A DNA stretch of 64,000 nt from Dromiciops gliroides (lineage: Eukaryota; Chordata; Mammalia; Microbiotheria; Microbiotheriidae), in NCBI RefSeq assembly GCF_019393635.1, contig NC_057866.1, forward strand, positions 2,418,223 through 2,482,222, read 5' to 3'. Made by a program: the position numbers and the translations under genes. Positions 1 through 64,000 of the stretch are shown piece by piece (position 1 is the stretch's first letter; each line of letters starts with the position of its first letter). The notes beneath the pieces were generated by a model. It did no database searches and was not told the origin of the DNA. It saw only the letters and a program-made list of their open reading frames with translations.

Positions 1-563
1 CCTCCAGCCTCCAGTGTCCCAGACTCCAGCATCCCAGCCTCCAGCCCAAGCAGAAACTAGGAAGGGACTCACCCCTGATGCTAACTACCAGGTAGGAAAT
101 TACAGGCCTCCCCAGAGACCTTGGCTGAGAGCTTCAGAGCTGGGGGTGTGGGAGAACAGGAGAGTCTGGACTCTCAGTTCTCTGGGACTGAAGCCCAGGG
201 TTCTGTGGGCTGCACTGGGCTGAGCTGGGCTGGGCTGGGCTGGGCTGGGCCCTGGGCAGGGCCCAGGGGGAACGAGACCAGAGGTGGGAGTGAGGAGCTC
301 TCCCTTCTAGCCTCAGCCACCAGCTGGGCAGGTGACTTAGCCACTATGTCACCCCTGGCTTGCCTCAGTTTCCTCCACTGCACAATGCAGCGGGTAGACA
401 AGATCGTCTTCAAGGTCCCTTCCCAAGGCTGGGGGGCTCTTTCCCCAAGACCACTAGTGCCCTTTGTCATGGAGCCATTCTCTCTTCTCCCTTCTTTCCA
501 AAACCAACCTCTGCCCATGCTCTTGGTGCCATCCCTTCCCAAGCAATGTGGGGGCTTGCCACC
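1..563. other. Non-coding flank
   Basis: I see no gene here. The stretch has ordinary G/C-rich mammalian sequence with a short GGGCT-type run at 215-250. Confidence 0.6.
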
Positions 564-631
564 TCACTCACTCACTCACTCACTCACTCACTCACTCACT
601 CACTCACTCACTCACTCACTCACTCACTCAC
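564..631. repeat. (CACT)n microsatellite
   Basis: This is about 17 tandem copies of a tetranucleotide, leading into CATTCATTCATTCAATCAACAAG-type sequence typical of old SINE 3' ends. It explains the apparent SLTHSLTH reading frames in all three frames. Confidence 0.95.
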
Positions 632-786
632 ACATTCATTCATTCAATCAACAAGCATTTACAAAACTCTTAATATGGGCCAGACATTGTTCTTGGCCTC
701 AGAGAACAAAGCCAGGAGGGGAGAGGGAGGAGGTGCCCGGATAATGGGGGGAAAGTCAGAGTCCAGAGCTCTGACATTATTCCCTG

Positions 787-940
787 TTCTCTGTTCTCAG
801 CTCTCCCATTCCACTCCAGGTTCTCTGTTCTCAGCTCTCCCATTCCACTCCAGGTTCTCTGTTCTCAGCTCTCCCATTCCACTCCAGGTTCTCTGTTCTC
901 AGCTCTCCCATTCCACTCCAGGTTCTCTGTTCTCAGCCCT
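787..940 (+). repeat. 34-bp minisatellite
   Basis: There are four near-perfect 34-bp units (787-820, 821-854, 855-888, 889-922) and a partial fifth. Each begins TTCTCTGTTCTCAG and ends CCACTCCAGG. Confidence 0.95.
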
Positions 941-1775
941 CCCCCTCTCACTTACTCATTCCTGGTTCTGGTCTCCCTTTCTGAGCCTGTTCTCCTGCTC
1001 CTGCCAGCCCCTCTCTCTTCCTTGGAGAAAATCCTACTATCTCTATGGGAGAAGCTCAGAGAGAGACCCGAGCAGCCTGTGATCAGTGCCAGTGGTATGC
1101 CCATACCCACCCCTAACACCAGGAAATCTCATATCTCCATAGAGGCCCCAACCTCCAAAAGACCAAAGAAGAGAATAATGACGGTGGAGTTACAGCTATG
1201 ACAGGACTGACCAATGGGATGGACTGTTCACTCTGGGATCACAGAGTCCCCAGATGTCCCAGGTCCCAGGACCAGGGGCTTAGTGCTGTAGGCGAGGGGG
1301 GGGGGCAGGTGCTTGGCTAGCATCTAGTCTGATACTCTCATTTTATATATAAGGAAACTGAGGCCCAAAGCTGGTCAGGGACATGTCTAAGGCCACACAG
1401 GAAGGGAGAGACCAAGGACCCAGTGCCTCACCCAGGGTTCTTCCACCCCTCTTCCCAGTTCCCAGGTCTCCCCTCACCCTGCAATGCTTCTTCCCAGCTG
1501 ATGGGAACCCTGGGCCCTGAAACAAAACCTCCCCTCCCCTAGCCCAGCCTTTTCCTCCTCAAATATGTCTCCCCTCAGGCCTGGAGCAAACCCAGAGAAG
1601 GGCCCAGATTCCAGGGGGAAGTGCCTGGGGGCAGGTGCCAGTCCAGGCTGCCTCCTTATCCAACAGACGGTGAGGTCACCCTGTCTGCCCGGGAGGACTT
1701 CCCGGGGCAGAGGCAGGAAACCCTCCCCCTCCCCCCACAGAGCTGGGTCAGCTTGGAGGACCCACACCCGGTTCT

Positions 1776-1778
<3 letters not shown>

Positions 1779-1819
<41 letters not shown>

Positions 1820-2970
1820 TATATACACACTTACACACTCGCACATTCACTCTCTTACACATACTAACACAATACACATACATATATATGCAATCACACA
1901 CATACACACTCACACAATGCACTGACACACTCTTACAAAGTATACATACATACAATAGCCACAGTTACACATGCGCACACATATATACACATATGCACAC
2001 TCACATATATACTTTTACATAACATACATATATGCGTATGCTCACAGTATACATACACGCATATATACACACTCACAATACACTCTCATATTCACACAAT
2101 ACAACTCACACACTCACATATATACTCTTACATAGTACATATATACATGTACACTCACACATATACACACATATATACTCTTAAATAGTATACATATATA
2201 CATATACTCACACATATACACACACACATATATACACACTCAGACACACAATACACACTCACATATATACTCTTACATAGTATACATATATGTGTATACT
2301 CACACATATATATACACACTCACATATACACTCTCATACTCACACAATATACACTCACAAACATATATACTCTTACATAGTACGCATATACATGTACACT
2401 CACACATATACACACACATGCACACTCACATATATACTCTTACATAGGATACATATATATGTATACTCACACATATACATACACACATATATACACACTC
2501 ATACTCATATAATACACAGTCATACTCACACAATACACATTCACACACTCACATATATACTCTTACATAGTACACATATACATGTACACTCACACATATA
2601 CACATGTATGTACATTCACATATATACTCTTACATAGTATACATATATACATATGCTCACTCATATGCATACATAGACAATCACACACTCACATGTATAC
2701 TCTTACAATGCACACATATACATGTACACTCACATGCATACACACATGTATGCATACTCACATATATACTCTTACATAGTATATATACTTCTACTCACAC
2801 ATATACATACACACATATGTACACACTCATACTCACACAATACACACTCACACTTATACTCTTACATAGCACACATATACACTCACACATATACACACGT
2901 ATGCATACTCACACAATACACTCACACTCTTACACAGTACACACACATATACATACTTACCCACTCACAC
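1779..2970. repeat. Large CA/TA-rich satellite-like tract
   Basis: It begins with a pure (CA)n at about 1,780-1,814. It then passes into about 1.15 kb of degenerate repeats of ACTCACACATATAC and TATACTCTTACATAGTA modules, the second recurring at least nine times at irregular spacing of about 50-130 bp. All ORFs here are low complexity (Thr/His/Tyr/Ile). Confidence 0.95.
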
Positions 2971-5892
2971 ACACCCCTCCAGCCCACTCCTCACCTCAGC
3001 TCAGCATAGCCTCTCTCTGTTCCCTGACTCTTTTCCTAAGGCCAGCTCCAATGCTACCGCCTCCAGGGAGCCCTCCCTGATTAGCCGGACCCCCACTGAC
3101 CTCTTTGTACAATGGCCACTTTTCTACCCCCACCACCCCTTTTGCACTCCCTGCTCCTGATCCAGAGCTGCAGAAAGATCACGCCATTTGGAGGCAGGGG
3201 ACCAGTTCTACAGCCGACTGGTGCTAGCTATGTGACCTTTTCCAAGCCCCTTCCCCCCAGTGGTCTCATAAAAGCAGGGTGGGGGGAGTGGGCCGGATGA
3301 ATAGTTCTTTTGGTAATGCTGCAGCGTGGACAGGTTGGGCCTGGCCATTTGGAGAGAAAAGGAGGGAGGAGTGGCGGGGGGGGGGGGGGAGGGAGGGGGA
3401 GGCCCGGCCTTGTCCGGCGTGAGGCAGGATGTGACCAGTGTCTCCCAAGGAAGGAGCCAGTGAGGCGGCACCCCCTGGCCCACATCCCGACCAGGGCTCG
3501 GAAGGCCCCAGCTTGGAAGCCGTCCAGGTGGGGTCGCCCGCCCCAAGGCAGCCCGGGCCACTTCTAAAGAGTTCTGGAACTCTGGCCCCTTGAGCTAATG
3601 CTTGTCCAGCCGTCAGCCCAGTGCATGGCACAGGGGAGGGACTTAATAGATGCTTGTTCCCGCCATTGTCAGGAAGTCTTTCCTGGTACCCAACCCAAGC
3701 TGCCCACGACCTGTGCCCTCTGGGGCCAAGCAGGAAGAGGCTGAGCCCTCCTCCACAGGAAGGCACTTCGGATAGGTCACAGGACCCCAGAATTCGGCAG
3801 CTGGAAGGGGGCCAGAGGTCAGGTGCTCTAACCCATAGACCAAGGGAATTGTTGAATGAATGACTGAACGAACGAGTGAGTAAGCGGGTGAGTGACTGAG
3901 CACACACTCACGCAAGTGAAAAAGGATTGGTCCAGGGTTCCTATGCCAATCACTGGCCCAAGAGGAGGGCCAGATGGGCATGAAACACTCCAGGCAAAGA
4001 TCGTCCCTGCCCTCTCAGAGCTGCCTCTCTAATGGCAGAGACGAACCAAAGGAGCCAGGGCACTTTGGGCTGGATAGTTACCAGGTATGGGACCTGAGTG
4101 GGGTGAAGGGCCCAAGCCCAGTCCAGAAACAATGTGGGAGTTGATTTCAGCCTGGTTCTTGGTTCAAGGTTCCAGAATGCCTGGGGGCAGGGCTGGGAGG
4201 GTGGGTGGGAGATGGGGTCCCTAGGAGCTGGGAGGCTAATTCAGCTATGGGAGGGGTGGCCAAGAAGTCAGGACAGAAGGGATGCCTGCCTAGGGCATCT
4301 GTGGATCACCTGGCAAATGGCCGGCCACCCCCCTCCCCCCTCCTCTGGGGCAGGTCCCTTCTATCATCTATGCCATGCCCTCCTGCCCCTCCCCGCCCCG
4401 CCCCTCCTCTGGGGCAGCTCCCTCCTAGCATCTACCCCACACCCTCCTGCCCCGCCCCGCCCTGCCCCTCCTCTCTGGGGCAGCTCCCTCTTTCTCAGGA
4501 AACCCGTGGAAGCTCCTCCAGGCTTTCCCAAGCCAACTCTCCCAGTCCTTGCCCCTCCCACCCATGCTGATAGGAGCATCTGACCATTAGACCGGGCCCA
4601 AAGCCATCCCCTGGCGCCATGGTCTAGCCCAGTCCATCAGACCTCGGGAGCACCAGGGGCTCTATCCAGGTCCTGCCTGTGGCCTAGTTCCCTAAACTTG
4701 CAGGTGAGGAAATTGAGGCGAGAGAAGGGCTTTGTCTCTTTGGGTCCAATCCTCTCATGTGACCTCTGCCCTCCCCTGGGAGACTCCCCTTTGTCTGGGG
4801 TCCCTCCATCTGCCTTATCTCCCAGATAAGAGAAAGTCCGAGCAAGGATCAAAGTAAAAACTTGACAGCTGTTTGTCGCATGAATGAATGATTGACTCAG
4901 ACCTAGGAAGGCTTCCTGGCTGAGGTGACCTTCCCCATTCCCCAGGCTGCCAACGAGCGACCCTTCCCAAAGGGCCCAATTTTGAGGGGCAGGAGGGAGT
5001 GGGGAGCCATCCTGGGATCGGGAGCCGCCTGGACTGGTGCCTTGTCAAATGAGGGGAGTGGCCCCCAAGGTCCCCTTTAATCCTTCCTGAAGCACAAGGG
5101 TTAGTGGCCCAACAAGGGGTACCTGGAGCTGAGAGCCAGCATGGCCTGCTCGCCCCCTTCCCCATCCTCACCTCTGGATTTTCCTGCCTTTCCCCCAGGC
5201 TCTGCTCAGATCCCGGTCCCCCCCCCCACACACCTTCCTGCCTTCCCTCCTATTGACACTGTGGTCCCCTGGTATCTAGGCATGTTTGCATATTATCTCC
5301 CCCACTGGACTGGGAGCTCCTTGAGGGCAGGGCCTGTCTTGACCCATGAAGCCCTGCCCTCCAACCCTCCCCACCCCCACCCTAGACCTTCCCCTCTCCA
5401 AGGCTCATAAGTTTAGAGGTGAAGAACTGGGGTTCATTTAATCTGCCACATTTTACAAGTAGAAAAACTGAGGCCATGAAAGGGGGAAGGACTCAACCCA
5501 GCCCCAGCCAGCTCCCCTCACCTCAGGCAAACTCAACAATGCCTTGTGAAGCCTCTCCCACCATGGAGGGCCGTGCAGGGGCCCAGAATCCCCCAGAGTG
5601 GGAGCATGCCCCCACGCCATCAGCCCACACGATCTCAGGCCAGAAACCATTCCTTCCCGTGCTGCTTCTCCTTTCTGCTCACCTGGCGCCCTGGTTCTTC
5701 CAGCCAGTCGGTGGAGGGCACGCTCAGGACGTCCTCTGCCGTCCCCGGCCATGGGCCTAGGGGGCCAGCTCCTGAGGGAGGGGGCAGGCAGTGAAGGCAA
5801 ACATCCTGAGGTGGTCTGGCCCAGGCAGAGGGCAGGCACCCTCTCCTTCCAAGGTAGCCAGAGCAGCTTTCAGCCAAAGAAAGAGGTTCTAG

Positions 5893-6060
5893 AGTGCTGG
5901 ACCTACAGTCACCGAGACTGAAGTGCGAATCTAGCCTCAGACGCTCACTAGCTGTGGGACCCTGGGCAAGTCACTTAGCCTCTTTATCTGTTAAATGGAG
6001 GAAACACTGGTGCTGTTGTGAGGATAGAAGGACACACTATTTGTAGAAAGCCCATGTCTC
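5893..6060 (+). mobile_element. MIR/CORE-SINE-like element
   Basis: It carries the conserved CACTAGCTGTGGGACCCTGG box, then GGCAAGTCACTTAGCCTCTT and an ATCTGTTAAATGGAG segment. Divergence is high and no target duplication is visible. Confidence 0.7.
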
Positions 6061-7339
6061 CAAGCTTCAGTCTCCCCATCTGGTAAATGGGGATAATAAG
6101 ACATGCCACGCCTACTTCATGGGGCTATCATATGATGTCCCTCCAGCCAGACCAGCTCTAATCAGACCTCTCTCAGTGGAGTCCAGAGCTGTTTTCTTAC
6201 CCCTACCCACTCTCCCATGTGGAATGGGCAGCTACTGAAGCTGGTTCTTTTTCAGACAACTAGCCACCTCAGTTTCTTCATCTGTGGAATGGGATAGCAG
6301 GCTAGAAGACTTCCAAGGTCCTTCTTAGTTGTAATAACAATAATGGCTCCCATTTGTAAAGTGTTTACTGGGTGCCAGGCACTCACTGTGTGAAGAGCGG
6401 GGGCCTATTTCAGAGCTGGAAGGGGCTCTCCAATCCGACCCTAACAAAAACCGAAGCCCGGGGGGCAGGCAAAGGACTAGCCCAAGCCCGGTGGCTGAGC
6501 AAGTGCCAGAACCTGGCAGTGCTGGACCATGGCCGATGCCAGCTTCTCTCCCAAAGTCACCCTTCTCTTCTACCTCCAAATAAGGTGGCCTGGGCAGCGG
6601 CGGGAGCAGGAAACCTGGGGTGGGGTGCGTGGCCTGGAGGTGGCTCCTCCTCGGAGCTGAAGTCAGTTCCTTCTCTCCCAAACAATGGGGCTCCCCCTGG
6701 CCCCACCCTCCAACCCCTCCCCATCACCCCATCAGATCCCATGCCAGGACAAACCAGCTTGGGGGGGATGGAGGGGAGACAGGAAAGGCAAGGACTTCAC
6801 CGCAGCCCAGCCTGGCTTCCTATACATCTAGGGAGGCCAGGGCCCCACTGCCCAGCTGCCTCCCTCCCCAGCACTCTGGAGATGGGGGAGTCGGGGAACA
6901 GCCAATTGGTCCCCTGTTCTCCCTTTCATTTCCCTCTTTCCTCTTCTGTCCCCCATTTCAGACTGCTTCTGAATCAGTGTGAACCAGGGAGGGTTTTCAC
7001 CTGGGCTCATCTTCCTTGCCCTGCCTCCTTCTCTACTTCTCCCTCTCTTCCTCCCACCTCATCTAGAAGCTAGGCTGCTGCTGCCTCTCATGAGAGTATA
7101 CCTGGTGGGTTGGTGCCCCTCGGAGACCACTGGGGCAGATGCCAAGGGCGGGGGGAATTCACTCCAGATACAAGGCAAGATCAAAGCCCCCAATTTGTCT
7201 GTTTTCTCAAGGGCAAAACTCCGGCTCGGCACAGCTTGACCCCTGCCTGGTGCTGCATGGATATTTGTACCCCTTACTGCCAGCACCTGAGAACAGAGCT
7301 GGGCACTGAGGAGGCCAGCACAGAGGATCGGAGAGCAGG

Positions 7340-7440
7340 AGCACAAAAGGTGGAACAGGCAAGGACAGAGCTGGGAGAGCCCTTAGAACATAGAACGAGG
7401 AAGGACAGAGCTGGGGAAGGCTTTAGTACACAGATCATCT
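7340..7440 (+). repeat. Tandem AGGACAGAGCTGGG repeat
   Basis: Two units of about 40-47 bp carry an AAGGACAGAGCTGGGGA-like core followed by TTAGAACATAGAAC-like sequence. A related array lies in the opposite orientation at 15,180-15,400. Confidence 0.6.
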
Positions 7441-7616
7441 AACCCAGCTGCTGCGGCTGCTGCTACTCTGTAGAATTTTATTTTTCCCCAATTACATTTA
7501 AAAACAAATTTTAACATCCATTTTTTTTAAGCTTTATGTTCCAGATTCTCTCCTCCCTCCCCCCCTCCACCCCCTTTAAGAGGGCAAACAATTCAATTTA
7601 AGTTATACACATGTAG

Positions 7617-7764
7617 GGGCAGCTAGGTGGCACAGTGGATAGAGCACCAGCCCTGGAGTCAGAAGGACCTGAGTTCAAATCTGACCTCAGACACTTGACA
7701 CTCACTAGCTGTGTGGCCCTGGGCAAGTCATTTAACCCCAATTGCCTCACACACACACATACAC
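7617..7764 (+). mobile_element. Marsupial tRNA-type SINE
   Basis: It begins GGGCAGCTAGGTGGCACAGT, has a GAGTTCAAATCTGACCTCAG box and ends in a CA-rich tail. It is flanked by a perfect 17-bp target duplication, AAGTTATACACATGTAG, at 7,600-7,616 and 7,765-7,781. Confidence 0.95.
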
Positions 7765-7940
7765 AAGTTATACACATGTAGTCATGCAAAACACTTCCAT
7801 ATTAGTAAGATTGTGAAAGAAAAGAGATTAAGAAAACACAAGAAAAATAAAGTAAAAAATATGTGCTTCACTATGTATTCAGATACCATCAGTTTTTCCT
7901 CTGAGGAGTGATGGCATTCTTCATCATAAGTCCTTCAGGG

Positions 7941-8090
7941 GGGGAGCAGCTAGGTGGTATAGTGGATAAAGTGCTGGCCTTGGAGTACCTGAGTTCAAAT
8001 CCAGCCTCAGACACTTAACACGTACTAGCTGTGTGACCCTGGGCAAGTCAGTTAACCCCCATTGCCCCAAAAAAAATAAAGAAAAGAAAA
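7941..8090 (+). mobile_element. Marsupial tRNA-type SINE
   Basis: Same family as the copy at 7,617, with an A-rich tail (8,070-8,090). A clear target duplication was not found. Confidence 0.9.
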
Positions 8091-8589
8091 TCAATTCTAA
8101 CCAATGTGCAGAGTCCAGCGAACAGCTCCCCCAGAGTCCGGCACCTCAGACCCAGCACCAGCAGCCAAGGGTCTGCACCAGGGCGTGGCACTGTCAGGAG
8201 AGGGAGAATACATTGGAGAAATGCTGAAAAGGCAGAAATGGCAATATTTGGCAAAGGACTAGATTACTAGGAAAGACGCACGTCCAAGGTCAGCCAAGGA
8301 ATCAGTGGCCAGATTCAGACCCACTCCCCCAGGTCCCCCCCCCCAGGTTTCCATCCATTCACCCAAGGCCTCCTGCCCTTTCCCTATGCCCTGCTGCATT
8401 GCTGACAAAGAGGCTGCTTTGGGGGCAACTTCATGACAGGGACTCCAGCTCATGGCTCCAAGGTGACTGTGTCTGAAGTACAGTCTTCCCTTTCTAAGGG
8501 AATAAGTGTGGGGAGGGACTGAGGCGCACACCTGCTGATGAAAGGCAGGAGCAGGAGCACAGGGCTCCATGGGTGGGCCTTGGCTGGGG

Positions 8590-8830
8590 GCCCACTCCCC
8601 GAGGTGGCAGCCGATAGAGCTCCGGGCGTGGAGTCAGGAAATCCTGAGTTCAAATCCAGTCTCAGACACTTCCTAGCTGTGGCACCCTGGGCAAGCCACT
8701 TAACCTCTATTTGTTTCGGTTTCCTCCATTATAGAATGGTCATAATACTAATAGTAAGCACCTACCTCGAAGGGTTGTTGTAAGAATTAAAGGAGATGCT
8801 ATTTGTAAAAAAGCCCTTAGCAGGTGCCTG
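8590..8830 (+). mobile_element. MIR-like SINE, nearly full length
   Basis: It has GAGTTCAAATCCAGTCTCAG, CTAGCTGTGGCACCCTGGGC, a CCTCCATTATAGAATGG core and the 3' GGGTTGTTGTAAGAATTAAA segment. It is older than the GGGGCAGCTAGG family. Confidence 0.8.
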
Positions 8831-10194
8831 ACCCAGCGTGGAGTCCATGGGAATGCTGCTTCCTCCTGCTTACCCTCTGGGGCCTTCTGGACTGTTGAGG
8901 CCTCAGAGGCATCAGCTGCAGCCTGCTGGTTGCCCAAATGCACACAGGCAGGATTGGAATCTGGGGGCTCTGGGTTGGCCACTGCTGCAGACCTCAGAGA
9001 CTCTCTCTTCCCTCTGGGGCTCTGGGGATTAATGCGAAGATGCTGGGAGGAGAGGCTCTCAGGCACTGCAGGGAGGTCCTCAGCTAGGCTGGGAGAAGGA
9101 GCTGGGAAGACTTTGGGAGGGGCCTTGAATGCAGGACCAAGGGGCTGAGATTCCCTCAGCTGAGCTGCCTCTGTGGGCCTGCTGGCCTCCGGTTACCTCT
9201 GTGACCAGGGGCCCGGCCAGAGCTGGGATGGGGGGGTGGGATCTTCCTGCTGTGACCTTCTCCCCCCTGTGTCCGATTTCCCTCCTTGCTGAGGTGTGTG
9301 GAGGCGCGGCTTTGTGTGCATGCGTGTGCATGCATGTGTGTGTGCACGTGCACATGCATGTACGCGTGCTGCATTTCCAGGCTCTGCTGTTTTCAGCTCC
9401 CCCCTCCCCTTGTCCCACTTGAGCCCCTGCTCCCAGACAGGAGCTGCTCACTTTTCCTCTCCCACTACCCTGGGACCCTGGTCCTGGCGGCCAGCTATGA
9501 CCCCGAGACCCAGCGAGCTCCCATGGGTGTCCCAGAAGGGGACATCCCTGCCACACTGGCTCCCCTGCAGCTCTGCAAACATGACACCTGCACCCCTCTG
9601 CCCAGGCCCACCCCCATGGCTGCGTGCCCCCCAGCTCCACAAGCACAAATTGCTGGGCTGAGCAGCATGGCAAGAGACTGCTGCCCCCTCCCCCCACATT
9701 GTTCTGGCTGGCCAGTTGGGCTCAGGACAGCCCTTGGGCTCCCCGTCCCTGGGATCCCTGTTCTTCCTCTCCCAAAGGCCCGAGTTTGACCAGCTGCCAG
9801 ACCGCTAGCCATCCCCCTGAGACTGGGCAGCTCCCTCTTGGTGAGCTTCTCTCCTTGGGCTCACCCTCCTGGCAGGAGTGGTGGGGGTCTAGGCCCCAGT
9901 GAGAACAGGCTCTCTCCAGCTCCCAATTCTATGCAATATTGCCTTCTTCAGGCCAGACTAGAAAGAACTTAGTGCAGGAAGAGACATTAGGAGTGATTGG
10001 TCAAAGCCCTTCACCTCACAGATAAGATTCTGAGACTCCCCAAAAGCCACCCAGTGAAGAAGTGGCCAGACCGGCCCAGCTCTGCCAGGCCTCCTGCCTT
10101 CCCCTCTGCCCCATGGCTCCAGGGTACTCAGCCAATAGAGCCATAATGCTAAAGATGAAAAAAATGGGAAGAGCAGCAAGCCAACAGGGTGAAC
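8831..10194. other. Non-coding flank
   Basis: I see no supported gene. There is a short imperfect TG/CA patch at about 9,310-9,365. Open frames of up to 205 codons here lack recognisable domains. Confidence 0.55.
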
Positions 10195-10203
10195 ACACAG
10201 GGA

Positions 10204-10205
<2 letters not shown>

Positions 10206-10288
<83 letters not shown>

Positions 10289-10289
10289 T
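10206..10289. repeat. (ATT)n microsatellite at a SINE tail
   Basis: About 28 uninterrupted ATT/AAT triplets occupy the 3' tail of the minus-strand SINE next to it. Confidence 0.97.
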
Positions 10290-10426
10290 TGCGGGGCAAT
10301 GGGGGTTAAGTGACTTGCCCAGGGTCACACAGCTATTAAGTGTCAAGTGTCTGAGGCTGGATTTGCATTCAGGTACTCCTGAATCCAGGGCTGGTGCTCT
10401 ATCCACTGCACCATCTAGCTGCCCCT
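10290..10426 (-). mobile_element. Marsupial tRNA-type SINE (minus)
   Basis: This is a reverse-oriented copy ending CACCATCTAGCTGCCCC. A 12-bp target duplication, ACACAGGGAATT, lies at 10,195-10,206 and 10,427-10,438 and encloses both the SINE and the (ATT)n tail. Confidence 0.95.
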
Positions 10427-10438
10427 ACACAGGGAATT

Positions 10439-13400
10439 ATTAACTTACATTTACAAATCAAATGAAAAGAACAAAAACCTTCAGCCCAGAAGATGGACAC
10501 AAGAGAAGGCAACAGGATGAGCCCCCAAATGTCCCATAATGGGCTGGGGTAGGTGGGCCAGGGCAGAGGCAGAGGCAGGTGAGGAAGACGAAGGTTTCCC
10601 CAAAGGGTTTATGGGGAAAGAGAAGGAGCAAAGCAAGTCTGGGACTTTTGCTTGGGGTAGATGGGACAATGCAAACTGATAGCCCAGAGAAGACCCAAGC
10701 ATAACACAATCGTCAGTTTGTTTTCTCTGCCAAGGACCAGCAGCACTGGGGGGGGGGGGGCAGGGGAGGGGGAAGACAGGCCAGAAGGGAAATGTGTAAC
10801 TGGGAGCTGATACTCGAGATAAGGAAAGAGCCACCCCTGGTGAAGTCAGTGGCCCTGGCCCACATGGGAGGCACCCTTGGGTCCCAGAAGACCTGACAGC
10901 AAGTCATGGCTGAAAGCCCATGGAAAACAGGAGAGCTGCTACCACAAGACTGGAAGAAGGGCAAACATTGTCTGGATGTTGGAGAGTGAAGAGAGTTGTG
11001 CTGGCCAGTGAGACGACAGAGCTTGACTTTAGTGCCTGGAAAATTCTAGAACGGACAATTTGACGGATGTTTGGCAAAGGATTGGTGGTGATTGCCAGGA
11101 GCCAGCTTGGCTCTAGTAAGGACCAGCCATGGGGGGTTAGGCCTCTCTCCTTTCTGACAGGCTCACTAGGGTGGTGGATCACCGAATTCCAGGGATGCTG
11201 GGAGTGAGTGGTCCTTAAGGGCCACAAGTCAGTCTGAAAGGTCTCTAGGGAGTGAGTGAATTAATGAAGTGCTTGCTCTCTTCCAAGTACTGGACATGCA
11301 AATACAAGAGAGGGTAAGTCCCTGTGCACAAGGAGTCTACACTCTGATTTGGGGAAGACAATACATAGAGGGGAGCTGAGAAGGGGGACAAACACCGGGA
11401 CGTGGTTTGGAAAGGCCAAGGCCCCAGTCCTGGCAAAAGGTGAAAGTCCATCTGCCAGAGGCCAGGGTCTCAGGGCAGAGTCCAAGTAGCCTGTCCTAGG
11501 AATGTGAGCTTGAGTGAGATACTGTTTAACCCTTTTTATCAATGCCTGAGATAAGGACTGGGAGCTTCCTGAGGGTAGGGTCGGGCCTGCTCCTCCTCTG
11601 TCTCTCCCAGCCCAGCCTAGCTTGGGGTGGTAGGGAGGGGAGTGGGGAGCTCAGGAAAGCCTCCTTCCTTATTTACTATAGCTGCTTACCATGGAGAGAA
11701 CTGGACTAAGAGGCCAGAGCACCTGGTTTGTCTGCACAGAGCTCACTCTGGGAACACAGGGCCCTGCTTTTCTCAAGGTGGTGAGTGGGAATGGGGGCTG
11801 CCAGCCTCCAGTTAATGTCCTGGAAACTCTGGCCACTTGCTCACCTCTGGGGATTCTGACCCACACAATGGGGACTCTGGCAGGAAGCCCATTGCTAATC
11901 AGGGCTTGGAATGGAGGCCTATTTTTAAGGGCATTTCCTTTTTATCACAGATGACTTCTTCCTTCCCTCCTTCCCCTAGGGAGGCTTCAGGGCCAAGAGC
12001 TGGAGCCCCACACCCCATCTTTCCCGGTGCAGCCCCATGAAGCCATGGCCCTAGTGGTCTGGGCTGGGTTTGGGCCGGCAGCCCACAGGTCACATTCCAG
12101 GGTGTGGTCAATTCTAGAATGGAACTTGTCGGATCTCGAGGGATTGCAGACATGAAGAAAGACACAATTCAGCAGCCCTGCCCTCCTCCATGACCCTTGC
12201 AATCTGTCCTGATTCCACACCCCCCCCATCCTTCCTTTCCAATGACCCTCCATGACTAAAATGGTCCATTCCCATATGAAATGGTTGATGTAGAAACTGC
12301 CTTCTCTTCTCCCACCACCCCCTGCCTCAGAGCTTACATGAACATGATATATATATATATATATATATGCAACACACCTGAATACAGACCTGCAGACCTG
12401 GCGGTGCCCAAAGCCCCCTGAATTCCTAAGCCTTCTCTCTGAGCCTCCAGAAAGTGGATTCCAAGCTTAGCAGGGTGAGAATCCACCTGCTCCCTCTGAG
12501 CATCTCCCCCATCCTCCCCTGCTGGTGGGTGGGCCAGGCTGCCTTTGGCAAATGGAGCCCAGTCCCTGTTTCCTGATCTCGGGTCATCTCTGTCTTCCTG
12601 AATTTGCTCAAGCTGTGCCTCATGCCTATGATGCCTCCCTTGCTCACCTCCAGGCTTCGATGCCATGACTGCAGCTCCTCCCTCTGGGCGGGGGGCTCCC
12701 TCTCCCAGAACATCCAGCTTCCGTGCCGTCCCCTGCTCCCCCAGTGAGTTCCTGCCAGGGTTTTTATTTGGGGAGGGCTCCCAGCCCACCACCCTCCATC
12801 CCCGTCTGAGTCCCCAGATTTCCACACCATTCCCTTTCCCACTGCCCCTTTCACTTCCTTTTAGGGTGTTGTCTTTACCTGTTAGAATGGAAGTGTATGG
12901 AGGGCAGGAGCTGGCTTTCGTTCTGCTTCTGTCTGCATTGCCAGTGCTTAGCACACAGAAAGGGCTTCAGAAATGCTTGAAGAGTTCCCTTTTCCTCCGA
13001 GACTCAGCACCGGGGAGCCCCTCCATCAGGCTGACTGAGCAGGTCATCCCCATCTCCTAGACTCGTTTCCAGATCTGTGCTTTGCCTGCGCCCCCCTCCC
13101 CTATATTATGCATCACTGTCATTTGCTCTAGGAGTGTCCCAGACCCTTCTGCCAGAACACAGTCAGGGGTGGAAGGGCCCCAGAGACCGCTGACTCCACC
13201 TCTCTAATGGTTCAGAGGGAGCTGCCCAAGATCACACAGGTTTTCGGTGGCAGAGATTTGAACTCAGACCCTCTGGCTTCAGATCTAGGTGTCTTTCCAC
13301 TGTGAAGGAAATAGTGCCTGGGGAGCTTTGCTCCCTTCCCCAGGAATTGTCACCTTTGCCAGACCAAGAGGGAATGGAAGCATTTCTGCCAGCCGATGCC

Positions 13401-13957
13401 TGCTGTCTTGGGAGGGATCTTGTTTGGGGGTGGCTCCTCTGTGGGAGGATGAGCTCCTGCCAGAGGGACCTCAGATCCAGGACCCTCAGGCACCTCCCCC
13501 CCACACTGCTCAGGTGAAATCCTGAAGTCTGTGGAGTCTCTCCCCGGCCTCTGTTCACCTTGGCCCCAAACCTCTGGCCTGCTCCTGACGGGGCCTTTTC
13601 TCAACTCCCCAGACCCCACCACCGAGCAGAAACATTCCCACAGTGGTCATTTCCCAGCAAAACATGTGTCTGCATCTGTACCCCGAGTCCCTCTTCTTTC
13701 TGTCAGAGGATGGCGGCCGGCTTCATCACGGCTCCTCTGGAGTCACGAACGGCCGCTGGGCTCATAGGCTCTCAGGCTTCTGCAAACTGCCTTCCCAGCA
13801 TGGTGGTTGTACAAATCATTCTCCCAGCTCTGCTTGCGTCACCCTGCACCAGCCCATCCAAGCCTTTCCTTCCCTCATGTGGCACAGCACAGGACCTTTC
13901 CATGCATCTACCACAGCTTGTCAGCCGCGCCCCCATGGACTGAGGGCACCCCTCAGC
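10439..13957. other. Non-coding flank
   Basis: I see no supported gene. The stretch holds a poly-G run near 10,748-10,760, a (TA)n run at about 12,347-12,368, and a MIR-like remnant near 13,150-13,310 with AGATTTGAACTCAGACCCT. Confidence 0.55.
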
Positions 13958-15155
13958 TCCCAGCTCTTTGCCATCATGAAAAGAGATGCTATTAATATCT
14001 TTGTATATCTTGTTTTCTTCTTTCCTTTCTGTCTTTTTTTCTTTCTTTTTTCTCTTTTCTTCTTTCTCTCTTGTTCCTCCCTTTCTCCCTCTCTCTCTTC
14101 TTTCCTCCCTTCTCTCTTTCTCCCTCTGTCTCTGTGTGTGTCTCTGTCTCTCTTAGCAGAGGTATCACTGTGACAGAGGGCGTGTACAGGAACTCTTGGG
14201 GTGCCATTCCAGATGCTCCCTAGAATGACCAGACCAACTTACAACTCCTCTCGTGGGGGATTTAAGGACCTGCTTTCACGCACTTGATCTCGTTTTTTGT
14301 GGTTGCTTTTTGGTTTGGTTTGGTTTTGTCTAACTTTGCTGATCTGACAGACGTGAGGTAGAGCCTGAGAGTTGTTTCACTTTGTACTTCTCTAATTATT
14401 AGTGATTTGGATCATTTTTCAGCATGGCTATTGGGCACACAGATTTCTTCCTCTGACATCTGCCTCTTTGTGTCCTTTGGCCATCTATTAATTGGGGAAT
14501 GGCTCTTGTTCTGGCAAAGTTGGATCAAGCACTTCTACATCTTGGAAGGGAGAGAGCTCTATCAGAGGAATTTGCTGCAAATATTTTCCCTACTCCTGAC
14601 TTCCACTCCCTTGGTTCTGTTTATACTAAATCTTTTCCAATTCATGTAATTGAGGTTGCCCATTTCACCGTCTACCATCCTCTCCCATGCTTGTCTGCTC
14701 ATGACCTTGTCCCCTCTCGGGAGATCTGGCCAGTAGCTTCCTCCTTGATCCTCTTCTTTGTTTCCGCCATCACCCCTTAGGTGTAAATCCTCAATCCAAG
14801 TGTGTGGTGTGATGCTGGTTTGGGCCGAGTTTCTGCCAACCAGGTGCCCAGCCTTCCAGAAATTTCTGTCAGATGGTGAGTTCCAGCCCCAGGAACTTGG
14901 GGCTTTGGGCTTTTCGGACACCAGCTGCTGGGTTTGTTTGCTTGTGTGTGCTGTGTGCCTAATTGTTCTGCTGATCGCTGGCTCTGTTTCTTACCCAGCC
15001 TCAAACTGCCAAGGCTTCATGGTATGGTTGGTGCAGGATCTGGTGTACATAGGTCCTGTCCTGCCAGGCCTCCTTGTCTTCCCGCGTTGCTCATTATTTC
15101 CTTTAACATCCCTCACCTTTTGTTCTTTTGCTCTTATTGTTTTTAGCACCCAGAA
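13958..15155 (-). mobile_element. Old LINE-1 fragment (ORF2 3' part), minus strand
   Basis: The reverse complement carries the marsupial LINE-1 ORF2 C-terminal region. Landmarks on the plus strand are CAGCTCTTTGCCATCATGAA, TTGGCCATCTATTAATTGGG, GAGTTCCAGCCCCAGGAACT and CTCACCTTTTGTTCTTTTGC. The copy is heavily diverged, with many stops, and contains a C/T-rich expansion at 14,012-14,155. It makes no protein. Confidence 0.75.
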
Positions 15156-15179
15156 GTGATCTTCTTGGTAGTTTGATCA

Positions 15180-15400
15180 GTCATAGCTTATTTTCTAAGG
15201 TCTCTCCCAGCTCTGACCTTCCAAGTTCTATAGTCAAAGGGCCCTTCCCAGTCTGACGTTCTGTGTTTGCTCTTTCAGAGTCCTTTCTAGTTCTGACATT
15301 CTGTGTTCTGTGTCCCCCTCAATTCTGAGCCTCCGTGTCTTCTGTCCTTAGGTTCTGCCCTGCTCTGACTTCAAGTTCTGGATCTAAAGGCCCTTTTTAG
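15180..15400 (-). repeat. Degenerate tandem repeat, TTCTGACATTCTGTGTTC type
   Basis: Several diverged units occur (AGCTCTGACCTTCCAAGTTC, AGTCTGACGTTCTGTGTTTG, AGTTCTGACATTCTGTGTTC). They are the reverse complement of the unit type at 7,340-7,440. Confidence 0.55.
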
Positions 15401-18243
15401 CATCGTCATTCTCAGGGCCTGGTACCCAGTGCTTCGTGCCTGTTAGATTGAAGGGAGTTTTTGTTCTCATTTTACAAAGGAAGAAATCAAGGCCCAGAGG
15501 AGCAAGGAGATTTGCTCAGTTATGCAGGAGGTAAGCACAATGATCGATTGGTCCAAACATGCAGAGCCTCTTCTATCCCTCCCCAGCCCTCCTCTCCTTC
15601 CAAGACCTCACTGATGCTTACTTCATGAAATATTCAAAAGCTCATCATGCTACTGCTCATTCGAGGCAGGGTCTTGCATGGTCACCTGTGGGGGGTCTTC
15701 GCTTGTACCCCAACTTGAGCTGTGCAACCATGGCCAAGGCACTCAGACTCATGGGGTTTGGGGCTCCTCGAGGGAGGCCTGTAGTCCCCTGAGTGTGGAT
15801 ACCTTATGCCCATGTTACTGCAGATGTCTCTACCAAGGCAGGACGTGAGTCTGTGGCCCTTGTCCTGCAGGTGGGTGTAGGGATGCCTTCTGCCTTCTGC
15901 CTCCAGGGACAGTCCAGCCCTGGCTGCTCTTAGCTGCCATACTGGGGTTGGAGCCATCACTGGTGCTTTTATCAGAGACAAAGGCTGCAGATGCCACCAA
16001 CCCACACCTTTCACCCAGTTGTCAAGTGGCAGAGAGAGAGAGAGAGTGTGTGTGTGCTTTTGTAGGAGCAGGAGGACCTGGGTACAAATACTGATAGATG
16101 TTTATTACCTGTGCAACGTTGGATAGATTATCTCCCCTCCATGAGCCTCAGCTTCCCTTTTCCGTAAAATGAGGGGCTTGGACTCAATCATATCTGAGAA
16201 TCATTTCTGGCTTGGGATCTTTGCGGATGAGAATCAGAATATCAAAGCAGAATCATCACATTTGAAAAATGAGGGGACATAACCAGCACCTAATAACTCA
16301 GGGGCAATGATGGGACTAGAGCCAGGCCTTCCAACATCTAGTTCAGTGTCCTTTTCCCTGGAACATCTGTTTATTCATTCAGTCATTCACTCATTCAATA
16401 ATTGTCCACGTGCCATTTTCAGCATGGAAGGAAAAGAGAGGGTTGTTGCTTTGAGGAAGATCCTTCCAGGAGTCCCAATCTCAGAACTGAATGGGGAGAG
16501 GGAAGGGATACCTCTTGTCCGACTTGCTACGCCCGAGAAACACCTCTACAACATCTCCAAGAAGTGGTCACCCGGACTCTGTTTGGAGACTTCCAAGGAT
16601 GGGGAGCCCACTGACTCCTGGGGTAGCTCATTCCCATCATGAGGGAGCTTTTCATGACATTAACTTCTGCCCCTGGGACCAAGCAGATTCGATCTAAGTC
16701 ATCTTCTCTTAGCTGAGCTGAGGAGGCGGGTTATCCATGCAAGGATCTGATAAAGGGCACAGGCATGTGCTTTCTCAATTCTCATGCCTGGTTTTCATAG
16801 TTCTGCTGTCTCTTCCCCGTTCCTCTCTTCCTCCTCTCAAGAGATGTGCCTGTTCTTGCTTATAAATGCCATTAATGGGCGTGTGCTCCCCAACTCATTA
16901 TCTGCTATGTCTGGAAAGCAAGGTAGTTAAATTGACTGTGACTGAAGGAAAGTTGAAGTGGCTGATGATTCTGGTTTGAGGCCCTAGGTGGGAGCCAGGT
17001 GCTCAGGCCCCTGTGACACCTGTGCTGTCTGCCCTCCCAGACCTTTCAAACTCTTGCCTTGCTCCTTGGCTTTGTTGTAGAGGGTCAAGATTTTCCAGAT
17101 AAAGTTAAGCTCAAGTTAAGCTGGCCATGCCTGGAGGAGAGATGGGGAGGGCCTCCTTCAAAGCAAGAGACTTTGGTCTTCACGGTCTCTTCTCTTTGGA
17201 TGTTTCCTTTCCTCTAGTTGAGTTGCCAGAATCGGGGAGAAAAGGGACAGGGCACTGCGGCCATCATCACCTTGATCCGTTAAATCTCAGGGGGCTTCCT
17301 GGAGGAAGAGAGAGGTCTCCAGGATGCTTCCATTTGGAAGATAACCCAATTCAGCCAGCACTTCAGATGCACTTCTTTAGGATAGGTGAAGGTCTGAGGG
17401 TTCTTTAGGGGTACAGCTTTAGAACCGGAAGCATTGGTAGAGGGCTTCTGGTCCCACACACTCATTTTACAAAGGAGGAAACTGAGGCTGCCCAGAGAGG
17501 GACTAAGCTTTCCCAGTTTTACACCCCTCGAGCTTGCTTGGCCCTTCCCACTCTCCTCCCCCACACTCTGGGGTGCTTTCTGTCCACGGGGGTGGGCGGA
17601 GGAAATGCTGCATCCACCTTGCTCCCCTCAAGGTGTCTGGGGGCTACTGGTGGGACCTCTCTGGGGGCAGTCTGGAGGGGGCATGGAAAGCGCTCTCCTC
17701 ACTCCATCACCTGTGAGCCAGCAGTGGAATAATAGCCAGCAAGGCCCAGGTGGGATTCGAACCCTGAATTCTTGAGTGATCCTCCCCTTCCGTTGCACGG
17801 CCTCCTAGCATAGGGGTCCTCTCTGTGTCCCTTGGAGGGTGATAGGGCTGAGATGCCCCCTGAGTCTCAAGGGGTCTTGGGAAGCAGGAACAGTGCTGTG
17901 CCAAATGGGCCAGGGCACCCTTTTGTGCTTCTCCCAAGAGATAGGTGTGTGTGTGGGGGGGAGGGGCGCCAGTCCTTTGTAGTGAAAAGTCCTGCTGAGC
18001 CTCTCTCTCCACTGTGCTTCTCTTTGATTCCCTCCTACCTTCTACCCTAATGCTGACTGTGTGCTACGTTATCCTAGGCACTGTAGGGTGACACAAGCAA
18101 AGCAACAGGCACGGGGGCCTTCAACTGGAGTGTCTAGAAAAATCTCTGAGGCTCCAACCAGGAAGCAGAGGGGAGTAAAGGTGAAGATGCTTATTCAAAG
18201 GCTCAAGAAGTTCTCTGAGCTTGTGCCTGGCAAGGTCGATCTT
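15401..18243. other. Non-coding flank
   Basis: I see no supported gene. MIR-like sequence lies at about 16,060-16,210 (GAGGACCTGGGTACAAATAC, CCTCAGCTTCCCTTTTCCGT), and further old SINE traces lie near 17,450-17,520. Confidence 0.55.
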
Positions 18244-18411
18244 TTGTGTTGTGTTTTTTTCTTAAATTTGTTTTTGGTGAGGCAATCGGGGTTAAGTGAC
18301 TTGCCCAGGGTCACACAGCTAGTAAGTGTTAAGTGTCTGAGGTCAGATTTGAACTCAGGTCCTCCTGACTCCAAGGCTGGTACTTTATCCACTGCGCCAC
18401 CTAGCTGCCCC
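18244..18411 (-). mobile_element. Marsupial tRNA-type SINE (minus)
   Basis: This is a full reverse copy with a T-rich tail at its left end. The target duplication AAGGTCGATCTT / AAGGTCAATCTT (18,232-18,243 and 18,412-18,423) differs by one base. Confidence 0.95.
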
Positions 18412-18423
18412 AAGGTCAATCTT

Positions 18424-21400
18424 AAAAAAAGAAAAAGAAGAAAAATCCCTAACAAGAAAACACAGTGATTGTACCGCCCCTCAGCTCCCGGCCTGGCCAG
18501 TTCTGGGCCAGAGATCTCCCGCCCCAGCCTCAGGCTCTCCCTTAAATACCCTTCAGGAAAAGGAGGGAGTCAATGATACCCACATGCAGCAGCGATAGTT
18601 GGTTTCTTTGGGCCATTGGAGCCCATGGGATGCTGGTGATGCTGGCCCTGCTGGACATCACAAACATGGTGCTGGGGCTGGGGTGGGACATGCTTTGGGC
18701 AGCATCTCGCGGTCTCTTTCTTCATCTCCCTCTATCTCAGTTTCTTTCTCTCTTTTGTCTCTGTGTCTCCATGTGTCTCTGTGCCTCACTCCATCTTTCT
18801 ATCTCTTTCTGTTCCTCTCTCACTCTTTCCACCTTTCTCTGTCTCTGTCTGTTTCTCTCCCCATCCTTCTTTCCCCCATTCTTCTCTCAGTGCCTTTATC
18901 TCTCCCTGTCTCTCACCTTCTCCCCTGCCTGAAGAAATGAAGAAAAAGATGAGTCTTACTTGGGACCAGAGGCTGGGGGAGCAGGCGGGGGTGGAGGTGG
19001 GTTGGGTGGCCTGGTGCTTCTTCAGCTCCAGGGCTGAGGTACCCCCTTGGGCTGGGTGGGTCCGGCTTGGCTGGGCCCAGTCCGTGGGGGGCTCTGGGCC
19101 TGGCCACGGGCAGCCCTTTGTTTCCAAGAGGACGCAGCTCACGAGGTTCCTTGGCCATCTACCACCCACTCGACCAAAACAACACTGACGAGTCTTCGCG
19201 TAAGTGAACCAGAAACATGTGGATTAAATTTCCCCTTGACACAAACATGAGTTTGGTGGAATCTGGAGTTGGGGGGAGAGCAGCGGTTGAGGCACAGGCT
19301 GAAGCCCAGAGGACGTGGAGCAGCAAGAAGCGGCGTGAGCTGTCCCTGAGCCCCTAGTGACCCCAGCTGGTACCCGGCCTCTCCCAAGAAGCCTTGGGGG
19401 GATGATGGGCCTTGGGGTTCTAAGGAGGAAGCAGTGGGGTGCAGTGGGGAGTGGGAGCCTGGGCACTGGGGCTCAGATCTAGGATCCGCACAGATCCGAA
19501 GTTGGGAGTTCCGCTGTACAGTTTCGGCCCATGGGGAAAGACCCTGACTGCCGAGCCCTTTGGGAGTCGGTCACAGAGGGTCCTGCTCCCCTTCCTCCAT
19601 AGGTGCCAGCCAGGCAGAACCCTTCCCAGCTTCCCCAGAGAAGTGCTCCAGGGACAGTGGGAGCCAGGATGGCCCCTAGCACAGAGAGCGCTCATCTTCC
19701 CTGCTCTCCAGCTGTCTGGGGCAGCATCTCCCTGACACTTGCTTCTCTGGAGGTGTTCAGAGAAGCCCTTTCTTCCGGCTCCCTGCTACCTCTCTGCCTG
19801 CTCCTCCTGTGTCTCCTTTGCCACATCATTCTCCAGATCATGCCCTCCCACCACAGGTGTCCCTAGGGGCTCCCTCCCCTGGGGCTCCGTGTACGGATCC
19901 TCTGCTCTTCTCCCTCTCTTCTGCTTCCCTTGGTGAGCTCCTCAGCTCCCATGGATTTAATGTTTCTCTTGTCCAGCCCTAACCTCTCTCCTGACCTTCA
20001 GCCTTGCTTTACCAAACTACACATCGAACAGGATGTTCTATAGACACCTTAAACTCAACTCGTCTAGAACTGAAGTCATGATCTTTCCCCCAAACCTTTT
20101 CCATTTCCAGACTTCCCCGCTTCCCCCAGTCACCCAGATGACAGACACTGCAGCCTGGGGGTCGTCCTCAGATGCGCCCTCTCTCACCCAACCCCCTCGC
20201 CCTATTGCTTCTCCGATGCGGCCCCCACCCTGGTGCAGATCCCATCACCTCCCAGCTGGTCTGTCTGCCCCGGCCTGTCCTCCATTCGTCCACTGACGGC
20301 ATCGTCCCAAAGGGCAGCTTGGGCAGGGTCACCCTCTCCTCAGTAACATCGGGTGGCTCCCCATTACCTCGAGGAGTAACTAACCACCAAATTTAAGCCT
20401 TCCTCCTCCTCGCCCCTCCATGGGCAGGGTCTCGGTCCGAGCAGTGACTGGCTGTCCTCCATGCTTGGGATGCTCTCCCTCTGCCTCGGAAAGTCACCTC
20501 GAATCCCCCCTTCTCCAAGAGGCTTTTACCAGTCCCCCCCAGGCTGCCCCCCCATAGTGCCTCCCCTCCCACCTGCCCTGCCTACAGCTTGTGTGTCCTT
20601 TGCTTCCCCCATTAGATTGTAAGCCCCTTGAGGGCAGGCACAGTGCCCAGCACACAGGAAACACTCAGTGAATGCTTGTTGTCAGGGACCAGGAACGTTT
20701 CTTTGTCCGTGCTGCGAAGGGGGCTGTGAGGGCAAATCTCACCCCTCTGTGAGCCTGGGGAGCTTGGACAGGCTTTTCTCCTAGCTGTAAACCCTCTGCT
20801 GGGCCCTGTGCTCTCATGTGCCCATCTCTGCCCCTGCCCGGCAGGCACCCCACATGGGTAGTGCCCATCTCTGCTCCTCCTCTATGTCCCTCTCTTTGGG
20901 CTGGGGACAGCTCGGTGCTTGATCTGACAAGGCCCGGTGTCTGCCTTCTATCCCTGGGGCTACTGCTGCTGCCCCTCAGTCTCAGCCTTGGCAGAACAGA
21001 ATGGTCAACAAGGCTTCTGGGAATCCTCTTGTCCCCATGGTGACGCAGCCTTGGGAACAGTTAGGCCTGAAGGCAGCACGTCCAGGCCCTGGATCTGCTT
21101 AGACTAGGCCCCCCTTTCTTTTTGTGCCCAGGGCTTTGTAATGACCTTCCTAGGATTTCACAGGGAATTACGTCTTCAATCTCTGCCCGGCCCCACTGAG
21201 CTGCAGGAGTTTCCATGGGACTAAAGATGTGTATGTTCAACCAGGATTATGGGGCTCAGTGCCCGGCTGCCCCATGGGGTGAAGGTGGGGACTGGGGCCA
21301 GGGCCTCCTGGGCCAGACAGTGGGCAGGGAGAAGAAAGAAGAGGGGAATCCGTTGCTTCCGGCCCAGCCTGAGGCTCCTATCTGGGCATGTCTGCCCCTG

Positions 21401-21833
21401 CCCCAACCTTCTTCTCCCACATTAATCTTCTGAGGGGCCTGGCCCATGGGAGCACTGTAGTCTGTCTCCCCCCACCCCCAGCTTTATTCCTAACCATGGC
21501 AGGAGGGAGTCGACAAGCCTTCGCTTCAGTATGGTCCTGGTTCTGCTGCATCCTGGCCCTGTGACCCTGCCCAAAGGTCCTCAAGCCATCTGTCCTCTCT
21601 GGGCCTCCCTAGAGGTCTCCAGATCTGGGCTCTGGGCTTTGGTCTTTTATCTTCAATATAATTGAGTGACTCAAGTCCTAGCAATCAGCCAATCAATAAA
21701 CATTTAATAATAGCCTGCTCCCTTTGGGTCTAGTGGTGGGCTAGGGGTTAGGGAGGGGTCAACAAGGGATACAACATCTGTCTCCTCAACAAGGCCATGA
21801 GTCCCCCTGGGTAGGCCCTTCCTTGGCATCTTA
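18424..21833. other. Non-coding flank
   Basis: I see no supported gene. A C/T-rich (TCTCTG)n-like tract covers 18,712-18,925. Short old repeat pieces occur, such as TTGAGGGCAGGCACAGTGCC at 20,629. Confidence 0.55.
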
Positions 21834-21846
21834 AAGAATGAAACTG

Positions 21847-21993
21847 GGGGCAGCTAGGTGGTGCAGTGGCTAAAGCACTGGCCTTGGATTCAGTAGGACC
21901 TGAGTTCAAATCTGGCCTCAGACAGTTGACACTTACTAGCTGTGTGACCCTGGGCAAGTCACTTAACCCCAATTGCCTCACTAAAAAAAAAAA
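21847..21993 (+). mobile_element. Marsupial tRNA-type SINE
   Basis: This is a full copy with an (A)n tail. The target duplication AAGAATGAAACTG lies at 21,834-21,846 and 21,994-22,006. Confidence 0.95.
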
Positions 21994-22082
21994 AAGAATG
22001 AAACTGAGGTCCAAAGACGGGGAGGGGCTTGACCCAGGCTACTGAGTGGCAAACAGAGCCCAGCACAGAGGCGTCATCTTTG

Positions 22083-22241
22083 GTTTTTGTTTTTATTTTT
22101 GTGAGGCAATTGGGGTTACGTGACTTGCCCAGGGTCACACAGCTAGTAAGCGTTAAGTGTCTGAGGCTGGATTTGAACTCAGGTCCTCCTGACTCCTGGG
22201 CCGGTGCTCTATCCACTGTGCCACCTAGCTGCCCCAGGGGT
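22083..22241 (-). mobile_element. Marsupial tRNA-type SINE (minus)
   Basis: This is a reverse copy with a T-rich left end and the target duplication GTCATCTTTG at 22,073-22,082 and 22,242-22,251. It faces the plus-strand copy 90 bp away, so the two can form an inverted repeat of about 150 bp. Confidence 0.95.
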
Positions 22242-23040
22242 GTCATCTTTGAATCTCAGACTCTAAGAGTTGGAGGGGATCTAAGCCCTACCTGAAACTC
22301 CTCTGCTCTATCCACTTGCCCTCCCCAGGAGGGGTCCAGCTTCTTGAAGACCTTCCGTGACAAGGTGCTCACTCCCTACCTCCCTTTGGGGGTAGCTCCT
22401 CTTTTACTTTCACTTGGGATCCCAGGCACCCACTGCCTTAGCCTCCCACCCTGCCAAGGACCCTTCACCTGTGTGTGTCCTAGACCTTAGTCTGGCCTCT
22501 GGGGAGCTTCGGGACCCCTTTGGGAATCACGTACATGGTAACAGCAAAGTTGTTTTCAGAACAACTGTGACTGCATAAAGGCATCAAGTGTGGAGGATGA
22601 CAGAGGAACCCATCCAAGGTCACAGAACCTCTGAAGTCTACCCCCTGACTCTTGTGGCAGCCCGTGAGGGTCCGCACACCTCGGCTTTGGACAGAGGGCG
22701 GGGGCCACTGGCCCTGGTCTGAAGGCCCAGTGGCCAGAGGCCCAAGTTGTGCAACTGAGCAGATCTGGAAAGTGAGCTAATTACCTCCCCATGACCAACC
22801 ACTTGCTGGCAGAAAATCCTTGGAGAAGAAGAGAGCCAGGGAGCAAGCAAGCCAGAGAAGGAGCAGGAAGGAGGCTCTTACATAAGTAACCAGGAGAGCC
22901 TGACTCCCACATCCAAGGACTCCTGGAGGCACCTTCCCTCTCCTCTCTTCCCAGCGAAAGGGGAAAGAAAGGGGCAAATGTGAGCCCTGGAGAAGCTGAG
23001 AACAGGAGCCGCCCCACAGGGCAGAGCAGGGAGATAGCTG

Positions 23041-23585
23041 ATCAGACAGATGGACAGATGGACACAGGGATGGGTGGATGTATGTACAGACAGATGGACA
23101 TATGTATGGCAGATGGACAGAGAGATGGATGGACAGATGGATGGACTGACAGATGAATGGATGGATGAACGGATGGATGAATAGATGTATTGATAGATAG
23201 ACAGATGTATGGACATGTGGACAGATAGATGGACATATATATGGACAGATGGACAGAGAGATGGATGGACAGATGGATGGACTGACAGACAGATGAGTGG
23301 ATTGATGGATGGATGAATGAATAGATGTATTGATAGACAGATGTATGGGCAGATGGACAGACAGATGGATGGATGGACGGACAGACTGATGGATGGATGG
23401 ACAGACAGAGGATAGATGGATGATGGATGGAGGGATCGATGGATAGACAGGCAGATGGATGGATGGATGGACAGATGGATGGATGGACAGATGAATGGAT
23501 GGATGGATGGATGGACAGACAGACTGATGGATGGATGGATGGACAGATGGATGGATGGACAGATGGACAGACAGACAGACCCTGG
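23041..23585. repeat. GGAT/GACA-type satellite tract
   Basis: About 545 bp of interspersed ATGG, ACAG and ATAG tetranucleotides (GATGGACAGATGGATGGAC-like modules). A larger unit of about 185 bp appears twice, sharing GATGGACAGAGAGATGGATG at about 23,112 and 23,249. The long His/Pro/Ser/Ile ORF on the minus strand is an artefact of the repeat. Confidence 0.95.
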
Positions 23586-25361
23586 CCTCCTCAAGCTCAG
23601 GAGGACTGACAGTTGGAGGCCAGCTTAGAGATCACTTGGTCCATGGCCTACGTCTTTGATGGAGGAGGCTAAGGCTCAAGCAGAGGAGGAAGTTCCTCAC
23701 GGTCACACAGGTGGCCTGGGCACTGCCCCCTCCCAGCTCTAGTCCTGCCCACGTGCCTGCTCCTTCTCAGCTGCTGAGAGGATGTGGAGCGGGGAGAGCC
23801 CCCAAGCTCTGCCCTAGGTGCTCTCCACCCCAGTGCACGCCCTTTCTCCCTTGGTGATCTCATCAGTGCCCCTAGGATCAGTGATCTTTCCTGTGGCTAC
23901 TGTCCCAGATCTCTCTCTACAGCCTCCCAAACTCCCAGCTGCCTGTTGGACATCTTGAGCTCAGCCTGCCCCAAACTGGAGGACGCATTAGCTCTCTCCC
24001 CTCATCCCACCGTCCTCCCAGCTCCTGGGCTTACATCCAGGGGTCATCCTTGACTCTTTACTCTTCCTTGCCACCCAATTTGTTTCCAAGGCCCATCCGA
24101 TTGACCTTTTTGACACCTCTGACCCTGCCCCTACCCTGGTGCAGACCCTCATCACCTCCTTCATGGTCTATGGCAATGGCCGTGGAAGGATCTGCCAGCC
24201 TCGGGTCTCTCTCCCGCTCCACTCCACTCCCCATTCAGCCACCAAAGGAATTCCTACCTTGTCACCTACTCCATAGTGGCTCTCTATGGAGCCCTTTCTA
24301 CAGCTTGCCCAGCCTAGCCCCTTCTGACCTTTCCGGTATCCTCTTGCTGGACTGCCCCCCATGCCTTCTGACCCATTGTTGGCCGGTCCTATGCCTGGGA
24401 TGCCCTCCTTCCTCATGGCTCCCTCCTGGTGGCCCTCCTGCCTCTGCCGGGCTCCCATGATCCATCAGCCCCTCCCACTTGTTGCTTCCCTCTGAGGTTG
24501 CCTGACAGTGTTTTGGCCTCTCCACATCCCCAGGCCCTGGCACACAGAAGAGCTTAGGAAATGATGAAACCCATTTTACTGAGGGGGAAACCAATGCCCA
24601 GAGAGTTTTGCTTTACTGTGCTCTTCAGTGAGGGAGCCAGGAGCCGTGGAGAAGCTTGTCAGCGACTGTCCTCGGGCTCTGGGCACAGCGGCTGGGCCCC
24701 GCATCCTCCCAGGGCTCCTTGCAGAGCTCCTCACACAGTCAGGATGGGCATGTTGCTTAGGGATGCTTCAGCCACAGATCCAGGTATATCTAAGAGTCTC
24801 CAAGAGCCGACGCAAGTGAGGCAGAAGAGACCTGGAATCGGGTGTTGGCTCTGCTGTTTACATGCCCTCTCCCCATTACCGTAGGGGGTACATGCCCCAC
24901 TATATGCCTGAGGTGAGGCGCCCTTGCTGCCCCCGTAGTCCATCCATCAAGGTGCAGAGTGCTCAATGATGGATAAGCTCCCCTGCCTCCGATGCACACC
25001 CCAGGAGCACCAGCATCTCACCAGGTCTGTTTGACAAACATACTCTCCCCCGACAAGTGTGGCTGAGAGGAAGATGCCCACAGGGATCTGGGGCCAGCCC
25101 TGCGAAAGGGGAGTCCAGAGTTTCTGCGGACTGTGCCATAACCCCCAGGGCTTCCAACAACGAGCGGCTGCCCGGACACAAGCCAGTCCTCCACAGCAGT
25201 GGAGGGAGCTCCTTGCCCCAGGTCAGGGAGGAGCTTGGATCAGATGAGTTTTCCAGCTGTATGCTGTTCTCGTTCTGAGATGCTACCATAAGAACAGTTC
25301 ATCTTCAGCCCTGCAAGGCTTTCTTTCCCAAGCTCCTTTATTTGACCCCTATAACATTCCT
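23586..25361. other. Non-coding flank
   Basis: I see no supported gene. There is an old SINE trace at about 23,600-23,715 (GATGGAGGAGGCTAAGGCTC, TCACGGTCACACAGGTGGCC). Confidence 0.55.
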
Positions 25362-25850
25362 GGACAGCTAGGTGGCACAGTGGATGAAGCACTAAGTCTG
25401 AAGTTGGGAGGACCTGAGTTCAAATCTCACCTCAAACATTTACTAGCTGTGTGACCCTGGGCAAGTCACTTAACCCCAATTGCCTTAAATATCTGGGACC
25501 ATCTCTAGTCATCTTGGTTTATATCTTGGGGGTGGCTAGGTGGCACAGTGGATAAAGCACCGGCCCTGGAGTCAGGAGTACCTGAGTTCAAATCCAGCCT
25601 CAGACACTTGACACTTACTAGCTGTGTGACCCTGGGCAAGTCACTTAACACCCATTGCCCTGCAAAAAACAAACAAACAAAAGAGGTTTATATCTTGCCA
25701 CTGGACCCAGAGGGCTCTGGGGGAGAGAGTGAGGCTGGTGACCTTGCCCAGCCCTCCATCACTTAAACCCAACTCACTGCAAGTCATGACACTACCCTGA
25801 TGTCATGGTCCTCTTTGGGAATGAAAGACAAACAATGGCGACGACCACCC
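25362..25850 (+). mobile_element. Older composite SINE, interrupted by a younger one
   Basis: The head (25,362-25,529) starts GGACAGCTAGGTGGCACAGT and runs past TTAACCCCAATTGCCTTAAA into GTCATCTTGG. Its tail resumes at 25,698 (CCACTGGACCCAGAGGGCTC ... GGAATGAAAGACAAACAATG). The two halves join at TTTATATCTTG once the inner SINE and one copy of its target duplication are removed. Confidence 0.8.
25530..25684 (+). mobile_element. Marsupial tRNA-type SINE nested in an older SINE
   Basis: This copy has an AAAC-rich tail and a perfect 13-bp target duplication, GGTTTATATCTTG, at 25,517-25,529 and 25,685-25,697. Confidence 0.95.
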
Positions 25851-28800
25851 CCACCCCATGAGGTTAGAACGGACATCTTTACCTCCATTTTACAGAGGAG
25901 AACACTGAGGTTAAGTGTCTGAGGCAAGATTCCTGACTCTAAGTCCGTCTGGCACGGGGTCTCCTGGACTGCTCTGTCTGCCCCTTTCTTGGGAAGCGGC
26001 CATGGAAGTCGGCCACCCTACGGAGGCCGAGGTTCTCGAGAGCATCTGCATCCTCTTCCCTCTTCTCGGGGACTTCAGGATTATGGGGGACAGGGAGCCA
26101 GGCCCAGGCCCAGCTGGGAGGGAAGCAGAGATGTTCTTATCAGCAGGGCTGCTGGCTCGGGGCTGCCGGCTCAGGCCGCACCATCAAATAGCTAGAATTC
26201 CTGCTCTCGGCCACATCTGTTACTGATGGAGGTGAGGGCAAGAATGACAAGAATCGGGGCAGAGAAATAGCATGAAGCCAACCCCTCCCCTGGGCCTCTG
26301 GGACTCCTCTTGCCCCAGGTATGTTTTTCATGGAGTGCAGGAAGTGCTCCTCCTCCATGGTGAGAGGAAGCCACAGGGGGGCTCGCCAGCCCAGAGGCCA
26401 GGGGTCCGTCCCAGAGTTTCCGGGCCTTAGCTTCCTTATGGGTAGGATGAAACTGCAGGCTTTTCCCTTTAAAAATGCCTCAATGGGCAGGTCACCAGGG
26501 AACAAGATGTGAAGCAGGCCCCCCGTCTCCCGATCCAGCCGAAGTGCCCCACACTGTTTCTGACTGCCAGCACCTCCAGCAAGGGAGACCTCTTGCCACC
26601 TGCCCAAGCGAGTGGAGAGCCGACTTCCGCCCTGGTCAGATATTGGATTCCTCCGCCCTGACCGGACCCGACCAGATGAATTGCTGGGAGGAATGAAGGG
26701 AGAGCCAGCTGTGTGACCTTGGCGCGGTGCCGTCCCTCTGGCCTTTATTTTCCTCACAGGAAGGATGAGGCCCATGGACTATGATGACTTCTAGGGTCCT
26801 TCTGGGCTCAAACTCCTGTGATCCCGGGATAAGGAAGAGTGGAGAGGTCAGCAGGGATGGGCTGAGAGAGACTGCCACAGACATGTGCAAAAAAAGGGGC
26901 TGCCGGGGGGCATCTGAGGGGCAGAGGCCTGCTAGGTGTCCTTCCAAGCATGCCCTGAGCCCTGTCACTGCTTCTAGGGCTGGGGATGAGACAGGATCCA
27001 CCCAAGCTGATGCCCTGGAGGGAGGGCAAAGGTCTGTCTGTGGGTACAGATGCCTGTTTGCAAAGGGGAGATATTGGGGAGAAGGCAGAACAGGGATCAT
27101 GGACTTGTCCTGGGAGCTTCTGAACAGGGCTGCCTTCCATGGGCCGGACCATCCAGAGCAAGAAGTACAGGAGGGATGGAGAGGAAGGAAGAAGGGAAGA
27201 AAAAGCCTCAGATTCTGGAGGGAGAGAAAGGAAAATACTTGGAGACCATCTCCACCAACCTGCTCATTTTACAGATGGGGAAACTGAGGCTTCTGGAAAA
27301 GAACATAACATGGCTAGGTCAGGATTTGAATTCAGGTCCTTCCAATCCAGATCCAGGGCTCTCCCTCCTCACTAGGGCACACAGAAAGGACTAGGACTGG
27401 CCCAAGCTGGGTTTGAGCCAAGGCCTGACTTACCCCCTTTGCTTCCTTCTAAACAAACACACCCCAAGATATTTAGCAAGCAGCCCGTGTGCTCCTGGCC
27501 CACCCCGCATAGGATCATCTGCCCGTGGCTGCCTTGGCTGAGCAGAGGGTCCCTTTGGCCTGTCCCAGGGGCTAGCCCGAGCCTGCCCTCTGGCAGCCCC
27601 GCATCCCCAGACGTGCTCCGTGCTTCTAACCAGTGTCTGCTCAGAGGTCGCAGAGGCTGCCCCCCAAAACGGGCTTCATCGTCCTGCTGGGCCTCGGGGA
27701 GCAGCAGAGGCTGGGAAGGGAGCCGCTCTTAGCTCCGGGTCGGTGGGGAAGGAGCCAACCCGCCGCTCCGCTTTGCCAGTGTAAACAGATTGGTTCTGTC
27801 TGCAGAGGGTGGCTTGGGTGGGGGTGGGGCCGCGCTGTCTTCTGCTTTGTTCTGTTCAGAACAAAAGGCCTGAATGTGGGTCACAAACAGGACTTCCCTA
27901 GCTGGTTTCTGGCTGGCCTGGCCGCCCGACGGAGCTGGCCCCAGCAAGGGGGGCCTCAGCCCGCTCAGCCTTCTGGGCTCTGGCGCGCCTTTGCCCCCAG
28001 CTGTCTAGAGTCCATAGGCCTCTGGCTTGGCGCTTCCGAGCTGCGTTACCATCACGGGATCCCTTTCTGTTGCTGGGCCTCAGTTTCCTCATTTGTAACA
28101 TGAGGAAAGGAATGTGGGACAAGGGGGGCTCTGAAGTCCCTCCCCTTGGAACCTTTGTGATCATCGGATTCCCCAGGCACCGGCCTGGAGGCAGACACAG
28201 CAGGAGGCCAGGGACTTTGGGGGCCTTGTGTGGGACCCCAGAGCTGAGACCCCTTGAAATCAGTGTGACGATGTCAGCAGTGGAGGGTGGTCAGCATGAG
28301 CGCCTGGAGCTCAGGCTATTGGCTGGGGCATTTGCCCTGGGCATTACAATGATGCAGGGGTGAGGTGGGGCGGGAGATAGGCCTAGGCCCTGGGAAAGAG
28401 AATGGAGCATGGTGGCACCTTTGACAAGAGGCAATTTGGAAGAGGAGAAGCTGGGGTGGGGGGAGGGCTTTAAAGGGAGGGGCAATGGAAGGGGACTCTT
28501 GAGTCTCAGTTGGAGGTGGGACCTCCAATAGGAGATGCCTGTGAAGGCTGTCAGCAATATCGAGTAGAGCTTCCCCTAGTGCAGCGCAGCGGGTCTTCCC
28601 TTCTCAGGGATCTTCCCTAGAGGGTGGAGGTCCTTGTGTGTGGGGGCGGTGCTTGTTCAGGCCCAGACTGGACCAGAGGCCTCCAAGGGCCCTGCTAGCC
28701 CAGAGAGCCTGGGACTCTTGGCATCCCTGAGTGCCTCCTGTCCCCATGGGCTCTTCCCTTGCTGACCTGACCCCAGCCTCCTCTCTGAGGGCATCAGAAG

Positions 28801-29957
28801 ACAAGGCTTTGAATCCCAAAGAGGCAGCTAAGGTTGAGCAGAGGCTGGGAGGGGCGGTCCCAAAGTGACACATGTCTGATTGCCCAGAGAGAGGCAACAG
28901 CACTAAGGTGCTGAGGGTCCTGTGGCCATCCTGGGCCAGCTCTCACCAGGAGGATGAGGCCCCACAAATGAGGAAGGACACTGAGGAGCTGCAAGGTGTC
29001 CAGAGGAGGGGTGGGAAGGGGTTCGAGTCCATGTTCTGTGAGGGTCAGTTGAGGGAAGGCGGGGTAGGAGAGGATTCGGGGAGGGACGTGCAAGCCCATG
29101 AGACACCCAGAGGGTCTAGCCTTGTTCTGCTTGATGGCAGGGGACAGAACCTGGAACAGTGGGGGGATGTTCAAGGAGGCCAATGGAAGAACAGACTTCC
29201 TAAGAGACCCAGCAGAGAGCCTGACATGTGTGTTGGCGGGGGGGGGGGGGGCCTCCTCATGTTATAAATGAGGAGACTGAGGCCCAGAGGAGGAAGGAGA
29301 TGCAGTCATGGTGACACAGATTCCAGCCAAGGCTGCTTGTTGGGGACATCAGAGATCTTCTTCAGGGTCACCAAGCTTCCTTCTAGCCTTCACATCCTGC
29401 AACCGATCTGCTAGGGGCGGAGGGCTCCTGGGTGCCGGCCAGAAGGGGGACACACGGGGAGGGAAGCCAGTCGGGAAGCATCCTTCCGAGAAGCCACTGA
29501 GCCAGTGGACAAGGGGAAGGAGGCTGCCCCAAAGGTGGCCCGGGCAGCTCACTTTCATGCTCCGATTCTGCTTAGCTATGAAGGAGGCAATGGTGGGAAG
29601 AACCCAGGCCTGGGGCTTAGCAGGATGGGCTGGGGCATAGGACTACTGGGGAAGGGAGAGGGGTGAGAGAGGGAACAGAGGAGACGGTCATCTGCCCGGT
29701 GACCATGAAGCCTTGGCTGAGGTCTGGCACACCCAGGGAAAGATGGATGAAGAGCAAGTGCTCTGAGACAGAGGGTCCATTCACCATCGGTAGTCAGGAG
29801 CATGGCCGCCTCTTCCTGGCAGCTGAGGTGGAGAGGAGGGGGTCATTCACCTCTCTTCTGCTCGTGGGACCTCACAGCCCTTTTGCCCCAGAGGTTCCTG
29901 CTGTGTCTGAGGCCTCTTCCTGGCGCATCCCTCTACCATGCTGGACCCCCCTCTTGT
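25851..29957. other. Non-coding flank
   Basis: I see no supported gene. Old MIR-like pieces lie at about 27,250-27,370 (ATTTTACAGATGGGGAAACT) and 28,070-28,110 (CTCAGTTTCCTCATTTGTAA). A poly-G run lies near 29,238-29,250. Open frames of 130-210 codons have no recognisable domains. Confidence 0.55.
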
Positions 29958-29971
29958 TGTGGGCTCCTTCT

Positions 29972-30630
29972 GGTTTTCAACACTTGTTTTAATAAGATTT
30001 CTTGTTTCAAATTTTTCTCCCTTCCCCCCCTCCCCAAGACAGCAAGCAATCTGATATAGGTTATCTATGTACAATCACATTAAACACACTTCTGCATTAG
30101 TCATGTAATAAGAGAAGAATCAGAGCAAAAAGGAAAAACCTCAGAAAAGAAAAACAATAGAAATAGTACGGTTCAATCTGCATCTAGATTCCAGTTCTTT
30201 TTATTCTGGACATGGAGAGCATTTTCCATCATGAGTCCTCTGGAACTATCTTGGACCATTGTATTGCTGAGAAGAATCAAGTCTATCACAGTTGATCAAC
30301 ACATAATGTTGATGACACTGTGTACAATGTTCTCCTGGTTCTGCTCATCTCACTCATAATCAGTTCATGCAAGTTCTTCCAGGTTTCTCTGAACTCCTGC
30401 TCATCGTTTCTTACAGCACAATAGAATTCCATTGCATTCATATACCACAACTTGTTCAGCCATTCCTCAATGGATGGGCAGCTCCTCAATTTCCAATTCT
30501 TTGCCACCACAAAAAGAGCAGCTATAAATATTTTTGTACATGTGGGTCCTTTTCCCTTTTTTATGATCTCTTTGGGAAAAAGACCCAATAGTGGTATTGC
30601 TGGGTCAGAGGGTATGCACAGCTTTATAGC
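29972..30630 (-). mobile_element. 5'-truncated LINE-1, minus strand, with target duplication
   Basis: About 660 bp of a LINE-1 3' end. The minus strand encodes an ORF2 C-terminal remnant (WLNKLWYMNAMEFYCA ... LHELIMSEMSRTRR) followed by a 3' UTR with a G-rich run and an A-rich end. A 14-bp duplication, TGTGGGCTCCTTCT, flanks it at 29,958-29,971 and 30,631-30,644. It is truncated and non-functional, and younger than the fragment at 14-15 kb. Confidence 0.9.
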
Positions 30631-30644
30631 TGTGGGCTCCTTCT

Positions 30645-33110
30645 AGGGGACCACCATACTGAGGCCAGGGCCAAGTTGGTCATGCTTCCTTCCCCTCCTG
30701 CTTGGGCATCTGACTTTCTGGTCTTTGGTGGGTTTTTACCACCTCCCCATGTGCCCATGTGCTCTGTGCCCCATGTACCCTGTGTGCCCTATATGCCCTG
30801 TGTACCCTGTGCCCATGTGTCCATATGCCCGTGTACCCCATGTGCCCATGTGCCCCATTGCCCACATTCCGCCGTCTCTCCCCTGTTAGAATGGAAGCAC
30901 TTTGGGGACAGGGGTTTGGGTTTGGCTTCTGTTTCTATGTCTAGCCCTTGGCACGGTGCATGACATTCAGTAAGTACTTAATGCATGATGTCACTTGCCT
31001 GTCTGAGAAATGAGGAGATTGGGGAACTGGGAGCTCAGGATGTTTGAGGTGACATCACTCAGTATATTGAAGACCCCTAATATTAGGGCATGGGATGGGA
31101 AGGAGAGAAAGCCAGGAGGGAGGAAGGCCCTGAACCCACTGAGGAAGGAAGGAGAATGTCTGGGGATCAATATATGTGACCCCCGGGATGTGGGCTGAAC
31201 GACAAGTTTGGAGTGAACCCCGAGGGAGGAGGGACTATTTAAAGGAGGTGGGAGAGGGAGAGCCCCAAAACGCACTGGGGAGCAAGGAGGGTGTGGGCTC
31301 CTGCACAATGGCCAGCAATTCAGGAGGAGGGAGAGGGAGGGTGGCCAGGGAGGCTCGTGCTTGGGAGAGAACCAGGGGATGAGAGGAGTGAGAGAGACCT
31401 TTGGAGACCAAAGGGAGCCGACCACAAAGACGGGCCGTGGGGCAGAGGGGCTGGGGCAGCAGGGGGGGGGCATGGGAAATGGTCGGCTCCAGGCTGGTCT
31501 TTAATGCCTTCCCTTCACTGGGCACAGGATAGACATGGAGGGTGGACTTGACCCGGATGAGGAGCCTCAGGTGTTGAAGAGAGGGAGGGACAGGACTTGG
31601 CATAAGGGCTGAGGGCAAGGCAGGAAGCATAAAGCCTGCAGCTTGGGAGCTTGGCGCCCTGGGCATCAGGAGAGTGGGTGGGCTGGGGGTGAGGAGGCTG
31701 AGTTTAGGGCTTTCAGGCTAGGTTCTGCAGGAGGTAAGGGATGCCATTCTCTGAAGAAGGGTTGTCCCCTTCTTCAGAGGTCTAAGGGGTTCCTGGACAT
31801 CCCTCCGGCCCCATGGCCTCCGCTTGCAGGACCCGCCAAGCTCTCCTGTTGAGAGCAGGTGATGAATGGGGTCTGCTGTTTATGGGGCCTCGTTGGCTGT
31901 GCTGTTTGGGGTTCGGGAGGGTGAGCTCCAGGGTGGGCAAAGGAAGAGAAGCGTGTGGGGCAAGGCCTCTGCCCTCCTGGTCGAGCTTCATGCCAGGCTC
32001 CGCTTGCTTCTCTTCCTGAGACAGCCTGCAAAGGCTGCCTGCGATGTTGCTGAAGTGCAGGCCCGATCAGGTCGTGTCCCTCCAGCACCAGTGTTCATCC
32101 ATCAGGTCTCCCACATCTTCCACCATCTGGGCCTGGCGCTCCTTGGGGCCCCTCCCCTGAAGGACCGGGCACTCCAGGCAGACCCATCACTCCCTGCCTA
32201 TGCCTCTCCCTCCCAGCCACCTCCTGCGCCCACCAGTCCCTCCCTCCAATGGTGTCAATGGCTTTCTATTGCCTAGCTGAGCCAGGCCCTTTCCCAGGAG
32301 GCCCCAGGACTCCTTCTGGTCCTTCTGAAGAGCGCTGTCCTCCGGCAGGGCCCCCCGCTCCTTCCTGGGCCTGCCTCCCAGGACCCAGCCGCACAAAACC
32401 GCCATTTTCTCTGGTCTTTAGGCTGTCCCTAAAATGGCTGTCCTGGTTCCTTCCTCCCCCAGCCTTCCAAGGCTTGGTGGCCCACCCAGCTCTCACTTCT
32501 CTGCAGAACACACTACTCAGACCTCGTTGCACTCTGTCCTGCCCCGCCTTGCTCCGAATTTCACTGGAATCGCCCTTGTCTCCCAGTGTCTCCTCCAGGC
32601 TTTCCAGAGCTGAGCCCCAGCAGCGGTCCCTGTTGGCACCCTCAATGCAGTAGGGGGCCCCAAAGTCCCCTCCTGATCTTTAGCATGTAATCTTAGCCCT
32701 TTTCCAGGGGGCTTTTGAGTGCCAGAGAGTTAATCCAGGGAGGGTAAATGGGCATTTAAGACTCTGCCTTAGAAAAATACCCCTCACCTAGAAGGTGATT
32801 AATCAAAACCAGTTGAGCTGAGCTTTCCATAAAGAACTAAGGGGTTGCTAAACACCAGCAATGGCCCACTTATTTCAGGCGTTCTTCTCCCCACCCCCAA
32901 GGTCTGGAACAGTCTGGAGGGATCTGACTTTCAGCAAGAGCACAGTGGGGTGCTTTAAGGAAGGGGGCGGGGTGGGGGAGGGGGTATGTCATTCCGTCCT
33001 CAGGGAAGGTGCAAGACCACTGGGACATTTGCAGAGGTGCTCTTCTCAATCTTGCCATTTCCCCTCCTTCCCCCTCCCTGCAAGGATCCCAGAAGGAAAA
33101 AGGGGAGCCA
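30645..33110. other. Non-coding flank 3' of IGF2
   Basis: No supported gene. It contains a degenerate minisatellite of CCCATGTGC/CCCTGTGTA units at 30,744-30,868. A single CTCF-like match GCAGTAGGGGGC lies at 32,647-32,658 (plus strand). Confidence 0.55.
30744..30868 (+). repeat. CCCATGTGC-type minisatellite
   Basis: About a dozen degenerate 9-10-bp units (CCCATGTGC, CCCTGTGTA, CCCATGTAC). Confidence 0.85.
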
Positions 33111-33138
33111 GAGACAGAAGGCAAGAATAACTGGTTGC

Positions 33139-33144
33139 TTTATT
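33139..33144 (-). terminator. IGF2 polyadenylation signal (AATAAA)
   Basis: TTTATT on the plus strand gives AATAAA on the transcribed strand, followed by GCAACCAGTTATTC and then a T/G-rich stretch. Cleavage is expected about 10-30 nt downstream, near 33,110-33,130. It is the most distal minus-strand AATAAA before SINE-containing and unconserved-looking flank resumes. Confidence 0.6.
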
Positions 33145-33713
33145 GATAATGCAAGTTATGATATTTGCAAAACTTGAGAAGAGAAAGTTTTGCATATTAA
33201 TAAAGCTGAGCATACATACATGAATCCATCAGCCCGGATACAGTATCTCCCCCCACCCCCTGTTGTACAAAACAGAAGCCAATAACAAGTATCGAACCCC
33301 CAGGTTTAGTGGTCTTTGAGTGATGACAAAGCCGGGAGAGGAGACGATTCCTCCCTCTGGGTCTTCCAGAAGCCTCTGGGAAAACCCAGCAAAGACCAGG
33401 GTGGAGATGGAGGGATCAGAGAGGATGGTTCTGTCAATGGGATCCAGGGATGTTGGGACAGCAGAGAGTGCCACGGTCTCCGGATGGCCCGGGTGGGGTG
33501 GCCAAGTTAGAGAGACACACTGAAAGGAAGCTTCTCTGGTCAGTAAGGACTACCCGATGTTGGCAAAGGGCAGCTAGCCCCAGAGGGGGACCTGGGGCAG
33601 CCTCCAGGATGCCCATTATGCTGGGAATTGGTAGAGCTTCTGCCCAGAGCTCTGCTTGGATCAGGGAGTGGTCCAAGGGTACTTTCTGAATTGCTTTTGT
33701 GAAAAATTGTCTT

Positions 33714-33938
33714 GGTTTTTAGAAGCCAATTGGTGTCCCGGTTCTAATCTCACCGAGGTTGTTGCTCCCTCAGCAAAGTTTTTTAAAATGGATTTTCTTA
33801 GGTTTTTAGAAGCCAATTTATAACCCAATGATGTCCAATTGAAGTTCAAATGGTCTAAAATTTGATAACAGAGTAGCTGCCTCAGCAAAAGAGATGGTTT
33901 GGGTTGTTATTTTAATTAGGTTTTAGAAGAAGCCAATT
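33714..33938 (-). repeat. Triplicated motif in distal IGF2 3' UTR
   Basis: An 18-bp motif, AATTGGCTTCTAAAAACC on the transcribed strand, occurs at 33,731-33,714 and 33,818-33,801 (identical). It occurs again at 33,938-33,919 as a diverged copy with an extra CTT triplet and one A fewer. Two copies are each followed on the plus strand, at similar spacing, by CCTCAGCAAA. The block is A/T-rich and non-simple, in contrast to its G/C-rich surroundings. Confidence 0.6.
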
Positions 33939-36524
33939 GGTGCCCAATTAATGCTGAGATTTTGCTGAGGCATCTGATTGGATAAAGTATTGCTTGATCA
34001 ATTTATTTTACTCTCCACCATTCCCATTACCAAGGCTTTTTAAAATGTGTCTGCCATCTATTGGGGGCTTAGCATGAGTCCCTGAAGGGCTCTCTCTCCA
34101 AGGACCCCATTGGGTTGGTTATTTTGGGGTCTCTAAGCTGGTTGGAGGAGGTTTCTGGTAGAGTGGCGGAACTAAAAGCCAAGGCGGGTCGGAAAAACCT
34201 TTCAGTTCAGTCACCCTACTCCCAACCTTGCAACTGGGGGCTTAGCCGCTAGACCCTTAGACAAACGGTTCCAGGGAAACCTGCTGACTGCACATGAAAT
34301 ACTCTGTCAGATCTCTGTGGTGTGACTGAATTGGTCAGGCATGATGTCTCCCATCAAACAACACTTCCTTGAGAGACTGCAGCAGTCTCTCTGGGGTGGA
34401 ATGGGGGAGGTTGGAAAGAGAGTTGGGGTTGGGAGGTTTCAAGAATGGAACTGTCTCCCCAAGTGCCTTTAGAACGGACAGGAAAGGAGAGCCACTTTTC
34501 TCCTCGCCAGAATGTTAACCTTCCTGCCTGTAAGCCTTCCAGCCCTTCTGGCATGCAGGCTGAGCCATGAGCTCAATCACCCCCCCCCCCAGGAAGTGGC
34601 CTCCCAGTCCCTTTGCAGGCACCCAAGAGCTCAGCTCTGCTCCCCGGTTCCTGACCTTGGAGGGACCAGTCCAAGGGCGGGTACCCCCCCAACTCTCATT
34701 GTCTGCCCCCTCCCCCTTACAAACATCCAGGATAGTAACAACACTTCACAAAGTCACACACAGATCAATATGGCCCCCACCGTGCTCTCAGCCCTGAGTG
34801 CTGGAGAAAGCAATAGAAGAAAAGAAAATGAAAAGAAAAAAGGCTTCCCAGCAGGCCTCGGGGGGGCCTCTTCTCCGTGAGAAGCAGACGGTGGAGGAGG
34901 CCTGGGCTGTCCCGCTATGAGACATCCCTATCCTGGTATCTCCGAGGGAGGCGCACGCTCCCTCCGGGCTGGCTCTCAGCTCCATTAAGGTTAATAAGAA
35001 ACAAATGATTATATGCGAATATATGAGGAGGCAACAAGACCCTCTGGAAGGGCTGGGCGACAGCTTCAGCCCCCTCCCTTGAGATGGTAAGGAGCATCTT
35101 TTGTATAAGCCTCCCCTTTTTTTGGGCTTTTAAAATTCTTTTAACTTTTTTTAAGCTTTTATTTTTAGTTTTATTATTTTTTTTTGGTTCAAAGCAAAAA
35201 CTATCCAAGCTGTTTGGTGCTTGCCTTAAAGCAAAACTACGTTGCCTTTAAAAAAAAAAGAGAGAAGGAAAAAATACCCCAGTGAGAAAAAAAGTTGATA
35301 TAAATTTGAAAATTTGCTCTCCTGGGTTTTAGACCTGCAATCTGTGATTCATTCATGACTCTCTCTGGCTTTTCGCTCTTCCAAAAAAGAAAAAAAAGAA
35401 AAAACAACAAAAAGAAAAAAAAAAACCAAACCCCCCCTCCCTCCCTCCCACCACAAATCCACACCCATTCTCTTCCTCCCACTGCTTCATCCCTGGCCTG
35501 CTCCTGCTGGCCTCCCCAGCCCAGTTTGGGGGAATGGGGAGCTGTCTTTGGAGAATAGCTGCAGGGACACAGGGATGAAGCTTCAGGTGTCTGTTGGGGG
35601 CCAAAGGGCCCTAGTTTCGAAGCCTGGGGACCTCAGGAGGCTTGGGAGGCCTCTCTTCCACCTGTTTTGGACCAATCTCATTCCTCGCTTGCTTGAACAT
35701 CCCTCTGTTACCAAATAAATAAAAGGAGCTGACCTTCCCCAAGGTTTTTGGTTGTTGTACGAGTTTGTGCCATTCTGTTCAGGGCATGTATTGGCTCAAT
35801 GGTGCACTGAGAAACAGACCAAAAGTGATGGGGGGGGTGAGGGGGACTGGCAGACGCCCCTCAGACCGGCACAGGAGGGCAGGAAGGTAGTTGACTGTCT
35901 GGCTATTTTTGGGGGGCATGATTGGGAGCCCAGGCGAGGGGCAGAGTTCTGGTTCTCACCCCGGCCTGCCCCCTCCCCCCCAGGAGGAGAGCTGGCCGGA
36001 GCGCACCCCCAGGAGGTAATGCCTCCTCGGTCAGGGCCTGCTGGCCAAATGGGAAGCGAAATGGTCCAAATCAAAAGGATGGAGCCTCTTGCCACCCCCA
36101 GCTCTGGCTTTTGGGGTCGCCCCAAGAAGAGGAATCCCACCCTTAAGAAAACTAGGCTTAAGGGAAGGAGTCCTCCCTCCTCCGCACACTCAGCCTGACC
36201 GGACCCACAACCTTTCGAGAAGGGGCAGGACCAGGGGAGGAATGGGGGGAGGGGACTAGAGGCGCTGGGGGTGGGGGCGGGGAGGAGGCCAGGGGACTGA
36301 TTGTTGGAGGTAAAGCACGATACAGAACGGCACTGACGAAAAATATGGAAAAAAAAGCTACCTGCTGTGTGAGAGAAGGGAGTTGGCGGGACCTCTGAGG
36401 GGGAAGGGGGAAGTCTAAGAGGATGAACCATCTGCCACAGAAGCCCAAGAATACCTGGTGGCTTCCAGATCCTGAGGGCGCCCACCCTGGGGTGTCTGCC
36501 GAAGTCTGGCAGCTCTTCATGGAG

Positions 36525-36655
36525 ATGTGTGAGTGTCTGCATGGATGCGTGTGTGCTTAGGAGTGTGAGTGGAGTGAGTGTGTGTGCTCGTGCACACCGG
36601 TGGACGTGTGTGCATGTGTGCGTGTGTGCATGCGTGTGTACTGGTGTCTGTGTGA
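36525..36655 (-). repeat. CA/TG-rich tract in IGF2 3' UTR
   Basis: This is an imperfect (TG)n tract on the plus strand, (CA)n in the mRNA. It is interrupted by GTGAGTG and GTGCACACCGG segments. The human IGF2 last exon also has a CA repeat. Confidence 0.7.
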
Positions 36656-37816
36656 TGAGGAATGTGTCGAAGAGCTCACCAAACCGTGCTCCTCAGAAGC
36701 AGGAAGAGACAAGCGCATCCTCCTGCCTTTCTCCAAAGGAAAAGCGGGCTGCGCAGGGCCGTCAGTATCATCCTCTCGTCCTTCTCTGATGAGGTGTTCC
36801 TTCCCCTTCTGTCCTGGCCAACTCACTTTAGCACCATTAAACACTGATGGAGGAGGGCCAGGGTCCCCCGGATGGACTCGGCACAGACTGAGCTCTTTTG
36901 CTGAAAGATGACATAGGGTCTACACCTGGGTTAGACCAGGGTGAACCCCAGCAAACGCAGCTGTGGGCAGGGGACCCCGGCCCGACTGCTCCAATCTCTA
37001 TTTTTAGTCTACTCTCTGCCTCTCTCTCACTTTGGGATGATTAAAAGGTGCAAGTAGGCACGGGATTTTGTAGTTAGGCAGAAAAGTGAGTGAACCAGAA
37101 ACCTGCAGATCCACTGTCAGCTTGGGGATTCCTCCTAGGTGATGGTAGATGGCGGGAAAGGAGCAGAGAACATGAGGTTGGTTCAAAAAACGGGGTGGGT
37201 TGGGGGCTGAGTTTGAGAACGTGCCAATTAGGAGAATCCCCAACGAATCGGGGTGGGGGGAATCATGTCGATAACCAAGGCTCAGGGGTCTGCCCTCCCT
37301 GGCTGAGCTCCCAGCAGGAGCCCCTCCAGGGCACAGCCCACAGCCCCTCTCTCTCCTGTTGCTGGTGTTGGAGCCCATGTCCCAGCCCAAGGCCAATCTG
37401 ACTGAGGAGCCTGGGCTCAGAGGAGAGTGGGGAGGAGAGGAGGGGGAGCTGGTGAGCCAGCTGAGCCTGGGGGGGCCTTTGGGTGTTGGCTTTTTGAACA
37501 ATCCTATCGACAGGATAGCCCCTGAACTAATGGTGTCACCAGGGGACAAGATGGCGGCCCGCCCTGTGGACATCAAAGGGATTGTTGGTGGGTCGCTGCC
37601 TGGAGAGGGCAAGGAGGCAGCTACTCAAAGTCCCTCGGCTTCAGGGTGAGGGGGAAGGGGTGTGGGTGGTACACGGCGAGGGCGGGGGGGGGGCAGGGTT
37701 ACAGAAAAAAAAAAACACCTTTGGAAGAAGAGAGGCCAAATATGTTAAGAGAGAAAAGGAGAGAGCATAGATGAAGAGGAATTGAACCCCAGTGGCAGGA
37801 CGACAGGCCCCCAGGT

Positions 37817-38053
37817 CTACTTCTGATTGGCAGGTTTTTCAGATGAGGCATCCGTACGGATGGGGTCTTCGCTGGGCAGGGTGATCAGGGGACGGTGACG
37901 CTTGGCCTCTCTGATCGCTTCCAGCGCCTGGGCTCTCAGCCGGTCCCTGCGGGCACGGAGGAGGGCAGGCAGGCCCCTCCGGAGGCGATGGGCGGACTTC
38001 TGCCAGGTGTCAAGCTTGAAGAACTTGCCCACAGGGAATCTAGGGAAGTTTTC
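37817..38053 (-). CDS. IGF2: IGF2 coding exon 3: E peptide and stop
   Basis: This is the coding part of the last exon: 237 nt, 78 codons and TAG at 37,819-37,817. The acceptor is a C/T-rich tract ending CTCTCAG|GAA. It encodes ENFPRFPVGKFF, the TWQKSAHRLRRGLPALL segment with the dibasic RR processing region, and a C-terminal KRHRPLITLPSEDP block. All correspond to the human E-domain (NFPRYPVGKFF, RLRRGLPALL, KRHRPLI). Total precursor length is 52+54+78 = 184 residues, against 180 in human, with the E peptide unchanged at 89. The E peptide is removed by proprotein convertases; in human the preptin segment lies within it. Confidence 0.97.
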   Translation of the reverse strand, partial: ENFPRFPVGKFFKLDTWQKSAHRLRRGLPALLRARRDRLRAQALEAIREAKRHRPLITLPSEDPIRTDASSEKPANQK

Positions 38054-39515
38054 CTGAGAGCGGGAGGGGAAGGAGGAAGGAAGAGAGCAGAATTCACGTA
38101 AAGGGCGGGAAGAGCGACGCCGATGCGGAAGGCGGGTGATGGGCCCAGAGCAGAGACGAGCCAGGAGCAGCCTGAGCAGAGTCAGCAAGTCTTCCCGGGG
38201 AGGTGGTGAGCAGCCAGCCTTGGGAGCTACTGAGGACGGGGTAAGAAGGAGAGGGAGGGCTTGGACAGCAGTCGGGACTAAGGTTAGGCAGCAGAAGGAA
38301 CTTCCTAGCTTGTTCAGACTCTGCAATGGGAGGAGGTGCTGAACCTGCTGCTTCTAGGCGGACAGCAGCGCCGGAGCTAAGCCAGCAAGAGACCTAGCTG
38401 GGGCCTCAGCCTGGTCCCTTCTGCCAGGGGCCTCGCTAGTGCCCACATTGCCTTCCAAGCGCCGGCCAGCTCCCCAGGGCTCCACCCCCCCACACACACA
38501 CCAAGTAGTTGTGAGAACAAGCAGAGACCAGAGATGGGAATCATCAGGGACAAAGCTAGCCCTGCTCGGATGATAGGATCAGCCTAACGGGGGCTGCCCG
38601 GCCGCTCCCCCTCTGCTCACGGAAACACCTCTGAGCAGAGGGAGAAGCCCAGAGACAATGAACAAATGGGTTCATTCTTCCTCCCTGCCCATTAGTGGAC
38701 CGAGCTGGGAATCTGCCCACTCCCATTAGCCCATTCATTCCCCTCCTTCTGGGCTGGGGGTGAGGAAGGCCTGAGGAGGTTGGATTTCTCCCATCTGGCC
38801 GTGACCGATCATGTACCTTTGGGGCCCTCTCAGCCGCCCACCACCCACTGCTCACATCTAGCAGTTCGTTGTTCTCACAACCATCCCCAAAGGCAGGGCA
38901 GACGCTCCTGTCTCCATTTTGTAAAAGAGGAAAGTAAGGTTCAAAGGATGGGCATGGCTGGCCGAGGTCGCATCATGCATCCACGGGAGAGCCGGGAATA
39001 GGAGCTAGTGACCTCCTGGGCACGGTGTGGCCTTAGGCCACATGGAAATGCCACTGCCGATGGCACGGCGAAGCTGAAGGAACTGGCTGGTTCTGTGACG
39101 ACCAAACCCTTAGACAAAGCCAGAGAAAGGCAGGCAAGGACAGATTGGGGGGGGGGGACATGATGAAGAAAGGAGAGCCTCCCCAGGAGTCAGGGGGCCT
39201 CTTGCCTCCCAGGAGGGCTCTCTCTTCTGCACCACATTAGGCATGGACCCTGGTCAGGGGATGGGTCCTCCTCCCAAGAGCACGAGGAGGACGAGGGGTC
39301 CGAGGGCCGTTGGGAGAGGGGCGAGGACTGCGTGGGGCCTGAAGCGGAGCGCAGGAAGGGCGTGGAGAGCGGGGGACCTGAGGAGCCCGTGAGGGACGAG
39401 GGCTGCGTGGGGTGGGCGGGGCCTGTGAGGCCTGAGGAGCAGAGCTGGTAGGACCCTGTTCTCCCTCTCTTCTGGCCGTGCTTTTGACCACGGCCAGGGA
39501 TCTCCACGAACTTAC
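38054..39515 (-). other. IGF2 intron between coding exons 2 and 3
   Basis: Intron of 1,462 nt with GTAAGT donor and CTCTCAG acceptor. The donor-proximal part (39,260-39,430) is a G/C-rich degenerate minisatellite. On the transcribed strand units resembling CCCCACGCAGYCCTCGYCCC recur, so the exon 2 frame stays open to 39,237. Confidence 0.9.
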
Positions 39516-39676
39516 CGGGAGCACCATCATGGAGGCGGATAGGTCCCGCTCAGACTTGGCGGGGGTGGCACAGTAGGTCTCCAGCAGGGCCAAGTCACAA
39601 CTGCGGAAACAGCACTCTTCCACGATGCCGCGATTCAGGCGTCGGCTCACGCGGCTCAGGGGCCTGCCAGGAAGGC
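39516..39676 (-). CDS. IGF2: IGF2 coding exon 2: C, A and D domains, start of E peptide
   Basis: This exon has 161 nt, phase 1 to 0. The acceptor is TTTTTCCTTTAG|GC and the donor CCG|GTAAGT at 39,515-39,510. Joined to exon 1 it reads [26 protein letters not shown], then the A domain with cysteines CC...C...C (mature 50, 51, 55, 64) and the D domain ATPAKSE. Cleavage before the next Arg would end the mature hormone at 71 residues; the human form has 67. The four extra residues are Leu-Pro-Gly after Ser29 and one more in the C domain (LN where human has S). The AG used to skip Leu-Pro-Gly in human is absent: the codon is CCT rather than one ending in A, so no AG falls at that position. The E peptide begins [11 protein letters not shown]. 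Confidence 0.97.
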
Positions 39677-40682
39677 CTAAAGGAAAAAGAGCAGGCCCTT
39701 CAGCGCCGCTGGAGAGATGGGCTCATTCACAGGGTGAATGGGGGGACATTCACAGATGGGGAGACTGAGGCAGGGGAGCCCTCAAGAAACTGGAGCCCTG
39801 GCTGTCACCCACAATCTGGGACTCATCCCGCTTCGCTCCCTGCCATCTGCCACCTACTGTGTGCGGAGCCCTGGGCCGAGCGCTGTGGAGGCCGCCAGAG
39901 AGGAGAAGCCCTAACCCAGATGAAGGGTAAGAGATGAGCACAGAGGCAAAGGAAAGATGTGCCCAGCACGGTGCTTCTCCAGCTAAGCACAGCCCACTCC
40001 GTCAGGGTCTCACTTGCAGATAAAGCAGCCCCGAAGGAAGTCATTGGTTCTAGCTGCCTGATGTGGCCAGACCAGGTGGCATTATGCCCATTAAACAGAT
40101 GATCTGCAGTGACTTGCTCAGGACCCCCCAGAAGTCAAGTGCAGGAGGACAACTGGAAGTGAAGACCCCCAGACACCATAGCTTCTCATGAAGTTCAAAG
40201 GGTTCTGTAGTCCAGCCACTCCACTGAACAGAGGGGGAACCTGCGGCCCTGAGAGTGGAGGCATCTTTGAAACCCTGCGTCCAGACTCCTCACAGGGCAC
40301 AACAAGACACTGAGGCTCGGGGGAGCGCCTGCTCAGGGCCCCCAGGGTGACAAGGAGCAGAGCCCCACTGCTACAGCCCCCGGCCCCTGAGGACCGGGCT
40401 CTGACAGCATTTGGTGAGACCCCCGGAAGCTTCAGAAAATCTACAATGGGACCTGGCAGTCCTGGCTCCCCGGACAGCTCAGCTGTGACTTTGGACACCT
40501 CCACCACTGGAGTCCCAGAAAGCCATGGGAGGACAGTTCCCGGCTAGGCGGGGAGCTGTGCTGCCACTGCCACACAAGGGACTTCCTAGCTCTCTGGCCG
40601 CTCACCTGGTCCATTTCCCTGAGTGCTCTGGCCCTACTGACCGCCTGGGAGAGGCGCCTAATGGGGTGTTGCCAAAGAGGGC

Positions 40683-40758
40683 AAGGAAGAAGACGGGAGG
40701 GGAGGAGTGAGTCGCCTTAAACAATCCCCAATCCATCTCTCCCCCCATCCTCTCCCTC
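40683..40758 (-). ncRNA. MIR483: Intronic microRNA hairpin, miR-483 orthologue
   Basis: Positions 40,710-40,690 (minus strand) match the 21-nt human miR-483-3p with one substitution, at nucleotide 10. The seed CACUCCU is identical. The flank folds back: 40,756-40,731 pairs with 40,685-40,710. The lower 16 base pairs are continuous (G-U included), followed by one A-C mismatch and three more pairs, around a loop of about 20 nt (40,730-40,711). The 5p arm is purine-rich like human miR-483-5p but more diverged. It lies about 1 kb upstream of coding exon 2, in the same intron and orientation as human MIR483. It would be produced with IGF2 pre-mRNA or from its own promoter. Expression is not shown. 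Confidence 0.85.
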
Positions 40759-41396
40759 ACCCTCATCACTCCAGGGGCTAAGCTGGCAACAAGACTTCTC
40801 TCCCTAGATCTGATACTAGAGTAGATCCTGCCCTTCCCCGCCCTGCCCCCTTGTTCTGAAACTAAGGAAAGCGTGAATGTGGGAAGTGACCCTGAGGGAG
40901 GAGGAGGACTGAGGCCAGGCAGATGGGAGGGCATGGGAGGAAGGTCAGCAAGAGACAGAATGCCTTCACTACTAACACTGACCAGTGCCTGCCTTCTCAC
41001 CAGCAAGAGGGAGGGGAAGGAGGCAGGGATAGGGAAGAGCGGAGGCAGGCTGTGGAGCCCACGGGGGAAGCCTTGGACTCTTTACCCCACAATAGCGAGC
41101 CTGGCCCAGTGCTGTGCACACAGCAGGCGCTAAATCACTTGATCCAACCCCGCAGCCTTTATTAAGCGTCTACTGTGTGCAGAGCACTGTGCTAAGCACT
41201 GGGGGAGATGCTCAGAGAGTGACCAGACTGAGGTGTGGGATGCCCAGGGAGCCTGCAGGGAGGCGGGGGGGGGGGGGGCGGGGGATGGAGAGACGTGGAG
41301 TGGAAGGAGGGTGGGATGCAGCCCTGCCTGATGGAGGTCCCTTCTGGAGGAAGGCAGGCTCACTGGAACTCAGTCCTCTGCTGTTCACAGTTGCAC

Positions 41397-41427
41397 ACGC
41401 GCGCGCACGCACGCACGCACGCACGCA

Positions 41428-41485
<58 letters not shown>
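41397..41485. repeat. (GCAC)n(CA)n microsatellite
   Basis: Alternating CG/CA purine-pyrimidine sequence with potential to form Z-DNA, in the IGF2 intron. Confidence 0.95.
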
Positions 41486-41486
<1 letters not shown>

Positions 41487-42479
41487 CCAGACCTTAATCA
41501 AGCAAGGGGGGAGCAGCAGCAGCAGCAGACAAGGCCTTGAACATCAACAACCCTTCTCTCCTGCAAGAGCCTCAACAACAGAGACTGCCCTCTGGGATTC
41601 TTGCTCCTGCCTTTGCCGGCCTGAGCCCAAGCCCAGGAGTCTGGCTCTGCTCTCTTAATGCCCACCCCCCAAATCCCTGGCTCCTTTCACCCAGTATTAT
41701 TGTGTGCAGCCGCAGAGCCCAAGAATGTGCCCTGTCAGCACCAAGAGAGGGGAGCTCAATTCTTATCAGCTGTGGGGAAGGAGGAAACAGGGGCTGTTGT
41801 TTATAAAGAAGCCTGAGCCCTGCTTCCCCCCCCCTGCCCCCCCCTCCACTGCGACTTGTTGCCTCCTACCCATCTTGAAAGCACGGCAGCCAGGCTAGTT
41901 GTTCTAGGGCTTCCTCCCTACACACATGCACCGGGCTGGGCTCTGGAGAGGCTTGGCAAGGAGGGTCGTCAGCATGGGGGGTCCCTGTCCTTTGGGAGGG
42001 GTCCCTGCACGTTGTGGGAGCCAGGCCCTAACTCTGGGAGAGATGCTAAGTTGCCCAAGGTGTTCCCAGAGACCCAGTGGGATCCTATTCATCTGGGGAA
42101 TTGGGGGGGGAGGAACAGCAGAAAGTGATATGCCAGCTACCAATGCTGTCTCCCCTTTGGCCCATCAGAAATACTTCCAAGGTCTCGTAGGACAAGGAAA
42201 CTGAGTCTGGGGAAGGGAAAAGACTTGCCCCAAGTCCTACAGGCAAAAAGAGGCCAAGCCAGAAGGGGGTCCCTGGCCACTGCTCTGCCCATACTGCTCC
42301 TCTTCCTATTGCTAAGAGCTCACTTCCTGGTGCTTCAGAAGTCCCTCCATGCTCCATCTAAAGGCTGTGCCTTTGATGCACCTTAAACACCACCTCAACC
42401 CCATTTTACATGGGAGAAAATTCAAACCCAGGAAAGGAAAGGAACTTGCCCATGGTAAGAGAGGAGAAGAGACTAGAGG

Positions 42480-42772
42480 TGGGGGGCAGGGAGAGACAGA
42501 GAAAGAGAAGAGACACACAGACAGACAGAAAGAGTCAGAGACTGGGAGAGATAAAGAGGAGGAAGAGACACAGAGGGAGAGAGAGAGACTGGGAGAGACA
42601 GAAAGAGGAGTGAGACAGAAGGAGAGAGACTGGGAGAGAGAAAGAGGAAGAAGAGAAAGATATGGAAAGAGAGACAAAGAGTCAGGGGTTGGAAGAGATA
42701 AAGAAGAGGGAGGGAGGCACAGAGGGAGAGAGATACAGAAACTGGTAGAGAAAGAGAAGGGAGAGACGCAGA

Positions 42773-42831
<59 letters not shown>

Positions 42832-43665
42832 GGAAAAGAGAGAAAGAGGAGGGAGAGACAGAAGGATGGAAAAAGTGAAAGAGACAGAAACTGGGAGAGA
42901 CAAAGAAAGAGGAGACAGACACATAGAGGGAGAGACATGCAGAAACAGAGAGACGGAAACAGACTGAGTGTGCAGATTTCTCCGAAGGTCCAGCAGCATG
43001 AGCCCACTGCCCCTAACAGCCCAAGGAAGAGTGGGTGAAGACAGTCTAGCATCCGCCCAAAGGGGAACAATGCTAGAATCTGATTTTCCAGAACAGTCCG
43101 AGCAAGCAAAAAAAAAAAAAAAAAAGGAAGAGGGAAGAAGAGACAGACAGACAGAAACACCAGGTAGTGACCAAGACAAAGAGAGACTGAGAAGAGATAG
43201 TCTTCTTGGGAGTTATTTCCATAGGAGGTGAGACAGAAAGCTCAAAGAAACCCTTGGCACTAGGCAATGGGGAGGCAGAAAGGCAGAGATCAAGAAAAAC
43301 AGAGAGATATAGGCATAGACATAGATAAGAGGAGGCAGAGACACAGAGATAGGCGGACAAGGAAATGGAGACGGAAGGAGGAAAAGAAAGGCAGAGAGAG
43401 ATGGAGAGACCGAGACAGAGAGAGGTAGACAAAGAGAAGGGGACAGAAGCAAGTAGGGAGTGAGATGAGCCAGAGAAACAGATAAAGAGCCGGGGGGGGG
43501 GGGCAAGAGGAGGCAGAGAGACAGAGATGGGCAGAGAAAGAGATAGGGACAGGAGGGGGCACAGAGACGGCGGAAGAGGGACAAAGAGCGGGAGAGGGAG
43601 AGAGTGATAGGTGGCGAGAGATAGAGAAGGGCAGAGACAAGGAGAGAGGGAGCGCCCCTCCCAAG
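42480..43665. repeat. GA-rich polypurine tract in IGF2 intron
   Basis: About 1.2 kb dominated by GAGAGACAGAGA-type repeats with a pure (GA)n core at about 42,779-42,829. It is interrupted by about 250 bp of unique sequence (42,965-43,100 and 43,195-43,265). The transcribed strand is C/T-rich. Confidence 0.95.
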
Positions 43666-44544
43666 GCAAGGAACAAGACTAGCTTCGGTCCTGCTGCCCA
43701 GCCTTCCCCCTGGGCGTGTTCCCTCCCCAATCCTGCATCTCTATAGCGGCTCGGCAGGGGGCCAGGCTGGGGGCCAGGCGGGGTCCCGGCGGGCAGACAA
43801 GAAGGTGCCTCGGCTTCGAAGTCCCTCCCAGGGATTTTCTATTCCTGGGAGCAGCGGCTTAATGCCCGGGACGGTAGTCCGAGTCCGGCCCCTCATTTTT
43901 GAGAGAAAGCCTTTGAGGAAGTCCAGAGAAGGGCCAAGACTTGCCCAGTGACACAGTTAATGAACAACAGAGCCGGCTTCTCCTGCTGTGGCCAGCACTC
44001 GATTATCTGCTCCACTGTTCTTCCCTTCATCCTAACCTGAAGGTCTCAGAAAAACCGCCTGGCCGCAAACTCTCCCGGCACTAGCCAGGTGAGGTGCCCC
44101 CTTCCATTCAAATTCACTTGGAGAGCAGAGGTTAAATATCTAACAATAAGCCATCATTCCACACCAACCCGTCCCTCCGTCCTGCCGGTGGGGGGGGGGA
44201 TTCCCAGACCACTTTTTCATTTGGCTAACTTTCCCCTGGCTGAGGGCTAGGCAGCTCCGGAAGGGTGGGAGCCTGCAGGGCTCTGTGTGGGCGTCCCCCG
44301 ACCTGCAGAGTCTCCTCTCTTCCAAGAGCTGCAGCCCAGATCATTGGCAAACCGTTTGTACACATCTAAATACAATTCACATGTCATTTACAAAATCACT
44401 TACCTTGTCAGCAGACTCCTGCAGCCAGTTCCAAGTGGACAGACGGGAAAGTTAGCTACCTGAAGTCCTTCCATCCCATCAGATCACAGAGAGAGACCGT
44501 TCCCAGCAGTGGGTGGTCTTGCCCAGCCAAAAGCAGGGACATAT

Positions 44545-44547
<3 letters not shown>

Positions 44548-44590
<43 letters not shown>
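44548..44590. repeat. (TG)n microsatellite
   Basis: About 21 TG units, in the IGF2 intron. Confidence 0.97.
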
Positions 44591-44592
<2 letters not shown>

Positions 44593-44932
44593 TGTTTTTG
44601 ACTCAAAGTGGAAGCTCCCAGGAAGAAGACTGTTCTTTCTCCTCCTGCCTCCTACACCATGCCTAAGATAGGGCTTGGCAAACAATAGGTACTCACTAGA
44701 GAGCCTAGCTGAGGGGCTATGAAGCCAGCCCTTATCTCAGGGGAGACTCGGTCTTTCCCACCTATATCCAGCAATGAACCTACACGAATGGAGTATCCCT
44801 TGAACTGGAAAAACCTTGGGCCGAGTACCTGCCCATCTAATTCATCTTATTTTCTCCAGCCTAGCCCAGTTCCAGAGCACTCCACCAACCTGCCCTTGAC
44901 CGCACCCCACCCCTTCTGGGAGACCCACTTAC

Positions 44933-45089
44933 TGAAATAGAAGCCGCGGTCGCCACACACAAACTGGAGGGTGTCTACCAGCTCCCCACCACAAAGGGTC
45001 TCACTGGGGCGATAAGCAGCGGTGCAGCACGAGGCAAAGGCCAAAAAGGTGAGTGATAACAGCAGCATCTTCTTCATTGGGAAACCCAT
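44933..45089 (-). CDS. IGF2: IGF2 coding exon 1: signal peptide and B domain
   Basis: This 157-nt exon encodes the first 52 residues plus one base. It starts [16 protein letters not shown], a hydrophobic signal peptide of 24 residues ending CCTA, followed by the mature N-terminus AYRPSETLC. The B domain contains the conserved [20 protein letters not shown] with hormone cysteines 9 and 21. The acceptor is a strong pyrimidine tract ending CACAG immediately before the ATG, so this exon contributes no 5' UTR. The donor is TTTCA|GTAAGT at 44,932-44,927. Length and phase equal those of the human coding part. A second Met at residue 5 is also present, as in human (MGIPM). Without splicing the frame runs 28 more codons to a stop at 44,847, which is intron read-through. 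Confidence 0.97.
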
Positions 45090-45606
45090 CTGTGGAGAAA
45101 AAATCCCAGTCCAAGATTAGTTCACTTACACAAGCAAGACCGGAGTGCGTGTGTGCATCCGCCAAGGAACGATCCCAAGCTGGGGAGGGAGGAGAGTGTC
45201 TTCTCCATCCTTGAAGCCTGTTTCCTACAAGAGAGGATGGGGGAAGGGGTAGGGGGAGAAGAACCTACTTGCTGCCGTTAGGGATCTAAAGAGTTGTAGA
45301 GGGGAAGGGAAAATAAACTTGTCTGGATGGAAGAGTCAAAGAAGATAAATTAGGCTTGATGTTGGGGAAAAAAAAATCCCCTTCATCGGAGCTGCCTCAA
45401 AACAGAATGGGCTGCTTCAGTAAGTATTTGGTTGCCCATTGCTAGAGGTATTCAAGTGGAGACTAGATGCCCTCTTGTTGAGGGGAGGCTGCTCCGGCTG
45501 GGGCTGGACGGGAAGGATGCCTCAGAGGTCCCTTCTAGCTTGGAGGAAGTGAAGGAGCCTTCTGATCACGGCAGCTTGCACCCAGCTCTCCCTTCTCAGC
45601 ACTCAC

Positions 45607-45748
45607 AGCCTCTTGGCTTCGGGTCTGAGGCTTGCTTCCCCAGATGTACCGTGAGCTCTTCCAAGAGAGTGAGGCTGTCTTCGGTCTCTCCACCAGTGTC
45701 CAGCAGAAGTCTCCGAGGGTGACTGCTCCGCTCTCAGTGATCGCCGCG
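45607..45748 (-). other. IGF2: Probable short IGF2 leader exon (P4-like)
   Basis: The start is placed about 30 bp downstream of the TATA element. The best downstream donor is AGGCT|GTGAGT at 45,606-45,601, giving an exon of about 140 nt and a 517-nt intron before coding exon 1. Weaker donors lie closer to the promoter. I see no ATG in this leader, so translation would begin at the normal IGF2 ATG. Confidence 0.45.
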
Positions 45749-45770
45749 ACTGAGAGCTGATCTGTGCTCA

Positions 45771-45882
45771 CATATTTATGTAGCCCCCAGCCCCCAAAGC
45801 CCAACCCAGTTCATAACCACGCCCCTGCTTGTCCCTCCCTAGTCTCCTCCTACTTCTAGCTCCTCCCTTCAGCTCAGCCAAT
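45771..45882 (-). promoter_or_regulatory. P4-like IGF2 promoter
   Basis: On the minus strand an ATAAATA TATA element lies at 45,779-45,773. It is preceded by G-rich GGGGGCTGGGGGCTA, which may bind Sp1 or related factors, and by an inverted CCAAT (ATTGG) at 45,882-45,878, about 100 bp upstream. It sits 0.7 kb upstream of coding exon 1, as human P4 does. Confidence 0.6.
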
Positions 45883-46654
45883 GATATCAGGGTCCCTAAG
45901 AGGCGCCCTGGAACAATTCCCAGATGACATCACCATTACCTGGGTCCACAAGGAATTGCCAAAGTGGCACCACCCACTACAGCCCTAGCCCAGAAATCCA
46001 AGACTTCAGAAATCCAAGATCAGTATAACCCTGCCCCATCAGGGTCTGTGCTGCCTAACGGACCAGAACTAACAATTTGGACACTGGGGGCTCAGCCTAT
46101 AGGGGGCCCTTCCCTGTCCTGCCTGACTCCTGGGCAAAAAGCTCTCTCCTACCCAGAGATATCACATAGATTTCATGAACTCCTCCAGATGTTGGGGCTG
46201 TCTACAGGGATACCCCAAGAATAAAGGGGCTACCCCTTTCTCCCCCCCAACACTCGATCTAGCTGTTCTATACTCCAATTTTCCCGTGTCAAAGAGTGGC
46301 ATCCACAGGGGAGCTGAGGAAGTATTTTGTAAGGTTAGCAGGCAGCAGATCTGGACTTCAAACCCGGGTTTCCCAGGTCAGTCCAGAACACTTCTGAGAG
46401 CCCACACTTTCTGGGTGGGGAAATGTCTGGCAGCCCACCCCCAGAGAAGTCCCTAAAAGGCAGCCAGGCAAAAAGTCCTGAGTAAGCAAAGAGAATGCTC
46501 TGGTCTAAAGAAAACGTCAGGATCCCTGCTCTTTGGGGGCTCCCTCTCAAGGTTATCACGGCTGTCCCCAAGACTTTCCTCTTGCACTGACTCCCAAACC
46601 TCTTCTACAGGGTCCAGAATGAGCCAATATTCTTTCTAAGGGATCTGGGGCAAT

Positions 46655-46850
46655 GTGGTCTGCCTAGTGGAAAGGAACCCTGATATCTGAGTCTAGAGAC
46701 AGTGAATACCAGCTCTTCCACTTGAGTTATACAACCTTGGGCCTTACATGCTCATTTTTGAACCTCGGTTTCCTATCACGTCAAATGGGAGTAATTCTTC
46801 TTATTATCCACCTCCCTGGGTTGGTGTGAAACCAGAGCATGTGCAGTAAA
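46655..46850 (+). mobile_element. MIR-like SINE
   Basis: Diverged copy with CCAGCTCTTCCACTTGAGTT, CCTCGGTTTCCTATCACGTC and TTGGTGTGAAACCAGAGCAT segments. Confidence 0.65.
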
Positions 46851-47693
46851 TACCACAGAAGGAAGGGGGTGGGGTGGGGAAAGAAGGGCCTTCTCTCTGA
46901 GCACCTGCCACCCCCACACCCCACTCTGAGGGAAGGCTGCGCCCTCCCATACTGTCTGGCCTCCCTTCCAACCCTTCCTCAAGCTCTCCTCATGGGAAAA
47001 CCTGTCTTCAACTCCCGGGCACCTTAGGTGAGTGGGGAGTACCGGGCACCTCAGAGAACAGAGGCTGTTGCAAGACTTGGTCTCCAGCCTAGATGGGTTG
47101 GTTCATGAAGGGAATGAGGGGGGTGAAAACTACAAGGGAAACACAAGCCTGCCCAAATTTCTGCAGACACTTGGCCAGTCCCCGGGAAGGATTGGGCAAG
47201 TCAGTTTGAGTAACCTCACTTAACTCCTCCTTGCCCTTGGTTGTTCCCCATCCCTCCCTCCCCAACTTCTGAAATTCCTCAGGCAGCCCCACCAGAAACA
47301 GCTTGGCTACATCGAAGTTGCTGGTAAGTCAGAGGTGGTGGCCACGGGGGAGCCTGGCCTGGGACATTCCCCACACCCAGGGAAGGAGGAGGAGGTGACT
47401 GACTGGCAGCCTTGGGACAATGTCGAAAGATGAGGGGGAGTCTGGCACCCTCCGATGCCGACCACTGCTGGATAGAGTTTAAGCCCATGACTCCAGTGGA
47501 TAGGGAGGGAGTTGGAGGATGATGCTGGTGAGGGAATGAGGGAGGCGGGAGAGACAATTCTCTTTTGTCCTCTTTCCTCTACCGGGACTCACTATAAGCA
47601 GAAATACTTTATAAATGTTTGTAGAATTCACACTGATTCGATTGAATTCAATTCAAATATATTGCATTGTGTTGGATTGCATTGCATAAAGAA

Positions 47694-47860
47694 AGAAGGG
47701 AGAGAGTAGAGAAGGAAGGGGAGCAGAGAGAAGGAAGAGGGGGGATGGGGAGGAGAAAGGAGGGAGGAGAAAGGGGGAAAGGGGGAGGAGGGAGAGGGAG
47801 GGAAAGGGAGGAGGGAGGAGGGGCTGGAGGGGGTGGAGAGAAAAGGGATTGGAGGAGGGA
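47694..47860. repeat. GGA-rich polypurine tract
   Basis: About 165 nearly uninterrupted purines (GGAGGAGAAAGG-type). Confidence 0.9.
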
Positions 47861-48847
47861 AAATGTCCCCCTAAGTGCCCCCCCTTTCCAGAACTGCTTT
47901 CACCTGTGCCTGAGAGAGGTGGGGGGGGGTGGAGATTGTCCCAAAGAGCTTCCAGTCCCGCTGCTTTACTGATTCCCTCCTCCCTATTGCCCACCCCCAC
48001 ATCCCCAATTTTAGCAAATGTCACCCCACCCTCCTCCCTATATCCTTTATCTCAGTGAGTGCCAGGCTCCTCCCACCACTCACAGCCCCCTCCTCACATA
48101 CTTTCCATCAATCACTGCCAGCCCCCCCCCCCCATGATATGGGAGTAGGCCAAGAGAGTAAAGGGGGGCTTATTTTGCTCTAATGGGGCTGTTGAACAGC
48201 GAGGTGCCCCCCTTCCCTCTACTACCTTCTCCCTGCTGAGGCGAGTTTCAGGTAAATTCCTTCCTTCCCTTCCCATTGGATCTATTCCTTCTTTCATTTC
48301 TTTCTCTTCCTATTCCCCCCCCCCTTCTATTCTCTAATCCTCTCCCCTTCTATTTCTGTCCCACCCTATACCTTCTTATCCACTCCTTTTTTTATCTCTA
48401 TACTTGCCTCTCCTCTGCTCCCCCTTTCTCCCTGCCTCTTTCTCTGCCCCCCTCCCTTCAGGGCTAAGCTCGAAAGTCTCAGGTCAAGAGGGAAGCTTTC
48501 CAAAGCGCCCCTACCTTTGCGTCCTTGCTCCTCCCTCCCTGCACTAGAAGCCCACGGACTAGAGTTTGAGTGCCTCCTCTCAGACTGCCATCTCTCCTCC
48601 AACCCCCCAGGCACTGACCACGCCCCTTAGCTCTCTTGCAGACCCCAGAGCCCCCAAACCTCCCCAAGTTTTTCGGGGGGAGGGGTTCATACAAACTCAC
48701 TGTTCAATACCACCAAAGTCGAGCTTGGCCCCACCCTGCCCCGCCCCGCTAAGGGAGAGGTTTATACCAGCCCCAAGCCCCTCCCAGAAAGAACTTCTGC
48801 GAACTGGGGTCGCCCCCCCATCATCTTACTCATATTCTCCAAGAGCT

Positions 48848-48953
48848 CCGCCCCCTACCGCCTAGGGTGCAAACAACACCTCTGGGTTGGAGTCAGCAGG
48901 ACTTAGGGAGATGGGGGGAGTGTTGCTGCTCATGTGGGGGGGCCCCCTACGGG
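48848..48953 (-). promoter_or_regulatory. Pair of CTCF-like motifs
   Basis: Two motifs in the same orientation fit the core CCRSYAGGGGGC at 11 of 12 positions when read on the minus strand. One is GCGGTAGGGGGC (within 48,861-48,849) and the other CCCGTAGGGGGC (48,953-48,942). They lie between the P4-like and P3-like promoters. This is a by-eye match only. Confidence 0.4.
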
Positions 48954-49448
48954 CTAGACTGGGTCGCCCTTTGGGCGTCCCCTTGCGGACACTCCTGGCA
49001 TTGCACTACAGCCCCAAGAGACACGTTTGAGGGGGGGGGGAGGGCTGTTTACCCACAACAGGGATCTTTCCCCCTACCCCGCTCCCTCTGGGAAGACTTC
49101 CCGCAGCCCCACTATGCAGTTTGTGACTTTTGCCCCTTCCCGAGGGTGCCCCAAATTTCAAAGAACCTGGGAGAGGGTGCAAGAAGGACCCAGAGTTTCA
49201 GAGACGCTAGGAGAGAGGGAGGAGAGCCCCTGGGCTTGTGTGCGCAGCCTCCAAGCTGAAAGGGAGTTCCCCCAGCCGCCCCGTCTGTCCTGTCCTGTCC
49301 TACGACGACCTCCGCGCACTGCGCGAAGTCCCCGGGCCGCGCCAGTCCCACGGCAGGGTGGGGACGGGGGCCAGACAGACGGACCGAGGGGCCGGTGAGC
49401 GGGCTGACGGGCCCCGGGGCCGGTCAGCCTGCCGTCTGGGGGGCTTAC

Positions 49449-49571
49449 CTCAAAGCTGCTCCTGCTACTCCCCACCTCCTTGCTGCGGGACTGTTGTAGG
49501 GTGCTGACACTCGCGTCCGCCGACCCTGAAGCGACTCCTCTCGCCATGTTCCCTCGCTGACGAAATCTCAT
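49449..49571 (-). CDS. Candidate in-frame N-terminal extension of prepro-IGF2
   Basis: From ATG 49,571 the frame is open for exactly 41 codons to the donor. Splicing to the acceptor at 45,090 places the next codon on the IGF2 ATG. The peptide begins MRFRQRGNMARGVASG and ends RSKEVGSSRSSFE; it is hydrophilic, Ser/Arg-rich and not a signal peptide. The Met at residue 9 (49,547) has a strong context (A at -3, G at +4) and would give a 33-residue extension. Human IGF2 has a known N-terminally extended isoform made from a different leader, with unrelated sequence. Translation here is unproven, and a different donor would break the frame. Confidence 0.35.
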
Positions 49572-50505
49572 CGTTGGTCGAATTTTGGATTCGGGTCAGG
49601 CTGGTTCTGGCTTTTTATATTGGGGGCGTAGTTAGTTTTTTTTGTCTTTTTGTTGTTTTTTTTTATATTCGAGTGGACGGGCTTTGGGGCGGGGCGGGTT
49701 GACTTGTTGTTTTTGGATGAGTTTGGGGAGATAGTGAAGAGGGTTTTGAAGAGTAGTGGACAGAAGGAGCAGAAGACAGTCAGACAGAAAGACAGTGCAA
49801 AGGCGACAGAGAGTGAGCGAGAGCGGCGAGCGAGCGAGCGAGCGAAGCCAGAGGGGGCAGAGGGGGGAGAGAAAAGGAGACAGATAGAGAGGGCGAGGGC
49901 AGAGGGTGCGGGCAGACAGGGGCGGGACGATCAGGGCGGGGAGGACCGGGGGGGGCACTTAGGAAGGGGAAGGGGGTGAAAGGGCGAAGGGTGCAAGGGG
50001 TGGGGAGGGAAGACAGCAATTTAAGCTAAGGGCAGGGGAAGGGGACCAAACTACCTCCCACGTCGGGGGACGCCCTGTACTAGGCTCCCCGAAAGCCTGA
50101 ATCCTCCGCCTCCGGAGTCAGGCTCAAAAGAACATGGGCTGCAATTTGGGGGATACTGTGGGGCGGACTGAGGGCGGGGAAGGAGATGAGACCTCTGGAG
50201 GCGGAACCTGCCTTTTCCCTTTAAGGGAGGTGGACTGGGATGAAAGCTGAGGTAGTTAAGGAAAAGGCAGTACGGCGTTCCGCACAGAAGCCCCAATTAG
50301 CAGCAAAAAAAAAAAAAAAGGAGGGGGAAGGGGAGGGGGAGGGGGAAGGACGTTGATTGACGGAGGGGCGCCGGGAGCCTGCAGGATGGAAAGTGCGGCG
50401 GGGGCAGCGCCCGCGTCGTCGGATGGGCTGGGAAGGCGGCGGCGACGCGAAGGTGGTGAGTCGACGCTGCGAATCCCCGACTACCTGCTCCGTCCAGGAG
50501 GAGAC
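49449..50505 (-). other. IGF2: IGF2 leader exon from the P3-like promoter
   Basis: This is an inferred 5' leader exon ending at a strong donor, TTTGAG|GTAAGC (49,448-49,443). Only three ATGs occur on its transcribed strand. The first, at 50,135-50,133, opens a three-codon upstream ORF ending in TGA at 50,126-50,124. The others, at 49,571 and 49,547, are in frame with the IGF2 coding exon. A second TATA-like box (TATAAAAA, 49,619-49,612) lies inside the exon and could start a shorter leader near 49,587 sharing the same donor. The 5' end is inferred from the TATA box. Confidence 0.5.
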
Positions 50506-50530
50506 AGACAGATCCGTCCTCCCGCCGTCC

Positions 50531-50645
50531 TTTTATAACGGTCTGAGAGAACCCGCTCCGATCGCTGGATGTCACCACTGGCGGCAGGCCCGACCCAATG
50601 GCCTGGAAGAGGGTTATCTCGCTCCGCCCCCCGGCTCCGCCCCGA
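50531..50645 (-). promoter_or_regulatory. P3-like IGF2 promoter
   Basis: On the minus strand, TATAAAA lies at 50,537-50,531. An inverted CCAAT (ATTGG) lies about 60 bp upstream at 50,599-50,595. GC boxes (GGGGCGGAG and GGGGGGCGGAG) lie at about 50,645-50,623. All sit in a CpG-dense block. A start near 50,505 gives a leader of about 1.06 kb to the donor at 49,448, close to the length I recall for the human P3 leader (about 1.2 kb). Confidence 0.65.
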
Positions 50646-50699
50646 AAACCGAGCCAAGTTGGGGGGGAGGGGGTAAGGGGAGGGGGCCCCCAGAGCTGG

Positions 50700-51460
50700 G
50701 GGGGGGGGAAGCGGGGATAGAAATTTTGTAAAGTCAAGAAATAAAACAATGCAAAAATGAAAGAAATAAAGAAATCGGGAAAAGAAAACAGAGAGAAGAA
50801 AAAGAAAAGGCGAGGAGAAAGACAAGAAAAGGGGGAAAGAAATAACTAAAAAAGAAAAAAGAAAGACCGAGAAAAGAAGGAAGGAAGGAAGAAAAAAAGG
50901 GGAGGAAGGAAGGAAAAAACTGAAAAGGGAAACAAAAAAGGGGAAGATAGGTTAGACAAGTAGAAAATAAGGAGGGAATGGGAGAGAGAAGGTAAAGAGA
51001 ATAAGAAAAAAATGACAGGAAGGAAGGAGACTGAAAAGAAGAGGAGAGGAACGGAAAAAAAGGTAGAGAAGGGAAAGAAGGAAGGGAAGGAGGGTAGAAA
51101 AGAAAACAAGGAAGAAGGAGGGGGAGAAGAAAATTTCAATAAAGTTTTTCCGTAGCGCATTTGGAAACGCTATTCTTTTCTTTCTTTTTTCTTTTGTTCC
51201 TTCTTTCTTCTTTCTTCCTTCCTCTTTCCTTTCTTCTTTCTCTCCCTTTTCCTCTTTTCTTTCTTTCTCTTTCTATCTTTCCTTCCTTTTTTCTTCTCTT
51301 TCTTTAGTCTTCTTTCTTTACTTCTCCTTCCTTCTTTTCTTTTCTTTCTTCCTTTCCTTCTTTTCTTTCTTCCTTTCCTTCTTCTTCTACTTCTTCTTCT
51401 CCTCCTTCTTCTTCTCTCTCTCTTTCCCTCCCTCCTACCTTTTCTTTTTCTCTTCCCTGG
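50700..51460. repeat. Opposed polypurine and polypyrimidine tracts
   Basis: About 430 bp of A/G-rich plus strand (50,700-51,135, GAAAGAAGGAAGG-type) is followed, after about 35 bp of mixed sequence, by about 290 bp of C/T-rich plus strand (51,170-51,460, TTCTTTCCTTCC-type). The arms are roughly self-complementary. Confidence 0.9.
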
Positions 51461-53198
51461 AGAAGGATGGAGCAGAGACGCTACAGGGAAAGGTCGCGGC
51501 TCATCTCAGGTACTGGCGTGAGTTGGCGGGCTGGCACTGTCGGCTCAGCTTAGAGGGCTGTAGGTGACCGGGCATGAAGAAAGGTGCTCAGGGTCTTTGA
51601 ACAGTACAGTCCGTCTCGAGGTTCCCAGACTCAGGAGTCATTGTTTTCTCCTGCCTCCCCAAATTTAGCGTTAGGGGAAAGGATGCGCCATCTCCCCGCA
51701 AGCGCGTGGGGAGTTTCAGTTGTAGCCCGGGACTTGCCCTTCCAATCCCGCGCCCTGTTGGTTTCGGCCGCAAAGTCATACTCGCCCCGGGTTCATTTTT
51801 TTTTTCCTCCGAAGGTGTGGGCAACATAGCCCGGGAGGTGCCAGAGTAACCACCGAGCGCTCCCTTCCCTCAAGGTGCCACCTGCCCTTACCGCTGCTAG
51901 GGCGCTGCACCCGTTTCCGCCTAAATAAACCAAGTGGAGGCTGGAGCAGAGAAAAGGAACCATTGGCCCAATGTGCGAAATTCTTACACCTCCAGAGAGA
52001 GGTCCGGCTCCGGCTGAACGCACCACGCGCAGAGTCCGGCCGGGCTCCAATTGCGGGCATCTGGTTCCCTCTCCCGTCAAGCCAGCCCTCTCTCGGCCCG
52101 GGGTGACGAAGGGTTAGCGCGCGCTTTAGAGCCAGTGACCCTGCCCGAGTTAGCAAAACCCTCTGCCCTTCCCTTCTCGGCTTGCGTGTTTGTGAAAGTG
52201 CGCGTGTCTAGGCGTACTCCCAGGCTCTCTGCTATTCTCGCAATCAAGCCTCGCATATCCCCGCTTTGCCGGCGTAGATGCGGGCTCGGCCCCCTAAGCT
52301 AGCAAAGCGAGGTGTGTGTATAGGTGTATGAGGCGGCGAGGTGGTCTGGGGGCGCGAAGCCGGAGAGCTGGGCAGCGCGCAAAGAGCGCAGACCGGAGCC
52401 CGCTTGGTAACTGGACTCGCGGAAGTGAAGGGGCTGTGGGGCTCTGTTCCCTGTTTTCTGTGGCCTGGGGTAATTCTGATAACCGGAGCCCGGAGTCCCC
52501 CGAGCTGCTCCCGAGGGGCTCCGAAGATCCCCGGGCTCTGGGCACAGCAGCCGCTAGCCTCGGCGGGTCTTGTTTTCGAAAGAGAAAAGGAGGACGCACA
52601 GAGAATTGTTTTTCCCAACCAATTTCTCCAAACCCGAAGCGGGGGGCGGGGTACAGAGAAAGAGGCAGCCTGGGATCCACAAAGAAAAGTCTGAGTAGTG
52701 GTCCCCAAACCGGCTGCAGCCGCCGCCGGGACCTTCAGCCCTCAATCCACCGGCCGGGTGGGTGGGCAAGTGCAGCTTCAGGGCTCAGCGGGTGAGCCGA
52801 GAAGGCAAACTGGGAGAGAAGCTGCGCCAGCTGGAGCCTGGAGGGGAACAGGTCCGAAAATGTCGCGGGGGGCCCCCAAACTCCGCCGACGATCAAATAA
52901 AGCCGCCTGCCACCCTTAGACCCCAACGCCGGGAGCGCCCCTAGCTAATCCCCTTCCTAATAAAGACACAAAAGAAAGCCCCAGGAGGTGAGAGGGCAAG
53001 CTGTCTGGGTGCAGAAAAAAGGGGCCACCAGAAGTGTTGGGGGTCCCTGCGGGCCAGAGGGCCCCCGAGAACCCAAAACCCAGGAAAAAGCCTACCCCAG
53101 ATTTTGCGAAGGTTGTGGCGCGCTGAGGTTCTACCGAGGCTTTGAACGCTTAATTGCTCCTTCGTTATCCTCTTCCGTGGCAAATAAACAGCGAAATG

Positions 53199-53225
53199 TG
53201 TGTGTATGTGTGTGCGTGTGTGTGC

Positions 53226-53273
<48 letters not shown>
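53199..53273. repeat. (TG)n microsatellite
   Basis: TG repeat with CG interruptions in its left part, inside the upstream CpG island. Confidence 0.95.
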
Positions 53274-53275
<2 letters not shown>

Positions 53276-53900
53276 TGTAGGGGGGCGGCGCGGGGACAGA
53301 GGACGGGGACAAGGGACAAGGGAGCCGCGAGTCGTGCGATGGGAAGTAGGGCTTGTGAAGGAGACAATACGCGTCTCCTCAGAGCCGGAGCCTTCCACAC
53401 GGAAGGCCAGTCAGTCCCTGGGTGCTCAGTGAAGCCGGGGGGCGGGGGAACGGCTTGGGAGGCCAGGGACTCCCCGGCTGCAGGCACCTCAAGCGGCCGG
53501 GGTCACTCCGTCTTGACCTTTCGAGAGAGAAGCGAGGCTAGGGGCGAGTCCAGGTTCATCCCTGCAGAAAATATAGGAAGATGAGGGGAGGGAAGCGCGC
53601 GCGGGTGGACCAGGGGTGCCAGTGGACAGGGGTACCTCGGGGTTCCTTCTTTCTCCTCCGCAAAGAGCCTTTCTGAGGGAATGCAACCTAGAATGGCCGC
53701 GGGGCAAAGTCCGGGCTCGGCTTTCAAGGCAAATATTCAACCAGGCACAGTTAGTCCTTGGGACTCCAATCGAAAGAAAGGGACAAAGTTACCTTTATAG
53801 GATTGTGTAACTGACCTGGGAGAGGGTGGCTTCTCCCTGGGGAGGCAGGGACGGTGCGGGGACAGAGGGGCTTGAAGGAGGGACCAGGCGGCCAGAACGC

Positions 53901-53942
53901 AGCGGCGGCGGCGGCGGTGGCGGCGACGGCGGCGGCAGCAGG
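53901..53942. repeat. (GCG)n trinucleotide run
   Basis: About 14 GCG/GGC-type triplets with a few substitutions, in the upstream CpG island. Confidence 0.9.
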
Positions 53943-54030
53943 GCAGATGCAGGGAAGGAAGGGAGGGCGAGAAGGAGCGAACGCGGCAGCTCTCCCCGGC
54001 GCCTAGGCGTTTTCCCTTTGCCGAAAACAA

Positions 54031-57000
54031 ACCTGAGTTCGTGTCTAAAATGCCTCTCGAACAGCTGGGATTGGGGCAGGGGATGGAAATGAGTTTGAGG
54101 AAGGGAGTGGAAATGACTCTGGTATATGGGCTGGAAATGAGTTAGGAGAAGGGCTGGAAATGGGGTTGGGGATGGCGCTCTGGATAAGGGTGGGGTTGGG
54201 GTCCCCACTCCGCTGGATGCGATGAAGAGCAGGATCCTTTGGAATAGGCGAGAGGGGAAGGCCCAAAGCATTGGGGTCGCTGAAATCATTTAGAAAAACG
54301 GGGCCTTGTGGGGCTTTCGTGGTCCGGCAGGGGTTAAGCTACGTTCTCCAGGTGTAGACATTGAGGCAAGGGATCTGGGGACTAGGTTGTTTCGCTAGCA
54401 TCTGCTTGGTCTTGGAAGGTTACTTCCCCATAAAATGCAGCTTATTTTCTACCCAGGAGAGCCCAAGACAGAGTGGGAATGGTCCCCATTTTGGGATCTC
54501 GGTCAGCAATCAAGCTGGTGTCCCACGCCAACAGTATCTGGCTTCACCCCTTCCCTACGACTGTCTCTACCCGCCCCCCCCACACACCCATTACTCAGTT
54601 TCTCCTTGTCCCCATTTCTGCCTTGGACAGGGCTCCAGGCTCATCCATCCCGATTGACTTGTGCACTTCTGCAGCTGGGCACACAGAATCATCTGTACGA
54701 TAGCTTCCTAACCTAGCTCTGTGCCCACTTGTTGAGACCCCGTGGAAACCTGTACCCCTAGTGTTCCAAGCAGAGCTAGGTTCTGGTGAGTGCGCTCAAT
54801 GTCTGCTAGTAGATGTACTCGCTACTTTTCCCACGGGAACTGCACTCCCTCAGAAGGGAGGTTATGCCTTCTCCAGCTTCTCCTGGGTCTCCCACAGGAC
54901 CCTTCCTGCCAAGGCTTCCCTCCCGCTCCCCCCTGCCCCCCAGGTCTCATTGCAACTGCCTAACGTCCGGCCAATGTCTGGCCCAGACTTGCCCTTTCAT
55001 TTCTTTCTCAAAGTACATCTCCGATAAATCCCGAACCTGAGGTGCCTGGGCCTGTAGCCTTTACTGCTCCTCTCCCCTTACTGTTCTGCTTTTCCCCTAC
55101 CAAGGAGGGCGCTGCGAGGGAGCCCACTGGGGCCAGCATACATTCCGAAGCCTCTGCGACTATCCCAGGATTCCTTACCAAGGCAAACTTTTTTTTTTCT
55201 CCAGCTGCGCTCTGGCTCAGGCTTGGCTCCCTGTGGCTGAGAGCTAAAAGCAATCTCAGTCCCCATTTAGTAACCAAAGCCTGAAGCACCAATCCTCTAG
55301 CAAAGAAAAGAATCTCAGAACAGAGGGCAAGATAAGATTGGGTGATCCTTGGGCTAAAAGGAAGCTCTACACCAGTACCCCACCCCCACCCCATAAAATT
55401 CATGCCATCCTGCCCTCTGCTGGGACCTTTGAGGCAGACACAAGAGCAATGACATCTCTGCAGCCCTCAATCTTCTTTTCTCTGGTCCCAAAGGCCTTCT
55501 CTGACCTGACCCAAAGTAAATGTATCCCAACCTGAATTCCCTGTCTCAGGAGCAGCCTCCATCTCCCTTTCCCTCCTACCTGAACCCAGTTGAGCCCTCG
55601 CCTGAAGCTGTGTATAGCACACAGCAGCTTGGGTGCCCGCAGCATCGTCCTGGCTTTAGATGCCTTGATTCCCATTTGCTGTTTGGAGCACCGAGGTCTC
55701 AAAAGCTAGTTCTGGCTCTGGCTCAGCTTTTGGTCTGTCTGAAGGCCAGGAGGCCCTGATGAGATTTTGGGCTTTTTCTTTCCAACCCCTTAGCTCCCCA
55801 AATTAGGACACCCTCCCCTGCTTCCTCCTCCTCTGCTTCTTACTCTTTTTCCTGGCTAGCTGACCCCAGCCCCAGCCCCCTGCAGCTAATAGCCAGTGTA
55901 TTTCCAATTAATTTCTATCCATATCCCCACACTCAGGTCTGACCTCTGGGCCTACAGACCCAAGCTGAGCACACTTGGGGGAGATCAAGAGGTAGGGAAA
56001 AGAGAGAGTCCTGGCGGTCGACACAGGAGTCACTTTCTGCTACTCAAACTCTGAAAATCCTTAGGGAAGAACCTTGGATAGAGGCTAAGGGAGCCCTCAA
56101 AGAGACAGAACAAAAGCAGTGTCAGGGGCTGGGTGCGATGTCCACCACAGAGCGGAGGAGGGGACATGCAGCCCCAGGGGAACTTCGGTTGGCTTCCCAA
56201 ACTCTCCTTGAAGCCACGTTCTTGGGAGGCTGCGCTGCACCACCCTGAGTCGGCTCCGCTTAGTGACTCACACCCCGGCGAGCCCTAGTTCTGATCCTAG
56301 CTGTCTCACCTTCCCAAGCACCACCGCGACAGCTGCTCACACCCGGGGTGCACTGGGGATGGAGTTGCTTTGGGATCTGGGGAGTAGGGTTGGGAGACTG
56401 TGCCCCTGACAGGGATGGGCAGCTGGGTGCTTGGGACCATGAATAGGGACAGTGGGAGCTTGCAGCAGCCTCATGCGCACCTTTCTCCCCAGGTCAGGGG
56501 CCCAGAATCAGCCGCCCGCCCCGAGCCCTGCAGTGCTGCCTCTTCTACCACTTCTTTCACCCTCCACAGCCTCGAAGGTTCTCTCTCCTCTCCCTCCAGG
56601 ACGGGCTGGGGAGGGGGGGCGGTGTGAGGGTGTGACTACTCCGGCGGTTCATGAGAAAGGGCCCAAGGTTGCCTTGCAGTGCACAGATGCAAACTGTAGC
56701 CAGAGCCCGAGATTTGACCAAGGGGCTAGAAGGCTGATGCCGCCCCCCCCAGGACACTCCCTCAGTTTTTGAGCCCCACCCCAGGATCTAGGGTTATCTC
56801 TTAAGCCCTCTTTGGGGTCTTTGCAGCATCCAGCTTGCTCTGAGCTCCAGCAACAAGAAAACAGCCGGCACCCGAGGAAGGAACTTAGAACTTTGACTCA
56901 ACGAGCGCCCAGGTTTCTGACTGTCTTGGCAAGCATACCCTTTGAAAGCCAGGGTCTGGAAGGGGTTGGCGGGGAGCCTGAAGAGGAGTGAGGGATGGTC

Positions 57001-58989
57001 TCAGGGAGGCTCCTGCAAGCTGCCACAGTCCAGGAAGGCCACAGCAGCCAGGGGCCTAAGCAGGGCTCCCCCCTCCCTTTCCCATTACCTCTTCTTTCCC
57101 TCAACCTCTGTCTCTTTCTCTCAGTGACTCTTTGTCTCTCTGTCAGTTTCTCTTTCTCCCTTCCTCCTCTTCTTCCATTCCCCTCCTTTGTTTTGTCTCT
57201 CCGTCTCCTCTCTCCCTCTCTCATCCCTCCCTATCTCTGTCTGTTTGTCTTTTTCCTTCCATTCTCCCCTTCCACCCTTGTTGATATGTCTCTGTCTGGC
57301 TCTCCATCTCTCCCTTCTTTTCTCCCTTTCTCTCTCTGACACTCTCTTGCTCGATCTTCCTTTTCCTCACCCTCTCCCATCTCTTTCCCTCTGTGTCTCT
57401 GTTTCACTTTCTCTCTCCCTCTCCCATCCCTCCCTCTCTGTCTCAGACTCTCTCCTTCCCTCCCTCTCTGCCCCTTCTCTTCTCTCCTCTCTCCTTTTCC
57501 TTTCTCTACCATTCTCTTCCCTTATCTCTGGATCTCCCCTCCGCAATGCATCAATTTCCCTTCACCTTCCCCCCTCATTTGACTTTCTCTGTGCCCATAA
57601 CAAGCATCCCTCTTCCTTCCCTTTCTACTCTTTTCTCCCAAAGTATCTCTTTCTTTTTGTTCTCTATTTCTTCCCATTTTGGCCCCTTCCAATGCTTAGC
57701 ATGGTTCGTGGCACATGACCGGCATTTAGGAAATGCTTAGTGATTATCTGTCCTTGTAACCTTTCTTCTACCCTGTCACTCCCTCTATTCTGAGCCCCTG
57801 CCCTGCCCCCTCACGAAGGTTCCATCCACTGCAGAGGTTCAATTCACTCAGTTGCACCCCCTCCCCTTCCCCTTCCAAACCAGGTAAGCCAGGTGGAGAC
57901 ACGAGTCCCCATTTTGACTGAAACCAGAGAGTAAGTTAGGAAGAAAGCCGAGTGGTTTGGTGCGAGGCCTTTCTCAGGGGAAGAGGCAGCGCAGGCTGCC
58001 TTGGGCATGTCTGTCTGAGGGGATTCTTCTCCCAGAGGGCCCCCTGCTCACTTACAAGGCTCTCCAGGTCTTCCAGGTCTCCAGTCCAGGGAGCCTCCAG
58101 CGCAGTGGCTCAGAGGGCCTTCTTGCAGCTGGGCTCAGACACTCCGTGCTTTTATCTGAGAAGTTGAGCTTCCCCTCCCCTTCCAGATGGGCTTGGGCTG
58201 GGAGCTGGAAAAGGGAAGGCAGAGAGAGGGTTATCATCGATCCCCAGACTTCAGGGCATCCCCCCCACTCTTTCCATGTCCAATAACTTTCTTTTCTCCA
58301 AAACAAAGACTGTCAGGAAGTAAATACTTCCCTTCTCTGGACTGGGGGTGTCCTAGTGTCCTAGCACTGGAGAAGAGAGGAGGGGTGGAGATTCGGGCAC
58401 TGGGGCACAGATCGGAATTCTCTGGCCCCCACTAGCCCTCAAGGTCCCAGGCTGCCTGGGAGAGAGAGAGGGATGGAGCTGCTAGTCTGCCGGCTTGCAT
58501 CTTAAACAGGTCAGTACTGAAAGGGGGCCGGGGGTGGGAATGGCTCTTCTGGTTCCAGCTTCAGTTCTGTGAAAATCTCGATGAAGTGGAACCAAAACCC
58601 CTCCCCAGGCCCCCCACTCCCCACCCTGGGAGTGTTTGGGTGTCACAGGCGTGGCCACCTAACCAGCTCAGGGAGATAGGAGCCTCTGAAACCTCAGTGT
58701 TCCCTTAGGCCTGGGGGGAGAAACCCTTCAGTCTGTTCCCCCAGCTAGTGAGGGGAGGGGTCTGCACACACTTCAAAGCATCGCACCAGCACAGCCCAGA
58801 TGATGATTAAAGCGTGTTTCTCTGAAAAAGTTGCCAACTGTCCATTTCTCTGTTGACCTTTCAACTTCTAGTTTTCCCAACTCCCCCCAACCCCCAACCT
58901 TACCTCTCAACCCTGCACCAAACAACCTCCTTCACCTGGCACAAACATTGAAGAAACACATCCCAGATGATTTTAAACAGTTCCCCTTA
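54031..58989. other. Non-coding upstream flank
   Basis: I see no supported gene. A degenerate GGGCTGGAAATGAGTT-type short repeat lies at 54,080-54,170 (about four copies), and a C/T-rich tract of about 600 bp at 57,070-57,680. Confidence 0.55.
57070..57680. repeat. C/T-rich tract
   Basis: Long imperfect (TCTCTC/TTCCC)n sequence on the plus strand. The Ser/Leu/Phe-rich ORFs across it are artefacts. Confidence 0.9.
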
Positions 58990-59001
58990 AGGTTGGGCAG
59001 A

Positions 59002-59231
59002 CAGATAGGGGGCGCCATAGTGCATAGAGTACCAGGACTGGAGTTAGGAGGCCTCATCTCCCTGAGTTCAAATTCAATCTCAGACCTTTATTAGCTGGGT
59101 GACCCTGGGCAAGTCACTTCACCCCGTTTGCCTCAGTTTCCTCATCTGTCAAATGAGCTGGGGAAGGAAATGGCCAAGAAAACCCCAAACGGGGTCACGA
59201 AGAGTCGGACATGACTGGACAACAGCAAATT
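59002..59231 (+). mobile_element. Marsupial SINE with RTE-like tail
   Basis: This 230-bp copy has the SINE body, a CTCAGTTTCCTCATCTGTCA core and the tail GGTCACGAAGAGTCGGACAT, which resembles RTE/BovB-mobilised SINEs. The target duplication AGGTTGGGCAGA lies at 58,990-59,001 and 59,232-59,243. Confidence 0.95.
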
Positions 59232-59499
59232 AGGTTGGGCAGAGACTTGAGGGTACAACGTGAAAGGACCCGTGGCTCCCCAAAGCGTCTCTGACAGGGC
59301 CCTGGACTCTGGTTCAAAGGGAGAGCCTGAAGCAACCAGGAACGGCCCCGGTTCTGACGCGCCCAGACGTCTTAAGTGGGTTGGGACTGGTCACTAGCTA
59401 GGGCCGAAGGGGTGAGGGCTGGGGCTGGCCGGTCCAGGGGACACAGGTGCCACCCAGAGCTCTTTCCCTGGCCACGGAGATCCAATGAACGTGGGAAAT

Positions 59500-59840
59500 A
59501 CTGAGAGCCGGCAAGGTCCGAGTTCAGATGCTACTCAGAAATTCACTAGCTGTGGGACAACAGGCAGGCCTTCTCATCTGCAAATGGGGGTGATAATTAT
59601 CCCCGTCACCCCCCAGGTTGTCGATTTCTCAGTCATAGCTGACTCTTTGTAACCCCATTTGGGGGTTTCTTGGCCAAGATCCTGGAGTGTTTGCCACTTC
59701 ATTCTCCAGTTCATTTGACAGATGAGGGAACTGAGACAAACTGGGTGACATGGTTTGTGCAGGGTCCCACAGCTAGTAATGTTGTTGTGAAGTTCAAATG
59801 AGAACCCTTTTGTAAGGAGCTTGGCAAAGCCTGGCCAGCC
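59500..59840 (+). mobile_element. MIR-like SINE split by a minus-strand insertion
   Basis: Left part (about 59,500-59,614) has TCACTAGCTGTGGGACAACA; right part (about 59,786-59,840) has the 3' TTGTTGTGAAGTTCAAATGA segment. The middle is the SINE at 59,615-59,785. Confidence 0.6.
59615..59785 (-). mobile_element. RTE-tailed marsupial SINE (minus), inserted in a MIR
   Basis: Reverse copy. CAGTCATAGCTGACTCTTTG is the tail; GGTCCCACAGCTAGTAA is the body end. It lacks its 5' part. Confidence 0.8.
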
Positions 59841-59846
59841 CACGAT

Positions 59847-59960
59847 GCAGTGTGTGTGTGTGTGTGTAATGTGTGCATGTGTGTGCCTGTGTGTTCATGC
59901 GCATGCATGTGCACCTGTGCGTGTACACGTGTGCATGTGTGCATTGTGCGTGTATAAAGT
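59847..59960. repeat. TG-rich microsatellite
   Basis: Pure (TG)n at about 59,849-59,868, then a degenerate TGCATGTGTGCA-type extension. Confidence 0.9.
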
Positions 59961-60169
59961 TTGTTAGTCCTGAGCCCTGTCCATTTCCATTGAGCACATG
60001 TGTCAGGGCCCCAGACGGTGTCCACACATGTTTCATGCAATGAATGACTGGGACCATACTATTGATCTAGGCTTTCACGGGTGGAGGGAAAACCTTGTTG
60101 GGAAACTCTCTAGTGATGGAGAAGAGCATCTTGTGTACAACTGAGCCTGGCACAAAGGGCACTTAATCA

Positions 60170-60370
60170 GCGACCTGTCGTCTCGTTACCCACCCATCCC
60201 CCATCTACATCCATCCCTAGCTCTTTGCACTTCTGCCTACCTGTATGTATCCATGTCTCTCGATATCTATCATTCTGCCTCCATCCATATCTATCTATTG
60301 GTGTCTATCTGTAGCCATCCATCGACCTACCTATCTGTCTATTGGCATCAATCTATCAGTTATGGATCTA
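60170..60370. repeat. Degenerate CCATC/ATCTATC short repeat
   Basis: Diverged tetranucleotide array, similar in type to the GGAT tract at 23 kb but far more decayed. Confidence 0.65.
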
Positions 60371-62270
60371 TCTTGAATGGTCTGAGTGAGGGGCCAGGGG
60401 CATCGAGGGGTTCAGTGACTTGCCCAGGGTCACAGGCCAGCACTTGGCAGACAGAGGACTTTAGGTCAGCTCTTCCTGTCTGGTCCTCTGACCACCCCAC
60501 CACGCTGACGCATGAAGAGCCACGGAGGCCAGACACTCCCCATTGCCTCGCCTTCCCGGCCGCCATCATCAGCCCAGAATCAGTCTCTCCAAGCAGGGAG
60601 GGCTCGTCCGGTCTGGAGGTGGAGATGGAGGCGGGATGGTGCAGGCCAAGTTGGCCCATCTTGCAGTCTCTGGTGAGACAGATCTTCACAGCATCCTAGC
60701 CCCATTGCTGTTGTCCTCTGATGGTTACAATGCACTTTCCTCTCAAGAGCACTGGAAAAGAGGGAGGGGAAGCATTATTGTGCCCCTCCTCCAAATAAAG
60801 AAATGAGGCTTCAGAGAACAGACTTGCCCAAGGTCACCAAGGTAGTGAGCAGAAGAACTAGACTTTGAAGCTAGGCCCTCCAGCTGCCAACCAAGCTCTC
60901 TGTCTATGCAGGGGCAGAATCTGAAGCCATGTGGTACCCTGAGCTCCAGCCCTGGTCCTTCCCAGCAGAGCCCCAACTCGACCTTAGAGACTCAAAGAAT
61001 CACAGAACGACAGAACCCAGAAGACACCATGGGGACCATCTGGTGCCGCCGCCTGATTGGACAGTTGGGGAAACTGAGGCACACTGAGGGGATGGTGATA
61101 CAGTCAGTGTGAGAGAAGTCACTAGGCCCCAGATCTTCAACCTGAATTCGGGGAGCTTTGGAGGGAAAAGGTGGGGTTGTGTGTGGGTGAGAAGGGAGGT
61201 GTGTTGTCCGGGCAAACCTGGGAGGAGGCAGTGCTGGGGCCAGCCCCAAGGTCCCTGGATTCAGCTGCAGGCAATGACCAGCTGGGATGCCCTGGAATGG
61301 AAGGTGAACAGGCTTCAAGGGCTCTGGGGACAAAAGAAGAGGCTGGGTCCCAGAAGGCAGGTGGCCCAGGTTTTGGACCTGCTTATGTCTTTTCCCTGTG
61401 TGACCTTGGACAAGTCACTCTCTCCTCTGAACTGAAGTTCCCTCATCTGTAAGATGAGAGGCAGGGCTAGGCCAGGCCTCAGTCCCTTCAGAGCCCCAAG
61501 TCTGGGGGATTCCAGCGGCTATTAACAAGCAGAGGCAGGGTGTTCCCTAACCTGGGGGGGACACCGGCAAGGTGAGCCCTCAGGTCTGCTTTAGTGCCCA
61601 CAGTCTGATCTCTGGTAAGAGCTTGTACTTTTCAGTGGCATCCAAAGTCTGGGGCATTCCAAGAGACAGACTGGGGACCCCGAGCCTCTGCCCTGGCACT
61701 CCAAGTCTCTGGCCCAGACCCAGGAAGCCTTGATTCTGGGGATTTGGGGGAATCCTGAAAGGGGAGAGAGCATAGAAGGGCCTCCACCTCCCATCTGGGA
61801 GTCCCCAGCCAGGGCTTGGCCCCTGGGGCCTCTCTGCCCGTCTCCTTAGGCTGGCTCTCTCTCCTGGCACATGGTTCTGGGGGGCCCTTCTCCCCCTGAC
61901 TAGAGGTGAGAAAAGAACTAGGAAAGGGGCATCAGGCCAGGGAAGTGGGAAGGGAGGGCCAAGGTAGCCAAGACTCTGGAAAGCCCCTTAAATGGCCTGA
62001 CAGAAGGTCCCCCACACCTGTGCCATCTGGGGGAAACAGAGTCCAGGAGAGTCTTTCTTACCCTTAGCCAGCAGCAGAGCCAGAATCTGAACCCAGACAA
62101 ATTCAGAAGCTCTCCCCTGTGCAGCATCCTCTCCTGGGGAGTTCCCTGAGGTTCAGGAAGGTCAGAGAACTCGCCTGATTTTCCCCAGAGTGTCCAAAGT
62201 GGCATTGGAGTGTGTTTTCCTGACTCGGTATCCACAAGGCCCTGCCCAGCCTGTGATTACCAGCACCAAG
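60371..62270. other. Non-coding upstream flank with old SINE pieces
   Basis: I see no supported gene. MIR-like segments lie at about 61,370-61,470 (TGTGTGACCTTGGACAAGTC, TTCCCTCATCTGTAAGATGA) and a short reverse piece at about 60,415-60,470. Confidence 0.55.
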
Positions 62271-62281
62271 AGTTCTAAAGC

Positions 62282-62445
62282 ATGGGGTGGCTAGGTGGCG
62301 CAGTGGATAGAGCACTGGCCCTGGATTCAGGAGTACCTGAGTTCAAATCTGGCCTCAGACACTTGATACTTACTAGCTGTGTGACCCTGGGCAAGTCACT
62401 TAACCCCCATTGCCCCCCCCAAAATAAAAAAAATTAAAAAAAAAA
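62282..62445 (+). mobile_element. Marsupial tRNA-type SINE
   Basis: Full copy with A-rich tail. The target duplication AGTTCTAAAGC lies at 62,271-62,281 and 62,446-62,456. Confidence 0.95.
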
Positions 62446-62456
62446 AGTTCTAAAGC

Positions 62457-64000
62457 GCCTCATCTGAGCTGCAGGGGCCTCTGGAGATTTTCCCAGCCGC
62501 CTCCTTTTACATAGGAGGAAAGTGAGGCCCAGAAACAAAGGGACCTGGTCAGGCATCGCCAGCAAATGAGGGGCTGAGATGAGTCCGAAGGCAGATGCTC
62601 TGATGCCCAAGCCAAGGATCTCTTGAAGGAGATGAGGAGGGCATCTTTTCCCAGAAGACTTAAAAGAAGCAGTCCCCGGGTTTCCCCTTAGAGATGGAAG
62701 AGACCTCCGAGGTGACTGAGCCCGAGCATTCACTTCACAGGTGAGAACTGGGGCCCAAGGATCGCCGAGCCGCGGGTGGTGGCTGGGAGCCTGGCCCCCT
62801 AGCTCAGAGCCAGGGCTGATGTGCCAGGCTGAGGCCTGGGTCCTTGTGCTGGGATGGAGCCCCGCTCCAAGAGTCTGGACAAGCCAGGACAAAACAGACC
62901 CGGGCTTTCGGGGTGAGTTTCCCCAACAGGCTCCCCCAACCGCGGCTCAGAACCTGCTGGTTGAGCCAGGTTGCGAGGTAGCGTGACCGTGGTCTGCCCC
63001 CTGGTGGCTCTTTGTGTATTCATCAGTCTCCCCAGCCTGGTCTGTTCTGGGGGCCTGAGAGGACCTTCCATCGGGCCAGTTAAGGGAGTGGGAGATGTCT
63101 CGGGCTAGAAGGGCCTTGGGACCCTGCCAATATTTCACCAAACTGTGGTCATCTGTGGCCTGTCCTAGGCAGGACAAGATCCATTTCTCAGCATCGATCG
63201 GGTGCCCACAATAGGCCTGGCCCAGTGCTAAGTGCTTAGGGTGCCAAAGAGGCAAAAGCCAGTCCCCTCCCTCAGGGGCACACGAGAGGACCCCGTTGGG
63301 GCAAAGCCTGGGCTCCGGTGCCCATTCTGCCCTGAGGACCCCTTCCTAATGTCCCACAGTCTTTTTCTGGGGCCTCCTCAGGAAGCCAAGAGCCCCAGAC
63401 TTCTGAGCCTGAGCAGAGGCCCTTCTCTGCTGTACAGAGCCAGCCAGGGGGCACCCAGTGCCTGCCAAGGGCCTCCAGGGAGGAGCAGAGATGAGTCCGT
63501 CCGCTTCCGCCACCCAGTCCCGTAAGCCTCCCAGCCCCCGGTCAAGCAAGACCAGGCTGATCCCTCCTCTGTGGGCCAGAGCCAGGCCAACCCCTTGGCT
63601 TCCTGGAGTCTTCTCCAGCCAGTTTCTTCAGCCATGGACAAGACCCTTCCCCATGCTGGCTTCCCTTCTTTGTATGTTCTCCAGCCTATAGAGACCAAGG
63701 GTGGACGGTGGCAGGAAGCCTGGGATCACCTGGCATCTTTTCGGCCCTTGCGTTATGGAAAGAACAGGCCCTTGGTCTTGAGGTAAGGGGCCTCTGGCCA
63801 CGATCACAGACTTGCAATGGAGAGAGAGGCCGGGGCGGTGGCTCCTCTGCTACCCCTGTGGCCCCCTGCTGTTGCTTGGGCCTGACCCCGGGGCTCCATC
63901 CTCAGCCAGGCCCAGAGAAGACACCATTTGCTAGTCTGGGGCCTCTTAGGGAGGCAGAATCCATTCACTTAATTCTGTTTCCTGGGTTTTGCCCTGTAGA
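62457..64000. other. Non-coding upstream flank with CTCF-like motifs
   Basis: I see no supported gene to the window end. INS, expected further in this direction, is not reached: no B- or A-chain insulin signature is present. The stretch carries three CTCF-like motifs (62,996-63,007, 63,441-63,452 and about 63,861-63,872). Confidence 0.55.
62994..63010 (-). promoter_or_regulatory. Strong CTCF-like motif
   Basis: The minus strand reads GAGCCACCAGGGGGCAG, which fits the CTCF core CCRSYAGGGGGC at every position. Two further 11/12 matches lie nearby, at 63,441-63,452 (plus) and near 63,872-63,861 (minus). Confidence 0.5.

Follow-up and report, generated by a model that had tools for sequence, protein, structure and literature searches.

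A probable MIR483 orthologue within the IGF2 gene of the marsupial Dromiciops gliroides, with a conserved 3p strand and a diverged 5p strand

In the mouse, Mir483 sits in intron 6 of Igf2, and main-text passages of a 2024 study describe the primary sequence and predicted structure of mir-483 as highly conserved in eutherians and marsupials, not in monotremes, and suggest that the appearance of Mir483 coincided with imprinting; the summary of the same paper nonetheless speaks of 'placental mammals' (PMC7617298). According to those passages, the mouse 3p strand acts on the Igf1 3'UTR via AGGAGUG, growth is restricted by miR-483 overexpression, and knockout mice show no obvious phenotype (PMC7617298). 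The 5p strand has been given a role of its own: miR-483-5p is cited in passages of PMC4186326 as raising IGF2 transcription through the 5'UTR, and this paper also covers the opossum and shows mir-483 in IGF2, in passages that do not join the two. Elsewhere, miR-483 has been called mammal-specific in the heart, in passages silent on its expression in the one marsupial of that study (PMC7931589), and passages of a 2016 study report an RT-qPCR signal for dgl-miR-483-5p in Dromiciops gliroides itself, obtained with forward primers designed from mouse sequences (PMC4835794). The terms mir-483 and mir483 are absent from the main texts of papers on the tammar genome (PMC3277949), tammar IGF2 promoters (PMC3405008) and imprinted microRNAs (PMC7564603), and our literature search did not find the name 'mdo-mir-483'.

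Here we analyse a hairpin within a 64,000-nucleotide stretch of Dromiciops gliroides DNA (the window), which we consider very probably to be the marsupial MIR483 orthologue, an intronic microRNA gene of IGF2 (Table 1). The minus strand of the window carries a complete IGF2 coding sequence, in which three in-frame exons join into 555 bases that encode 184 amino acids and a stop codon, both introns starting with GTAAGT and ending with AG. The predicted protein matches two Pfam families above the cut-off, Insulin at 58.3 bits and IGF2_C at 90.1 bits. Among the best 120 of 722 protein matches, the top two are both marsupial, namely Petaurus breviceps (98% identity) and Macrotis lagotis (95%); Sarcophilus (92% identity across 71% of the query) and Antechinus (99% across 58%) rank lower in the same set.

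The locus has several further features. The B-C junction of the protein reads SLPGRP via the splice at coding exon 2 (39,650-39,676), which presumably exceeds the usual human form in length. The stretch 49,501-54,000, upstream of the coding exons, is CpG-rich, with observed/expected values of 0.66-0.97 in eight of nine 500-base bins, and perhaps corresponds to promoters and leader exons. A GA-rich low-complexity tract lies at 42,491-42,862, in the intron that separates coding exons 1 and 2, and purine skew is strong across 42,001-44,000.

Table 1. Features of the IGF2 locus and its intronic hairpin, in window coordinates.
Feature	Position	Strand	Remarks
IGF2 coding exon 1	44933..45089	-	encodes the signal peptide and the greater part of the B domain; donor GTAAGT follows
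IGF2 intron, coding exon 1/2	39677..44932	-	5,256 bp, GTAAGT...CTTTAG; hosts the hairpin; boundaries from splice signals and frame
IGF2 coding exon 2	39516..39676	-	from frame and splice signals
IGF2 coding exon 3, including stop codon	37817..38053	-	E peptide
Predicted primary miR-483 stem-loop	40677..40764	-	contains 39 of the 42 base pairs in the 101-nt fold
RF03778 mir-483 end-to-end match	40682..40758	-	48.8 bits against a gathering score of 60
miR-483-5p equivalent	40730..40751	-	agrees with the Rfam consensus in 14 of 22 columns; the rest are 7 substitutions and 1 consensus gap
Terminal loop region	40711..40729	-	diverged from the Rfam consensus
miR-483-3p equivalent	40690..40710	-	20/21 against human, with an intact seed at positions 2-8; ends of the mature strand inferred by comparison with human

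The hairpin is sense to IGF2 and lies between coding exons 1 and 2, with exon 2 starting 1,006 bases further on. From the exon numbering, we take intron 6 of mouse Igf2 to separate the first two coding exons, and human MIR483 is presumed to occupy the equivalent position. A preliminary description of this DNA had placed the hairpin in the same intron and orientation as human MIR483, and our annotation of the gene agrees, given this presumed equivalence to the human and mouse intron.

The 3p strand closely resembles known miR-483. Its sequence, UCACUCCUCCCCUCCCGUCUU, has the seed CACUCCU and differs from human miR-483-3p solely by a U to C change at position 10, which bears out, at 40,710-40,690 of the minus strand, the earlier claim of 20 identities in 21 positions with an intact seed. 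At least one of the two human strings used for comparison, miR-483-3p and miR-483-5p, appears in published papers; across the 21 bases compared, the human 3p string is identical to the consensus of Rfam family RF03778. The next-best matches to human 3p anywhere in the window reach 17/21 on the minus strand and 16/21 on the plus strand. Retention of a 3p arm together with its seed over the marsupial-eutherian separation would be unlikely without constraint.

Such a match could in principle be an accident, with a GA-rich tract pairing against a CT-rich one to give a chance hairpin that resembles miR-483-3p. Purine and pyrimidine tracts are indeed present in the IGF2 intron (e.g., 42,491-42,862), and the window has no shortage of strong hairpins; however, 20 of 21 matching positions were reached in none of 200 order-2 Markov minus strands (largest value 18, in two) and in none of 1,000 simulated introns spanning 39,690-44,940 (largest value 19, in one), and the match falls in the very intron and orientation expected for MIR483. 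An accidental resemblance of this kind is barely credible, and we regard it as close to refuted.

The preliminary description had also proposed a hairpin here, to be checked by folding 40,670-40,770 of the minus strand. This 101-nt segment folds strongly, at -56.9 kcal/mol, compared with a mean of -38.58 for shuffled versions (z of -4.96), none of the 200 shuffles being as good, and the antisense strand of the hairpin region is much weaker (-34.3 against -56.9 for the sense strand). The hairpin itself was thus correctly called, while its pairing over 19-20 positions was understated, as the fold holds 42 pairs in a single stem when the lower stem is counted. Among 12,782 overlapping 101-nt folds covering both strands of the whole window, nine (the target included) have an energy at or below that of the target, and 157 have at least 34 pairs in one stem; strong or long hairpins as such are not rare within the window. 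When 40,601-40,820 was compared with the window by blastn at E up to 1e-3, the self-match alone was returned.

Motifs associated with Drosha processing are also found around the stem. When the 5p end is placed by alignment with the human strand, a UG lies at -14/-13 and CNNC motifs start at +8, +17, +20 and +22, the usual positions being -14 for UG and about +16 to +18 for CNNC. The CNNC is not specific here because the stretch is so C-rich and has several other starts (+8, +20, +22).

In covariance-model searches the hairpin matches mir-483 below the gathering score. At the gathering threshold, Rfam yields no match in the whole window. In a local search with lax settings, sense-strand mir-483 was top by bits among the best 50 matches listed (48.8, with the next family at 33.9) and spanned the whole model. 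A lax search of the whole window returned 17 matches at E up to 0.01, among which MIR2646 (89.4 bits) and MIR2118 (50 bits) exceed mir-483 at 48.8 and mir-493 is nearly equal to it at 48.4; MIR2646, mir-1271 and MIR2118 also have better E-values. These competing matches look structure-driven. Because unrelated hairpins of the window equal or beat mir-483, the Rfam score is not taken as proof, and since 48.8 lies below 60 we claim no Rfam-grade match; orthology is drawn from 3p identity and gene position, not from the fold or the covariance model. In sum of likeness, the Dromiciops locus shares with human and mouse MIR483 (RF03778) a 3p strand identical at 20 of 21 positions, an end-to-end match to the model, an IGF2 intron and the sense strand, whereas it differs in a 5p strand that agrees in 14 of 22 columns and has two seed changes, in a diverged loop and in its sub-threshold score (48.8 against 60).

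Two inverted repeats in the window bear on these competing matches. A second intronic microRNA at 41,101-41,195 was considered and not accepted, as mir-493 scores 48.4 bits against a gathering score of 68 and mir-1271 scores 44.4 against 80.5; this hairpin matches mir-493 on both strands, at 48.4 and 38.1 bits, under the cut-off. The surrounding sequence (41,099-41,197) is an imperfect inverted repeat with 37-nt arms that are 81% complementary and with sub-threshold matches to mir-493, mir-1271 and mir-325 on both strands. To our eye it looks like the tail of an old MIR/L2-type repeat, and such tails are a known source of microRNA hairpins. Further away, 21,847-22,235 is a long inverted repeat with 157-nt arms that are 87% complementary; the repeat of which it is made also occurs elsewhere in the window, and this structure probably explains the MIR2646 match.

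Conservation of miR-483 between Dromiciops and the Rfam consensus is lopsided, with the 3p strand kept and the 5p strand diverged, including two of the seven 5p seed positions. Twelve pairs of the mature duplex were scored (5p positions 1-12 against 3p positions 21-10), which leaves the 5p substitutions at 17, 20 and 21 outside the count. Four of the twelve pairs differ from the consensus. Three of these (5p positions 2, 5 and 9) are altered on the 5p side only, with G-U or U-G pairing kept; the fourth, 5p12-3p10, is an A-C in the consensus register, broken through the single 3p change. The minimum-energy fold instead pairs C10 of the 3p strand with the adjacent G (5p position 13, an A in the consensus) and leaves the A of 5p12 as a bulge. 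In the lower stem, all seven of the pairs examined form in the window sequence, compared with six of the seven in the consensus.

The diverged 5p arm also raises the possibility of a relic, that is, a locus that is MIR483 by descent but yields little or no mature product in Dromiciops gliroides. The agreement of the 5p arm in just 14 of 22 columns, the diverged loop and the Rfam score under the cut-off are what such decay could leave behind, but the strong fold (z of -4.96), the kept 3p seed and the pairing kept at all three 5p changes in the twelve-position stretch opposite the 3p strand all speak against it, and we consider loss of function very unlikely. The lopsided conservation suggests that the 3p strand is the ancestral working strand. 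This is what a conserved guide strand and a freer passenger strand would look like, judging from one locus set against one consensus. It is possible to go further and propose that, in therians as a whole, target constraint acts on the 3p strand of miR-483 only and the 5p strand is a drifting passenger; we put this forward tentatively, and lean somewhat against it. If it were true, the functions reported for eutherian miR-483-5p, such as raising transcription from the IGF2 fetal promoters, would be later additions outside the ancestral IGF2-miR-483 unit. The asymmetry between 5p and 3p gives a simple way to test which strand was the ancestral regulator.

With respect to earlier work, the preliminary description had suggested an origin of miR-483 before the marsupial-eutherian split, on the premise, put forward with caution, that the microRNA has often been treated as eutherian; the poor conservation of the 5p strand did not figure in it. 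Both the orthology and the caution about the label were fair, the latter because the 2024 summary keeps to 'placental mammals', although the novelty was not: a marsupial miR-483 is correct and already known from 2024, the passages of PMC7617298 making the same claim, with sequence and predicted structure kept in marsupials and not in monotremes. What the present locus offers is confirmation from raw sequence that IGF2 and miR-483 were already paired before marsupials and eutherians separated, which is also the depth assigned to IGF2 imprinting. The lopsided conservation of the two strands was not met in the main-text passages of PMC7617298, whose alignment is in the supplement, and we do not claim it as unreported. 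The dgl-miR-483-5p report (passages of PMC4835794) likewise concerns a miR-483 strand in a marsupial; it employed mouse-based primers, whereas the 5p strand found here differs from the Rfam consensus in eight of 22 columns, which makes the RT-qPCR signal weak support for a 5p strand in marsupials.

We infer the expression, processing, strand choice, targets and imprinting of miR-483 in Dromiciops gliroides along the following lines. Drosha/DGCR8 would cut the primary IGF2 transcript within the intron, Dicer would release the duplex, and the 3p strand would load into Argonaute, leading to repression of mRNAs with AGGAGUG sites. The output of miR-483 would be expected to follow IGF2 transcription, and also its imprint, should IGF2 in the marsupial behave as it does in the mouse.

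Repression of IGF2 by its own microRNA through a 7-mer 3'UTR site is not supported, since AGGAGTG is not enriched (13 occurrences on both strands of the window against 19.04 expected) and none occurs on the sense strand between the IGF2 stop codon and 2,991. The IGF2 sense strand has three such sites in all, with first bases at 48,996, 48,387 and 2,991, and no 8-mer 3p site is found on the sense strand of the window. The weaker GGAGTGA occurs eight times on the sense strand, the first past the stop codon being at 32,193; the first AATAAA/ATTAAA past the IGF2 stop is at 35,175, which may not mark the end of the 3'UTR. One of the 3p seed matches (48,996-48,990, minus strand) lies just downstream of the CpG-rich stretch 49,501-54,000 and upstream of the coding exons, in a window where the count of such matches is no higher than expected by chance. 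Passages of PMC7617298 describe a predicted 5'UTR site that is conserved in wallaby and not in opossum.
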